DNA from: Trametes villosa
Lineage: Eukaryota; Basidiomycota; Agaricomycetes; Polyporales; Polyporaceae
Length of the DNA: 64,000 nucleotides
NCBI GenBank assembly: GCA_002964805.2
Contig: PUDQ02000003.1
Location: forward strand, 248,001-312,000
Direction: 5' to 3'
Position numbers and translations under genes: made by a program. Below, one piece after another: positions 1 through 64,000 of this stretch (position 1 is the stretch's first letter; each line of letters opens with the position of its first letter). The notes under the pieces were generated by a model, which searched no databases, was not told where the DNA came from, and saw only the letters and a list, made by a program, of their open reading frames with translations.

Positions 1-653
1 CCACTATTCCTCTGGCAGGTCTTTGCGTTCGTAGTCGCCGCAGAGCTATCTGGAGCGGCACCCCATCCTCCAGGGGACTACCTCCTACTTAAATGGCATT
101 GCCAGGCCTCACAAAGCAAGGATAATCCACGATATTGAGCCTCGCTTCTAGGGCCGACTTTTTCCACGCGCGCCCATGCGCGCGCCCGACTGGGAGTACT
201 TCGAGTTGTGGCCGGATGGAACCTAGGCTCCTCGTCGGACCCCCGTGCGAACTCTGCGACCAGCACGGCGAAGAGTACGTCGATCGCATCTGGTCAATAC
301 ATCTCCTTCGTCGTCAACGCGCGCAGAGCAGCTGACAGGACTCCGTAGGCCCGCCATAGAGAAAGTCAACGCCCACCTGCAGCAGTACGCCCGCATCCGG
401 CGCAATGTACGCGTTCAGCCTTCGGTCTGGCTCTATCCTAACATGCCTTGCCTACTAGATGATACCCGTCGCGTCCCCCGACAAGCCGCTGGAGCGAACG
501 CTCAAAGGAACGAGAAGGCGCGGGGTGTGCTTGAAGCTGTACGAGGCCGAGATCGAGGATGCCCGCCCGATGGCACGAATCTGCATTATCTCCTTTGTGC
601 GATGTTGCCACACGCGCTGATTTCTGCACTACGAGCGGGTATAAAGAGCTCAC
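1..653. other. no confident gene
   Basis: Short overlapping open frames exist here on both strands, but none has a plausible start, family motif or consistent exon chain. It probably holds the upstream region of the gene that starts at 654; further 5' exons of that gene cannot be excluded. Confidence 0.4.
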
Positions 654-2095
654 ATGCTTGAACTTAGGCTCGCCGTCGCAATGCTTTTCTTCCCGCTTCC
701 GTACACATACGCTGTCGTTGAGATAGATGTCGACAAGACACTCGAGCCTCTAAACGATCCTGCGGCCAAGGCCGCCGGAGCGGGAATCAAAACTGTGAAA
801 TGCATCATCTATCTGGACACCGTACGTACCGTTCATAAGCATTGTGGACCGAAGCTAACTCATGAACACCAGATCCTCCGGCTCCCGTTTCCTGATGACA
901 GTACGTTCAAGTACATGGCGTATCTTGTTGGCCCTGGCCTCCGCCCAGAAATACCAGCGCTCTGCCTCACGCCCGACATGTGCACCCCCATCTTCCCGAA
1001 TACGCACCACCCTTTCGATGATCGCGAGCCTCTCAGACCCGACCCCCCATTCCCGTTCGGCAACTGTTACCACTGGTTTGGCCCCGACATGTGGCTCGAC
1101 CTCCGCATCTACAACGACGGCCGCGACTACCGGGTCGGGCCGCGGACGGTGTTGCCGCCCATCCAACACGTCGAGATGGGTATCGTCCAGGGTCAGGATA
1201 TGTGGCGCTGCGCGTGCGCTCAACAGGAGGAATACGTCGCGTCTGGCGCCGTGGCCGATGATACGCAGCCTGTTGCAGAGCCGACCCTGCCAGAGGAGTC
1301 CGGCGAGTCCAAGGCACGGCCGCAGGCGCGGAATACATCTCCTACGCCTTCAAGCGCCCCATCTGTTGCAGCGCCTTTTGAACACGACGCTGCGTCTCTG
1401 CGCTCTGAGACTGGGTCTACCTCTAACTCTGTTGGCAGCGAGTACCACCTAGGCGAGCGATGCGAACGCTGCGGGGCTTACGGGGACTGCTATACTGAAC
1501 ACGGCTCAGACGACGGCGGCTTCTACCAGGCGCCTGAGGCAAACGAGTCTACCGAAGCCCTCGCGGAGATCGACGTCTTCGGTCGCGACGACGACGAGGG
1601 AGACGACCTCCTGCCCATAGTGAAGATCTCGCTCGACATCGGGGCGCATTTCCCCAGCGAGACAGACGTTCCGAACCCGATGGTTTTTATGCAGCAGCGC
1701 GACGAACTTGTCAGGTGCGCTCGCTTCTATACGCCTCTGCTTGCGACGCGAATGTTGACCTCTCTGATAGAATCATAGAAGAGAGCAAAGCGCGCGGTGA
1801 GGAAGCGTGCGAAGCTGCTCAGTCGGAGGTTGTCGCGGAGGAGTCGCCAGAACCTGGTGACCTCGCCCTCGCGCTGGAGAGCGTCGCGCTCGGTGACGCT
1901 ACCACGTCTGTTGTGGACCCGCCTGCCTTGGATGAGGCTGAAGGCGCTTACGGTAAGCAGCCGGCGAAAGGTACGTCTTCGCTGTAGGCGCTCCTTCTCA
2001 AGTCTCGAGACCAGATGGGCTGATTGTGAGCTTCTTATCTAGGCTTCTGGTCTAAGCTGGCGAATACGTCGACGTCGCTTCATCGGGGCGCTTGA
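654..2095 (+). CDS. unknown basidiomycete protein, acidic, paralogue of the 2602-3638 gene
   Basis: Exons 654-821, 873-1714, 1771-1970 and 2043-2095 join in frame to a 420-residue protein. All three introns (51, 56 and 72 nt) have GTACGT or GTGCGC donors. A conserved core follows the first intron: LPFPD, then CTPIFPNT, then FGNCYHWFGPD. A Ser/Pro/Glu-rich middle leads to a Cys pair (CERCG) and a conserved C-terminal block (DDLLPIVKISLDI, then PNPMVFMQQRDELV). The same blocks recur in the convergent gene at 2602-3638, so this is one family and both copies are probably real. I see no signal peptide or membrane segment and cannot assign a function. The N-terminus is the least certain part: a start at 681 or upstream exons are possible. 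Confidence 0.7.
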
Positions 2096-2601
2096 TTATT
2101 GGTTCGGAACAAGGATGTTTGGTTTCCCGGGTATATCGTAAAGATCCTGACATGATTCTTGTACGCTACTGCACGAACTGTCGCTCCGAAGCTGCACCGT
2201 GCCCACTCAATCGAGAAGTCCTGTGCCCATCCACTCGCCCCGACATTACGCCCATCATCACAGGACAAACCACGCACTCATGGCCAGGAAGGCATGAATG
2301 GTACACTGCGGGCTCGAGGTCTGGTAAACCGTCTTGCCAAAGACCTAAACCTGCCGCCGAGCTTCCGCAGGGCCTTGGGCAAGCGAGGAGCTATCGAGCG
2401 TGCGTTCAGTGTTCGCGTTCTGATGGCGTGCAGTGTAGATCGAGACTTACGGTCCCGAGATGAAGCTCTGGTGCGCTCGCCTTCTGCCTCTTCGCGCAAA
2501 CGCGTCGCTTTGGCCTCGGATGACGCCGCTGTTTGAGGTGCATTCGCCGCCGCATACGCGCGGCTGCGTGCGCTCTGTATGATCCTGGACGTAGACGCAG
2601 G

Positions 2602-3638
2602 TTAGACGCAACTGGTGCCATCCCAGGTTGCGCAGACGTACTCAATCATGGCGTCCCGCTCCTTGTAGAAGTCGAGGGGATCGGGGATATCCTCCTGCTT
2701 GAGGTTCTCGGCAAGGTCGAGCCATAAATCGACGAGCGGAAGGAGCGCCACGTCTTGGTCCGGACCGTCGAAGATGTTCATGTCGACGATGGCGTCTACG
2801 TCATCATCGGATTGCATGCTGGACGCGTCGCTGGACGCGTCGCTACTGCGCGTGTCTAGCGATCCCGTGGATACTGATGCAGCATGGTGCATATCGCCGT
2901 CCGCGGAATCCTCGTATCCTGGGAAGTCCAACATCGGTATCGCCTGTGGCATCGCCAAGAAAAACAATTACGGGACTTGACTCAGTGAGAAGACGTGGAT
3001 GCTCACCGGCGGGGCAGGGGTTTCCAGCCCGAGGCTCGCCCGGTATTGCGCTTGCAGCTCGTCCATGCGCGTGATGTCCTCTCCCCAGTAACAGTCCATC
3101 TCAACCTTCTCCATAGCCGGTAGCTGGATAGCGTTACGTTCATCGAACTTCTCTGGCCGAGCACGGACACGGATGTCGACGGACAGCTCTGCCCAGTGGT
3201 AGCAGTTGTCGTACGGGAAGACCGGCTCCGTGCGTACAGGCGTCCGCCCCAGAGGGTGACTGGTGTTGGGAAATATTGGGACACACATCTCGGGAGCGTA
3301 GCCTTGATCCTTGTCTTCAGCCCGCAGCGACGGCGCGATCGGACAAACGCAGTAGCGATACCAGGGTTGGTTGGGGAAGGGCAGTTCTAATGCCTATCTC
3401 GGGACGGATATATAGGTGAGTCTACAATGAATAGGAAGAGAGAGAGACGATGAGAACGCACATAGTGAAGATTCACGAGGTATGCTTTGGTCTCCAGTGC
3501 CTCCGCGGCAGCGAGCGCTTCCGGATCGTCGAGATCCTTGACCATCGCGACTGGATTCAGGCGGATAACGGCGTAGGAGCCTGGGTTCGGGCTGTAGTAG
3601 ACCGTTCTCGTGGAGATATCGGAGACAGGTAGATGCAT
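2602..3638 (-). CDS. unknown basidiomycete protein, paralogue of the 654-2095 gene
   Basis: Exons 3638-3462, 3393-3007 and 2943-2602 join in frame to 301 residues, with introns of 68 and 63 nt. The first intron sits where the first intron of the 654-2095 gene sits, just before the LPFPN block. It shares CVPIFPNTSHPLG, then YDNCYHWAE, and near the end DVALLPLVDLWLDL and the DFYKERDAMIEY helix. A short DASSDASS repeat reflects a 12-bp direct duplication near 2820. It is shorter than its partner because the low-complexity middle is reduced. The two genes face each other with about 500 bp between stop codons, an inverted-duplication arrangement. Function unknown. A start at 3764 is the alternative. 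Confidence 0.7.
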
Positions 3639-4244
3639 GTTGAGGAGGTGTGCTGGGTTGCTAGTACCGCGAGCAGATAGTGGGGGGGGTAAGCGGATGA
3701 GCGACGAGGCTGAGCAAGAGGGAGGCGTCCAGAACGGAACCCCGCGGTGCTTAATGAACCCCACACCGAAGAGGACGCGGCAGTCTCATGGCATGGTCCT
3801 CGAAACAAGAACGGCGCCACTTCCTGACGCGGTGGTAACGGAGAACAATAACCTTGCTGACACCTTGTTCTCGATGAGGCCATGTTTAGGTTTGTTGATT
3901 AGTGTGGGCGTCCTAACGCTCCTACCGAGGACGAGCCACTGGCCCCTGCGAGCGTTGTGCTAATGGACTGGGGCCCTTCGCTGTCTCACCCACATAACGC
4001 GATGTTGCTAACGAGGCCGCTGTTCATTGTGGGAAGTAGCGTCGTTCAGGTACTGGCCACGCTCGTCCCGTGTCTGTCTTCAACAATAAAACAAAGTGCA
4101 GGCATCCAGACCAGGTCACCGAGGTCATGTTGTGTTGCGTTCGACGCACAAGTTATATGCGTACGAGTCAAGGCAGCAGCGGACACACGTCTCTTTCACC
4201 CTCTACCCCTCTTCGCCCACCTTGCTGCCGCTCTGCCCTCTACG

Positions 4245-5180
4245 ATGACACCTTGCTGCCTCTGCGACCTAGACGGTCACACGGGCCCTCAAGAACAAAC
4301 GAAATGGTACCCTGGAGAGGTGTTCGAGATCCAGGAGTCTGTCTTCACTCCTATCGAGTGTATCCTCGCCGATGCGCGCGCTTCAGGCCTCACAGGCCGC
4401 GCCCTCCGTCGCTCCCAAAGCTCGCTGCACAGTATGCGCACCCGGGAGCATGCTACTCGCAAGCGGCGCCCATGCGTCCTGATGAACTTCATCCGCCAAG
4501 CATACCCGGGGATGGTCAACAGTCACATATGTCTCATGTGCACGTTCGAGAAGACCCCGATCGATGAGCTCCCCCGAATCTTCCGCTACTTCTGCGTGCA
4601 GGTGTACACGGAGTGCGCAGGAGTGCTGGAGCATCCCCACCTTCATTCCGTGCCAGAGTGGCCCTTGTACGGCGATACGCAGTGGGTCATCCTACGGCCG
4701 TTCCGTACGACGCGGGGACTCCTCGGCAGGTGGCGAGCACCCGGCGGCGGCTGCGGTCCGACACGCAAGGGCATGGCTTTCGGGAAGGGAGCCATGGCTC
4801 AGCTTCAAGCCCTCTGTGCCGAGAAGGATAAGGAGTGGAAATCGTTCTGCGAGACGCAGGGAGACTTCGCCGCAGAATATGAGCAAGAGTATCGAGTACG
4901 TCCTCGATACCCATCCTCGCATGCTGTTGGGTCTGACTGGCGCGGCTTAGGAATACCTGAAAATCCGGAAGTCTTCGATGGTATGAGCGTCACACATAGC
5001 TTATGGTCGTCGCATGCTCACCAGTGTCCAGGGTTCGCGAACTGCTTCTCGCGCATCGCGGGATTCTGCCGCCCCTTCGCAGTGGCGGGGACATGATCGA
5101 CAAAGTGTCATGTCTCATACCATCTTCGAGGATAAGGTTAGCGTATTCCAGGAGAAGGTGATACAAGTGGTAGACGAGGT
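4245..5180 (+). CDS. unknown cysteine-containing protein, 3' end unresolved
   Basis: The start at 4245 opens with a CCLC motif and an acidic stretch. It is followed by basic SRR-type segments, VNSHICLMCTFEK (a second CxxC) and YFCVQVYTEC. A long helical part (MAQLQALCAEKDKEWKSF) ends at a GTACGT donor at 4896, and a 30-nt exon at 4951-4980 fits in phase. After that, two acceptors compete: one gives a stop at 5096, the other (5032) continues to a GTAAGG donor near 5180, so the end is provisional. The two CxxC pairs could bind metal, but this is inference. It is not clearly related to the paralogue pair upstream. No function assigned. Confidence 0.45.
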
Positions 5181-6415
5181 AAGGACCACGCCTGCGCCGC
5201 ATCCCCGTGCTTCCGTACTGACTGCACGAATGGTCTCGGTGCAGCATGAGAGTTGTGCCCCCGCGCAGCTGCACAAGAAGCACGCCAGGCGTGGTTCAAG
5301 AGGAGCGCATCGCAAGTCTAACGCGTGTTCATTGGCAAGTGTGAGTGCTGCGCGTTCAATGTCTGGCCAGTGCTCATGAACGGGCGTCCTTAGGTCGGCG
5401 AGGATGGCGTGTCCCTTGCACCCTCCTGCCAGCGAAGCCCTGTGCACAACACGTTCTCCCAGTTTGCGAGGAGAGCCTTCCATCAGAAGAAGAACTCCGT
5501 GGGGTCTGCCTGAGCGAGGCTGGGGACAGCTCGCTGGACGAGTTGACTCAGCCCTACGGGCCAGGGAACGCGTGTTGGGGTGGCGCAGTATAGATACACT
5601 CGTATAATGGCAACCTACCGAGCTTATAGTATATAGATACCCCTGCGAGCGCGTCGCATAACCTTCGTATAACCAGCGTGCTTGAGATTGCCGTCGATCG
5701 CCACAGTGAGGTGAAACTTTACAAGCCTAGTCCGCTGGTTCTTCAGTTGTGATCGATTCTATCTGGCAGAAAGCACGCTCAGAAATCCTTGATGGGAGTC
5801 ACTGTTGTTCCCAGAGTGTTTCCAGAGCAAATCTGTGAAGCATAGAGAGCCTGGCAGGTGTACTTGTTGGATATGGTTGTGGTCGATGGCGAAGCATGAG
5901 CGAGCGCTAACTGGGCGCCAAGTTACCAGTGTGCCCTTCTCAAACAGACCCTCAGGCCTCATCACTCGTCAGCTCGCACTCAACTTACACATATTCCTCG
6001 GATGCTAAGCTACTCCTGGGTTGGACGGCTGGAAACTTCTCGCGGCTCGACGACGGCCTTGCACCGATAGCCGTCGACGACGTCAGTACGTTGAGGTCCC
6101 TGTGTATGAGATCGTAGCTAAGGCTGACAACCTGAGGGATAATGCACCTTTCGATGCGGCGCTGTAATGATCCGGGATACGTAGCTATACCTCGAGTCCC
6201 TCTATGTACTCAACGAGGCTTATTGGTGCTGACGGCACATGCTTGTATGTTCACGCGCTTGCCAATCACATCCACAATATCCGCCCAATCCGCCCTTCCA
6301 GTTGTACATACATTCATGTATCTGTGCCTTTACCCAATTCTATCACCTACGACGTACCGAGCGCAGTCTATCAAGACATCATACGGCTACATGGAATGCT
6401 CCCGAAGCACGACGC
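5181..6415. other. gene-poor stretch, possibly 3' exons of the preceding gene
   Basis: 5181-5600 may contain last exons of the gene starting at 4245, but no exon chain is convincing. From 5700 to 6415 I see no gene. The minus strand here was searched for a carrier-protein or reductase region that would extend the adenylating enzyme at 6416-9078, and none was found. Confidence 0.4.
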
Positions 6416-9078
6416 TCAGCCATGCGCACGGTCAGGGAACTGACGCTGCGCAAGCGCGGCGCCCTCGTCCGCCGCCGCGTACAGCGCGTCGATCTCGGCC
6501 GCGTACAGCTTGAGACATACCCCGCGCCGCGCGGTGCCCTTGGGCGTGTGCTCGAGCGGCTTCTCCGGGGACGTCACCACGATCAGCTGCAAGGGGTCAG
6601 TGAGTGGGCGGAGGGGTTGGGGAAAGAGGAAGACATACGTTCCGCTTGATACGCGCGAAGGCTGGGATTTGCGCGTTGGCGGCTTCGATCGTGGGCCTGT
6701 GCCAAACGTTCGCCGGTCAGTCTTGAATATCAGGCGAGGGAAAGCGGGAAAACATACCAGATGGAATCGATGAACGCTTCGCGCTTCTCCGCATCTTCAG
6801 GCGGGATGCTCGTCCCCGCCGCGGGCTCGACGAGCAGCCCCGGCTCGATGCGCTGGTTGCCGAACACGAGCACAGACGCGATGTGCGGGTCGTGCGCGAC
6901 GGTGCTCTCTGCAAACCGGAAGCGCGGGGTCAGCCACCATTCAAAGGATCCCGCGCGAGGGGTGAGGGCGACATACCAAAAGGAACGGGGTTGATCTGGC
7001 ACAGCAAAACGCGTTAGCTGATACGTTGAAGTGGGACAAAGAAGGAGAGCCGCACCTTCTGCGCCGTCGACAGCGCGATCTGGTCGTCCACGCGGCCGAA
7101 CACCTTCCAGCGGTCCTGGTCGACGGGGTGCCGCTCGAGCAGGTCGCCCACCGCGAACACACACCGCCCGTCCCGCTCCGCGTTCGTCACCTGCGGGAAG
7201 CACACCTCCGTCGGCTAGCCGTTGTACCCGTCGTCAGCCGTGCCCATCCGAATACACGCAACCGAGGAAGGGGAGCGCTTACGATCATGATGGGCTCGAC
7301 GATACCCTCGAGCCCGGCCTGCGGCTCGAGCTCGAACGTAATGTGGTGCGAAAATTTGAAGTACTCCCACTCTTCCACCGGCGGCGGGTCGCGCGGGATG
7401 AACATCGTCGCCGGCCCCACCTCCGTGCTGTCCCCCACCACCAGCGCCAGTCAGCCATACCGCCTACATTACAGCCACGAATGCGAGCGAGGGGAAACGG
7501 ACCTTCCCCAGAAGGGGTGCAGAGTGACCCCCGCCTTCGCGAGATTGTCGCCGATCGCCTTGTTGATCGGCGCGCCCGAGAAAACCTGTGTGCGTGTGTA
7601 CGCATGTGGGGGTGCGCGGTCGGCGGTGAGCGCGCGGGATCCCGTAAGGATGTGGTTGGGAACACGCACGATGCAGTGCAGCGCCTGCAGGATTGGCAAG
7701 TTCGCCGGGTCACGCGCCCATGCCTGTACACATGGGTCCCCAGCAGTGAGTGGAAAGACTCATGAGTTACGAGAGCGCGAGGGGGGCGGACCTCGATGAA
7801 GGCGGGGATGCAGAAGACAATGTCGCACTTGCACGCGACCCACGCAGCGAGGAAGTTCGCGGGCGTCGGGATGCGCGGTGGGAGCTCTGGGGGGTACAGC
7901 GAGAATGTCGCCCCGCTCGACAGCTACAGCGCGTCCACATGGTCGTGAGCACGCCGCGGATCAGCAAAAGGACACATGGTTCTCACCGGCCACTAAAGTG
8001 TTGCGAGGAACAGACACAATGTGAGTGAGTGCTTCGAGAAGCGGGATGGGTGGTCGGATTTGAGTGATGGGACGCACCATCAATGTCGCGAGGCCCATCG
8101 CATCTGTCATGAATTTGAGCACCGTCTCTGAGTTCAATATGACAGGGAGACGTACGGTTAATCGGGTTGGTGTGTGCCGCGATGGACTTTCCTGCCAAGT
8201 CAACTTCTCCATAGCCTGCGACGAGAGCGTCAGAGAACTGCCAATGTCGACAGGTTGACATGAGATACGCACATGGGATGTTTGACAGGTTGATAAGCCC
8301 TCGCCTGGTGATAGGAATGGGCTTCGGAAAGCCGGTGGTTCCTACAGAGGTGTTAAGTTAGCAGATCGGCGGCCGTCCGGACCAACGCAGGGACCTACCT
8401 GACGAGTGCAGGATGACCGTCACGTCGATGTCTGCAATATCCACTATCGTAGTGGGCTCTACGCCTTGAGGGAGAGACACCCAATCGTCGGGCTTGACCA
8501 TAGGCAACAAATCGACATGGACACCCTTCTCCTCGAGGATCGCCGTCGCGCCCTTGGCCAAACCCTGCATCGCAGCATCGCCGCTGACGTAGAGCTGTGA
8601 AACGCCCGTCTTCTCGAGCAGGTGCGCAGTGACCACGGGGAGGTTCCGCGGCGAGAGCGGGAACGCCGTGTATCCGAGGCTCATGATCGCCACCTCCAAG
8701 AAGATGTAGCTGAGCGCATCTACACCACACAGTACCTTGTCAGCTTCTCGCGAAGCACTCAGAGATGTTGGACGCCTACGTACCAGCGACTGCGAGGACA
8801 GCGATGACGGGACGGCCGCCCTCGCTCTTCTGCGCGGACTGCGATTCCTTGTAGTTGCGTTCGACAATGCGCGCAATGGCGCTGATCTTATCCCAAGCTT
8901 CCGCATACGAGATGTTGTGCAGCTCGTTAGTCTCCGGGTCCGCATACGAGAACACGGCATGCGTCGGGCTGTGTTTCGCATGGTACTCGTACAGGCCCGG
9001 CAGCGACAGTCCGTGCTCGAACGGGGCAGCCTTGAATGTCGGGTGGTTCACCCCCTGGGGTGTAGGACGCGCGGTCAT
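6416..9078 (-). CDS. adenylate-forming enzyme (NRPS-like A domain, no carrier or reductase domain)
   Basis: Fifteen exons join in frame to 582 residues: 9078-8784, 8719-8399, 8341-8273, 8215-8156, 8103-8078, 7992-7987, 7923-7792, 7723-7670, 7585-7503, 7427-7283, 7214-7056, 6995-6977, 6908-6758, 6696-6639, 6586-6416. It reads as a complete ANL-superfamily A domain: phosphate-binding loop HSSGTTGFPKPI, then NHAMGLATLMWPLSSGA, then HPFWGSTEVGPA, then GDLLERHP with GRVDDQIALST, and the C-terminal catalytic lysine in TPKGTARRG. Such enzymes activate a carboxylic acid as its acyl-adenylate. Basidiomycete relatives normally continue into a phosphopantetheine domain and an NAD-dependent reductase domain. 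This one stops about 25 residues after the A10-type lysine motif. The WP of the conserved MWPLSSG segment needs a 6-nt exon (7992-7987). Substrate not predictable. Confidence 0.88.
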
Positions 9079-10926
9079 CTTGCGTGTACTGTGCTGGTGG
9101 TCGAGTGGGGCTTAGGCTTGAATGATCGCTCGCGTCTGCGAGCGAGCCTATTTCGAGCGCAGGACTCCGGAGCGCTCATGCTATCGTGGCGGGCGACGCG
9201 CGCACCGCCGACAGCCACACGATGATGCCAGCACGGACTCAGGATCACGGATTGGCGACACACCGAGCGGCGAGAACCACTGACCAGAACCGCCCCGGGG
9301 TGCGAGAGATCATCATCAGCAGCGTTCGACGTTCTGAGTTCACCCGCCGTATCGCCGCCCTGAAAGGTCTGCAAAACAGGGCTCTCGCGGCTGGGGAATT
9401 CGAAGACGAAGACGAAGGCGGAGGCGGATCAGATCGCATAGTACTTTCGGGATGCTCGGAATGCTGCATTGAGTCGTCTCGTTGCATGATTGTGGCGAGT
9501 CCGACATCGCGCGCGTTCGTGTTCAGGGGGATGGGAGAATTCGCGCAGTGGCGCTGCAAAACGTGTGTACGTACTTTCTGCCTTCGTAGACCCTAGAAAC
9601 CGATAGTCATACCGGGGGATGTTTCTTTGCCCGGCGTGCCCGGCGGTGCGCGATATTCTCCAATCGAGGCCATTCGGAATGTATGTCCCTCACTGTCTGA
9701 CCGTCTCCACGCATGAGACGTGCCTGTGTAACGCTCTGGACTCGGTGAAAATCAGTTGGCATATGCCCTGCGCAGTGATACAGGCCCAAGGGGAACAACG
9801 TACAAGCAGTACGCAGTCGTATTCGCCGACCATCTGCCAGCAGCATCGGCATGCTGATGTCCACGATGGCCCGGCCGCCGTCCATGCTTCAAGTTCAAAC
9901 CTGTGATCAGCACCGCACAAGTCTCCCAATGATGGCGAGCGTGACCGCTCAGCGTGTCGCCCGAGCTCCGAATCCCGAGACGGAGCGAGCACCTGCTTGA
10001 AGGGTTCCGATGCGACTGCGCGCCGTTCTGATCGTGGACCTTTCCCAGAGCTATCATCTGTCTCGCAGTCCAGCGCGTGAAGCTGTCTGGAAATCCGCAG
10101 GGGTCTTGACAGGTTCCCGTGCGGTCAGCGTGAAGTTTTCGCAATTACGAGTCGTTGTCCTGTGCAGATGTTGGGAAGACGCGAAAGCAAGACGTCGACG
10201 TCGCGTCGACGTGTGGGCTCACCGCCGCGGAGATTGCCACGCAGGCCCGTCGGCAGTGCTGATCCCGCCGCATCGGGATCAGGCCTCCCGGGAAGATCAC
10301 TCGCCAAGATCTCATGCGCATACCGCGCGCGCGCGAATCCTGCCGTAACCTGGCTCCGAGAAGCACGCCGCCCCCAGTGAGTCCGAGATCGCAGCAGCGC
10401 TAGCGGTGGCGGCGTTAGACTTAGAGACGCATACATTATGATGATTCAGCAGCGTAAAGCATTACACCCAAATAGTTCCTGCAGTGCTATGTAGTACTAG
10501 TTAGGGACTTAAAGAGCCCTCCCATAATTTATCACGACGTCTATGTGGGATCAGTATATGTACAGCGGGCAGCAGCGCTGCGATCTCTGCGCGAACAGAT
10601 CCGCGCGGGTTCCCGAGGGCCGAGCGGCAGGCTTCGCCTGGTGTTTGAGGGTGCGTGTCCGCGGCCCATCCTGCTCCACAGCGGCGCGGGGACGGGCGGG
10701 GAACGCAGAGTAGAAGTCGATGCGACGCTAGATGCTAGACGAGCTAGGCGACGCTTAGGCCTTGGGAGAAGGGCGTTGTGGTGTCACTCCCGAGATTCGA
10801 GATGGAGGATGGCGGAGAGCGGGGAGCGGACGGCATGGTCCCGAGGGGGAGGGCGTTGTGGAAGGGTTCTCGAAAACCAGGATAGCCGGCGGCGGGCGGC
10901 AGGCGGGGGACGGCGAAGTGAGGGGA
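9079..10926. other. intergenic, no gene recognised
   Basis: About 1.8 kb between the starts and ends of two minus-strand genes. It should hold the promoter of the adenylating enzyme just above 9078. No open frame has family motifs or a coherent intron pattern. Confidence 0.45.
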
Positions 10927-12192
10927 TTATGCCGAGAGCGCGAAATACGGCTGGCTGTAGAGCCGACAGTAGGCTGGGAGGGCATGTGCGATGGACAACC
11001 AGAGCTGAAAATAGAGCGTCAGCATCAGCTTGGAAGAGCGGGCATGTCGGAGAGCCAGATGGAAGGGCAAGGGAAGTGAAGGAAGGTGAAGGTGAAGGGA
11101 AGTGAGTGGGAAGAGGGAACGGAAGGGAAGTGGACGCAACGAAGAGAAAAGCCCACTCACGTTATACCAATAAAACGCGACCTGGTACTCATGCACGCTC
11201 CCCGCCCTCAGATACAGCACGCCAATATACACCGCCAGCGCCGCGAACGCCGCCCCCAGCCCCGCGGTCAGGCCCCAGAACGCCGCGAGTCCAACAGACC
11301 AGAGCGTGAGGGGGACGATGACCGTCCAGCGCGCGGCGGGCCCGAAGACGATGGGGATCGTGCGCCGGCCAATCGCGCGGTCGCCGTCGACGTCCTTGAA
11401 GTCCTGCGTGTGGATCGTCGTCGCGAAGATGCCCGCGCTCGCGAGCACGGAGCAGAGCGCGATCCCGTCCAGCCGCGTCGCGTCCGCGCCTGCCGTCCCG
11501 CGTCAGCCCGCCGATTCGGGGAAGAAGGGCAGATGCCAAGGACAAGGACAGGGACACACCTGCGATGAGCGTCGCCCCGACCTCAAACGACGCGAACCCC
11601 AGCGCGTTCACGCCATTCCGCACCGCCCAGTGCCGCCGGTGCGCGGTCATCTCGTTATACAAGAGCGTCAAGAACGCGAGCGCGACGCTCGCGTAGAACG
11701 TCTGCGCGCTGTACAGCGCGGAGAGGCGCCAGCAGAGCGGGACGGCGAGCCAGCGGAGGAGGCGTGTCCGCGCGAGCGAGATGCGCTGCGCGGGCAGCGG
11801 CCGGTCGCGCTTGTTCTGCGCGTCCTCGTCCGGGTCCATGCTCTGGTTCGCGAGGTCGAACTGCAGCACGTGCAGCCAGACCCAGAAGAGCACGTGGGGG
11901 AGACGCAGCGGGCTGGAGATGGGCGCGGAGGCGATGGCGAGGGAGGTCTGTGAGAAAGGGGAAGAGGGGGCCGAGGTCAGCGTGGGGTGGGACGGATGAG
12001 GAAGGAAGGGAAGAGGGAGGGGGCGAGACTCACGACGGGGATTACTGTTGTCTTGATGTCGGACTTGGTGAAGAGGTAGAGAGTGGTGAGGTGGTAGGGC
12101 ACGCGGCGGAGCTCGCGCGCAGCCGCGGAGAGGCGGCCAGAAAGAGAGGGTGTGGACGCGGACGCGGACGTCGAAGCAGATGTCGAGGCCAT
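10927..12192 (-). CDS. UbiA-family membrane prenyltransferase or terpene cyclase
   Basis: Exons 12192-12034, 11947-11560, 11489-11161 and 11004-10927 give a 317-residue integral membrane protein. After a Ser/Thr-rich tail comes FTKSDIKTTVIP. The first Asp-rich Mg-diphosphate site is N87/D91/D95 (NQSMDPDED), followed by NKRDRPLP. The second is DFKDVDGDRAIGRRTIP. The protein closes with QVAFYWYN and WLSIAHALP, which are characteristic of the basidiomycete UbiA subfamily. UbiA enzymes move or cyclise prenyl diphosphates inside a helical bundle. Related fungal UbiA proteins include sesquiterpene cyclases such as the one in fumagillin synthesis, so either activity is possible. The TLYFQLWLS frame extension seen without splicing is replaced by the canonical YN-LWLS junction. 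Neighbours (adenylating enzyme, P450) suggest secondary metabolism. Confidence 0.9.
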
Positions 12193-14393
12193 GTTGGTTC
12201 GTAGAGCGCAAAGGGAGCGTAGGAAGAAGGACTCGGGCACTGACCAACCTCCGGACACGAGCGAGCCAACTTAAGCACTCGACCGTGGAAGAGATGACGC
12301 TGCTCCTGGCACACAACGCTGATCGTGGTACAGCCCGCGCCGCGCCTGTCGGTGATGGACGATAACATACGCACCAGCTGCCGGCGCGGTATGTTTGCGC
12401 GGTGCACGAACAATGGCATGGCCTCCGCGTGCGTCCTGCGATCTCCGCTGAGCTGGGATCGCACTGCCGCGATCAGCGACTCGGAGTGCGCACGCCCCGT
12501 CCGCATTGGGCCGACGGACGGCTGCAGCCAGATCCCGACGGGCAGATATGCTGTACGCGCGATGCCTGATCGCCCGCTTGCACGTTGCGGGGACCCTTGC
12601 GACTTGGACCCTGAGGTACACCGTACGTACCGCGCGCCGACACCCCCTCTGCTCCTCGGAGTCGTCGGGCACTCGAAGTCGCCGCCTGCACCGTTAGATA
12701 GCGAGAAGGATGCCGCGGCGTGCGGCGCCGCTAAATCCGCTCGCCCACAACAAAACAACAAAAGGGAGGACCTAGAAGGCGCGAAGCTGATGAGCACGCC
12801 GACTCTAACTGCGCCATGCCGCTTCGAGCAGTGTCTGTCTGACCTCTGGTGGTTTCCAACTTTCCACGAGGAAGGGAAGCGCGGGCGATGTTGTGTTTAG
12901 CCCAAGTCGTGGCGGGGCGTGGTTGCGGACGACCATCAAACGTGCATCGCATGGTGGGGCGGTCGGGCCTGCTGTATCAAATATCTGATTGCATGAGCTC
13001 GAGGAGGCGACCGGCCGGGGTCAGTAGTGGACAGAGTTACTGCGTCTTTCTGAGTGGCGTATTGCATCCTAGAGGTACCGCTCTCACAAGGACCGCTCGG
13101 TGTGCGAGTGTACCGGAGTGTGAGCTACGCGCTGCGTTGGCGGTGGCAGTTGGGAACAGGAGTCACAGCGCGTTTTCGGCGCGGAGAGGTTCGGTAAGTG
13201 TCATTAGCGCCCACGCAACACAGCCACTCCCGTTGAGGCGCATATCGGCGCCTAATGGTTGGCTGTCTTTCCGGTCGACTCCTTCCTCGCCTTCTGAGCC
13301 TGATGCCTGCAGACGAACACATGCATGATTCCCCGCAAGATGCACGTTTGACCGTGGAAAAGGGATCTGCAAGATATCCGCCACTCTTCGCGCCCTCCGA
13401 GCTGCCCGATCGATGCACAGAGCGAGCAACCGAACGCGCACCGCCTCGCTCTGCTGGCAAAGTTTTTCCAGCTACTACCGTGCGCGCGCCCAGGACACCA
13501 TCACGTCTGCATGATACAGCTCGCTCGCATCCGCGCAAGCGCGACGATGGAACAGGCAGGTGCACGTCCGAATGCAAAATCCGCGTGCCGCTCATCATTC
13601 GCCCGGGCAGAAGAAGACTGGACGTGCCTATTGGTCCGCACGACGGATTCTCCCTTGATTGCCCGAGGGGGCGGTCATGCAGTCGGCCTCTTCAGGATGC
13701 AAGTCCGACCGCGGGCGGCACAGCGCTGCGGCAGTGGCGGGTCCATCCCACGCTTTGCACCCCAGCGGCCGCAGCGCTGTGCTTCTACCGTTTCATGGCA
13801 GAGGTTCTTGATGCATATGACATCACATTCCCCCGCGTCTCTAGCTGCATCGCAGCCGCCTCCCTCTGGATATCCAACAGCTCTCGCAAGACTCGACCTT
13901 GCAGCTGTGGCCGGCTGTTCTGTACGTCCCACCGACTCCGGCAGTGCCTCACTTCGGACCGCACTGGTCAAAGTCCAGCACCATTGCCAGGTCACATGCG
14001 CGCTGGGAGACTGCCGTGATGGGTCCGCGCGCGGGGGCAGGGATGGCCAAGAGCGGGCGACCTCGCTGATGGGCGTCCGCTCCACGGCGATTGCGCATCA
14101 TGGCCTCTGCCTTCTGAATCGGGGATGCTGATTGCAGGCCCGGAGGCGCGGCCGTGCTCGTGATGGCTGGATGCGCACCCTCTGATTGACGTCCGCGCTC
14201 CCACCCGCCCCGCCGGCCTGATAATGCGCGCGCCCCGGGCACGGGGCGAGCGTGTACTACCCCAGCTGCCCGTGCTAGTGCCAGTGTATATCCCGCGGCC
14301 GCCGTCTCAGCAGGCTTCGTCGCGCGCCCGGCCTCCTCCCCACACTTCATTCAATACACGACCCCTCCCTCTTCCTCTTCTTCGTCGTTCGCC
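12193..14393. other. intergenic between divergent genes
   Basis: About 2.2 kb separating the start of the minus-strand UbiA gene from the start of the plus-strand DUF6534 gene. Several 60-250 codon open frames overlap on both strands, as expected for GC-rich DNA, but none shows motifs, paralogy or splice structure. It presumably contains both promoters. Confidence 0.45.
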
Positions 14394-16100
14394 ATGGAGG
14401 CCAAAGTGGACTTTATGCCGATGTGAGTGCGCCGTACTTTGCATCGTGTGCGGGTCTGACATACAGTCGGTCGGTAGGATCGCTCCTTTGGTGAGCCGCG
14501 CCTCGTTGCCCGCTATCCGACACGCACTCACCGCGCGCGTGCCGTGATCCAGTTTTTCGCCAACTCGCTGAACTGGTTGGCCCTCGGCTGCTTCTTCGTC
14601 CAACTGTGTGCGTACCCTCGCGCCCGCCCACACGAGGCCTCCCCTCAACGTGCCCGCCCACTTCACAGACTACTACAACCAGCACTTCCGGTCCGATCAG
14701 CTCAAGATCCGCCTCCTCGGTACGTCGCGCATCGTTCACGGGAGTTCGAGACATTGACGGTCTGCTCGGTATACAGTGTACACGCTCTTCGTCCTCGAGC
14801 TGGTACAAACAGCGACGACGACGCACCAGGCATGGTACTACGGCGTCGAGCTCTGGAACAACCCCGCCGGCCTCCTCGTCTTCCCCTGGTCCGCGCCGAC
14901 CGTCCCAATCATGGCCGGCCTCAGTGAGCATCTCTCCCTCTGTGTTTTTGCGGTCGGATAGGGCTGACGGGAGGGGGACAGTCGCGGCCGTGGCGCAGCT
15001 GTTCTACGCGTGGCGCGTGTGGGCGTTGGCGCCGAACTGGGTGTTCAAGGGCATGGCCATCCTCATCACCCTCGTACGTTCCACTTCGCACCTCTTCTTA
15101 CAAGGAAGAAAGCTTACGAATTTGCCCCAAATAGCTCGCTCTGCTGCAGTGCTTCACCGCCGTGGTTGCGTCCGCTATCGTACGTACTTTTGCCTCGTTT
15201 ATCACGCGCATATACTCAAGGTGATATCGCAAAGTTCGCGGTGTTCCTCACCCCGCAGAAGCTCAACGAGCTGCACCCCGAGTTCGAGCTCTGGGTCGCC
15301 TCCAGCTTCGTCACCGACGTCCTCATCGCCGCCTGCATGCTCTGGATCGTCAGTCTTTCCCCCTCCCCTCCCTCCCCCTTACCCCCTGCTTTCCTGCCCT
15401 TCTCTCTCCGCACATTGGAGCGACGCTGACGCGGGGCCCTGCAGCTGTACACGGCGAAGAGCCAGACGATGTGGTCGCGCTCGAACAACATCTTCGGGCG
15501 GCTGATCGGGATCACGATCGGCACGGGCCTCGCGATCGCGCTGTGCGGCGCGCTCACGCTCGCGCTCTTTGCCACCACCGTCGGCGCGAGCTTCCAGTAC
15601 CTCCCCGCGTATGTCCCTCCCTCTCCTTTGAGTTGTACGACGAATACTGACGGATCCCGCTTGCAGCGCGTACATCTGGGGCAAGCTGTACGTCTACGTC
15701 CGCCCCCGTAAACACGGTGATTAGAGAGGAGAGGAGAGACTGACTGTGTGGGTCTGTGCAGGTACTCGAACAGCGTGATGGTGAGCCTGAACTCGCGCCG
15801 GAGCGGTGGCGGCGCGGGCGGCGCGACGAGCACGGGCGACGCGGACTCGTACCCGCTCTCCATCCACGTCTCGCACCAGGTTTTCCGCCGCGGCGACGAC
15901 GAGCGCAGCGCGTCCGTCGCCGCGCCCAGCTGGAACGCCGTATGTCTCCCCGTCCATTCTCTCACTTGGGAACAACGCTGACGGGGTGTGTAACGATGCA
16001 GCGCAAGTCGACGGCGGCGAGCGCGGTGACGGACAAGCAGTCGCTCCAGTTCGCCGAGCCGGAGCTGTACGCGCCCAACAAGGAGGGCCTCGCGGTCTGA
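14394..16100 (+). CDS. DUF6534-type seven-TM membrane protein
   Basis: Twelve exons close in frame to 335 residues: 14394-14422, 14478-14490, 14553-14607, 14669-14719, 14777-14923, 14982-15073, 15135-15179, 15235-15348, 15445-15608, 15667-15687, 15762-15939, 16002-16100. Hydrophobic segments follow the order known for this fungal family: NWLALGCFFVQLYYY; then VYTLFVLELVQT with an ATTTHQAW loop; VPIMAGLIAAVAQLFYAWRV; MAILITLIALLQCFTAV; FVTDVLIAACMLWI; then LIGITIGTGLAIALCGAL. The cytosolic signature KLYSNSVMVSLNSR follows, then a Ser/Gly-rich tail. Exon 2 is only 13 nt. The family has no established biochemical role; a receptor-like or membrane-organising role is inference. It is the only plus-strand gene in the 6-20 kb group. 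Confidence 0.88.
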
Positions 16101-17940
16101 TTTGCCCCTCCCCCCCTCCGAGTCCCCGAGTCCCGGTGTGTGGTTTGAGCGGGGCTGGCATGCCCGTGCTCCCGGTGTTTCCTTCGCCGACCCCTCCCTT
16201 CCCTTGCTTCTTCCTTCGTTTCCCCCCTCCGAGGCGGTCAGCGCTCTCGGCGGGAGGTGTACATATGGCATTGCCCTTGCCCCGCGTGTGTCATTCAGCG
16301 GAGTACAGGGCGGGGACGGCGAGGGACGATGCGTATTATTCCTTATTTACAAACCCGGATGGGCGGTGTAAAAGTGCTGCATGTGTGTTGTATACCTTGG
16401 ATGATCTGTACTGTACGTTTCCGTCTCTGTCTAAGTATTTGGGCCCCACGACCGTTGCGTGATGCCTCCGCTCGTCGTCACTAGAAGGGTTGGACGACCC
16501 TCGTCGCACCAGCGACGAGGCTCTCAAGGCGACGGGCGTTCCGCAGCCCGCGATGCCCACCCACCGCCCGCCTCTGGGTGCCACGACGGTCGCCCTCCCA
16601 CCAGCCTCCATCTGACATCTATCCATGTACGTCCCTTACTCCCGTACCTCGACGACTCGGCCGTCCAGCGGCCCTCCGCGCCCGGGTCCCTCCCCTCCGA
16701 ACCTCTCAACTTCCCACCGCGGGCACAGCACACGCAGTACTGGTGACCCAGATCCCCCGACGTGCACACGATCTCAGCCTCTCCAGACTCCGCGCGGCGC
16801 TTCTCGACGAGACGCAATTCCAGCTCATTGTTCCTGCTTCGAAGCATCATCTGAGCAACGCGCTCCTGTGCTTCTCGCTCTCGCTTGGCCGGGCCCGGGG
16901 GTGATGAATCGGCCGAAGCCCGCTGCGCGTCCCTCGAACTGAGAGCTCCGGATCCTACGCGCGACGCCCATGCTTCTCAGTCGCTTCTCCATCAGCATCA
17001 GCGTTAGGCTGGGCCCCGGGCTTCGACGTCTGAATCGCCCTGTCCCTTCCCGCTTCCCTCCCCTTCCCGCTTCCTCACACTTCGCGCTTCCCAGGGCTTC
17101 TCCGAACGGACAGTCCTGCGAACGCGAACGTGATATGACATATGACATCGCTGCCGTAAATCGCAGGTCGGGGGTTGGCGGCGGTAGAAGTCGGGACGCG
17201 TGGGTGGCACACACTGAAACTCGTCGGAGTGGAAGATGCGCACAGATACAAGATACAGGCAGAGTAGCCGCGGCGCAGGCACTGGGCAGCATGCAGCATG
17301 ACATCGGAGCGGGGGTCTTCGGAGAAGGTCTGACAGCCTGACCGCCGAGCGGCGAGCGAGCCATACGCAGGCCTTGGGTTTCAGGATGGATGGAAGAGTG
17401 GCACCCGAGCCGCCCCGCTGCCGCTGCCGCGATCGTGTGCTAATAGTAACGCGCGCAGACAATGAGGTGCGGGCTCACCTGCAAAACTGCTCCGAGAGCT
17501 TCTAGCTAGCGGCGTAAGTTCGGAACGGAAGACAGGATGGAAGGGCGGGACGAAGCTAAGTATACCCGCGCTCCGAAGGTGCAGGGTCTTAGGGTCTTTG
17601 GTCTTTTCCAAGAACTTGGAGCTCTGAGGCGCGCGGTTGTCGAATGTCAAGCGTAACTCTCGGAGGCGGGTGCAGAAGCCTGCCGCTAAGCATTGGCACT
17701 AGAACCTGTTCGTCCAGCCGCCTGAAGACCGTATGTGTCCGCACCGAGCCGTCTCGCCGAACGGTCTCGGAGGCCAAGACTGCCAATGTCTTCCCAAGCC
17801 ATCTGTTCTTGGGCTTGTGCTTACCTCGTGCGCGAGCTTGGAGACTTTGCAGAATCCGAAGAAGCGAAATAGCTAGCCAGATGACTCTCCCAAGAAACAG
17901 AATGCAATAAAAACATACAAAACCTACACCAACACCAGCA
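16101..17940. other. intergenic between convergent genes, no gene recognised
   Basis: About 1.8 kb between the stop of the DUF6534 gene and the stop of the minus-strand P450. GC-rich open frames overlap on both strands, with no recognisable motifs and no consistent splice sites. Confidence 0.45.
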
Positions 17941-20211
17941 CTACTCCCTGACGCACGACTCGATCACCTGCGCCGCCGCCGCCGAGCGTGGCCGGATCTC
18001 GCACTTGAACGGCACCGGCCGCCTATAGCCCGCGTCCCCTTGTACGTTAGCAAACCAAAACCAGAACCCCACGAAAAGGGAGGGGGAGGGAGAGAGACGC
18101 ACGAGATGGCCCCGGAGACGAACTCGACCTTCGGCGGCGCGCAGCCGGCGGGGATGCTCACGGACATGACGGCGAGGAACTGCGCGACGGTGAGCCACGT
18201 CGAGTCCTCCGCGAGGAACTTCCCCGGGCACACCCTACAAACGTTCCCAATTTCGCATCAGCACTTTGTTACCCCATACCGCGGCGCCGTCCACCAGTAA
18301 CGAGAGAGCGTGACGCACCGTCTGCCGAACCCGAACACGTATCTGCTCGGGTCGTTCGAGCTGCAGTCGAACGAGCCGTCCGGCGCGAGGTAGCGCTCGG
18401 GCCTGAACGCGAACGGCTCCGGGTACTTCGCGGGGTCGTGCGTGATCCCCCAGACGTTGCCCATCACGATCGAGCCCTTTGGGATGTGGTACCCCTTGTA
18501 CACGTCGTCCTCCTTCAGCAGATGCGGTATGCCTACATATTTGATCACTCAGAATGGGAATACGCGCAACAGGGACACGCGGAGGGGAGGGGGCAGGGAC
18601 GCACCGGTGGGCGCGGGCGGGTGCCAGCGGAGGATCTCCTTCATGATCGCGGTCACGTACGGCAGCCGGTCGCGGTCGACGAAGTCGGGCAGGCGCTGCG
18701 CGCCGACGACGCGGTCGATCTCCTCTTGTGCGCGCGCCTGCACCTCCGGGTGCAGCGCCATCACCAGCAGGAACACCTCCCCGCTGATAATCGTCTGCGT
18801 CCCCAGCCACGAGCCAAGCCCAAAATCAGCAGTGAGCGTCGGGCGAGAGGCGGGAGGGAGAAGTGAGACATACGGTCTCGAATGCGGCTAGCGGCGGGGT
18901 GATGTGCGTGAGTGGGTGCTCGGGATCAATGACGAGGCGGGGAAGGAGGCGGGGAAGGAGGAGGGGAGGGACTAACCTCCGTAGGCTAGCGCGGCTGTGT
19001 CGCGGATCATACCCTCTTCGGGCGAGCCGTCGGCGGGTGCGAGCTCTTGCAGGAGGCTTGCGCTGTACGAAGGCTTCGCCAAGCCCTTGCTCTACAGTGT
19101 GCAGCGCCCTTGATAAACCTTCGCGCATTACCAGAATGAAGTCGACGTACCAGTCGGTCCTTGCAAGTATCAAACGCGACATTCCGGAGGTCCTCAAGGT
19201 CTGCACGCCAGCGTTGGAGCTGTAGAGAGACCGCCGACCCTCCGAGCCATTTCGGAATAAACTGCACTACGGGCAAGCGTTAGTCCGGGTAGATGGAGCG
19301 GGTATATGCGGAGAAGTAAACGTACTGATCGCCGAGGGGTTCATGAGCCACATCGGGGGACTGAGCGCGACCGAAGTCACGTCCATGACCGCCTCCGCCG
19401 TCTTCAGCAGCGGGTCCTCCGCCGACTCGATCATGATCCCATACGTCAGGTCGATGATCAGCTGTCCCGACCGTCTGCGATTCACGCATGAGAAAACGCG
19501 GAGAGCGCGAAAGAAGTGCGGAGGATAGGGCTTACAGCCTGAGGTGCTCCGAGAACGCCTCGGGGTCGCGCACGAGGTTCTGCAGAAGGCGGCCCATCGT
19601 CGCGCGGTGCGAGTCGTAGAACATCTGCAGCGCGGCGGGCGACGCGTACTTGCTGCTGAACAGGCGGCGCAGCGCGCGCCACTGCTTCCCGTACGGCATG
19701 AAGCCGAAGTTCCACTTGTCGTGGCCCACCCTGCGAGTTTGCGCGGGTCAGCGGACGCGTCTTGGGCGGAGCGGAGGCACAGCAACAGCAGGGGCTCACA
19801 GGTTCATGAGGGGGAAGTCCGGGCGGTCTGAGTAGATGCCGAAGCGGTTCTCGAGGAGGTCCGTGGTCGCTTCGGCGGAGTTGAGGAGGATGATGTGCCG
19901 TCCGAGGACTTGGAGGTGCACGACGTCGCCTACGACGCGTTATAGAGGGTGTGCAGGATACAGTAGTTACGAGACGCACCATATTGCCCTGACCATGCAG
20001 CAAACGTTTTCCATGCGCTCTGCCGCGGTATGTCAAAGAGGTTCCCGAGTATCGGTAGGCCCCTGGGGCCGGGAGGAAGTGGTGTCTTGGAGACCTTCTG
20101 CAGCCAGATTCCGCGTAGGGCAAGGAAGACAGCGACAGAAGCAGCAAGATAGAGCCCGAGAGTGTTGAGCTCGACCGGCAGCCTGTCGAGAGAGAACGGC
20201 GAGGAAGACAT
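17941..20211 (-). CDS. cytochrome P450 monooxygenase (first of two)
   Basis: Eleven exons join to 522 residues: 20211-19980, 19929-19800, 19730-19536, 19474-19326, 19266-19151, 19091-18977, 18887-18874, 18794-18605, 18532-18319, 18234-18103, 18022-17941. A single N-terminal membrane helix (TLGLYLAASVAVFLAL) precedes the hinge LPPGPRGLPILGN. The I-helix reads YGAAFETTISG, with E in place of the usual D before TT. The K-helix ExxR is KEILRWHPPAP, the PERF region is FRPERYL, and the heme loop is FGFGRRVCPGKF with the cysteine ligand right after an intron. Length is normal for a fungal microsomal P450. A 14-nt exon (18887-18874) encodes AFET of the oxygen-binding site. Its place next to UbiA and adenylating genes suggests oxidation of a secondary metabolite; substrate unknown. 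Confidence 0.92.
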
Positions 20212-20726
20212 GGCGTCCGCAGGAGATGGTGTGTCTCGCCCCCGTCCGAGGCTCATGTACTGCAAGTAGTGCCGGAGACAAGCAGCGCCTCGCGAGCGTG
20301 ATCATGCATGGCTGATGGCCACGACGACATGATTGCCCCGGCAGCCCGAATGGAAGCACAGCACGGTGATTGGCCATGGCGTTTGGGGGGAACCGGTGGC
20401 AATGAGCACTCGGCGTGCGTGCGTGCGGAGATGTCGGTGGAAGCCTGCCACCTGGGTCCTGGAGGAGCGCATCTTTTTCCGGCTGTTCGGATGTTGTGAT
20501 GGAATGACATAGGGCGCCGACCTAGCTGGTGGCTGTTCTGATGCACCTCTACCGCAGATAGGAAAGTGATCCCGAGTTGTGCGCACTGCGCGGGGGATCT
20601 GCGATTCCGCTGCCCGCACCGCACCTGCAGGAGGTGATACACGATCACGGTGTGCCCGAGGGTTGATCATGAAAAAAGCGTGCGTACCCTGCGATCGGGG
20701 TGCGTAGAGCGATCCCCGAGCCCTCA

Positions 20727-20736
20727 TCGATGCTAA
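20727..20736. repeat. target-site duplication, left copy
   Basis: The 10-mer TCGATGCTAA lies directly outside the left inverted repeat and recurs in direct orientation at 21422-21431, just outside the right one. Confidence 0.75.
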
Positions 20737-21421
20737 GAGTAGTAGTAGAAATGAAAACTAAAACTGAGCGTGGGTGTGGGAACGGCGAGATTTCATCGGA
20801 GGAAGCTCCGCCAATCAGCCGCGTGTCCGGCCGGCAAGGCGCAGAGGCGCGCGTCGGGGCGGAGGGCGGGACAAGGGCGGGACAAGGGCGGGACATGGCG
20901 CGAAAGCGTCTAAGCAGCGCGCGCGACTCTGAGCACTAAGTAGTGCATAATATTCTCGCGCGCGCGGGGACTAGTAAGCCAGAATTTCCCGCGTACAAGT
21001 ACCAAACGGCGGCGCGCGTTGTACTGAGTGCGCGCGCGGCCAGTATATCATTGAATTCCGGGGTTTTACAAAACATCCCTCATAGTGAGCCTGCGCGCGC
21101 GCGTTCGGCTCGCGCCTCTCAGCGCGAAGAGAGCGCGAGCCCCGCGCAAGGGCGCGCGCCGCCCACGTATGCTACGTATACCTTCTTATTACAATTTTTG
21201 TTAGTACTACAGTAAACGCGAGCAATCGCGCGCTGCATAGCGCAGTGCGCGCGATGCCCTGCTCACCGTCGAAGGCAGCGCGCGCCCGTGGGAAGAGGCG
21301 GCCCGCCCGATGATGGCGGGAGCCTTGCGGCGGATTGCCGAGCTCAGCCGGACTTCTCCCCGATGAAAATCTTGCGTTCCCACACCCACGCTGAGTTTTA
21401 GTTTTCATTCTTGTCACTCCC
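20737..21421. mobile_element. 685-bp non-autonomous DNA transposon (MULE-like MITE)
   Basis: The ends are inverted copies of each other for roughly 60 bp: the left end around 20751-20800 and the reverse complement of 21360-21412 share ATGAAAACTAAAACT, GCGTGGGTGTGGGAACG and TTTCATCGG in order. Identical 10-mers flank the element on the same strand. A 9-11 bp duplication is typical of Mutator-like elements; hAT elements make 8 bp. The inside is very rich in CGCG and codes for no transposase, so it would depend on one elsewhere. An 11-bp unit (AGGGCGGGACA) is repeated three times at 20863-20895. It sits about 0.5 kb upstream of the P450 start, so it may affect that promoter. Confidence 0.78.
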
Positions 21422-21431
21422 TCGATGCTAA
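21422..21431. repeat. target-site duplication, right copy
   Basis: Direct copy of the 10-mer at 20727-20736, immediately outside the right inverted repeat. Confidence 0.75.
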
Positions 21432-22200
21432 CCATATGCTGCGTGCTGGTGACAGTGATACATACTGTCCTCGGGGCCCGGAAGATGTGTACGTTTAGTG
21501 CAGTACGAGCTGAGGGTCATCCTGAATATCGTTATGTTGTCCAGAGCGATTGCGGATAGCTTGCACAAATGTCGGCGACAGCGGTACCTCCCTCCGGCTA
21601 TTCGAGCAGACCGGCCGGGATAATCTTGGACACGTACACCTGAAGAAGTGTATCATTCATTCACGGCCCTGCCAACGTAGTTCGAAGTCGCCTTGCATGC
21701 TAGACAGGTTCGAGGGATAGCAATGGTTGGAGACGGTGGTAAGAAAGCAGCACAACGCCCGGCGCCTAACGTGGCATGGATTCCTGAGCGAGCGCTTTCG
21801 AGTCGGATTTATCCGAGAGGCCTGAAGCTTGCAGTTCCGACATGTCCTCCACCACCAAGCAGACCTCGAAAAGATGAGTACTGGGGGCTAGTTAAGACCC
21901 CGACCCGAAAGATACGTGGAGCGCCAGAAAACCCATGCAGGGAAACTGAAAGAGCCCCAAGTATTACGAAGTATACCGGACGCCGCAGCTTTAACTGGAG
22001 GCAGCTGTTTCGTGGGGCTTCGTCCCGGCCAACTCAGAGAACAGCGTATGACACAGAGAATCGACTTGATATGCTTTAACAGATAATATTGATACAGACG
22101 GGCCTTTTCACCAAGATGTCCTGATACCACATTGACTACCATTCAGACCGGAGACAAGTGTCCTATCGTCCGAGCCTCCTCCTACACCGAAGATACCCAA
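21432..22200. other. 3' flank of array copy A, shared with copy C
   Basis: Read on the minus strand, the part next to copy A (about 22000-22190) matches the DNA after copy C (about 34975-35110), including TGTCTCCGGTCTGA and ATCTTGGTGA in the same order. The duplication therefore carried at least 150-200 bp of 3' flank. No gene seen in the rest. Confidence 0.5.
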
Positions 22201-24156
22201 TCAGCGACCCGCGCAACTCCCGTGGGCAAAAACATCCGCACTCACCTGAATCCCATCCCCACCTTCGCTCTCCTTCTCGACCTCACTCATCTCGACCTCC
22301 TCGACCACGAGCGCCGGCGGCTTCTCCATCTCCGCCTCCGCCTCCGCCTCCTTCAACCCCGCCCTGAACGGATCCACACTGTACTCCGTCTCGTCGCGCC
22401 ACTCCCACGCGTACGCGCCGCCCAGCGAATCGAGCGAGTCCGAGGGCGACGCCTCGGCCGCGGTGCTCGGGCCGGAGGACGGCGCGGGGACGGTGATGCT
22501 GAGCGTGGTGGTGAGCGTCGCGCCGAGGTTGCCGACGATCGTCGACGAGATGCCCTGGAACCGGACGTCGGAGAGGTGCAGCGTCGTGTCCGCCTCGCGC
22601 CCGCCGTGGCCCGCGAAGTAGATCCCGCGCAGGTCGAGCATGAAGCGCGAGAGGAAGATGACGGTGATGCTGGGAGGGGGCGTCAGCGCGTGCGGGACGT
22701 CATTTGAAGGGGTGGGGCGTACACTTGATCGAAGTAGGGCCAGACGAGCCAGATTGTGAGCGACTGACGGAGATGTTAGCTTAGACACTGTTCAGTCTTT
22801 GGCTGAACGTACGTTGCCAATCTGGAGAGAAGGCGTCAGACTAGGGGTATGGGTGCTATAGCGAGGCTGCACGTACCTTGTTCGAAACAATCGTGATGAT
22901 CTGGATGATGAGCAGGATCCTTCACCAAATGACGCTCAGCTTGAGAGCGAATACATCGAAAACGAAGGAGCGTACAGGAAGTAAGCCGTGCCTACAATAC
23001 GGAAGCGTTCAGAAAGCGAGCCCGATAACAGTCAAACCGCGACCACTCACCATCGCGCAGAAGCAATGTCGTCAGCGGGGTGTTCATGCCGATCTTCCTC
23101 GAGTCTTTGCTTATACCGAATGTTTTGATCCATGTCAGCGCGATGAGGATGCTGTCAGCCGCAATCGTCGCTGCCTTCGCCGTGATAGAAACTGGAAGTG
23201 GAATATATTAGTATCCTCAGAGGTTCCGAGATCGGCGCGTGCGTACTGCTGGAATGACGAGGGAGACATCAGCACCCAGCACGCACTAAGGTTAGGAGGG
23301 GAGACTCACTTTGACAATACGGGGTCGGGAAGGAGATAGAGGTATGTACATCCAAACGGCGGGCCGGCTTGCAACGGGATGTAGTGGGCATTCTCATACT
23401 GAACGTGCGATTGTTTAGTGGACGCTCCGTGAGCAGTACGATTGCAAACTTACCATTACAACAATGGGCTTCACCAGGCTCAGAGGGAGCACGACGAGGA
23501 GAGGCTTCCAATCTCTCCCCCATACACCGTAAACCCGCAGCGTCGTGAATGCTACATCGCCAGATAGTTCAGCATGGTCGCGGGTTTGAGGTTTGAACGC
23601 CGCTTACCTGATACAGAAAGGTAGTTGATGAAAAGTAGTACGTCGTCGGTATGGGTGATCCCCCCACAGCTACATATACTGTGAGTCCGGCTCGCGCGTA
23701 AGAAGCGTAATCCCTCACGTCTAGAGGAGCGAGCACAGTGTCAGCGAAAGGAAATCCCACCAATAGGAGAGGTTTGCTTACCCGATCACTAGACTTCCAT
23801 ACGAGGACTTCGAGCACGAAGAATATCCTCTCGATGACGGCGACATATCTCATCATGAGATAGATCAACGTCGCCCCAGTGAACTTGCGATTCCATATCC
23901 TGCGGTACTCGTCCGGAAACGTCAACGCGAAATCGAACCAGAGCAGCGCTGCAGCGACTACGGCGTCAGTACCTCTCTAATCCCGCGAAAGTGATTTATG
24001 TGTGCCTACCCGACGACGCTATGATGCAATAGTTCTCGACCAGCCTGCAGAGATGGCAGCGTCAGTGTTTCCGATAATGAAAGCTTGACGATGCCCTACG
24101 TACAGCCGAGGGTAGGCGCCGATGATCTCCTGCTCGTACTCCGAAAGTCCGGACAT
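22201..24156 (-). CDS. DUF6533-type seven-TM protein, array copy A
   Basis: Fourteen exons close in frame to 411 residues: 24156-24104, 24044-24010, 23957-23782, 23720-23719, 23669-23608, 23551-23454, 23398-23310, 23248-23247, 23191-23051, 22991-22976, 22919-22877, 22821-22813, 22763-22723, 22669-22201. Two exons are 2 nt long (AC completing Thr; CA between Asn and Ile) and one is 9 nt (Ile-Gly-Asn). The N-terminus YEQEIIGAYPRL leads to ENYCIIASS, then LLWFDFALTFPDEYRRIW, KFTGATLIYLMMRY, DDVLLFINYLSVS, VYGVWGRDWKPLLVVLPLSL, AATIAADSILIALTW, FLILLIIQIITIVSN and WLVWPYFDQVITVIFLSRFM, about seven membrane helices. An acidic cytosolic tail ends in VSADVFAHGSCAGR, also seen in copy C. The family has no known function. 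A TATA-like box lies about 110 bp upstream. Confidence 0.87.
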
Positions 24157-24264
24157 TTTACCACAGTTACCAGGACACTTCGTCTGAAAGGTGTCTACCG
24201 GAGCTGCAAGTAGGGGAAGAGGACGCAGAGCGCGGTCTGACGTGGTCCCGTACCTCTCGAGTAC

Positions 24265-24271
24265 AATTATA
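24265..24271 (-). promoter_or_regulatory. TATA-like box of copy A
   Basis: TATAATT on the minus strand about 110 bp before the start codon. The same element lies 109 bp before copy C and about 115 bp before copy D, within otherwise conserved upstream DNA. Confidence 0.5.
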
Positions 24272-24860
24272 TGGCCACAGACGCCCTCCGATCTACAAAA
24301 CGCGCGCGATCGCACAGGGCCGGGCGTACGCCTGCACACGAAGCACGGAGGCTATGCGCCGGGGCGTCTGTGGGGCACCCGCGAGCGCGGATGGAAGTGG
24401 GGAAGCTGGGGGAATGTGTCCATCCCGGCGGCGGCAGCCTGTCACGGCGCACAGCGCCCACCGGCGCCGCGCGCAGGAAGTGCGGAGAAGCTGATATTGA
24501 GCGCGCGTGCGCACACAACGAACGCTTCTCCCAGCCTGATATCAGGCAAATTCAGAGTCAGGCCGTCAGCGGAGATATGCACCGTCCACTTACCGTCACA
24601 TGCCGGTTCGCGCATGAGGTGAGAGGAGTGCCGTCAAAGGCTCGAGAGTATTCGCGGCGCAAGAGGGGGATTGATGGGTACCGTTATCGGAGTAGCGCCG
24701 CCTGCAGGCAGGCCTAGGTTGGCAGGCATTGTACAGGACCTCCGACTGCGCCTCGGAGAATACACTTCCGGAGGATCTTCTCAAGCACGCGGACTGGTGT
24801 AAGTGCCGTACTCACCTGCCTATTGCTGTGCTCCGCCGGCGCGCCACATGTCCATCCCTT
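24272..24860 (-). promoter_or_regulatory. duplicated upstream block of copy A
   Basis: This block is homologous, in matching orientation relative to the gene, to 32340-32800 (copy C) and 36060-36540 (copy D). Shared landmarks include GTGTATTCTCCGA, GCGGAGAAGC near a run of CGCG, and GGGAGAAG. Copy B lacks it. The conservation could reflect recent duplication, regulatory function, or both. The remaining 24861-25265 has no visible gene. Confidence 0.5.
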
Positions 24861-25265
24861 CAATTGAACTCTCGTCCTGTAGACCGGGCCACCTGTGACG
24901 GTTTTCTTGGTCCATAGTGCCGGGCAGGAAGGCAAAGCTGCTTGTTCTCATCTGTCAATATTGCCAGGACAGACGGAGCATGTAGCCACAGGGCTGATTA
25001 GGGGCGGAAGGCGCTGCACCGTTCACGAGGTGAGCGAGCTTCCTGCTGGTGGAATTTGATGATCGCACGACCGGTCACGCCGAGGAATGGATTCTCCAAC
25101 GTTGCCGGACCAACGCGGCCTCGCTTCACTGAGGAAGGGCTTTTCAGGATCGCATTCACATAAGATGCTAGACGCACAACGGGTGTTCAACGCTGCATGG
25201 TGTCGGACGGAGCTCAGTTCGAATGGCCTGCATCTAGATGATTTCGTGGAACATACACACGCTCT

Positions 25266-27072
25266 CTACGCACTCAGCATACCCGTCCTGAACGGATCTT
25301 CACAATACTGTATCCCATCTACCCGCCCGGATTGAGATGTGCCGCCAACATGATCGGGGGATGTAGGAAGACCGCCTCCATCGTCTTCGTAGGCGTCCTC
25401 CTCGTACGGGAGATCGAGCGTGGCGCCGAGGTTGCCGACGACCAACGAAAACTTGAGCTCAGACCAGTGCATCGTCGACCCGTCATCGTGCCCACCGGTA
25501 TCGGCAAAGTACAACTCGCGGAGGTTGAGCATGAACCGAGAGTGGAAGATGATGGCGAGCCTAGGGGAAGGTAGATGAGCGTGATGAGAAAGACACCCCG
25601 CGGGGGCACGCCGCGCGTAACAGAAAGCTGGGACGTACACTGATGCGAAGTAGGATACACACGGGGCCATGTATAACTGATGTCAAGTGAGTCGCGGTGT
25701 GGTAACACTCTGGCATCACACGTACGGTAAACACACTTGTCTGTTGACGCCGAGCTCAGCGCACGACACCGAGGAGATTATCGAGGAAACACCGTACTGG
25801 ATTATAGGCTACGCGGAACAGGCTCATGGCGAGCAGTGTTCTGTTCAAGAAAGCCTTCAAAACGCATTTTAGGGTCGTGATTGACCCACTCACAAGAAGT
25901 AAGCCGTTCCTATCAAAATGCCTGTACTTAGCAAGACAACCTTAGGCTAAAGGCGTAGGACTGACCATCTCGTAAGACCAGCGTGGCCACCGGTGCGCGA
26001 AGGCCTGACCCAAACGAGGTTCGGACAACGCTGAACGTCTTGATCCACGTCAAGACGATGAGGACGCTGTCTGCAACAATAGTTGCAATTGTGGTGACAG
26101 GAGCAACTGACGTGGAGAAGCTCAGACATGCTAGGGTGGCATGACTGAGGGTGCTCTTACCCCTGTTTAGGATGAAAGCTCAACAACCTGGCGTTCACTG
26201 ACCCTGTAAAGAATAGGCTCACTTGGTTGTGAAGTCATATGGCCACTCGTAACTGTACGAGCATCCAAGTTGAAAGGGACTGCCAAGTTCCATTGCGTAA
26301 TACTTGGAATCCTCGATCTGGAGACGTGTTAGGATAATTGGTGGGACTCAGACGTCGCCATCGATCTCACCAGAATCGTGAGAGGCCTAGCCAAGCTCAG
26401 GGGTAGGATGAGCAGAAGAGGCCTCCAGCCTCTGCCCCAAACACCATACAGTCGCAGCGCGGTAAACGCTGCATTGCCTAAGATGATCATCCGATATAAG
26501 CATAGACAGGGCGATTTCACTCACCTGAAAGCGCGACATAACTCACGAGAAGCAGCGCGTCGTCGGTATGTAGGATCCCACCGCATCTAGGAAGCTCGTG
26601 AATATTCTGCGAACTGACGTTTGAATAGCCCGTACGTCTGAAATCGCGAGTTAGCCGTCAAATCTTAGGGTTGAAACGAAGTTCAAGCGGACTCGCCTGA
26701 TCGCTCGATTTCCATTCGAGCACCTCTAGGACAAGGAAGATCCTCTCAAGGACTGCGCTGTAACGCATGGCAACGTATACCAACGTTGCCCCGGTGAACT
26801 TTCGCTTCCAAATCCGACGGTACTCGCTGGGCGCTGTCAATACAAAGTCGTACCACAGCAGGGCTTCGGGGCAGCCCTCAGCAATGGTCTCGTCCCCACA
26901 AGGATTGAGGAATGAAGCTTACCCGACGATGTCACGACACAGTACTTTGTGATTAACCTAACGAGCATGAGTTAGGCTTGCGCTGTCGGGACTAGGAAAG
27001 CTGAAAAGCCTTGACTTACATAGCTGAGAAATGCGAGACGATCTCCTGCGCATAAGAGAATTCATCTGACAT
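25266..27072 (-). CDS. DUF6533-type seven-TM protein, array copy B (divergent)
   Basis: Exons 27072-27020, 26957-26923, 26863-26697, 26637-26636, 26586-26525, 26477-26371, 26317-26223, 26162-26161, 26106-25966, 25909-25894, 25840-25798, 25740-25726, 25676-25639 and 25560-25266 close to 356 residues. Exon order, phases and several exact lengths (53, 35, 62, 141, 16, 43) equal those of copy A although the protein is clearly diverged. Both 2-nt exons are kept (AC; GG). Conserved parts are YDFVLTAPSEYRRIWKRKFTG, CGGILHTDDALLLVSYVAL, VYGVWGRG-like LYGVWGRGW, and ADSVLIVLTWIKTF. The third intron has a GC donor (CAG/GCGAGT). The acidic C-terminal tail is shorter, ending EDPFRTGMLSA. It lacks the upstream block of A, C and D, so it split off earlier. 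Confidence 0.8.
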
Positions 27073-27512
27073 ATTGCAAGGCAGGGATGTCCCCAGGATG
27101 TCGTTGAGGTCCTACGGTATATATACCTATACGAATGCGCATTGCTCCCTGCGTCCGCCGCGACGGAACAGCGTGTCACTCATGGCAGTTCACATTGATG
27201 AACGCGCGAAGCTCCGATAAAGGGCTCCGGAATGGCATGCCAGTTGGCAAGCGAACGGGCGAAGCTCGCAATGTGGCTGGCAGCTATCCCGAAGAATTCG
27301 AGGGCGCCGGGGCTTCCACTGTCGTATGCCACGAAGCTGATGGTGAAGGTTTTCATGTATTTGCAAAGATTATCTATGGGAAGACTATCGTCCGATGAGT
27401 GGTGTTTTAGTCTAGCACGGAAAGAGGGTCGCCTCACCAGCACATATCATGAGATGCAACGCAGACTACCACCTAGCCCAGCACCGTATCAGGTCCAGGC
27501 GTTCTCACGCGC
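27073..27512. other. short intergenic stretch
   Basis: Contains the start region of copy B, with an AT-rich TATATATACC-like run near 27116-27127, and the 3' end of the lactonase-like gene. No further gene seen. Confidence 0.4.
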
Positions 27513-28693
27513 TCACAGCCATAAGAAGCCTGTCGGCGCATCGAGCTCAATCGCCACAACCTCCCTAAGGCTCTTGCCCCCATCGATGCGTTCGAACACC
27601 CTCACCCCGCCCCCGCGCACGCCGCCCGCGATGAGCCACTTCGCGTCCGGCCCGCCGAACTCCATGCCGCGCAGGTGTTTCAGCCGCGAACGGACCTCCC
27701 CGATGTAGCCGATCTTGCCCTCCTCGCCGCGCACGGTCGAAAAGATGGCGATCGTGTCGCCCTCTGTGGAGGGGTCGTTCCGGTTCGAGACGTAGACGTA
27801 TGGGGCGGGGTAGGAGGCGTTGGGAGTGGGGATGAGGATCTCCCCGGCTAGCATAGACGCGGCCGCTGGAGAGGGCGGCGGGTTGCGCAAGGTCGATACG
27901 GTGTCGAGAAGCGTAGGTTCGGATGGGAGGGGTGGGAAGCGGTGTGCGGAGACCTCGCTGGTCAACTCCAGCACGGTGTACAACACGTCGTCTACGAGCA
28001 GCGTTGAGCGAGCGGTAAATCACCCATCGGATAGCATATACCCACCGTGAAAGGCGACATGGCGAGGTCCGGATCCAGGCTTGTACGACACTACACCCTT
28101 CTCGATCCACGTGCCGTTGGCCTCACGGACAAGTCGGCGAGTCTTGTCCGCTCCGAGGTCGGGAACCAAGACCTCGGTCCGGGCAGGGTGCCTGATGACT
28201 TGGTGTGGATGGGAGGCCTCCTGCCGGACCTTGTCAGGTCCGGTTCCGGTGAACTGAACGACTTGGAGGGTGTCGCCGAGCAAATGAGGAGTCTCGGTGG
28301 TGTATGGAACAGCGACAAACCGACCGGAGGAGTACTGAATACTACCAAGCGTCAATGGGATCCAGAATCGCATATAATCTGGGCATCACGCACGTTTCCG
28401 ACGAGTAGCTCGTCCTCCAATGCGAGAAGTGAACAGGGGTCGGCGCCTTCGCTCGGGATCTCCCCTACGACCGTCAGGCGACCTTCGTCATCGTACTTGA
28501 GCGCGGTGATTTTCCCGTCCGATTGTTCGAGCCCTGTGTAGACTACACCCTTGTTCTTCGGGTGCGGGGTGATCCAAGACGGATGGTGTCCGACGGTGAG
28601 CGTCGAGACTAGCGTTAGCGACGGCGCTTCCGGATCAAATGCAAGGGTATAGATCTCGTTTGTGTACGACGCGACCAGGATGCGATAGACCAT
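27513..28693 (-). CDS. lactonase-like seven-bladed beta-propeller protein
   Basis: Three exons, 28693-28394, 28334-28046 and 27991-27513, give 355 residues. The sequence is a chain of propeller blades without signal peptide: YRILVASYTNEIYTLAFD, GHHPSWITPHPKNKGVVY, LEDELLVGNYSSGRFVAVP, EASHPHQVIRHP, EVLVPDLGADKTRRL, GPRHVAFH, and near the end PYVYVSNRN, then LRGMEFGGPDAKWLIAGG. HPHQ, VPDLGAD, GPRH and SNR are hallmarks of the 6-phosphogluconolactonase/muconate-cycloisomerase-like fold (YbhE type). Likely role: cytosolic hydrolysis of a sugar or aromatic lactone; the substrate cannot be told from sequence. It sits alone inside the membrane-protein array. Confidence 0.88.
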
Positions 28694-30101
28694 GTTGGCG
28701 GCTGGAGAGTGCGTTATCGCAGAGAGAGAAGGCGTTGAGAGCAGTCTTATACGGACGACGGGCCGCGCGTATGCCGAAATATGTCCGCCACTGTTATCGA
28801 TGCCGCCGCAGGAGGCACTGGGGCTTGCGCAAGGCGACGACCGGACATCGTTGCAGTAGAGTTCAGCGGGAGGAAAAGCAGGACTGTGGCTCTAGCGCAG
28901 AACTACACGCACTTCCAAGTTGAGCGGAACCAACGCGAAGCGTTGGCGAAGCTATAGAACAACGCGAAGCGGCGTCCGACGATTCTCCTTACAGCTATTT
29001 TGGCGTCGGACCCGCGCTTCATAGATGCAGAGAGCGGTCGAAAGGATGAGGCTGGCACCAGGGCAGGGCACCACGGTTTCGCCGAAGGGTATATGCAGAT
29101 GATTATGGTAGGGTGTATGTGGCCGACATGGACGGCATCGACCGACTTTTCGCCGGTGCAGCGACTCCACATACCGGTATATGACAGTTCCAAGTGCCGT
29201 GTTACGTGTCGGTATGAAAGCACATGCGCAACGCTGGCCTCGAGATGACCAAGTGAGGGCCGTGCCTTGTTGCCGAGGGAGTCAAGACCACCTCGCGGAG
29301 TGCGGGAGTAGTAATAGGATTTCTAACGCAGCTTCTGCGCCGCATTCAGAGCTCGCCTACCCGGGAGAAGCGTGCTGTAAACATCTTCGAGCCGGCGACT
29401 GAATGTCGAGGCGCAACTGAAGAGGATGCCGTGCTCGTGGTCAGAAGAACGGATTTTGGCAACAGCTCACCATCGCACTTATGCCCGCCCAGACGTCACC
29501 TCCATCCATGCCACACATATCCGCAACATTCTCCGGGTATATGTTGAGATTGGAGTACTGTAGAGTGTATGAGAAACTGGATTCGTGCAGCATACGAGCC
29601 ACGGAAAAAGCGAGAAGAGAAGGTGGTATGAGATGAAGAAACATAGGCGCCTATAGGCGCCGGCTGTAACCTCCCGCTTCGCTCATTAGGGGAGATAAGA
29701 TTAGATCCTGTCCGAAGGCGCAGCGCGCCGGCTGAGCGCGCAGTCCGCAGACTCTCCTTGGACTCTACTCCCATTGCATTCACATCCTCAACTGCGATTT
29801 GGTGCTATACTGCTGTCAAGTCCCGTCGGACGGTCTCGACTTTACCCAATAATCCAACTTTTGAGACTCTAGGGAAATCGACGCGTGTAGGAAGCCGCCG
29901 GTCATTCAACACTGTAAGCACCTGCAGAGGGTTCTTCTTATACCGCCGCCGTTCAGATATTCAAAACCCGTCTTCACTCTAGGTGGGCACCACACCTAGT
30001 TGCTGTGGTTGAGATTTGTCCTGAACGAACTGTCCCGAAAAGCATAGAGAGTCGCCTTCCTTGTGCCATCGCAAGGTTTTCATCTGAATAACGCAAGGCC
30101 G
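28694..30101. other. intergenic, no gene recognised
   Basis: 1.4 kb between the divergent starts of the lactonase-like and CaaX genes. No motif-bearing frame found. Confidence 0.4.
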
Positions 30102-31478
30102 ATGATTGTCGACAAACAGCCGCTGCCCGGAGATGAAGTAGAGTTCCAGGATGCACCACCATCCTACGATGCGTTGGACAACGTCGCTCCGCCATTGCCC
30201 CGAGACCAGAAGACCGGCTCCTCATCCTCATACCCTCCTCCCCAGAATCTCTCTGCGACCTCTCCCAAGTCCCCGATAACACCCGCACCCCACAGCGCAG
30301 GCAAGCGCTCCTCCTCCTCCTCCTGGTTCAACTTCGGCCCCAGCGCACGCGCGAGCAAGGAGGTCCGCGCGACGATCCAAGGCCTCATCCGCGATCTCGT
30401 CAAGCAGGCGGATCCGGACGGCGCACTCGGCGTGCTCGAGAGCTGTGCCGACGCCTGCCGCTCTTTCGACCTCGCCCTCCCCACCCTTCTGCAAGAGCGC
30501 ACCATCGAGCGGCACACACCCCTCTACTGGGCGATCATCAACCGCCCCTCCCAGCCTGGGCCGTCCGACCAGCCTGACCTCGTCACTGCGCTCCTCTCGC
30601 ACGCCGCGCCGCTCACGGACGCGACGGTGGACGAGCTGCGCCTCGCGTGTCTGCACACGTCCGACCACGGGCTGTTCCAGCGGCTCCGGCGCTCGCCGGC
30701 ATTCGCGCCGCTGTCGGGTTCGGACGAGCTTATCCTGGGCGGGAATGCGCCCGTGGACGACGTTGACGTCGAGGACGTGCCGGGTGACGAATCCGGGTTC
30801 GTCGCGCGGTTCCGGATGCCGATGTTCCAGAAGCGGATGCGGATCTCGCAGGAGATCTCGCTCGAGTTCATCGCAAAAGGTGCGCACAGTCTACCCGCGT
30901 CCATCTCACGCGTGCTCACCGGCACCTGTGGTGTAGGGCGACTATGGATACTGAAGTTCATCGTCGCGAAGGACTACGATCCACGTCTCGGGTTCTCATA
31001 CACGCGCGCAGGGAGTTGGGTCGCGGTGCTCTCTCTCCTCCCGCACAGTCCGCCGACCTGGATTGACTCGCGGCTCGTTATCGATGACCCCCGCGCACGC
31101 ACGCATCCGCCGCCTCCCCCGGACCCGACCGGGCCTCCGACGTCCTTGCGCGAAGCTGTGGAGAGCATCGACGCGCAGCAGGCACAAAGCTCCTCCACGA
31201 AGCCGAAGCCGATGATCGAGCTGCGCATGAAGCGCTCGGACCAGCTCACGGCACCGCACTCGACGCGCGAGCGGAACCATTCGGTCATCACCGCGTCGTT
31301 CGAGGAGAATACCCTGGCACACAGTCTGCAGTTCAAGTGCGCCTGTGTTTCCCTATTGACGATGATTCGTGCTGACTATATGCACAGAGGCTGTCCGTAT
31401 ATCGAGAGCGACGGGTCGCTTGTAGCGCGACTAGAAGCACGGCTGGTACAGCCTGGCGCGGATTGTGTCATCTGTTGA
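30102..31478 (+). CDS. unknown fungal protein ending in a CaaX prenylation motif
   Basis: Exons 30102-30879, 30937-31336 and 31388-31478 join to 422 residues; a start at 30063 would add 13. The N-terminal part is disordered (Pro/Ser-rich, with PPSYDAL). A helical region around residues 80-200 resembles weak ankyrin-type pairs (HTPLYWAIINRP, LVTALLSHAAPLTDATVDELRLACLHT). A beta-rich part follows (RISQEISLEFIAKG, LWILKFIVAKDYDPRLGFS). The last four residues are CVIC, a Cys-aliphatic-aliphatic-X box predicting lipidation and membrane attachment. I do not recognise the family function. Prenylation plus a protein-interaction domain suggests a membrane-anchored adaptor, which is inference. Confidence 0.78.
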   Translation: MIVDKQPLPGDEVEFQDAPPSYDALDNVAPPLPRDQKTGSSSSYPPPQNLSATSPKSPITPAPHSAGKRSSSSSWFNFGPSARASKEVRATIQGLIRDLVKQADPDGALGVLESCADACRSFDLALPTLLQERTIERHTPLYWAIINRPSQPGPSDQPDLVTALLSHAAPLTDATVDELRLACLHTSDHGLFQRLRRSPAFAPLSGSDELILGGNAPVDDVDVEDVPGDESGFVARFRMPMFQKRMRISQEISLEFIAKGAHSLPASISRVLTGTCGVGRLWILKFIVAKDYDPRLGFSYTRAGSWVAVLSLLPHSPPTWIDSRLVIDDPRARTHPPPPPDPTGPPTSLREAVESIDAQQAQSSSTKPKPMIELRMKRSDQLTAPHSTRERNHSVITASFEENTLAHSLQFKCACVSLLTMIRADYMHRGCPYIESDGSLVARLEARLVQPGADCVIC

Positions 31479-32002
31479 GGATCGTTGCTGCTGGTGGCAG
31501 TTGTACAGTATTGCGGATCTGTACATATAGTGTAAGTTTCCATCAGTCTCTCGCAGTAGTCACCACATTGCGCTACTTTTCTCCGTTCGGGCCTCCCTAC
31601 TCCGGCTATTGACTTCACTATAGCTATGTACCATATATAGATACCCGAACGCTGCTTCATGGAAGCCCTTCCTTTTACGCGAGGAATTGGATTTTGTGCT
31701 CATACGAGGCAGGCTGAAGGCCTGACGCGGACGGTCCAAGAGTGCGCATTCCCCAAGGAGGCTTACTCGCAAGGCAACCTTTACGGGAGGTTCAGACTCT
31801 GATTTATCAGTATTACGTAAATAGCTGGCTTTGTGGTCCTGTGTAATGACCATAGTACGTTTTAATGAATCGAACCCTGCTCTCTCGCGCTCTCTCTCTC
31901 TCTCTACGATCGCACTCATACATATCACTTCACCTCACCGTCCGCCCTGACAGGCGTATGGAAATCAAATCCAGCTGACTCCAGAGCACGAAGGCGTCGT
32001 AA
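31479..32002. other. intergenic with a CT microsatellite
   Basis: Non-coding in appearance. A pure CT run lies at about 31889-31905. No gene. Confidence 0.4.
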
Positions 32003-32080
32003 CGATACACTGGTCCAAGCTGACAGTTGGCAACCTCGGTGCTCCGCTCGATTTTCCTCACGAGCTTGGACGACTAGGAC
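32003..32080 (+). pseudogene. degenerate terminal-exon fragment of the seven-TM family
   Basis: Translation in one frame gives TIHWSKLTVGNLGAPLDFP, matching the last-exon block of copy B (TMHWSELKFSLVVGNLGATLDLP). None of the upstream transmembrane exons is present next to it. It is a relic of a further copy on the plus strand. Confidence 0.55.
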
Positions 32081-32339
32081 GACCGCTCCACGCACTCCAG
32101 CCCTGTTGGCAGATAACTCCAACACCACTGAGGGGATGAAATACAGCATTGAGAAGATTCGTTCCCGATAGACCGGTGTGATGAGCGAACGCCGAACAGT
32201 TGTGTATCGTTGCAGGTGGCGCGGTTTACAAATTGGTAGTCCACTTTAAAGGCGAGCGTGGGGCGCATCGACGGAGCACAGCGATCTGAAGGTGAGTACG
32301 GCCCTTACAAAGAAAACCACTGGTTCGCGTGATTGATGA

Positions 32340-32907
32340 GGTCCCCTAGAGGTGTATTCTCCGAATACCTGCCAACCTTGGCGTACTTACCTGTAGGCAG
32401 CGCTACTTCGATAGCGGCAGCTATCAACCCCGCCCGAGCGCCCAGCGATGCTCTCCCCCCTCATATGCCAACCGGCATGCAACGGTCAGTAAACAGTACA
32501 CATTTCTGCTGACGGCTTGACTATGAATTTGCGTGATATCGGGGTGGGAGAAGCATCCGCTTTGTGCGCACGCGCGCTCAATTCCAGCTTCTCCGCACTT
32601 CCTGTGCGCGCCGCCGGTGGGCGCTGAGCGCCATGACAGGCTGCCGCCACCGACATGGACAGGTTCATCTAGCTCCCCTATGCGCTCGCGGGTGCCCCCT
32701 ACACTCCCCGGCGCACAGCATTCCTGCTTCGTGGGCACGCGTACCCCCGGCCCTGTGCGATCGCGCCTGTCTTTCAGATCGGAGGGCGCCTGCTGCCGTA
32801 TAATTGTGCTCAACAGATACGGGACCGCGTCAGGCCACTCCTCGCCCCCTTTGTGCAGCTCCGGCAGCTATCTTCCAGACAGGAGTTTTCCGGGGCACAG
32901 TGAAAAG
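32340..32907 (+). promoter_or_regulatory. duplicated upstream block and TATA box of copy C
   Basis: Homologous to the blocks upstream of copies A and D. TATAATT lies at 32799-32805, 109 bp before the start codon. Confidence 0.5.
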
Positions 32908-34957
32908 ATGTCGCATCTTTCGGATTACGAACAGGAGGTCTTCGCCGCCTACCCTCAGCTGTACGTAGAGCATCGTCCGGAGTTCCATTTGCAGAAGCAC
33001 GCTAACGCTATCACTTCTGTAGGTTGTTCGAGAACTACTGCATCATCGCTTCATCGAGTATGCGTGCGCAATTCTATTTTGCGAAATCCGAAATACTGAG
33101 GCTGTGGCCCATGCAGCGCTCCTCTGGTACGACCTCGTGTTGACGTTCCCAGACGAGTATCTCAGAATATGGCGTCGCAAGTTCACGGGCGCGACGTTGA
33201 TCTACCTCCTGATGCGATACGCTGCGGCGATCGAAAGGATATTTTTTGGTAGAAGCGCATGTATTGCCAAGTGCTACAGTGGTCCCCATAGGGGCTTGTC
33301 GTGCTACACTTTTAGGCGCGCTGGCGATCGAAAGGATATTCTTCGTGCTCGAGGTGTTCGTGTGGAATTCTAGTGATCGGGTGAGCAATTCCCGTTTCTC
33401 GGCAGCGTTTCTTTCGCTGACATTAGACGCGTCGCTCTGAGCGTACGGCCTTGAGCTTAATCTCTGTGGGCTAGGCTCACAATCGGTGTAGGTGCGACGG
33501 GATCACCCATACCGACGACATACTACTTTTCATCAGCTACCTATCTATGTCAGGTAAGCGGTTTTCGAGCTTCACGCTCGCGGACATGCTCAACCAGCTG
33601 GTGATATAGCATTCACGACACTGCGAGTATACGGTGTGTGGGGGAGAGATTGGAAGCCTCTCCTCGTCGTGCTCCCTCTCAGCCTGGTAAAGCCTCTGGT
33701 TGTCATGGTAAGCCTGCGACCATGATGCGCACGGAACGTCCACTGAATGATCGCACGCTCAGTACGAGAATGCCCACTACATCCCGTTGCAAGCCGGGCC
33801 GCCCTTTGGCTGTACATACATCGTTCTCCTCCCCGAATCCACGGTGTCGAAGTAAGATTCCCTCCTTGTCTTCGTGCGCACCTGGCACTGATGTCCGCCT
33901 CGAGCATTCAGCAGTACGCATGCGCCGATCTCGGCACCTTTGAGCATACTAACAAACTTTACCTCCAGTTTCAACTACAGCGAAGGCAGCAACAATTGCG
34001 GCTGAGAGCATCCTCATAGCGCTGACATGGATACGAACGTTCGGTATCAGTAGGGAATCTAAGAAGATCGGTATGAACACCCCAGTGGCGACGCTGCTTC
34101 TGCGCGATGGTGAGTGACCGCTATGTCACGAGTCGTTGATGGGTCCGCTTTCTAAAAACGTGGTAGGCACCGTCTACTTCCTGTACGCTCTCTCGTGTCC
34201 GGTATGTTCGGGCACAGGCTGAACGGGGTCGGGGACAGGATTGTGCTCATTAGTCAAATACTCACAATTGTTTTGAACCAGGTATGTGTCGCCGCCCCGC
34301 TATCGCACTCGTGACCCAAGAGATGACATGTTTCCACTAGATTGGCCACGTATGCGTCGCAGCCTACTCAGCGGTATCATATCTGAACCTCTCTCCAGTC
34401 TCTCACGATCTGGCTCGTCTGGCCTTACTTCGATCAAGTGTACGCCCCCTCCATCCATCCAAGTGACCTCCCGCGTCCGCTAACGTCTGCTCCCAAGCAT
34501 CACCATCATCCTCCCCTCGCGCTTCATGCTCGACCTTCGCGGGATCTATTTCGCGGGCCGCGATGGGCGCGAGGCGGATACGACACTGCACCTTTCCGAC
34601 GTGCACTTCGAGGACTTCTCCTCGACCATCGTCGGCAATCTTGGCGCGACGCTCAACACGGCGCTCAGCATCGCCGTCCCCGCGCCGTCCTCTGACCCGA
34701 GCACGGAGGCCGAGACGTGGCCTTCGGACTTGCTCGACTCGCAGGGCGGGGCGTATGCGTGGGAGTGGCGCGACGAGATGGAGTACAGCGAAGATCCCTT
34801 CAGGGCGGGGTTGAAGGGGCCCGAGCGGGAGAAGCCGCCAGCGCTCGTGGCTGAGAAGCCCGAGACGGTCGGGATGCGTGAGCTCAAGAAGCAGAGCAGG
34901 GATGGGATTCCGGTGAGCTCGGTTGCTTTTCGCCCTGAAGGTTGCGCAGGTCGTTGA
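32908..34957 (+). CDS. DUF6533-type seven-TM protein, array copy C
   Basis: Exons 32908-32960, 33023-33057, 33117-33248, 33316-33380, 33427-33428, 33492-33553, 33610-33707, 33763-33851, 33912-33913, 33969-34109, 34167-34182, 34239-34281, 34341-34349, 34399-34439 and 34498-34957 close to 415 residues. It is closest to copy A, including the tail (FMLDLRGIYFAG, AYAWEWRDE, EDPFRAGLK, ending in CAGR). Oddities: exon 3 carries a 97-bp insertion. If its GT-AG part (33249-33315) is spliced out, the frame stays open and IERIFF is duplicated. The first 2-nt exon is followed by GC instead of GT. If either junction fails the protein is truncated after the second helix, so this copy may be a young pseudogene. 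Confidence 0.68.
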
Positions 34958-35349
34958 TTGAATGTCTTCTGTGCAGGGGGAGGCTCGTGTAGGAGACCTG
35001 TCTCCGGTCTGATTGGTAGCCAATGTGATCATCTTGGTGAGAAGGCTCGTATGCATCAATACTGTTTGTTACCGCATGTCAAGCCGATTCCTGCACCATG
35101 CGCCGTTCTCGGTCTGGGCGAGTTTCGCTTGCTACAGTTCTGTGGGTGGCGTGCTGAATTACGAACTTTCAGGTTGGCAGTGTATGTGCACTGCTGTAGT
35201 ATCGTCTGCGTGGCGGCTCACGCGGCGCTAGCCCTTCCATGGCCTCAACCAAACGGCCCTACTTCGCACGAGTGCACAGCCCATGGATCTACTGCGCACG
35301 CGCTAGGCGTCATACTTGCCACGCCTGTTGGTGACTCGGTATTTTAGGC

Positions 35350-35525
35350 TCTTTGACATCTGCCACACGCGATTCGTGCTCAACCTCCCGGGGGTTGTCC
35401 TGTGCTGCCCCCGGCAACCACGGGGCCTTGACCCAGACGTCGACGGCGCATTGGTCCGACCTCAACTTTGCCAGTGGGCAACCTTGACGCTACACTCTGC
35501 CCTGAGCACTCAGTGGATTGCGATG
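35350..35525 (+). pseudogene. second degenerate terminal-exon fragment
   Basis: Starts with HTRFVLNLPG, matching HSRFMLNLRE of copy B. After frame changes it continues with AHWSDLNFA and a GNL-like block. No functional exon chain surrounds it. It lies just beyond the 3' flank of copy C. Confidence 0.5.
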
Positions 35526-36059
35526 AGCTCCTGCCTTCCTAGGTCCAGACAGCGCGTCTCAACCCGGACTGGGGCTTGGGTCCCCCGACGACGACAAGTT
35601 CACGGCGGACGCGATGAGTGTTTGGAGAGGTATGTATGCGCTCTTACGATCCAATCAATCTCTACCTTCGAGTCGCGCAGCAGGCACCCTGTCAGTATGA
35701 CTTTGCATTCATGTACTGTACGTCTCTCTCTCCTCTCTCTGCGAATGCGATGTTGAACGCCACGTCCAGATGAGGTAACGCCGCCTTGGCTCGAGAATAC
35801 TTAGCGGTCCACTCAGCCGCCCGAGCACCTCGCTCGTCGCCCCGCGTATCGTCCGCATTACACCCACCGCCCCCAATCACGCCCGAGGCGGCATCGCTCA
35901 AAATCTTCATGGCAATGTTGACAGATGAGAACACGCAACGTAGAGCCCCTGTCCGGTGCTCCGTGCCGGAAAAGACGTCACTCGTGGCCCGGCACGTACC
36001 GGCGTAGCGTAACATCTGACTGGTGAGTACGGCACTCCCACCGGTCCGCATGGCTGAGA

Positions 36060-36652
36060 ACGTTCTCCGGAGGTGCACTCTCCGAGGCGCAGTCAGGGTT
36101 CGTCCACCTCGATACTTGCATCTGTCAAGCGTCGGTATTCCTGCAGGCAGTGGCGCCTCGATAGTGCCTATCGATTCCACTCTTGCATGGTAAACGCCCA
36201 CGAATCTCTGTCCAAGATGGTACCCTCCCGCCACACTGCGACCCGCACGTCAAGGTAGGTAATCCAGTCCACATCCCTGCTGGCCGTCTGACTCTAATTC
36301 TGATGATGTTAGGCTGGGAGAAGTCCGCTGAATCCAGCACCACCGCACTTCCTGCGTGCGCCGCCAGTGCGCGCTGACAAGCTGGCGCCGAGATGAACAC
36401 ATCCTTCCAGCTTCCTGAATAACATCTGCGCTCGCGGGTGTCCGGTGCATAGCATTCATGCTTCATGTGCAGGTACGTAGTACACCCAATTCTATGCGAT
36501 CGCAGCCGCCCGGCGGCTCGGTGGGCGCCTGTCCCCATATAACTCTGCTCGACAGGTATCCTGGGGCGTTGTACCGGCCTGTGCCCCCGCTCTCCTCTGC
36601 GTAGCTTCGGAAACCATCATCAAGGCACAATTCTATCGGTCAACGCGGCAAG
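36060..36652 (+). promoter_or_regulatory. duplicated upstream block and TATA box of copy D
   Basis: Matches the upstream DNA of copies A and C. TATAACT at 36538-36544 lies about 115 bp before the start codon. The 35526-36059 stretch before it has no recognisable gene. Confidence 0.5.
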
Positions 36653-38685
36653 ATGTCGGGCGCTTCACAATACGCGCAGACAATCATCGACGACTACCCT
36701 AGGTTGTATGTAACCACCTTCTCACTTTCCACTTGGTACAAGAGGCCGACGCTCTGAGTCGCGCAGGCTGCTTGAAAACTACTGCATCGTAGCATCGTCG
36801 GGTACGCAGTCCTCGATTTTGCTTACATCCACGAGGAGTTGCTCAGAATCTCCATCCCTCCAGCGCTCCTCTGGTTTGACTTTGCGTTGACGTTGCCAGA
36901 CGAGTTGCGCAGGATCTGGAAATACAAGGACCCTAAACTTTCAGTCGGACCAACGCGGAAAGGGGATTACAAGCGCTCCGGACCAGCGATATGGCTCCTA
37001 ATGCGATACGTCGCGGTCGTCGAGAGGGTATTCTTTGTGCTCGAAGTTCTTGTGTGGAATTCGAGTGATAAAGTGAGCGGTCCCGGGCACTATGAGGTAT
37101 AATTTGAGCTAATGCCAGGTTCTCTGCTTCAGACGTACGACTTTGCACTTAGGCTTTCCTTCGTACGTTCTCACTGGTTCGTTGGGTAGATGCGGCGGTA
37201 TCACCCATACCGATGACGTGCTACTCTTTATCAACTACCTGTCAGTATCAGGTGAGCTGTTGTTTCGCCTGAAGCAGTCGTTCCTTGCAACGGCGCTTAT
37301 ACGATCTGGCCACACAGCGTTCACCACCATACGAGTGGATAGCGTACTACGAGGACGTAGTGTCTGGAAAGATCGTCGGATGCCTGTCCTGCTCGTTCTC
37401 CTCCTCAGCGTGGTAAAACCCGTGGTCGTCATGGTTAGTCCGTGCCCACAGCGAGGATGGAACAATATGAACAAATCTCATTTTGCTGGTATGTAGTATG
37501 AAAACACCCACTATACCCCCGTACAAGCCGGGCCGCCGTTCGGCTGCACCTACATCTGGACCCTCCCTGACCCTCTAATCTCCAAGTGAGTTTTTCCATA
37601 CTCATCGTCGCTCATGGTTAACATCTACCCTGCAAACGCAGCCGTACGCACTCACCCACTCAGCATCGATATGAGAATTGATCAAACCCGTCTTCAGTTT
37701 CGATCGTAGCAAAGGCGACAACCATAGCGGCAGAAGCCATCCTCATTGTGTTGACTTGGATGAAAACGTTCGGTACATCTCGAGGCTTACAAGGCTACAT
37801 ATTGCAAGCCCAGGGTGTTTCGGCGATGCTCATGCGCGACGGTGAGTGTTCACGGTGTCTGTATTTTGGTCTCAATTCTGAACGCGCCAATACAACAGGC
37901 ACGGCCTACTTCCTGTACGCTTATGTGTTTTGATATGCTTGCTCTCTTCATTAACTCCCCTGAAAGGATTCTGCTCGTGATCCAGATCATTACTATCACC
38001 TCTAACCAGGTATGGGCGACCACGTTACTCGACCAGCCCCCTCAGAGCTGACACCGTTACACAGATCGGCCACGTACGTGGCGCCACCAATTGTGTGGTA
38101 CCGTAGCTAACGTCCCTCGGACCAGTCCCTCCCAATCTGGCTCGTGTGGCCCTATTTCGAACAAGTGTACGCGCCGCCTCCCGGATCAGAGCAAGGTGTC
38201 GCGTGTGCTGACATCTGCTCGCCAGCCTCACCGTCATCCTTTTGTCGCGCTGTGTGCTGCGCCTGCGCGAGGGCGACCAGCCCCACGACGAGGACCTCGA
38301 CGGCCCCCCGCCCGAAATTCCGGACTTCAAACTCCCGAGCATCATTTCGGCGACGGTCGAGAATGTCGACGACACGCCTGCTACGACGCCCACCGTCTCT
38401 GTCCCTACACCCTCTTCTGCGTCCGGCCCGAACACGAACGCCGGGGCGTCGCCCACGGGCTCCTTTGACTCGTCAGAAAGGACGTGCATGTCGGAGGGGC
38501 GCGATGAGTCGCACGCGTATTGCGGCGATCCGTTCAGGCCGGGGATGCGGAATTCGGAGCGCGAAAACCTGCCAGGGGCGCGCATGATCGAGGAGGTGGA
38601 GATGCACTGTGACCATGAAACGGAGACGGGAGACATTCGGGTGAGCGCGGTCGTGTTCTATCCAGAGACCGGCGCAAGTCGCTGA
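36653..38685 (+). CDS. DUF6533-type seven-TM protein, array copy D
   Basis: Exons 36653-36705, 36767-36801, 36864-37072, 37133-37134, 37190-37251, 37318-37433, 37497-37585, 37642-37643, 37698-37841, 37899-37914, 37967-38009, 38065-38073, 38126-38166 and 38226-38685 close to 426 residues. It shares the family order (ENYCIVASSG, LLWFDFALTLPDELRRIW, CGGITHTDDVLLFINYLSVS, AGPPFGCTYIW, AAEAILIVLTWMKTF, WLVWPYFEQV) and the final VSAVVFYPETGASR. Both 2-nt exons (AC; CC) have GTACG donors. Relative to copy A, exon 3 has about 11 extra codons replacing RKFTGAT, and exon 6 has six extra codons. Both changes keep the frame and alter loops or helix edges. Function unknown. Confidence 0.8.
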
Positions 38686-39201
38686 TCGGGCGACTTCTGC
38701 GCAGGAGGAAGCTCGTCTGGGCAACTGGTCTCCTGCGTAATCTGAACCGACAGTCAAAGTCCCACCGCCTTACAATCGAAACCGCCCACCGCGTCGTCAA
38801 CGACTGTCCGCCTCGCCTCGGTTGAGCCGCGTGGGGTCCCTGTCCGTGCGCCGGCTATGGGATTGGACGTTAGGGAGCCCTTGTAGTCATGCCTGTTACC
38901 GTACTCCAACCCGATGTTCTTGTACCTTGCAGTGTCCTTGTTGTGATAGAATAGATGGAGATGTAGGAGCTTCAATCGCGTTTGAAACACTTGCACAACG
39001 CTCCAAGAGGCTGCATCGTCATATATTTTCCATTTCCCTGCCTCGGAAGCGGACCTCCCGGCGCCGTTCACCTCACACGTGAATTGGTGTAGACTGGGGT
39101 TATAATAAGCATTAAGTATGATACCTCGCGCCCGCGCGCACACTGACTCTCGAATACTGTTACAATGATACTGTATATCTCTATCTAACGCGGAACCCCC
39201 G
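38686..39201. other. convergent intergenic stretch
   Basis: Between the stops of copy D and the minus-strand membrane gene. No gene seen; the first 70 bp resemble the 3' flanks of copies A and C. Confidence 0.4.
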
Positions 39202-41732
39202 CTACCCTTCACCCTCCTCCATGGGCACCCGCCCATCCATCTGGACATCGGGCGGGAACGCGAGCGCGGGCGACGACAGGACCGAGGACGTGCCCTCCTC
39301 CGTCACCGTCTCCAGCCCGCCGTCCCGCAGCGACTTCCTCCGCTCAAGCCCGTCCCTATTCGAGTATCACAATTAAGTTCAGCGATATCGCAGCAATGAA
39401 GGGCGAGGAGTGAGGGGGAGAGAGCAGGGGCACGCACGTCGACAGCGCCTTGAGCGCGAACACATCCCGACTGCTCCCGTCGTCCGCGTCGAGCTGAGAC
39501 GGGGAGTCGCTCCGCGTCGATTGGATGGACGCGCGGAGGCGTTGTCTGGACGCGGTCCCTGGCTGCTCGGATTCGCTGCGCGAGACAAGGGGGCGCAAGT
39601 CGTCAGTACTCCGGTAAAGACGTTGACTGCGAGAGTGGCTGGGACGTACCTGCGCACGCGCCGCCACCAAGCCTTAAGGAACTTGAGCGGGGTGAAAAAG
39701 ACCTCGACGTTATCCTTCACGAGCTTGTCGTACTCCCAGCTAGCGGTGAGCACGCTGTTTCACGTAAGCGACTATGGCCTCGGACGAGCGTCGATGGCAT
39801 GGTACTTACCCGACGAGACCTGTAAGGTGGCGTGGTTAGCTTTTACGGGCGTCATAATGCGCGAGGCCATTACGGGAACTTACAGCCAGCAAAACCAATA
39901 GCCTGAAGACGAGCGGATCGCTGTTCAGTTGTCAGTCCTCCTACGGAGGCAGGTCAGCACGTACCCTGCGATAGTGAGCTGCATGATCCCCGTGCGTCGC
40001 TGTGTCAGTAATGCACGAACAAGCCTCAGAAGGTATACACTCACGGTCTAGGTTCTGATACGCAAAGTATACAGTCTGCGCAGAGAACCGACACAATGAG
40101 TGGCTATAGATGTCTTGGGAGAGAAGAGCGGCGTACCGCGGCCACCACCGAGCAGAGCCAGTGGAATGTAAACGACCACGTCTCCATGAGGGGATCTGGC
40201 ACGTTGTATCTCGGCCGCGTGTTCTTCCCGGCAGGCGCAGGTATGGGGGCCGCGTCGATGTCGGTGTCGGTGGTATTTGTGCTCCGTTTGCGAACGTGGA
40301 GGACGCCGAGCACGCCGAGCACGAAAACCAGGGTGGACGCGTACAGGACTGCGGAGAGCATCGGGCGACGTCAGTGTACTACACAGAACGCGAGGCAGGG
40401 GCTTGGACGCACGCAAGGAGACGAAGGAGTCTTGCTTGTTCCCGATGTACGCTAACTCTAGCTCAGACAGTTCTGTGGGCGGGACATGTGAGCACTTGCG
40501 TGAACGAACGCCCGGCGGGCAGAGACATGGCGATACGCACGGAGACCAATGACACCCGCGAACGCCAGCAAGGTCAGAGTCGTAAGACTGCTAACAAACG
40601 CGTGGTCCCATAGCGAGTTCCTAGAGGGGCGAGTGGGCCGGTGAGATTCCCGAACGACAGAGAACATTATCGTCAGGCTTACACGCGGAGCAGCATTATC
40701 CCGAACCCGGACATGAGGGCGAGACGTCGCAAGCCCTTTCGACCAAATGGTAGCAGGATTCAGCCGCATCCTCGCGAGGGATGTGGAGCCGAGTCCGGCC
40801 GCGACATACCAGAGCAGCATTTCCAAATGGCTGTCAAGATTGTCAGTGAAGTACGACCACTAGAGTGAGGAGACGTACATACCATTGAAAAGGGGCGTGG
40901 GTACGTGCACACGTAGACAATCTCCAGCAGCACGGAGACGAGAGCAACATATTGGCAAAGAACGTAGAGAATAAGGAGCGTCCAGCCGGGACGCCGCCGT
41001 CGAAAGGTCCGGTAGTCGTGGGGAATCCGGCTCAGGACTAGCCAGCTGGGGATTGGCACGGGCGCAGTCAATTAAACTAGAATAGCAGCGAGAGGAGAGT
41101 AGCGGCGTTCACTGACAGGAACCCTCCGCCGCAAAACTGCACAACTGTCAATAAAACACCTGTGCAAAGAACAGTCAGCGGGCAATGTTAACAGTTCATA
41201 CAAACTCACGATGATGGGCTAGTGTGTCCTCGGATACACTATGCGTAGCATGACGACCGAGAGAGTCAGTCATCAAGAACGAGTGGGCTGATCACGAAGC
41301 TATGGAGGAAAGACAGAAATGAGTGTGTCCGACGCGGAGTTCATCCAACCCCGACAATACTTAGCGCAAAGACAATGTTCGAGCGTCGTAACTTGTAGGT
41401 AATAGCCGGAGCGCAGACGCGTCGTTCAGCAACGCACCCGACCGGGCTTGGGGCGCATCTGAGGGACCCTCGCTAAGATCGCGAAGCCAAATTAACCTCT
41501 CCACTCCACAGATCATCATCAGCAAGCACTGATGACCCTGGCCGCGCGTTGGGCGATGCGCCCCGGTCGCCGCCCAGCGCGGTTGGCGGCGCGGCGGCGT
41601 AGTCAGTACGCCTGACACATTCCATTCCGCGACGCTCGAGCGCTGTCGTCCGCACCCGAAGACGAAAATTAAGGGGCCTGCGCACTCACCCAAGCATGGC
41701 GGTCTGTTTAGCGAGACAATGTCGGGCGGCAC
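39202..41732 (-). CDS. multi-pass membrane protein of the same broad fungal superfamily, exons partly resolved
   Basis: Clear coding blocks in order on the minus strand: a probable first exon from 41732 (MPPDIVSLNRPPCL, GTGAGT donor), WLVLSRIPHDYRTFRRRRPGW with a helix LLILYVLCQYVALVSVLLEIVYV (41030-40890), LALMSGFGIMLLRV (about 40720), HAFVSSLTTLTLLAFAGVIG (about 40590), YASTLVFVLGVLGVLHVRKR (about 40350) and METWSFTFHWL. After several short exons comes a cytosolic tail ending GRVPMEEGEG with the stop at 39204-39202. The RxRPGW-helix layout parallels the 44495-46569 gene. Some junctions around 39750-40080 and 41080-41700 stay ambiguous, so the exact protein is not given. Function unknown. 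Confidence 0.6.
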
Positions 41733-42182
41733 ATGGGGGTGGACGAGCAGCGGGCGGGGTCGTCGTTTGTGAACGTAAGAGGCACGAGGCGGGACCGAGG
41801 ACGCCTGCCTCTTTGGGCATGGTGGCAGTGGTGGCGTTAGTAGTCCTCACTAACCTGCATTAACCTTCGCTAACCGTCCCGTACTAAGTGAGTCTAACCC
41901 GCGGGGAAAGACTTTCAGAGCGCTGGGATAACGCGTTGTGCCTGACCTTGTTTTTCTTCCCGTCTTCTTACCCTGAAAATGCCTCGCGCACATATGATGT
42001 TGAGTTTTCACGGACGCACACCTACGTGTGCTTGAGTATGTTAGCGTGAACTGTACGTATCAAAACACGACATCTTGAACGCATGTATACAGACGATCCG
42101 AAGCGCTAACGCAACTTATGTGTTTTTTCCGAAGTGGCGCATCCTGCGTACTCAATTTCATACAACCTCGGTCGACAACTCG
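41733..42182. other. intergenic, no gene recognised
   Basis: Probable promoter of the minus-strand membrane gene. No other feature seen. Confidence 0.4.
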
Positions 42183-42990
42183 CGATGTCGCCATGAACAC
42201 CCTGGTCATTAGGAAGAGACGCATGAAGGGCGTTCTCTTCGTTGAGGTTAGGCTAAACTTGCTGCCCTTACTGCAGTAAGCAGCGGGAATCCCCGTCCGC
42301 GGACCATATGTCGAACGCCAACATATGCATTGATTGCTAATTGTAGAATTGAGGATCCTCGGACTGCGGGCGCACGTAGCCGTAAGTTGTCCGAGTTCGA
42401 TCTGTACGCTTTTCCGCCGCTCATCGCGTATACAATAGCGGAGACGAGGAACTCGACAGAACACCTCACCTCGCAACTCGACGCGCCCCGCCCTCGCGCA
42501 CTCAATGGAGAATCTCTTTTCAGGACTGCAGGGCTGCCCAGGATCAGCGTCGCGACTGTCCAGCTACATACTCGCTAGTCAGTGAAGTTGCGATGTGGCC
42601 ATAAACGCCCTGGTCATTGGGAAGAGACGCATGAAGGGCGTTCTCCGCGTTGAGGTTAGGCTGAACTCGATGCTCTGACTGCAGCGAGTAGCGGGAATCC
42701 CCATCCGCGGACTAAATGTCGAACGCCGACATGTGCATTGAATGCTAGTCGCATAATTAGGGATCCTTGGACTGCACGCGCACGTAGCCGTAAGTCGTCC
42801 GAGTCGCATCTGCTTGCTTTTCTTGTGCTCATCGCGTATTCAATAGCGGAGCTAAGGAACTCGACAGAAAACCTCACCTCGCAACCCGGTACACCCCGCG
42901 CTCGCGCACTCAATGGAGAATCTCTTGTCAGGGCTGCAGGGCTGCCCAGGATCAGCTTCCCCGGCGCAGCGTCGCGACTGTCCGGCCGGC
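42183..42990. repeat. tandem duplication, two ~408-bp units
   Basis: Unit 1 starts near 42183 and unit 2 near 42591. They share long stretches in the same order, for example AAGAGACGCATGAAGGGCGT, GCACGTAGCCGTAAGT, ACTCAATGGAGAATCTCTT and GCAGGGCTGCCCAGGATCAG. They differ by scattered substitutions and small indels, so the duplication is not new. Open frames inside are parallel in both units but lack motifs; I do not call genes. Confidence 0.75.
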
Positions 42991-44494
42991 TACTCGCTTG
43001 CGCGCGATCCCGAGCGTATCTTTGGCGGAGTTATCGACGCTCGCGCGCACGTCCGGGCAGGCGGAGTGAGTCCTCACACGCATGGCACCGAGCCCGACTG
43101 CGCTGCTCGGCTGCTCACTGGATGGCGGATGTTTCCAGTTTGGCCGAAAATCGCGGTGTGCTCCGCGCCCTTGTCTTATCCGGCTAGCCTGCGTAGTGCG
43201 CGGCGTCCGGGGGACTCGGACGAGTGGGACCCGTGCTGCTGCTGCTATCGAGAAGCAAGACTCAAGAGCACCCAAGGCCAAGGCCTGTCATACAAACGCG
43301 GGAGCAGTATGTAGCAGGCACTCACCTCCATCACCTGCCGGCATTCGCTTCCATTGCGGCGACGACCCTGCTCCGGACTCGTCGTCAGGCTCTGAACGCA
43401 CCTTCCCACGCACCTCTCCGCCTCGGTGAATTTGCCTCGTCTCTGGCTCGGTACGATGGTGGCAGCTGTCAGGCGGGTTGGCAGGTCGGAGGACGAGCCA
43501 TGATGAAAGGCTACATGACAGCGAACACCTTTCGCTACCCTGGGCGAGCTGCGGGTACCTCGGGTTGTGTGCTGCGTCGCTGACGCGCCTTCGCCCACGC
43601 AGCTCCGACACCCGGCGGCACAAACCACGTACGCGCCGGGCTTCGTGATCCTCGCAGCGCAGAAGAAGGCCCGGGACAGCCACCTCCTGCACGATGCCCA
43701 TTCAGCAGGCCGCAGGAACCGATTCGCCCTTTCGCGCTCCGCGAATCTCCCGGACGACGGCCGCACGTGGCATCACGGCGGAGCACAGGGCGCTGCGGCC
43801 ACGAGTCTACCAACGGCTCGTCACCCCATCTCGGCTAGCAGCGGTGGAGGGTGCACCCACAATTCTCGCGCGTACGCCCGTCGACAGCTCGACATCCCCC
43901 GCGCGGAAACTCAGATGCATCGCGCGAGCTAGCTGGCTTCCCTCCGCCCCTGGGGTCGCCGTCGCCGTCGCCGTCGCTGTCGAACCCTCGCTGACCGGAC
44001 GGGCGCTCGGGCGGGGAGGAGGTTAAGGTGCGCATCACGTACGTAACCCGATCTGGCTCGGCTAGGGCTCGGTTACGTCCGCGTTTGGGCGACGAGACTC
44101 AGACAAAGTCACGCCCGCGGCGGGGCTCGCCCTGCCCTCCCGCGCACTCGCGTTCGCCTCCGCCGCCGTGCGCTCGCCCTGACAGACGCACTTTGCCCTT
44201 CTCCTCCCAGTCCGCGGCCGTCACCAGCGCACCGCAGCGGCCCCCTTTTAGTCGGAGGCCGGCCTTCATTACCCTCTTCTCTCCCCCTCTTCGCGATCGG
44301 TCTTCCCCTGTCCTGCTGCCCTGTCCTGTGCATGCGCCTTGCTCCTCCTCGTGTCCTGCGCTCCCGTTCCTGGCGTATCTCGTCGCTCGGTCGAATCCGC
44401 CTTGCTTCTGCTTCTGCGCTGCTGTTGCTGACCATCCGCTTCTACGACACGCGTCCAAGCTGGCGGCGTTCTTCTGGCGGCGCGTCTCCTCCAG
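42991..44494. other. intergenic, GC-rich
   Basis: Long overlapping frames on both strands without motifs or splice logic. The last few hundred bases are pyrimidine-rich on the plus strand, as often seen before fungal start sites, and probably hold the promoter of the next gene. Confidence 0.4.
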
Positions 44495-46569
44495 ATGCAA
44501 ACGCAGAATGACCCCTTCCAGGTTGGAGGATCGATCACGTCCTCCAGTGAGTACCCCTCCTTCCCCACTCATGCTCTCGCCCCCTGCGCCCGCCGTCTCT
44601 GAGCGCTCCTCCCCCGCGACAGAGCTGACGATGGGCATGATTGTTACGCATCTCGTTACCGGTTATGCATGGTGCGTCCTCCCCTTGTCCTCATCTCGCG
44701 TCCCTGCACATCCGCCAACCGCCGCCCGCACGCCGCCAGTATGGACTTTCTCTCCGCCTTCCACTGGGACTGGTCGCTCGTCAAGGGCAAGCTGGGCTGC
44801 CGGCCCGGCGCGTTCATCCTCTACTTCGGCTGCCGCTACCTCGGCATCCTCTCCGTGGTCACCACCGTCGTCTTCCTCGACACCTTCCCCGTAGTCTTCC
44901 TGAACGTACGTCCCCCCCTCTCTCCTTTCTGCGGTATCTGGGTGCGCGCGCGATCTGACGCATTACGCAATGCAGCCCCTGAGGTGGACGTCGACGGTAA
45001 GTGGCTGCGTGCCTGTGCCCGCGCGGCGCGATGTGTCATACTGATAGGGGCGCGGGTCTAGATCGCCGCGGGGTTTGCCTTTGGGTTCGCGAATTCGATC
45101 GTGCTCATAAGGATGTGAGTGGTCCGCGTGTGTATCGCGCATGAGTTTCGCTGACGCGGTTGGTAGAGCTTTCATGTTCAAGAAGATGTGGTTGTGTGTC
45201 GCGCTTGACGTGTTGAAGTTCGCGTTTTGGGCTCTCATATTCAAGGGTACGTTGGTGCCGTGCGTATGGATACATGCGGATCTGACTGTGGTTTGCTCAT
45301 AGGCATGAGCCAGACTACTAACATGTTGCGTGGCGGCCTAGGCATCCAGTTCACGGAGGCAGCATATTGTACGTCCGGCTCCACTTCCACTTCAACAGAC
45401 ACGCTAAGCGAGTATACAGCCCTCGCGGTCGCGACGTTTGTGTTCACCGCGAGCCTCTTCCAGGTACTCTACATATGCAGGAACGAACATCGGTTTAAGA
45501 TCCGGGAGTTCGCGCGGGTGCTGTGTCGGGAGGACGTGCTGGAGCTCGGCTTGTTGTGGGCGGCGAACGTGTTGACGTCGGTGCGTGATCCGCGTGCCAG
45601 ATGCGGGCCGCGGTGCAGAGTGGTGACGATTGGTCGATGCAGGTAGTGCAGTTCATTGACCGGGATCCGTCTGGTACGTCTGTTTGTTCACTTGCGTTTC
45701 GTATGGGGTGTTGATTTACGGTCTGCTAGGGTTCTCTGACTTCGTAAGTACCGGTTGGATTGGCTCGTTTCTGCGTATGCTTGATTGACGTACGTTCTAT
45801 AGACGACGTCTTACCTGGCCTGTAAGCATACCACACCACTTCACCCAGATCTTACGATTTCCCTAACGATCTTGTTCGCCGATCAACAGTCGTAGTTGTG
45901 TACGTACTGCCAGCCCGATAGCGACAGCAAACGCGTTGCTGACGAAGGCCACATAACAGCATCATCATAGGCTGCCGTCTATATCGCAAGATGCTCACCC
46001 GCCATGACACATGCCCCGCTACGTACTGTGCAACGCTCGTCGCGTGCGTCTCCCTCCCTCTCCCTCTCCCTCTCGTCCCATCCACCCTCGCGCGTGATTC
46101 TTAACTTACGAAACGGAACAGAATACGCGCTGTCGGACGATACATCCGCGCGAAGGTCTGCCCGAACGCGCTCCCCACCGCGGACGCGGAAGCGGAGGCA
46201 CCCGTGAACGAGAAACGCTGCCCGGCAGCTGTCGAGTTCTGCCTGCGTTGGCTGCGCAAGCCCCCCAGCGAGCGCGGGAGCACGGACGCGCCGCGGCGCG
46301 AATCTGAGGACGTCGTTCCACCAATATCGCTGTACGTCTGCTCCTGCCTTTGCCCGGCCGTGACTTCGGCCTGGTGTTATTGAATGCTTTCGCTGTGTCC
46401 CGACGCGCTGACGCTACGCCCGCTATCCGTGCACAGGTCGCAGACGACGGGCTCGCGCAGCCACGGCGCGCACCGCGGGAGCAAGAGCGGCGCGCAGCAC
46501 GCCGCGTGCTTCGCCAACTCGCGCTCGACGTACGCGCACACCTCGCTCTTCGAGTCGCAAGACAGCTAG
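44495..46569 (+). CDS. multi-pass membrane protein, basidiomycete-specific family
   Basis: Fifteen exons close to 375 residues: 44495-44546, 44623-44671, 44740-44905, 44976-44996, 45062-45114, 45167-45246, 45303-45368, 45420-45580, 45643-45673, 45730-45743, 45803-45821, 45890-45899, 45960-46022, 46122-46331, 46437-46569. The family signature is the second segment, FHWDWSLVKGK, then FILYFGCRYLGILSVVTTVVFLDT. Further helices follow: IAAGFAFGFANSIVLI, WLCVALDVLKFAFWALIF, SLAVATFVFTASLFQVLYI and LAFVVVIIIGCRLYRKM. The long polar tail is rich in Arg/Ser. Several exons are tiny (10, 14, 19 and 21 nt). Known relatives are uncharacterised seven-TM proteins. Confidence 0.78.
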
Positions 46570-47796
46570 CCGCGCCCATCCGTCCCACCGCGCACCCCGC
46601 AACACACCACCGGCCAGCTACCATGGCAGCAAAGCGGGAAGGAGCGGAGAGGAGAGGAGATGCGAGAGTGTGTGCGCGCGGTAGGACGCCCCGTCTCTCC
46701 GCGTGTCCCGCTGCATTCACCGCGCCCCCTTTTTTGCTTTCTCCCCCCTTCTATTCGGTTGTCTGTTCGTTATAGGCTGCGCCCGTGCCGTCGCAGTATC
46801 CATCGCAAGTCTCAAGTCTCAAGTTTCTCTCCTGTCCCGTGTCCCGCGGCCGCCCGGGGTCCGCCCTCGCCTGCACACTCCAAGCCTCCGAGCCCGACAA
46901 GCCTCCGAGCCCGACGCTCATGCTCGGAGCACGGCGTATATATGTACAAGCCATATGCGACCCCGCGGCACAGCGATACCGCCGCGGCCCACACCGGACA
47001 CCCGCCCGGCTTATCGTACGTCCCTCGTTCGTAGTGCTCGCTCGCATGCCGCAGACTAACCGTTGACACCCGTGCTACAGTTATTCATAGCCACATACAT
47101 CCCGCCCGGTGCTGGCCACGCTCCTTCGCCTCGGCGCCCTCTACTACTGTACGCTCCTATGCACCCGTACCTGTATATCGCGGCCGCCGTCGGGCCCTCG
47201 TATGTGTCCCTTAGCCCCCGGTCCCTTGCTCCCTGTTCTCCGTCCCCCGTTCTCTGATTGTCCAGCCCTCCCGGATAGAGGCCACGCCCCGACTCTCACC
47301 TGCCCAGACATACACTCCTTTTCTTCTATTCTCTTGAAGCTGTAGCACACCCACGCATAATGTAGCTGTCGCGCTCTTCGGCACCGTGCTACCCTGACAT
47401 CTTACAAGTTACATCCTACACCCAACACCCAAAACCTTACGTCTAGCATCTTACACCTCTTACACCTTACATCCGCGCGCGCTGCGCTATTACTTAGACA
47501 CGTCGGACTACCCAGCTTGTAGGCGATTGATCGGTCCTTTGCATACACCGGTGTGCGGCAAGCGGAGCGAGAGGAAGCCTGCGCTTTCAGCAAAAACGTC
47601 CGATAAACCGAACCGTAGAAGGAAAAAAAAAGGGAGAGAGCGAGCGAGCGAGCGGGAGGGTATAGTGAAAAGGGCATATCCAAGAACGAACACAGATAAA
47701 GAGGAGGAAAAGCGAGAGCGAAACGAGAGCGAATCCGAACCCACACCACACCACATATCATACACACCAGAGTCTGCGTGCCCCTTGGACCTACTC
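46570..47796. other. convergent intergenic stretch with simple-sequence runs
   Basis: Between two gene ends. It contains purine-rich runs near 47617-47660 (A9, then GAGC repeats). No gene recognised. Confidence 0.45.
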
Positions 47797-50122
47797 CTAC
47801 TCTTCGCGGGGCGCGAGGGAGATGCGGAGCGGGAGCTGCACGCCCTTGTGCAGCTCGTCCGCGAGCGTGGGCACCATCACGATCGCCTGCGTCTTGCACA
47901 CGCGCGCGGCGTCGGGCGTGAGCTCGAACTGGAAGTTCGACACGAGCTCGGTGAGGAACGCTTGCACTTCGTAGATCCTACAGCCCGGGTCAATCGTCAG
48001 TCGGACTTCAGGGACGCGACGAAGGGGAGCGGTCAGGGTGCTTACGCGAATCGCCAGCCGATGCAGGCGCGAACACCGCCCGCGAAGGTCAAGCTGTGCG
48101 TGAATGAGGTATCAGCTCACTAGTAAAGACGCAGAGTGGACAGACACCTACAGGTTTGAGAACACGCCTACAGTGGTACCACGCTTCGTCTTGGAGTCGA
48201 GCCACCGGTCGGGGTTAAACACATGTGCGTCGTCGCCCCACACATCCTTCTCCCTACACAAGCAGAGTCGCCATCAGCCACCACTTCATTTCTTCCTTCG
48301 CAATCCAACCAACAGGGACTCACCGATTGTACGCGCACACCGACAAGATAAGCCTCAGCCCTGCACGAATCGGGACCTCCGTGACAACCTTGCCATCCGT
48401 CGTCGTGATCGGCTTCGCCAGCGGGAGCACGTCGTCGTGCGCCGCCTGGCGGTACGTGTGCGGTACCGCGGGGTAGAAGCGCAGGATCTCGCGCAGCACG
48501 GCCTGCAGGTACGGCATCGCCTCGAAGTCCGCGACGGCGAAGTCCGCGTCGCCACGCTCGCGGATGGTCCGCTCCATCGCGTGCACCTCCGCGCGCAGGC
48601 GTGTCTGGATGTGGGGCTGGCGTGCGAGCTCGAGCAGCGCCCAGCTGAGCGTGTTCGATGTCGTTTCTTGGCCGGCGAGGAGGATTGTCCTGCGCCGGGC
48701 TAAGGGTCAGCGCTCCCGTGGTTGATATGGTTCGAGGTAACCCACCGCATCTGCGACACAATTTCTTGGTGGCTTAGCCGCGACTTCTCGCTCTCAGACG
48801 CATTTGCCTTCACTGTCCACCCAACGTCAGCCGCCGTACATTGTCCGAGCCGCGGTGAGGTTGAGCTCACCGAGGATGCTCATGACGTCGCGGTTGCCCT
48901 TGCCCATAAGGAGCGCCTCGGTCTTCATCTCGAGGAGCTGGTTTGCAACCTTGTGCGCCGCGGCGCGGTTGAAGCGTGCCTTCTCGAGGCCCTTCCCGGG
49001 GAGGCGGTCGTAGAGGAACTCTTGGATGCGCATTGGGACGTAGTGTGCGATGTTTTGCATGAAGATCTTCTTGTCCGACGGCGCTGAGAAGATTGTTGCC
49101 CTGTAGAGTTCAGGTGCAGGGTGAGCATCAAGTATCACGGTGAGCACAGTATGCTAAAGCTTACACGAGGTTGCTGTAGGCCTTGCCCAGCTCGCTCGCT
49201 TCGTCGTCGAGCACGCCGAGCTTGTAGTCGAATGCAGCTGCAGGCAGCGCGATAAACGTGCGAACGCTAGTGCATGTATGGCAATCTACCTACCTTCACC
49301 GATGGCTTCCAGCGTCGCGGGCGCAACATAGTGGTGCACATTGACCTCTACCGATTTCTCCGCATGGCCCGTCAGCAGATCCTTCCATTTCAAGGTGACC
49401 TATTGCCCCAGTGAGGCCATCAATGAAAGAAGTCCTTCGCAGTGTCGATCATTGATGGACAGTACCTGCTCGGCGTAGTGTCGGAAGACTGGCAGAAGAG
49501 CCTTGGATTCTGGTGTGCCAAACGCCGGGAGCATCACCTTCCGCTGACGCTTGTGCACGTCACCTACAACCCAACATTAGCATGCGAACTACCCACGCAT
49601 CGGACGCAAATGCGCACCTTCCGCCCACGTCAGGCCGGTGTCCCCGATGAGGCGGGAGAGGATGCGCCGTTCGGGCTGCTTCGGGAAATTGTACCCCGAC
49701 GTCTGGTAGACGTACTGGAGCGCCTTGGGGTCCGAGATCCACAGCATGTCCTCCTGCACGCAGCGCCTGTCAGCACGACACATGCATGTGGGCCCGGGCC
49801 ATCCACACGTACGCCGAACGGCGCCTTTACGCGCACGACGCTGCCGTACTGCGCCTGCCACCGGAAATCGGTCTCTCCCGCCTGTTCCTGGAAGAGCTCC
49901 GGGAGGTGTCCTATGTTCAATCCGCCTGTCAGCCACTGGAAAGCAGAGTTCGGGACCGCGCAGCGCGAAGCCGCGCGGGGATCAGCACCAGGGCTTACCG
50001 AGCCAGAACGACGTCGACTCCGGGCCAGGGACGTGCGCAATCGACGGGCGCGTGAAGAAGCGATAAATAGCGTAAACGAGCGCGAGGCCGCCGAAGGCGG
50101 CCGAGAGCAGCAGTGCGCCCAT
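47797..50122 (-). CDS. cytochrome P450 monooxygenase (second of two)
   Basis: Twelve exons join to 547 residues: 50122-49999, 49925-49813, 49753-49618, 49563-49466, 49399-49294, 49237-49165, 49100-48871, 48812-48746, 48689-48324, 48253-48152, 48093-48046, 47977-47797. An N-terminal membrane helix (ALLLSAAFGGLALVYAIY) is followed by HVPGPESTSFWLG. Then come the I-helix AGQETTSNTLSW, the K-helix LREILRFYPAVPHTYRQA, FNPDRWLDS, and the heme loop FAGGVRACIGWRFA with Cys as iron ligand. The HKRQRKVMLPAF segment is typical of this fungal P450 type. It differs strongly from the P450 at 17941-20211, so the two are not recent duplicates. Likely ER-bound, oxidising a lipophilic substrate; which one is unknown. 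A start at 50167 is possible. Confidence 0.93.
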
Positions 50123-51164
50123 GTCGAGGTTGGCGTCGCTACCGCGGGGAGCAGAGCAAAGTTGCAAAGCACGGCGTAAGTACAGGTCGATAAGAGAGAG
50201 GCGGCGGGGTGAGAACTCGCGGACTTCTTATACGTGTGGGAGCGGGGCGATCGCCCCGGCCCAGCCCACAGCGGCACGCCTCCACTGGCAGTGGTCGCCG
50301 TCAAAGAGTCTGACGCACCGCGCGCGCACGGGAACGACGACGCTAATCATGGGCTGCTGCCGCCACGCCGTCTGCAGCTGCTCGCGGGCGCGTCCTGCCA
50401 TAACCGAAATGAGGGCGACCACCACCACCAGCGCTGGCTAGCGGCTAGACTCGCGTCGGGCCCTGGCTGCGCTTGCGCTGGTTAGCGGCCGTGTGCGGGA
50501 GATGCCGATCAGACCCCCGAGTCCCCGCGCACACCTCGCGATTGGCCCGCGCGCCCGAGGCCGCCGCGCGCGTTCTCATGTGCCCATGCGAAGCGCGTAT
50601 GCACAACCGTCCGGCCCCGCCTTCGCGAAGCCCCATCGCAGAAGAGAGGAGCTGCCTCCCATTTCGCGGACTTGCGTGGCATATCCCGTGGCGTGCTTGC
50701 GGTCGGGTGCGCTGGGAACAAAACGGAGTTGCAAACGCCACATTGAATTTTTGGATGCCGTACGGCGTACACGGGTGGGCCTGACCAGAAGGTGACATGA
50801 GTGAGGCGCAATGTCGTGTTGGCGAATTTGTGGAGATGCGACATCGCGGCACCGCAGCGCGCAATGTCCCGGACGCGACGCCCATCTATAAATTTCGACA
50901 GCCTGCTCGGTTCAGCCCGAGGGACGCGTTTGCGAACGCTTCAACCTGAGCTGTGTGATCTCTCGACGACACGGCCGCACTGTTTCCGGCCGAATGGGTG
51001 CAATCAATCCGACCTATGGCGGAGTGCCGCGGGTTTACGGCGTGTATCAACAGCCCGATATGAACGACGCGCGGACTGTGCACATACGGGCTCCGAGGGT
51101 GCACGGACTTGAAATCGGCCACCGCAGTGCTGAGTGTGCTGGCGATTGACCGGAAATGCATGCA
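50123..51164. other. intergenic, no gene recognised
   Basis: Upstream region of the second P450. Around 50930-51130 there may be a further, very degraded unit of the tandem repeat that follows. Confidence 0.4.
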
Positions 51165-51985
51165 TCGTGCAAGTTGCTGCTGTCCTTCGGGCAGCGCAGG
51201 CCACACCTGACGTTGTGTCTTGCCACTGGGCATCCTGTGTAGATAGTGGTAAGTGCTAGGTCCGTGTTACAAGTACTGCGCACTCACGTTATATCTGAAC
51301 CTCGCACCACGGCCGCTCTTCCCGGAGTAGCGCATATGGAAGAGCCGGTGTATCCATACCCCACAGCTAGTTCAATCAGAGCACAGCAGCGATGCTTGTC
51401 CGACCGCTCAGGATACCTTTCCCTCGATTGCTACGGCCGATGACAGAAACCAGGGAGGAGGCCAAAGCAACTGGCATTGATACAACAAATGGCGGGCACG
51501 TAAACTCGCACCTTCGGCAGTGCGAATGCGCTGGGGGTCATGAGCAGCGGAGAGCGGGATGGAAGTGGGACGCGGAGTTTGACCGGGGATGCATGCGTCG
51601 TGCAACTTGCTGCTGTCCATCTAGCAGCGCAGGCCATACCTGACGTTGCGTCTTGCCACTGGACGTGGTTTGAGGACTTGGGCAATGGGGAATAACGGTA
51701 AGTGCTAGGTCCGCAATACAAGCATTGCGCACTCACGTTAAATCTCAGGACCGCACCACGCCCTCTCTTCTGAGTACAGCATACAGACGAGCCAGTGCAC
51801 CCATACCTCACAGCTCTATCGCCTGGTTCGATCGGAGCGCAGCAGCAATGCTCGTCCGACCACTCAGCACGCCTTTCGGTCGCTTGCTAAGGCCGATGAC
51901 AGAGAGCCAAAGCAACTGGTATTGATACAACAAATGGCGAGCACGTAAGCTCGCACTTCTGGCAGTCCAAGTGCGAGTGCGCTGG
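51165..51985. repeat. tandem duplication, two ~447-bp units
   Basis: Unit 1 (about 51165-51540) and unit 2 (about 51613-51985) share GTAAGTGCTAGGTCCG (51249 and 51698), CTGACGTTG, TGCGCACTCACGTTA, CCGATGACAGA and TGATACAACAAATGGCG (51478 and 51923) in the same order, offset 445-449 bp. Frames within are not conserved as coding sequence. The repeat sits at the 3' end of the minus-strand gene 52042-52996. Confidence 0.72.
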
Positions 51986-52041
51986 TGCTGATATACAGAG
52001 TATAGCGGGCGGGGGCGGGAGCGGAGGCGGTCCAAGCAAGA

Positions 52042-52996
52042 TTACACGGTGAGCCGTAGGATAGCGTTTTGCGCGACGATCTCGGGCGAGGTGAGCGGCC
52101 GGCCGGCACGTACACAGGCTAGGCGCAGTTCCTGTACACGAAGAGCAGGTATAAGTGTGCGCAAGCAATGGTGAGCAGGGTGGAAGTGGAATAGGCGCAC
52201 CTCGAAGCTATGCTGGTCGTATGGGGGCATGCTGTTGACGCTCTGTAGGCTGTCCGGAGGTGTTTGCGTGACCAAGGGTGCGGAGGGGAGGAGAGGAGCT
52301 GTGGACAGGGAGTCCCATGTGAGGATAAAGGCGAGATAGACATGACGCTCACAGGCGACTCACGACGTTGCAACGGTGCGGGTGGTGTGGGCAGGACGTC
52401 CGCATACTTCTTTCCCGCCTTGTATGCCTCACATCGCAGCTCCTACTCGCGCAAACGCGTCTGTCAACCGCAGCACAAAGACCGGCACGGAAAGTAGAGC
52501 ACCACGCACCTCAAAGGACCACTTCGCATATTCCGTCTGCGTGACGATCGAGTGGAAATATGTCTCGCTCCCGTACTCCTGCACCTTCGTCGGCACAAAC
52601 GCCTGCGCGAGCATGTCCGCCCTCCCCGCCGCGCCCGCGCCCACACCCGCACTCACACCTATACTCGCGCCCGATATTGACACCGACGGTGTCAAGCTCG
52701 GTGCGGGGCTGATCCCGTTCGCCAGCGGCTCATCTTCAACCAGCGGCTCAAATAACGGCGGCAGACCAAGTGCCGCGCGTTGTAGCGCGTCCGTCGGCGC
52801 GGGTGGGCATGGCGGAGGCGGTTTGCCGGTGGTTTGGTAGGACTTGAGATAGTCGAGATATCGCCTTTCCTGGTCGGTTAGATAGAAGGATGGGTGGGGG
52901 TGGAGAGGAGGCGGAGGGGGTTACCTCGAAGCTCTCGTCCTTGTCGCCGCGGGTGGCAGAGACATTCGCGTACACTATCCGACGCGGTGCGGCCAT
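52042..52996 (-). CDS. small conserved fungal protein with two EELR motifs
   Basis: Exons 52996-52925, 52869-52510, 52442-52364, 52298-52201 and 52131-52042 close to 232 residues. The N-terminus PRRIVYANVSATRGDKDESF leads to RRYLDYLKSYQTTGK, then a low-complexity Ala/Ser/Gly stretch, then YGSETYFHSIVTQTEY. The motif SFEELRxxxYxAGKK occurs once and SFEELRLACVRAGR a second time; an intron falls between SFE and ELR in both, so the repeat may come from an exon-pair duplication. Similar EELRxxDYxxG segments occur in Nup98-type nucleoporins, so a link to the nuclear pore or RNA export is possible but unproven. Confidence 0.75.
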
Positions 52997-53208
52997 TTTG
53001 TTTCCGAGTAATGTCCTGAGTACTTATGCAGTAGAAAGAAAGCTCAGATTGATGGTGTAGCGTCCGTATGTTGCGCGAGGAAGAGGCAAGATGGCGGTCT
53101 GAGCCAGAAGAGCTTGGCTTGGACGCGCTGAGGGAGTCGGTCCGCGACGCATGTAGGATGTAATTGTCATTTCACAATATAGCAAAGAGAAAGCGAAGCA
53201 TCTCTATT
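52997..53208. other. short upstream region
   Basis: Promoter region of the preceding gene and 5' flank of the tRNA gene. Confidence 0.4.
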
Positions 53209-53282
53209 GGCCGACTAGCTCAGTTGGTTAGAGCGTGGTGCTAATAACGCCAAGGTCGTCGGTTCGATCCCGGCGTTGGCCA
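53209..53282 (+). tRNA. tRNA-Ile (anticodon AAU)
   Basis: 74 nt folding as a full cloverleaf: the acceptor stem GGCCGAC pairs with GTTGGCC and discriminator A follows. The D-arm has AGTTGGTTAGA, the anticodon loop is CTAATAA with AAU, and the T-arm contains GGTTCGATCC. There is no intron and a T-run follows as RNA polymerase III terminator. An identical gene lies on the minus strand at 59616-59689. Confidence 0.96.
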
Positions 53283-53639
53283 GTTTTTTGGAGTCCTTGG
53301 AACTCTTCAAAGAATGTCCAACAGGCCACGCCAATGAACATAGCGTTTCCGGTAGGCGTCCGACGCGACTTGCGTCGCAAACGAGTGCGAGGTAAGTCTA
53401 AGTACTGAGCGATTGAATGCAGGACAAATCTTCCAGGTTTTTCGTGGGCACACTGCTTGGTGCCCAAAGACCTAACGAGCCGCACACGTTCTGCTGACGC
53501 TGAGTATGTTGTCGAATATCTGATACATATATATGGATGATATACAGCGAAACGATATGGATACAAATGATGGTGTTGTACAGCAGCGGTGCTCTAGGCA
53601 TGCCTGGGGTATATGTCGGCCAAGGCATCGCAGACAGAC

Positions 53640-54593
53640 TCACCGCCTCGCGATGGCGGAGAGCCACGACCACGACCGCGCGATCTTCTCCACGCGCTCC
53701 ATCTCGTCCCCGGACACCTCGCCCTTCCACACGCTCTCCACCGCCTCCTCCTCGTCGATGCACCTGAGGATATCGTCCGTGCTCTGGCCCGCGACGAACG
53801 ACAGGTAGCACCCAACGAGCGCCATCGCGTCCGTGGGGCGGCCCTGCGGGGTGACGATGAGCACGCGCACGTCCGCCTGCTCCGGCATGGACGCGATGCT
53901 CTGCGGGAGGCACTCCGCGATGAAGTCGCGCGCGCCGCGGAGCTGTGCGTCGCTCAGCGCGAGCGCTGCCCGCCCCTGCACCTTGCGTGCGGACGCGGGG
54001 AGGGTGAGGCGCAGACGCTGAACGCTGCCCGCCCTGACGGTCTCCGAAGAGGCGGTGGCGCCGTAGGCGATCTCGACGATGTGTGAGAAGCCGTCCTCGT
54101 ACGACCTGTCCTCCTCCTGCGCGAAGGCGACCCAGAGTGCGGGGATGATCGCCTGCAGGCGGGGCTCACCCGACTTCGGAGGGTTGAACGCGTACGTCGG
54201 GGTGGGGATGGGTTGCGCTGGGGGTGTGGGGACGACGGCGGCGGGCGGGGTAACAGCCCGCTTGGGAGGCTCGGGGACCGCGGCAGCAGTGGGCTGCTTG
54301 TCGACATAGCTTGCGAAGCACGGCTTGGGATTCCGGCGACGCGGGAGGTGGTTGCGGTGCGGCTGAAGGTGGCCCTTCGGCGACCACGGCCCGGGCACCT
54401 TCGACTTGGTGAAGGCAAGCGCGGGGTTGTCGATGTGCAGCGTCAGATTGACGCCGCAGCGCTCGCGAAGAGGCCGACGGATGACCGGAGCGGGTGGCGG
54501 GAACACCTTGAGCGGGCTCGATGGGTAGAGCGCCTCCGGGCGGGGCTTGCTCGGGATGGCAAGGGGGGCGAGGGTGACAGCGGCAGCAGACAT
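53640..54593 (-). CDS. conserved fungal protein of unknown function
   Basis: An intron-free frame from the start at 54593 to 53640 gives 317 residues. A Pro-rich first half (PSKPRPEALYPSSPLKVFPP) has basic patches. The second half is folded: QAIIPALWVAFAQEED, HIVEIAYG, RLRLTLPAS, RGARDFIAECLP, DVRVLIVTPQGRPTDAMALVGCYLSF, then an acidic end. The last part resembles the phosphate-loop strand and helix of dual-specificity phosphatases, but the catalytic Cys-x5-Arg is absent, so at most a catalytically dead relative. A GTGAGT just before the stop could be a donor to one further short exon. Confidence 0.6.
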   Translation of the reverse strand: MSAAAVTLAPLAIPSKPRPEALYPSSPLKVFPPPAPVIRRPLRERCGVNLTLHIDNPALAFTKSKVPGPWSPKGHLQPHRNHLPRRRNPKPCFASYVDKQPTAAAVPEPPKRAVTPPAAVVPTPPAQPIPTPTYAFNPPKSGEPRLQAIIPALWVAFAQEEDRSYEDGFSHIVEIAYGATASSETVRAGSVQRLRLTLPASARKVQGRAALALSDAQLRGARDFIAECLPQSIASMPEQADVRVLIVTPQGRPTDAMALVGCYLSFVAGQSTDDILRCIDEEEAVESVWKGEVSGDEMERVEKIARSWSWLSAIARR

Positions 54594-55216
54594 AGCTTGG
54601 TGAGAGTGGTAGTGGTTGGTGGTTGGTGGTCGGTGGTTGGCGAGTGGTGGTGGATAAGACAAGTCGATTGTCGATGTGGCTAAGTCGCAGACTTTAAGCG
54701 CGAGTGTGGTGTGGGTTGAGTTAGGCTGAGATGCGATGAGATGAGGGAGGCCAGGACGCCGTGAGGCAGGGTTTAAGTAAGTTCTGACATGCGGAAGAGT
54801 GGCTGGGAAGAAGCACGCTCCACGAGGCGCATGTTCGGGGGTGTTGCACGATAGGGCAGGCGTTCCGAAAGGTGATTGTCGGGCCTGCGGAAGTGAAGCT
54901 GCTGAGGCAGTTCTCCGCCCTTGGCGCGCAGGTTTGGGAAACTCGCGGACGAGTGCCGCTTGCCACGAGTCGGAAGTCGGGGACTCGAGGAGCCATCCGG
55001 AGCTGTTATCCGCACAATTCGCGGCGCTTGTGTCGCGTTAGCTAGTGGGGTGCTTCTTCTTTACGAAAACATAGCGCTTACCGACATGGTCGGTCCGGAA
55101 GAGAAGGGCGGAAGTCGACTGTGCTGGGCCGAATCCGGATGAGGACTCCCGCACACTGGAAGGCGGAGTTACCGAAAGTGGAGCATCGGGTCGGCTGCAC
55201 AGCTTCGGCAATCCCC
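54594..55216. other. intergenic, no gene recognised
   Basis: Promoter region of the preceding gene. No motif-bearing frames. Confidence 0.4.
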
Positions 55217-55273
55217 GGCTGATTAGCTCTGCTAATAACGCCAAGGTCGTCGGTTCGACCCCGACACTGGCCA
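55217..55273 (+). pseudogene. tRNA-Ile(AAU) pseudogene with internal deletion
   Basis: Aligns to the intact tRNA at 53209-53282 but lacks about 17 nt covering the end of the D-arm and the 5' side of the anticodon stem (AGCTC runs directly into TGCTAATAACG). The 3' half, including the T-arm, is nearly perfect. The acceptor 5' side reads GGCTGAT instead of GGCCGAC. It cannot form a D-arm or a full anticodon stem. Confidence 0.85.
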
Positions 55274-55418
55274 CACTTTTTGTACACCCTCGTCTCTGCA
55301 ATGCGCCCTGTGCACGAGTAGGACAGTGTTCCCCAACATGTTTAGAGGGGCCACGACCCAGATCTTTCCTCGGAAAACCAAACATATATTACCAGAATCT
55401 ATATACCCCCGGACTTCC

Positions 55419-58400
55419 TCATGCGAGCTCTTCTACCGTGCTCGAGAACGTGATTGTCGCGTTCAGTTTCCGCTCGTACGTCCGCCGCGCCTCGTGCAGC
55501 GTCGCGGATATGCCACCCAGCGCGAGGAGCGTGCACAGATCCGCGAGACCCAGCGCCTCCGTCTGGAAGACGCTCTGGAGGACCGGTGCGTAGATGAGCG
55601 CGAGCTGCACGAGGAACGACGTCGATACTGTCGTGACGAGCATCCGGTTCTGCGTCAGGCCACAGCCGAGCCCGCGGTTCTGCACCGCGGACACGAGATC
55701 CAGGAAGACGAAGCAGGTGAACGTCTATGCAGAGAGGATGACGTCAGATACTGTGCAGCGGGTACGGCCAGGACAGGCTCACCATCGTCTGTTCTCGCCG
55801 CGACATGCCCTGGTCGTCCGCGAGGGCGTAGATGTAGACAAACAGCGTGCCGACGACAATGATCGATGCGGAGAAGAGCACGCGGTAGATGAGCCGCTGG
55901 CTGATGATCGGCGCGTCCTTCTTCCTCGGGGGCCTGCGCATGACCTGCGGGTCGACGGGGTCGACGCCCAGCGACTGACTGGGAGGGCCTGCGCGGAAAT
56001 ATGGCGTCAGCACAGGCGCACAGGGTACTGCGGCGGTGCGGCGTGAGACTGACCGTCCATGAGGATGTTGATGAAGAGGATCTGCATGGCGTTTAGGGGG
56101 TTGCTGAGGCCGAAGAAGGTGCTCAGGGTGATCAGCGTCAGTGCCGCGCACGCAGTGCTCAGCTGGAAGGACAGGAAGTTTTGGATGTTGTGGAAGATGG
56201 ATTTGCCTTTACACCCTGGTTAGCTCGGCCCATTCGGTGATAGAAGAACACAGCGCACCTTCCTCGACCGCGGGTAAGATAGTCGTAAAGTTGTCGTCGA
56301 CGAGGATCATGTCCGCCGCCTCCTTCGCCACATCCGTCCCGCTCTTGCCCATCGACACACCGATGTCTGCCATCTTCAGCGCAGGTGCATCGTTGACTGC
56401 AAAGCCGTACTCATTGGTAAGCCGACTAATACTCACACCGCTGAAAGACTGCTCACCTCCGTCACCAGTCATCGCCACAACCGCGCCCCTCGCCTGGAAC
56501 GCCTCCACGATCGCCATCTTATGCTTCGGCGTCGTGCGCGCGAACACGCTCACCCCACCCACCATCTCCCGCAGCTGCTGCTTGCTCATCCGGTCGATCG
56601 CCCGCCCCGTCAAGCACCCGCTGGTCCCCGCGCCGACGCGCAGCCCGAGCGCGCGCGCGATCGACAGCGCAGTCTCCTCCGCGTCGCCCGTGATCATCAC
56701 GACCTGCACGCCGCCGCTCTGCAGGAGGCTGATCGCGTCCGCGACGCCCTTGCGCGGCGGGTCGAGCATCGCCTGGAACCCGACGAACACGAGGTTCGAC
56801 TTGTCCTTGTCCTTCTCCGCGCCGAAGCTCGGGTTGGGGGTGCCCGCGCGGCTGGCGGTGACAGAGGAGGGCGCGGTGGAGGAGGGAGTCTCGACGGCGC
56901 CGTAGCCGTACGCGAGTGCGATTACCCGGAGCCCGCGAGAGGCGGTTGCCTGCGCCTTGGTGAGGACGACGTTGCGCGTGTTCGCGTCGAGCGCTGGGGT
57001 GGAGTCGTCCGAGACGTAGTAGAACTTGCAGCGGTCGAGGATGGCGTCGATCGAGCCCTTGATGTAGTACATCTCGCGAGGCGCGCCGTTCACAGCTAGA
57101 CCGCTCGAGGCGCCGTGCACACCACTGACTGCCATGTACTTCCGTTCCGAGCTGAATGGCAGTTCTGAGTTGCGCGTGAAGTCCTGTGCGAAAACGGTTA
57201 GGGCCGTATTTCCAAGAAGTTTAGGCCCGACCCACCTGGCGCTGGTCAGTCAGACCGAAGAGCGGCAGGACGTTCAGGAGAGCGACATCGGTCGACTGTC
57301 CAACATACTCCCCCGCCTCATTCCTGATTGCGTTGTTGCATATCGACCCGATAGCGAGTGTTTTCTGCAGAGAGGGGCTGACGTGCACGTTCGGAGCCAC
57401 AGGCGCAGTCGGATCGAGGGTGACGGTCTCGTCGACGGAGTATACCTCGGTGACGGTTTGCTCGTTCTTCGTAAGTGTACCTATTGCGTCGCGTGAGCTA
57501 CATCCCTCGCTTCTACGCAAAGAAACGAACGCACCTGTCTTGTCCGAGCAGATGACCGATACTGAGCCCAGCGCCTCGACCGAGTGCAGCTTCTTGACGA
57601 TCGCCTTCCGTTTCGACATGCGCAGGACACCGAGCGCAAGGGTAACCGTGGTCACGATGGGGAGCCCTTCCGGGATTGCCGCAACCGCCAATGACACTGT
57701 ACTTCACCTTCGTCAGACTGTCCTCGGGGCCCACATAAGGGGTGGGTGGGCGTACCTCCGATGGTGAACATCTCTAGCCAGGAGCGCTTCTGGAGCACGC
57801 CGATGAGGCAGATGATGCCGATGACCCCGAAAGAGAGCAACGAGAGTTTCTTCGCGAGCTCGTCCATGCTGAGTTGCAGGGGCGTTCGCTTCTCTTCGAC
57901 CTGCACAGTTCGTCAGATGACGCGCTCTGCGATGCACATTCCGAGCACATACCTCCTGCATCATGGAGAAGATCATGCCGAACTCCGTTTGTGTCCCTGT
58001 AGCGATGACAATTCCCGCGCCTCGACCTGAATGACCGTGAGCACGACTGCGCTTTCTTCGGAGGACATGTACTGACCGTTCCGTACCAGGGTACCCATGT
58101 ACGCGATACACGAGCGTTCCGCGAGAGCCACTGGTTCACCGGGCGCTGCGTATCCGTTGCCGTGGCCGTTCGCATAGCCGTTTCCAGCGCTGACAAAGAC
58201 ACAGGTCTCGATGTCTTTGCGCCGCGTCGTGGTCTCGCCCGTCAAACTGCTCTCGTCTATTTCTAGGTCCACAGCGGAGATCAGGCGGACGTCTGCCGGG
58301 ACGCGGTCGCCCGTGGTGAAGGTCACGATGTCCCCTGGAACGAGCTCGTTAGCGAGCAAGTGCAGTGGTTTTCCGTCTCTGTGCGTTGAACATGAGTGCC

Positions 58401-59355
58401 TGTCACCCGTGCAGGATATCGTAGGCGCGTACCGTATTAGGTGGCAGTGGTGTGGGACTAGTTTGTTCAAAGCCTCTAAGCTCTTCTCTGACCGCTGTTC
58501 TTGCACGAACCCCACTGCAGTATGTTAGAAAGGGCGAATTGCCAGTCATACGGCCCGACGTACCGGTCAAAACGATCAGCACCGCGACTGTAATGCTGAC
58601 CGAGTCGTCGATATTGCCCATGACAGCGCTGACGATGGCGCTTCCACACAGTAGCAGTATGAGCGGGTTCTCGTATATTGTCTTCGCGAACTTGATGAGC
58701 ATAGGCTCCGGCGTCGCGACCGTGAACTCGTTGTAACCGTGCCGGGCAAGCAGCTCTTGCACTCGTCGGGAGGACAGACCATCCGTCGCGGATGTTTCGA
58801 AGTGTACAAGGGTGTCCTTCGCGGTGTCAGGTAACACGATGAGTGAGCTATATAGTGACGCACCTGTATTGAGCTATGCGCGAACCTCGCGGACGCGCTC
58901 TCCTTCTGACTCTGGCGTTCGTCCCTCTGCGTCGGCAACCGTTCGTACTGGTCGCGCTCGCTGAACGCAGCAACGAGCCTCCCTCCCGTCCTATCCCATA
59001 GCCCCTTCGCGCCTTCCGTCTCGACGACATTCCGTACGTCGCCTAGGCTGTGGAGGCCAGTCCCAGGCGGTGGCGGAGGGAGTCCAAGCGGACCTTCGAG
59101 GGTATGTCTCCTGAGCGTCGTACTGTACGCGAAGTGCGCGCCAGCATCCGGTATAGTCGGCTGAGGCTCCTCATGGTGGTCCCCAGAGAAGTGCGAGAAG
59201 TACGCGGAGGCAGGGGGAGACTCGCTGCGATAGCTTGCAAACGTGGGGGTGCGGGGATTCACTGAGTATCGCGCGCGCGCAGAGGAAGTCGACGCAGCAG
59301 CAGGAGGCTGGTTATAGTAGTCGGGCTGCGGTGAACGCTTCCTCTCGAGAGCCAT
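55419..59355 (-). CDS. PMR1: Golgi Ca2+/Mn2+-transporting P-type ATPase (PMR1/SPCA type)
   Basis: Thirteen exons close in frame to 1094 residues: 59355-58864, 58816-58564, 58514-58433, 58378-58077, 58026-57953, 57900-57756, 57696-57535, 57480-57236, 57183-56457, 56396-56259, 56206-56054, 55988-55783, 55724-55419. All hallmarks are present: the actuator [10 protein letters not shown]4 ion site [10 protein letters not shown], phosphorylation site [38 protein letters not shown], and M6 [16 protein letters not shown]. It pumps Ca2+ and Mn2+ into the Golgi at the cost of ATP. The M6 pattern and length fit secretory-pathway pumps rather than SERCA. The N-terminus has about 165 extra, mostly disordered residues (Ser/Pro/Tyr-rich), which could be regulatory. 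Introns fall inside both DKT/GT and GDG/VND. Confidence in family is very high. Confidence 0.95.
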
Positions 59356-59615
59356 GGCGCTCTCCCAGAAGTAGGGTGTGCACTAGAGGAGCCCAGCGGA
59401 CGCCTAGTGGTATAAGGCGGTGAGTGTACCAGCTCGTAAGCAAGTACAGCAGCAGCACGACCAGAGCAGAGATGTCTGGTATGTCGTGAAGTCGTAGACG
59501 TGGACGACGGACACACGGGGACCGAGAGGGAGGAGCTGGTGAAGGTTTGGAGGAGAGACGTGTTGTCAGAAGCTCTGACCTGTGTTCGCAGTCACGACGA
59601 AACGCGGCAAAAAAC

Positions 59616-59689
59616 TGGCCAACGCCGGGATCGAACCGACGACCTTGGCGTTATTAGCACCACGCTCTAACCAACTGAGCTAGTCGGCC
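59616..59689 (-). tRNA. tRNA-Ile (anticodon AAU), second copy
   Basis: Reverse complement of the tRNA at 53209-53282 over all 74 nt, again followed by a T-run. It lies upstream of the ATPase start, transcribed in the same direction as that gene. Confidence 0.96.
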
Positions 59690-60011
59690 TATATTGAGCG
59701 AGTCTTGTGGGCATCTATATCAACACTCAACCCCGCTCCATGAAGCCTACAGCCTCAGGCTACTAATAGTAGTTCCAGGCTCAAACCCGTACGTGTGAGG
59801 AGTCGTTCTTCTGAACCACTACCACCACCTCTTCATGCTGAACATACCGCTTTCGCATATAAGGCTCACCATATGAGCTACGAAGCTGTGGGGCTCAACC
59901 TTTTCCCAATTTTGGAGCTCTGGCCTCATGACCCTGGACAAGACGGCGTGCCGGTACCCGGCTCCTCAAAGATAACATGGAATTCTGCGTCACCAGTTCT
60001 GGCTTAGGACT
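59690..60011. other. upstream region of the acyltransferase-like gene
   Basis: No gene seen. It should contain the promoter of the plus-strand gene at 60012. Confidence 0.4.
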
Positions 60012-61311
60012 ATGCCACGAACCTTCCCCGTGAACATATTAGCAATGGGTACCAGCACACACAACGTAGTGAAGGTAGAGCTTACAGGCTCGCCATACGA
60101 TGTAAGGATGCTCGCTCGATGAACAGTTGCTAGTCTCAGACAGTACTCACCCGCCTTCATTTTGAATACAGATTGGCTTACAGCATGGTCTACTCCTCGC
60201 TGCACAGATTGTTGACCAAATTACCATCTACCGCGACCTCTTCCAAGAGGCATGCAAGTTCGACTGGGAGACCGTTCGCGGCGTCGCCGCCCAATTCCGA
60301 GACGGCATCGACGGTCTCGCCCCTGACCTCCTCGAGGAGATGCGCGGAATCGCAGACGGCGTAGAATCTGCCGGCCACGCAGGTGTAGACATCCTCGACA
60401 TCGTCGCGCTGAACGCACGAAGCGAGATCGCCCTGGGCCAGTGGGACGACGGCTGCACAGCCCTAGCCTGGAGGATCTGCGCCCCAGGAGCGCACAAGCA
60501 GATCCTCGCGCAGAACTGGGACTGGCGTGAAGGTGTGGGCAAGAACCTCGCCCTCGCCTCCATCTCGCCCGACAAGAAGCCCCAGATCTGGATGGTCATC
60601 GAGGTGCGTTCGTCCACTTCTCTCGAGATGGCATCTGCGCCCCCAGAGATGTTCAAGACGAGATCGATTCGACAGCCGGGGATCGTCGGGAAGATTGGAT
60701 TCAACTCCGCGTCGGTGGGCGTGTGCTTGAACGCCATCCGCGCGCGGCCGATCTCGACGTCACTCCTCCCCATCCACCTCCTGCTCCGGGTCGCGCTCGA
60801 GTGCCAGTCCGTCGACGAAGCCATCGCCCGCATCGAGAAACTCGGCGGGGCGGCGTCCAGCCAGCACATACTCATCGCCGACAGCAACGGCTCCCGCGGT
60901 CTCGAGCTGTCTCCGCGCGGAGGGCGCTATCTCAAGGAGGACGCGTCCGGCATCCTCGCGCACACCAACCACTTCCTCGAGAACAAGCTCGTGGACGAGC
61001 CACCGTGGCTCACGGGGTCCCCGATCCGCCTCGAACGTGCAAAGACGATCTGCGGCGACCTCATCTCGGAATTGGGGGACAATCGTCTCGGAGAGATCGA
61101 TGCGAAGCTGCTGCGCGCGCGCGTTTTCTCCGACACCACGAACTCTCCGCAGGCTATATGCTGTTCTCCGGACCCGAATCGGGCGGCCAAGATCCAGACG
61201 TTATTCAACATCGTCATGTCGTTCGAGCCTGGAAGCGAGCCATCGGCGGAGGTTATCTTTGGCAAGCCTGGCAGTGGAGAGGAGAGCGAAGTCTGTCGAA
61301 TGCCTTGGTGA
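60012..61311 (+). CDS. acyl-CoA:6-aminopenicillanate acyltransferase-like protein (peptidase C45 fold)
   Basis: Exons 60012-60101, 60172-60603 and 60676-61311 give 385 residues. The opening VELTGSPYD-IGLQHG is the family N-terminus. WDDGCTALAW carries the nucleophile Cys125, which becomes the new N-terminus after self-cleavage between Gly and Cys in characterised members. NWDWREGVGKNLALASI, IVGKIGFNSASVGVCLNAI, LADSNG-like IADSNGSRGLELSP and HTNHFLENKLVDEP follow. Members cleave or transfer amide bonds; this one is not near any penicillin genes, so the substrate is probably another amide or peptide. The second intron (72 nt) is open in frame, so retaining it would give a 409-residue variant. 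The C-terminus CRMPW is not a peroxisomal signal. Confidence 0.88.
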
Positions 61312-61417
61312 GTTACGTTGGTCCTGTGATGTCGTGGCGGAGCTTTCTGTGAGTATTGTGTATATATGCGCATAAAAATTTGTGATATTGGAAAGAGGGT
61401 ATCACTCCGGAAGGTCA

Positions 61418-63184
61418 TCAGTTCCCGACGATGCCTTCTCGCTGCAGCCGCTCGAATTCCTCCTCCGCGAGCCCCAGCTCCCCTATCAGCACCTCGCGAT
61501 TGTGCTCGCCCAGCTCTGGACCAGCCCACCGAGTCTTTGTGTCACAACCCTCCAACACGGGTACGGCCCTCGACATCTTCACGCTCCACCCCCCGTCCTC
61601 CTTCGGCACCCACACATCCTCGACCAGCCCGCGCGCCTTTACATGCTCGCTCTCCACGATATCCTTCACATTCAGCACCCTTCCCGCAGGCACGCCCACC
61701 GCGCGCATCTTCTCCTCGACCTCCTCCGCCGTGTGCTGGCGCGTCCAGTCCGCGATGGCGCCCTCGATCTCGGCCTGGCGCGCGACGCGGTGGTGGTTCT
61801 GCGCGAAGGCGGGCCCGGTGAGCTCTGGCCGCCCGATGGCGGCCATGAGGCGGTTGTAGATCGAATCAGAGTTCGCGCCGATCACGATGTAAGAGGGCGT
61901 CGTGGGGGCCTCAGATGTGGGCTTGCAGGGGTACGCGTTGGTGGGCACGATGCCGGTGAGGGACGATCCTGAGGGGCCTCGAATCTGGCGCGCGTGTGAG
62001 TTCGGGGTGGAAGGCAGTCGAGACTCGGGGTGAGGCGTACCTTGCCCTTGCGGTCGTACTCCGGGATGATGCCTTCCATCAGGTTGACCATGCTTCGGAG
62101 TTCGTGTTTCAGCGCGAAGGTTCAGAAGGTCGGGGGAGATGGGTGTACCTCTCGAAGATGCTCACGTCGACGGTCTGGCCACCAGGTTGGCCCTGTGCCT
62201 CCCTCGTCTTGCGCGCCAGAAGCGCAAGCACCTGCGCGCGCATCTCAGACACGTCGACGAACAAGATCGTTGGGACTTAGACTACGCACAGTTCCGAACG
62301 CAGCGTGCAGGCCGGCAACCGAGTCGCCCAAGCTGAGGTTCGGCCTGACTGGGGGTCCGAGCAGCGCACCGGTCGCGGGGTCGGGCGTGCCGTTGATGTA
62401 GCGGAAGCCCGACTCGGCCTCGCATACGGCTGCGTACCCGGGGCGAGAGGCCCAGGGCCCCGTCTGCCCGTACCCGCTCACGCGCGTGAAGATGAGCGAG
62501 GGGTTAAGCGGGTGGAGGTCGACGGGGCCGAGGTTCCATCGCTCGAGCGCTGTGCACACAGATGGATGGTGAGTGTTCCTTTTCGAGAGGCATAAGGGAT
62601 ACGACTGACTGCCTGGTTTGAAGTTCTCGACCATGACGTCGCTCTTGAGCGCGAGCCGCTTGACCAGGCTATGCGGCCTTGGTGATCAGCAGGCTAACTA
62701 GGCTATGATGCATATTGGCCAACCTTCGGCCTTCTTCCTTCCGCATGTCGATAGTCACGCTCTTCTTGTTGCGGGCAATGCTTCGCCACCACGGGCTCAC
62801 GCCGTCCGTGTCGCGTTCTCTCCAGACGCGCAATGGGTCTCCGGTATTGGGTGGCTCCACCTTGATTACTTCCGCTCCGTAGTGGCTGAAACGTATCGAT
62901 CGTGTGAGTGCAAGCTTCACACCTCTCGGCAAACGGAAATACCCTAGTAGTTGTCCACAAAATGGGCCGGCTATGACTTGGCCAACCTCCAGCACTCTAA
63001 TCCCGGCGAGAGGGAGATTCCGCTCGGCATCGGTAGGCACCGGGCCTTGAGTTGTGTAGGACCTGTACCTCAGAGGTTAGCTTGCAATTCAGACGCAGGT
63101 ATGTCGCTGATGTTACCGTTTGAGGGACGATCTGTGGGCCCCGCCGAGCCCCAGTCTCTCGAAGAACCTCAGTACCCGCGGCAT
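61418..63184 (-). CDS. class III CoA-transferase (CaiB/BaiF family), probably mitochondrial
   Basis: Eight exons close to 456 residues: 63184-63117, 63062-62943, 62885-62724, 62668-62610, 62549-62290, 62231-62149, 62092-62041, 61984-61418. The first 30 residues are Arg/Ser-rich without acids (RVLRFFERLGLGG, then RSSLKRSYTTQG) and look like a mitochondrial presequence. Then LAGIRVLEVGQVIAGPFCGQLL, GAEVIKVEPP, KKSVTIDMR, VMVENFKPG, SGYGQTGPW, and NLSLGDSVAG with the likely catalytic Asp212. The C-terminal domain includes VPTNAYPC and VPAGRVLNVKDI. Family members exchange CoA between dicarboxylic or hydroxy acids, for example succinyl-CoA:glutarate. Substrate not assignable. It is convergent with the acyltransferase-like gene. 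Confidence 0.9.
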
Positions 63185-63262
63185 GACACGCTTCTTCTAC
63201 ACGCAGTCGGCGGGCAATACCTTTCGGTAGACCTCCGAGTGATGACGGTGTATACTAGAGAT

Positions 63263-63538
63263 TCACTGGCCGTACTGGCGTGAGTACTGGAAGTCCTGCA
63301 AGAGGCCCAATTTCGCACGAAGCAGCACCACTCGATCTTCGTGTCGTCCGAGTCGGAGGGCCGCAGCATGCGCCGAGAGAGCGTGTGGCTCGGCCCGAGC
63401 TTCCTCCATTCGGAGCGCCGCCGTGGTCGACACCGCGAGCTTAAAGTCATATGCTTCAGTATAATTGAATGCGAAGGGGTCGAATGACCGGGCCCGGATG
63501 GCCCGAAGCGCGTTGCTCTCGTACGTCGTGTCGCGCAC
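63263..63538 (-). CDS. possible coding exon(s), unidentified
   Basis: The frame reads TYESNALRAIRARSFDPF, YTEAYDFKLAVSTTAALRM and EEARAEPHAL. Its composition looks more protein-like than the surrounding shadows, but there is no ATG start within the frame and the neighbouring exons are not visible. It might be a fragment of another gene upstream of the CoA-transferase. Confidence 0.25.
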   Translation of the reverse strand: MRDTTYESNALRAIRARSFDPFAFNYTEAYDFKLAVSTTAALRMEEARAEPHALSAHAAALRLGRHEDRVVLLRAKLGLLQDFQYSRQYGQ

Positions 63539-64000
63539 GCCGAGAGGGCGCGCCGGAGCGGACTACAACAACTATCACGAATACCTTGTCTGTATAAAGG
63601 GGTGCTTTGAGTATTCTGATTCGTACGAATTCTCGTCTCCTCCAGGGACCCTGGGTTAGTATGAGGCTCGACGTGGCCGCCGCGGAAGGCGCGACCACCA
63701 AAACAGGCAAGTACGCGGTCACGAGCGCCCGATACACGTCAAGACGCGCTCCGCGTAGAAGCTCGACCGACGACGTTCGACATACGACGAACAGAAGGGT
63801 GGCGTTCTCGCACTGCCTATGGGCTTCGGCATCAAGGAGTCTTCACGTCAATCTCGATTATTCTCCAGTTTCGGACAGGTTCGCTCTCTCTGTCCCTCGC
63901 CCTCTCGCTTTTCTCGATCCTCTCATCTCATCATCTGTCCCCTGCCTACGTAGACACTCGGCAGTCGAAGCCTGCAGCGAAGACGTTGAAATCTCGAAGA
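63539..64000. other. window end, no gene recognised
   Basis: No convincing exon. The last 150 bp contain a pyrimidine-rich stretch that could precede or interrupt a gene continuing past the window. Confidence 0.35.

Follow-up and report, generated by a model that had tools for sequence, protein, structure and literature searches.

How is the reading frame carried across an interval when the exons on its two sides are out of phase? The question is raised by four genes, here called A–D, in the window, the 64,000-nt stretch of Trametes villosa DNA that we analysed. In all four, exon 7 ends in phase 2 (TCAAA in A, ACCAA in B, TCGAA in C, and TCCAA in D), and the next large exon starts with TT and needs phase 1 (TTTCTA, TTGCTC, TTTCAA, and TTTCGA, respectively). 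A sequence-only reading had proposed that a 2-nt exon joins the two. Read on the strand of each gene, the dinucleotides CA, GG, CA, and CC were found where it had placed them, preceded by AG and followed by GTACGC (A, C, and D) or GTAAGA (B). The gene models have the following coding spans.

22201..24156, minus strand: coding span of gene A, 14 exons and 408 aa; the 3′ end was read through to the first stop, and a further 3′ intron is possible
25266..27072, minus strand: coding span of gene B
32908..34957, plus strand: coding span of gene C
36653..38685, plus strand: coding span of gene D

Genes A–D are members of the large fungal DUF6533 (PF20151) membrane-protein family. The gene A protein scored 48.2 bits against the Pfam profile (E = 1.2e-12), relative to a curated cut-off of 24.1. 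In the genome-wide profile search, genes A, B, and C were above the cut-off. Exon 3 of gene D, which an insertion interrupts (36864–37072, plus strand; 209 nt versus 167, with 42 nt inserted in frame within the DUF6533 region), scored 22.2, below 24.1. A simple hydropathy scan yielded six segments in D and seven in each of the other three genes, with some overlap among the seven. The family is called basidiomycete-specific in the report on the Coprinopsis protein SNB1, a DUF6533 member for which seven transmembrane helices are predicted and which is described there as required for fruiting-body patterning (PMC10949477).

The gene models place these features around the candidate exon 8.

23310..23398, minus strand: gene A exon 7, 89 nt, ending in phase 2
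23249..23309, minus strand: gene A intron 7a, 61 nt, GTGAGT to CAG, with a branch-point-like CTGAT
23247..23248, minus strand: gene A exon 8, 2 nt, CA, in the context AG-CA-GTACGC, leading from phase 2 to phase 1
23192..23246, minus strand: gene A intron 7b, 55 nt, GTACGC to CAG, with a branch-point-like CTAAT
23051..23191, minus strand: gene A exon 9, 141 nt, starting with TT
26163..26222, minus strand: gene B intron 7a, 60 nt
26161..26162, minus strand: gene B exon 8, 2 nt, GG, in the context AG-GG-GTAAGA
26107..26160, minus strand: gene B intron 7b, 54 nt
33852..33911, plus strand: gene C intron 7a, 60 nt
33912..33913, plus strand: gene C 2-nt exon, CA, in the context AG-CA-GTACGC
33914..33968, plus strand: gene C intron 7b, 55 nt
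37586..37641, plus strand: gene D intron 7a, 56 nt
37642..37643, plus strand: gene D exon 8, 2 nt, CC, in the context AG-CC-GTACGC
37644..37697, plus strand: gene D intron 7b, 54 nt

The phase mismatch, the spacing of exactly two bases, and the presence of two introns of normal length rather than one of double length all support the 2-nt exon. Canonical AG and GT adjoin it, and a complete intron lies on each side. The exon is required for the reading frame: when it was omitted, a stop followed 12 codons after the junction in A and in C, 65 codons after it in B, and 66 in D. Its bases form the third base of codon 169 and the first base of codon 170 of gene A and are thus under little coding constraint. 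In every one of the four genes, the two affected codons were located at, or a few residues from, the point where a hydrophobic segment begins. We consider it very probable that genes A–D carry here a genuine coding exon of 2 nt that is used constitutively.

One ordinary intron with other in-frame ends would make the tiny exon unnecessary. Genes A and C do carry a suitable GT (GGAT-GTACAT or GGCT-GTACAT), which is in phase 1 and would join in frame to TT with the loss of about 14 residues. However, B and D have GC instead of GT at this site, and the stretch that would be dropped is kept across the family. Forbidding tiny exons reduced the blinded alignment score (described below) by 49.5 (A), 12.9 (B), 28.1 (C), and 41.5 (D), values that refer to both tiny exons of each gene jointly, and a frameshift arose in A, C, and D. 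We regard the single-intron explanation as very improbable.

The gene models ran from ATG to stop with zero internal stops in all four cases, with both 2-nt exons and exon 12 (9, 15, 9, and 9 nt in A–D) included. The claim that all four frames close was thereby borne out, with one GC donor in B (GCGAGT, after exon 3) and, in C, a GC donor together with an extra intron. The introns were 46–78 nt long, and all were GT–AG save these two GC donors. The extra intron needed to close the frame of gene C is putative; it lies within exon 3 (33249–33315, plus strand, 67 nt). A short repeated piece surrounds it in this exon (33117–33380, plus strand). Gene C may be losing its function, as its exon 3 is irregular and a weak GC donor (GCGTCG) follows its exon 4 (33427–33434, plus strand, for exon and donor). 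Two further small exons of the gene A model are listed here.

22976..22991, minus strand: gene A exon 10, 16 nt
22813..22821, minus strand: gene A exon 12, 9 nt

The 16-nt exon 10 was present in 75 of the 84 family models described below, which marks DUF6533 as a family rich in small exons.

To follow the exon through the family, we used the whole genome (46.7 Mb in 140 contigs), and all the evidence comes from the sequence of this one genome. Gene A as the query matched 63 places; for the Pfam profile there were 133 matches, 123 of them above the cut-off. The survey set comprised 84 sequences, namely A–D and 80 further loci; 50 of the 133 profile matches lie outside this set. The DUF6533 genes were clustered on contigs C65, C81, C5, C1, and C33, most densely on C65 at about 215–405 kb, which points to tandem expansion. 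No relative was found when viral contigs were scanned with the exon 3 alignment.

Gene structures were obtained with our own protein-to-DNA spliced alignment, in which tiny exons were allowed but received no bonus. The intron costs were arbitrary, and the two settings used agreed. The profile was built from first-pass alignments and zeroed at the codons touching both tiny exons, so that the alignment was blinded to them. As a control, the inside of the composite intron was shuffled with dinucleotides kept, twice for each of the 69 loci at which exon 8 had been called.

The blinded alignment placed exon 8 at the same position and phase in 69 of the 84 sequences. At the lower intron penalty the count was 72, including all of the 69. 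Of the 138 runs on shuffled introns, 10 at the first penalty and 12 at the lower one gave a 2-nt exon. Hand inspection added gene B, L056, L094, and L044, of which L044 had only its downstream side modelled, resulting in 76 of 84. For gene B, the blinded profile favoured another parse at both penalties, and the parse guided by gene A took the 2-nt exon. Two sets of apparent losses were discarded: the absence of exon 8 in L056, L086, and L094, where it was present on inspection or at the lower penalty, and the loss of intron 7a in L100, a misparse that read AG-AT-GT at the lower penalty.

The AG-N2-GT arrangement with both introns at least 40 nt long was found in 69/69 composite introns, as compared with 7.9 expected from the shuffles, a count that is conditional because the loci were chosen for the use of a 2-nt exon by the alignment. 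The shuffle test and the strict motif YAG-NN-GTRNG, present in 62/69 versus 0.6 expected, are fairer measures. Spacings of 5, 8, and 11 bases between AG and GT occurred at 5, 5, and 8 of the 69 loci (7.7, 7.1, and 6.7 expected). A spacing of 6 was raised (53 of the 69), which we put down to donors reading GTNNGT. The flanking introns measured 49–95 nt before and 48–68 nt after exon 8 at these loci, and the other introns of the family had a median of 59 nt. Strict branch points were found in 45/69 and 35/69, relative to 52% elsewhere, rates that are not independent since the acceptor scores rewarded the branch-point motif.

Four copies by themselves carry little weight, since three of them (A, C, and D) are closely related and fall in one clade with a support of 0.99; the independent support for the predicted exon 8 comes from the distant paralogues. 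The median pairwise protein identity among the 69 loci was 29% (2346 pairs), so exon 8 is common to long-diverged copies. The earlier observation is confirmed and reaches further than had been claimed, beyond the four genes. The bases themselves varied, with 14 different dinucleotides among the 69 loci, and the donor GT with G at +5 was kept in 69/69. These counts bear out the earlier suggestion that selection acts on splicing and not on the bases. The codon-170 residue was hydrophobic in 64/69, and random bases would give 87% hydrophobic residues and 0.5% stops; the bases therefore add little coding evidence. Skipping exon 8 led to a stop inside the modelled exons in 48/69, and none was found there in the other 21.

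This conservation also bears on the idea that the genes are decayed copies whose frame needs no repair. The irregular exon 3 of gene C and the weak donor after its exon 4 would fit decay, as would the paralogue models L064, L105, and L108, which needed a frameshift. Against it stand the open frames of A–D from ATG to stop, their regular splice sites but for the two GC donors, and exon 8 itself in 76 of 84 sequences. We give this explanation a vanishingly small probability.

The composite intron might instead be excised whole with no bases left, either as a stwintron or through a zero-length recursive splice site. The two adjoining introns resemble both of these arrangements, and stepwise removal is expected in all three cases. 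Whole excision, however, would leave exons 7 and 9 out of phase, and the zero-length site AGGT showed no excess (6/69 versus 6.6 expected). This reading appears extremely improbable, and we retained the 2-nt exon.

Eight of the 84 sequences were left without an exon 8 call. L038, L089, L103, and L088 have a single intron; L078 gave no firm parse; and for L063, L068, and L092 the alignment of this region was missing or doubtful. The single introns measured 63 and 64 nt in L038 and L089 (phases 2/2), 110 nt in L103 (phases 0/0), and 45 nt in the hand model of L088 (phases 2/2), where the program had read through the intron. Their phases agree, and no tiny exon is needed. AGNNGT was absent from all four of these introns on inspection, which is informative for the 110-nt intron of L103 only, the other three being too short for two introns. 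This fits an ultra-short exon that becomes part of a longer one when an intron beside it is missing.

A ribosome that shifts frame after exons 7 and 9 have been joined directly would likewise restore the frame. Such a shift would leave unexplained both the recurrence of AGNNGT at this position among distant paralogues and the agreeing phases of the single introns in the four relatives. We assign it next to no probability, and the 2-nt exon remains our explanation of the mismatch.

In a tree of 81 sequences, L038, L089, L078, L088, and L063 formed one clade (support 0.88), and L103 was separate. When L063 was excluded, the other four were grouped with a support of 0.98. The midpoint root, in a tree containing no outgroup, was located outside the exon-less clade, and A–D were on the same side of it as this clade. 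The birth of exon 8 by intron gain was considered and is not borne out by this tree, given the position of the root. Exon 8 owes its existence to two introns spaced two bases from each other. The second intron (7b) may have been gained ahead of the main radiation, or it may have been lost in the single-intron relatives; if the midpoint root is right, one loss would be simpler than two gains.

The same genes hold another 2-nt exon, exon 4, further upstream.

23719..23720, minus strand: gene A exon 4, 2 nt, AC, in the context TAG-AC-GTGAGG
26636..26637, minus strand: gene B other 2-nt exon, AC, from the gene model and guided alignment
33427..33428, plus strand: gene C other 2-nt exon, AC, followed by the weak GC donor GCGTCG; hand model, the alignment programs having chosen otherwise
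37133..37134, plus strand: gene D other 2-nt exon, AC, from the gene model and guided alignment

The blinded alignment found exon 4 about as often as exon 8, in 67 or 68 of the 84 sequences, depending on the intron penalty. Hand models added L038, L089, L078, L088, and L041, all with AG-NN-GT and a GT donor upstream. In the hand model of L105, the upstream donor reads ATGAGT where relatives have GT, and the alignment needed a frameshift there. The upstream intron is absent from L034, L042, and L103, and the two bases close exon 3, encoding G, S, and G, respectively. A merged exon 4 in L073 was rejected, as the locus has AG-AG-GTGCGC. The hand models of exon 4 in L053 and L094 contained no AG acceptor, and the L053 model had a stop inside.

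The bases of exon 4 look coding. The codon that they begin specified Ser, Thr, Gly, or Ala in 63/67, as compared with 28% for random intronic pairs, with kinship uncorrected. L058 has TC where most have AG and encodes the same serine; the hand-added L038, L089, and L078 have Arg at this codon. A link with the next donor was also seen. With AG as exon 4, that donor kept G at +5 in 27/53, and with other bases in 14/14 (p = 4e-4, kinship uncorrected). This suggests that exon 4 may supply positions −2 and −1 of the next donor to U1. The other introns preceded by G speak against it: they kept the +5 G in 266/278, i.e., without such relaxation.

As for how so short an exon could be spliced, the spliceosome would recognise each short intron as a unit, pairing its two ends by intron definition, and no minimum exon length would then apply. 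With only two bases between them, U1 bound to the donor and U2AF bound to the AG would hardly fit together, so the two introns would be removed in turn. A comparable proposal, with intron definition and one intron removed after the other, exists for the 1-nt exon of Arabidopsis APC11 (PMC4674806).

Ultra-short exons as a kind are already known. The 1-nt exon of Fusarium CYP621A was presented as the first such exon from a fungal gene (PMC12940212). The two cases share the fungal setting, an exon flanked by AG and GT that resolves a phase mismatch, a composite intron of double length (139 nt in CYP621A), a related gene without the introns as a control, and conservation of the exon, there across orthologues (PMC12940212). 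CYP621A, an ascomycete gene, is described as having one such exon of 1 nt per gene, with the same base throughout 20 orthologues in many species and with RNA reads (PMC12940212). The DUF6533 exons, in contrast, are 2 nt long, occur twice per gene, vary in their bases, and are known from sequence alone in dozens of paralogues of one genome.

In plants, 1-nt exons are known in APC11 and VPS55, which are likewise described as conserved ultra-short exons missed by annotation (PMC4674806, PMC8831610). APC11 relatives without the introns hold the base in a longer exon, as in the merged DUF6533 cases (PMC4674806, PMC8831610). APC11 and VPS55 are single genes conserved across plants and are documented by RT-PCR and RNA-seq (PMC4674806, PMC8831610), whereas the DUF6533 exons belong to an expanded family in one genome. 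Exons of 2–5 bp are reported in Arabidopsis, Drosophila, and human (PMC12940212), and the DUF6533 exons fall within this size. Ascomycete stwintrons, too, consist of two adjoining introns removed in turn; there, a splice element of the outer intron is interrupted by the inner one, and no base is kept in the mRNA (PMC8469720, PMC12403724). The two DUF6533 bases, in contrast, stay. In the literature searched, mostly titles and abstracts, we found among the matches listed no 2-nt exons in fungi, no report on DUF6533 gene structure, and none on tiny exons in this family. A family-wide pair of 2-nt exons was not met in the matches listed.

Combining these results, we tentatively propose a broader picture, which is possible, though we lean against all of its parts holding together. 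Nearly every DUF6533 gene would contain two obligate two-step AG-NN-GT units, in which the exon 4 bases would serve as donor positions −2 and −1 and the exon 8 bases would be free, with G kept at +5. The units would form a natural variant series, the gene tree would record exon gain and loss, and partial skipping could serve as a frame switch. If this is true, the family offers ready-made natural variants for studying the exon size limit and the splicing order, and its tree records how tiny exons rise and vanish as an intron two bases from another is gained or lost. Partial skipping could then switch the frame of DUF6533 membrane proteins.

Few genes are known to have exons this short, of one or two bases, and here a single genome has two of them in over sixty divergent genes. 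Since the bases vary and some relatives have no intron on one side, the smallest exon size, the order of splicing, and the gain and loss of exons become testable by comparison. Automatic models of DUF6533 genes may contain errors at both of these sites in many genomes. Such mis-annotation would touch the family of SNB1, a gene of fruiting-body patterning.
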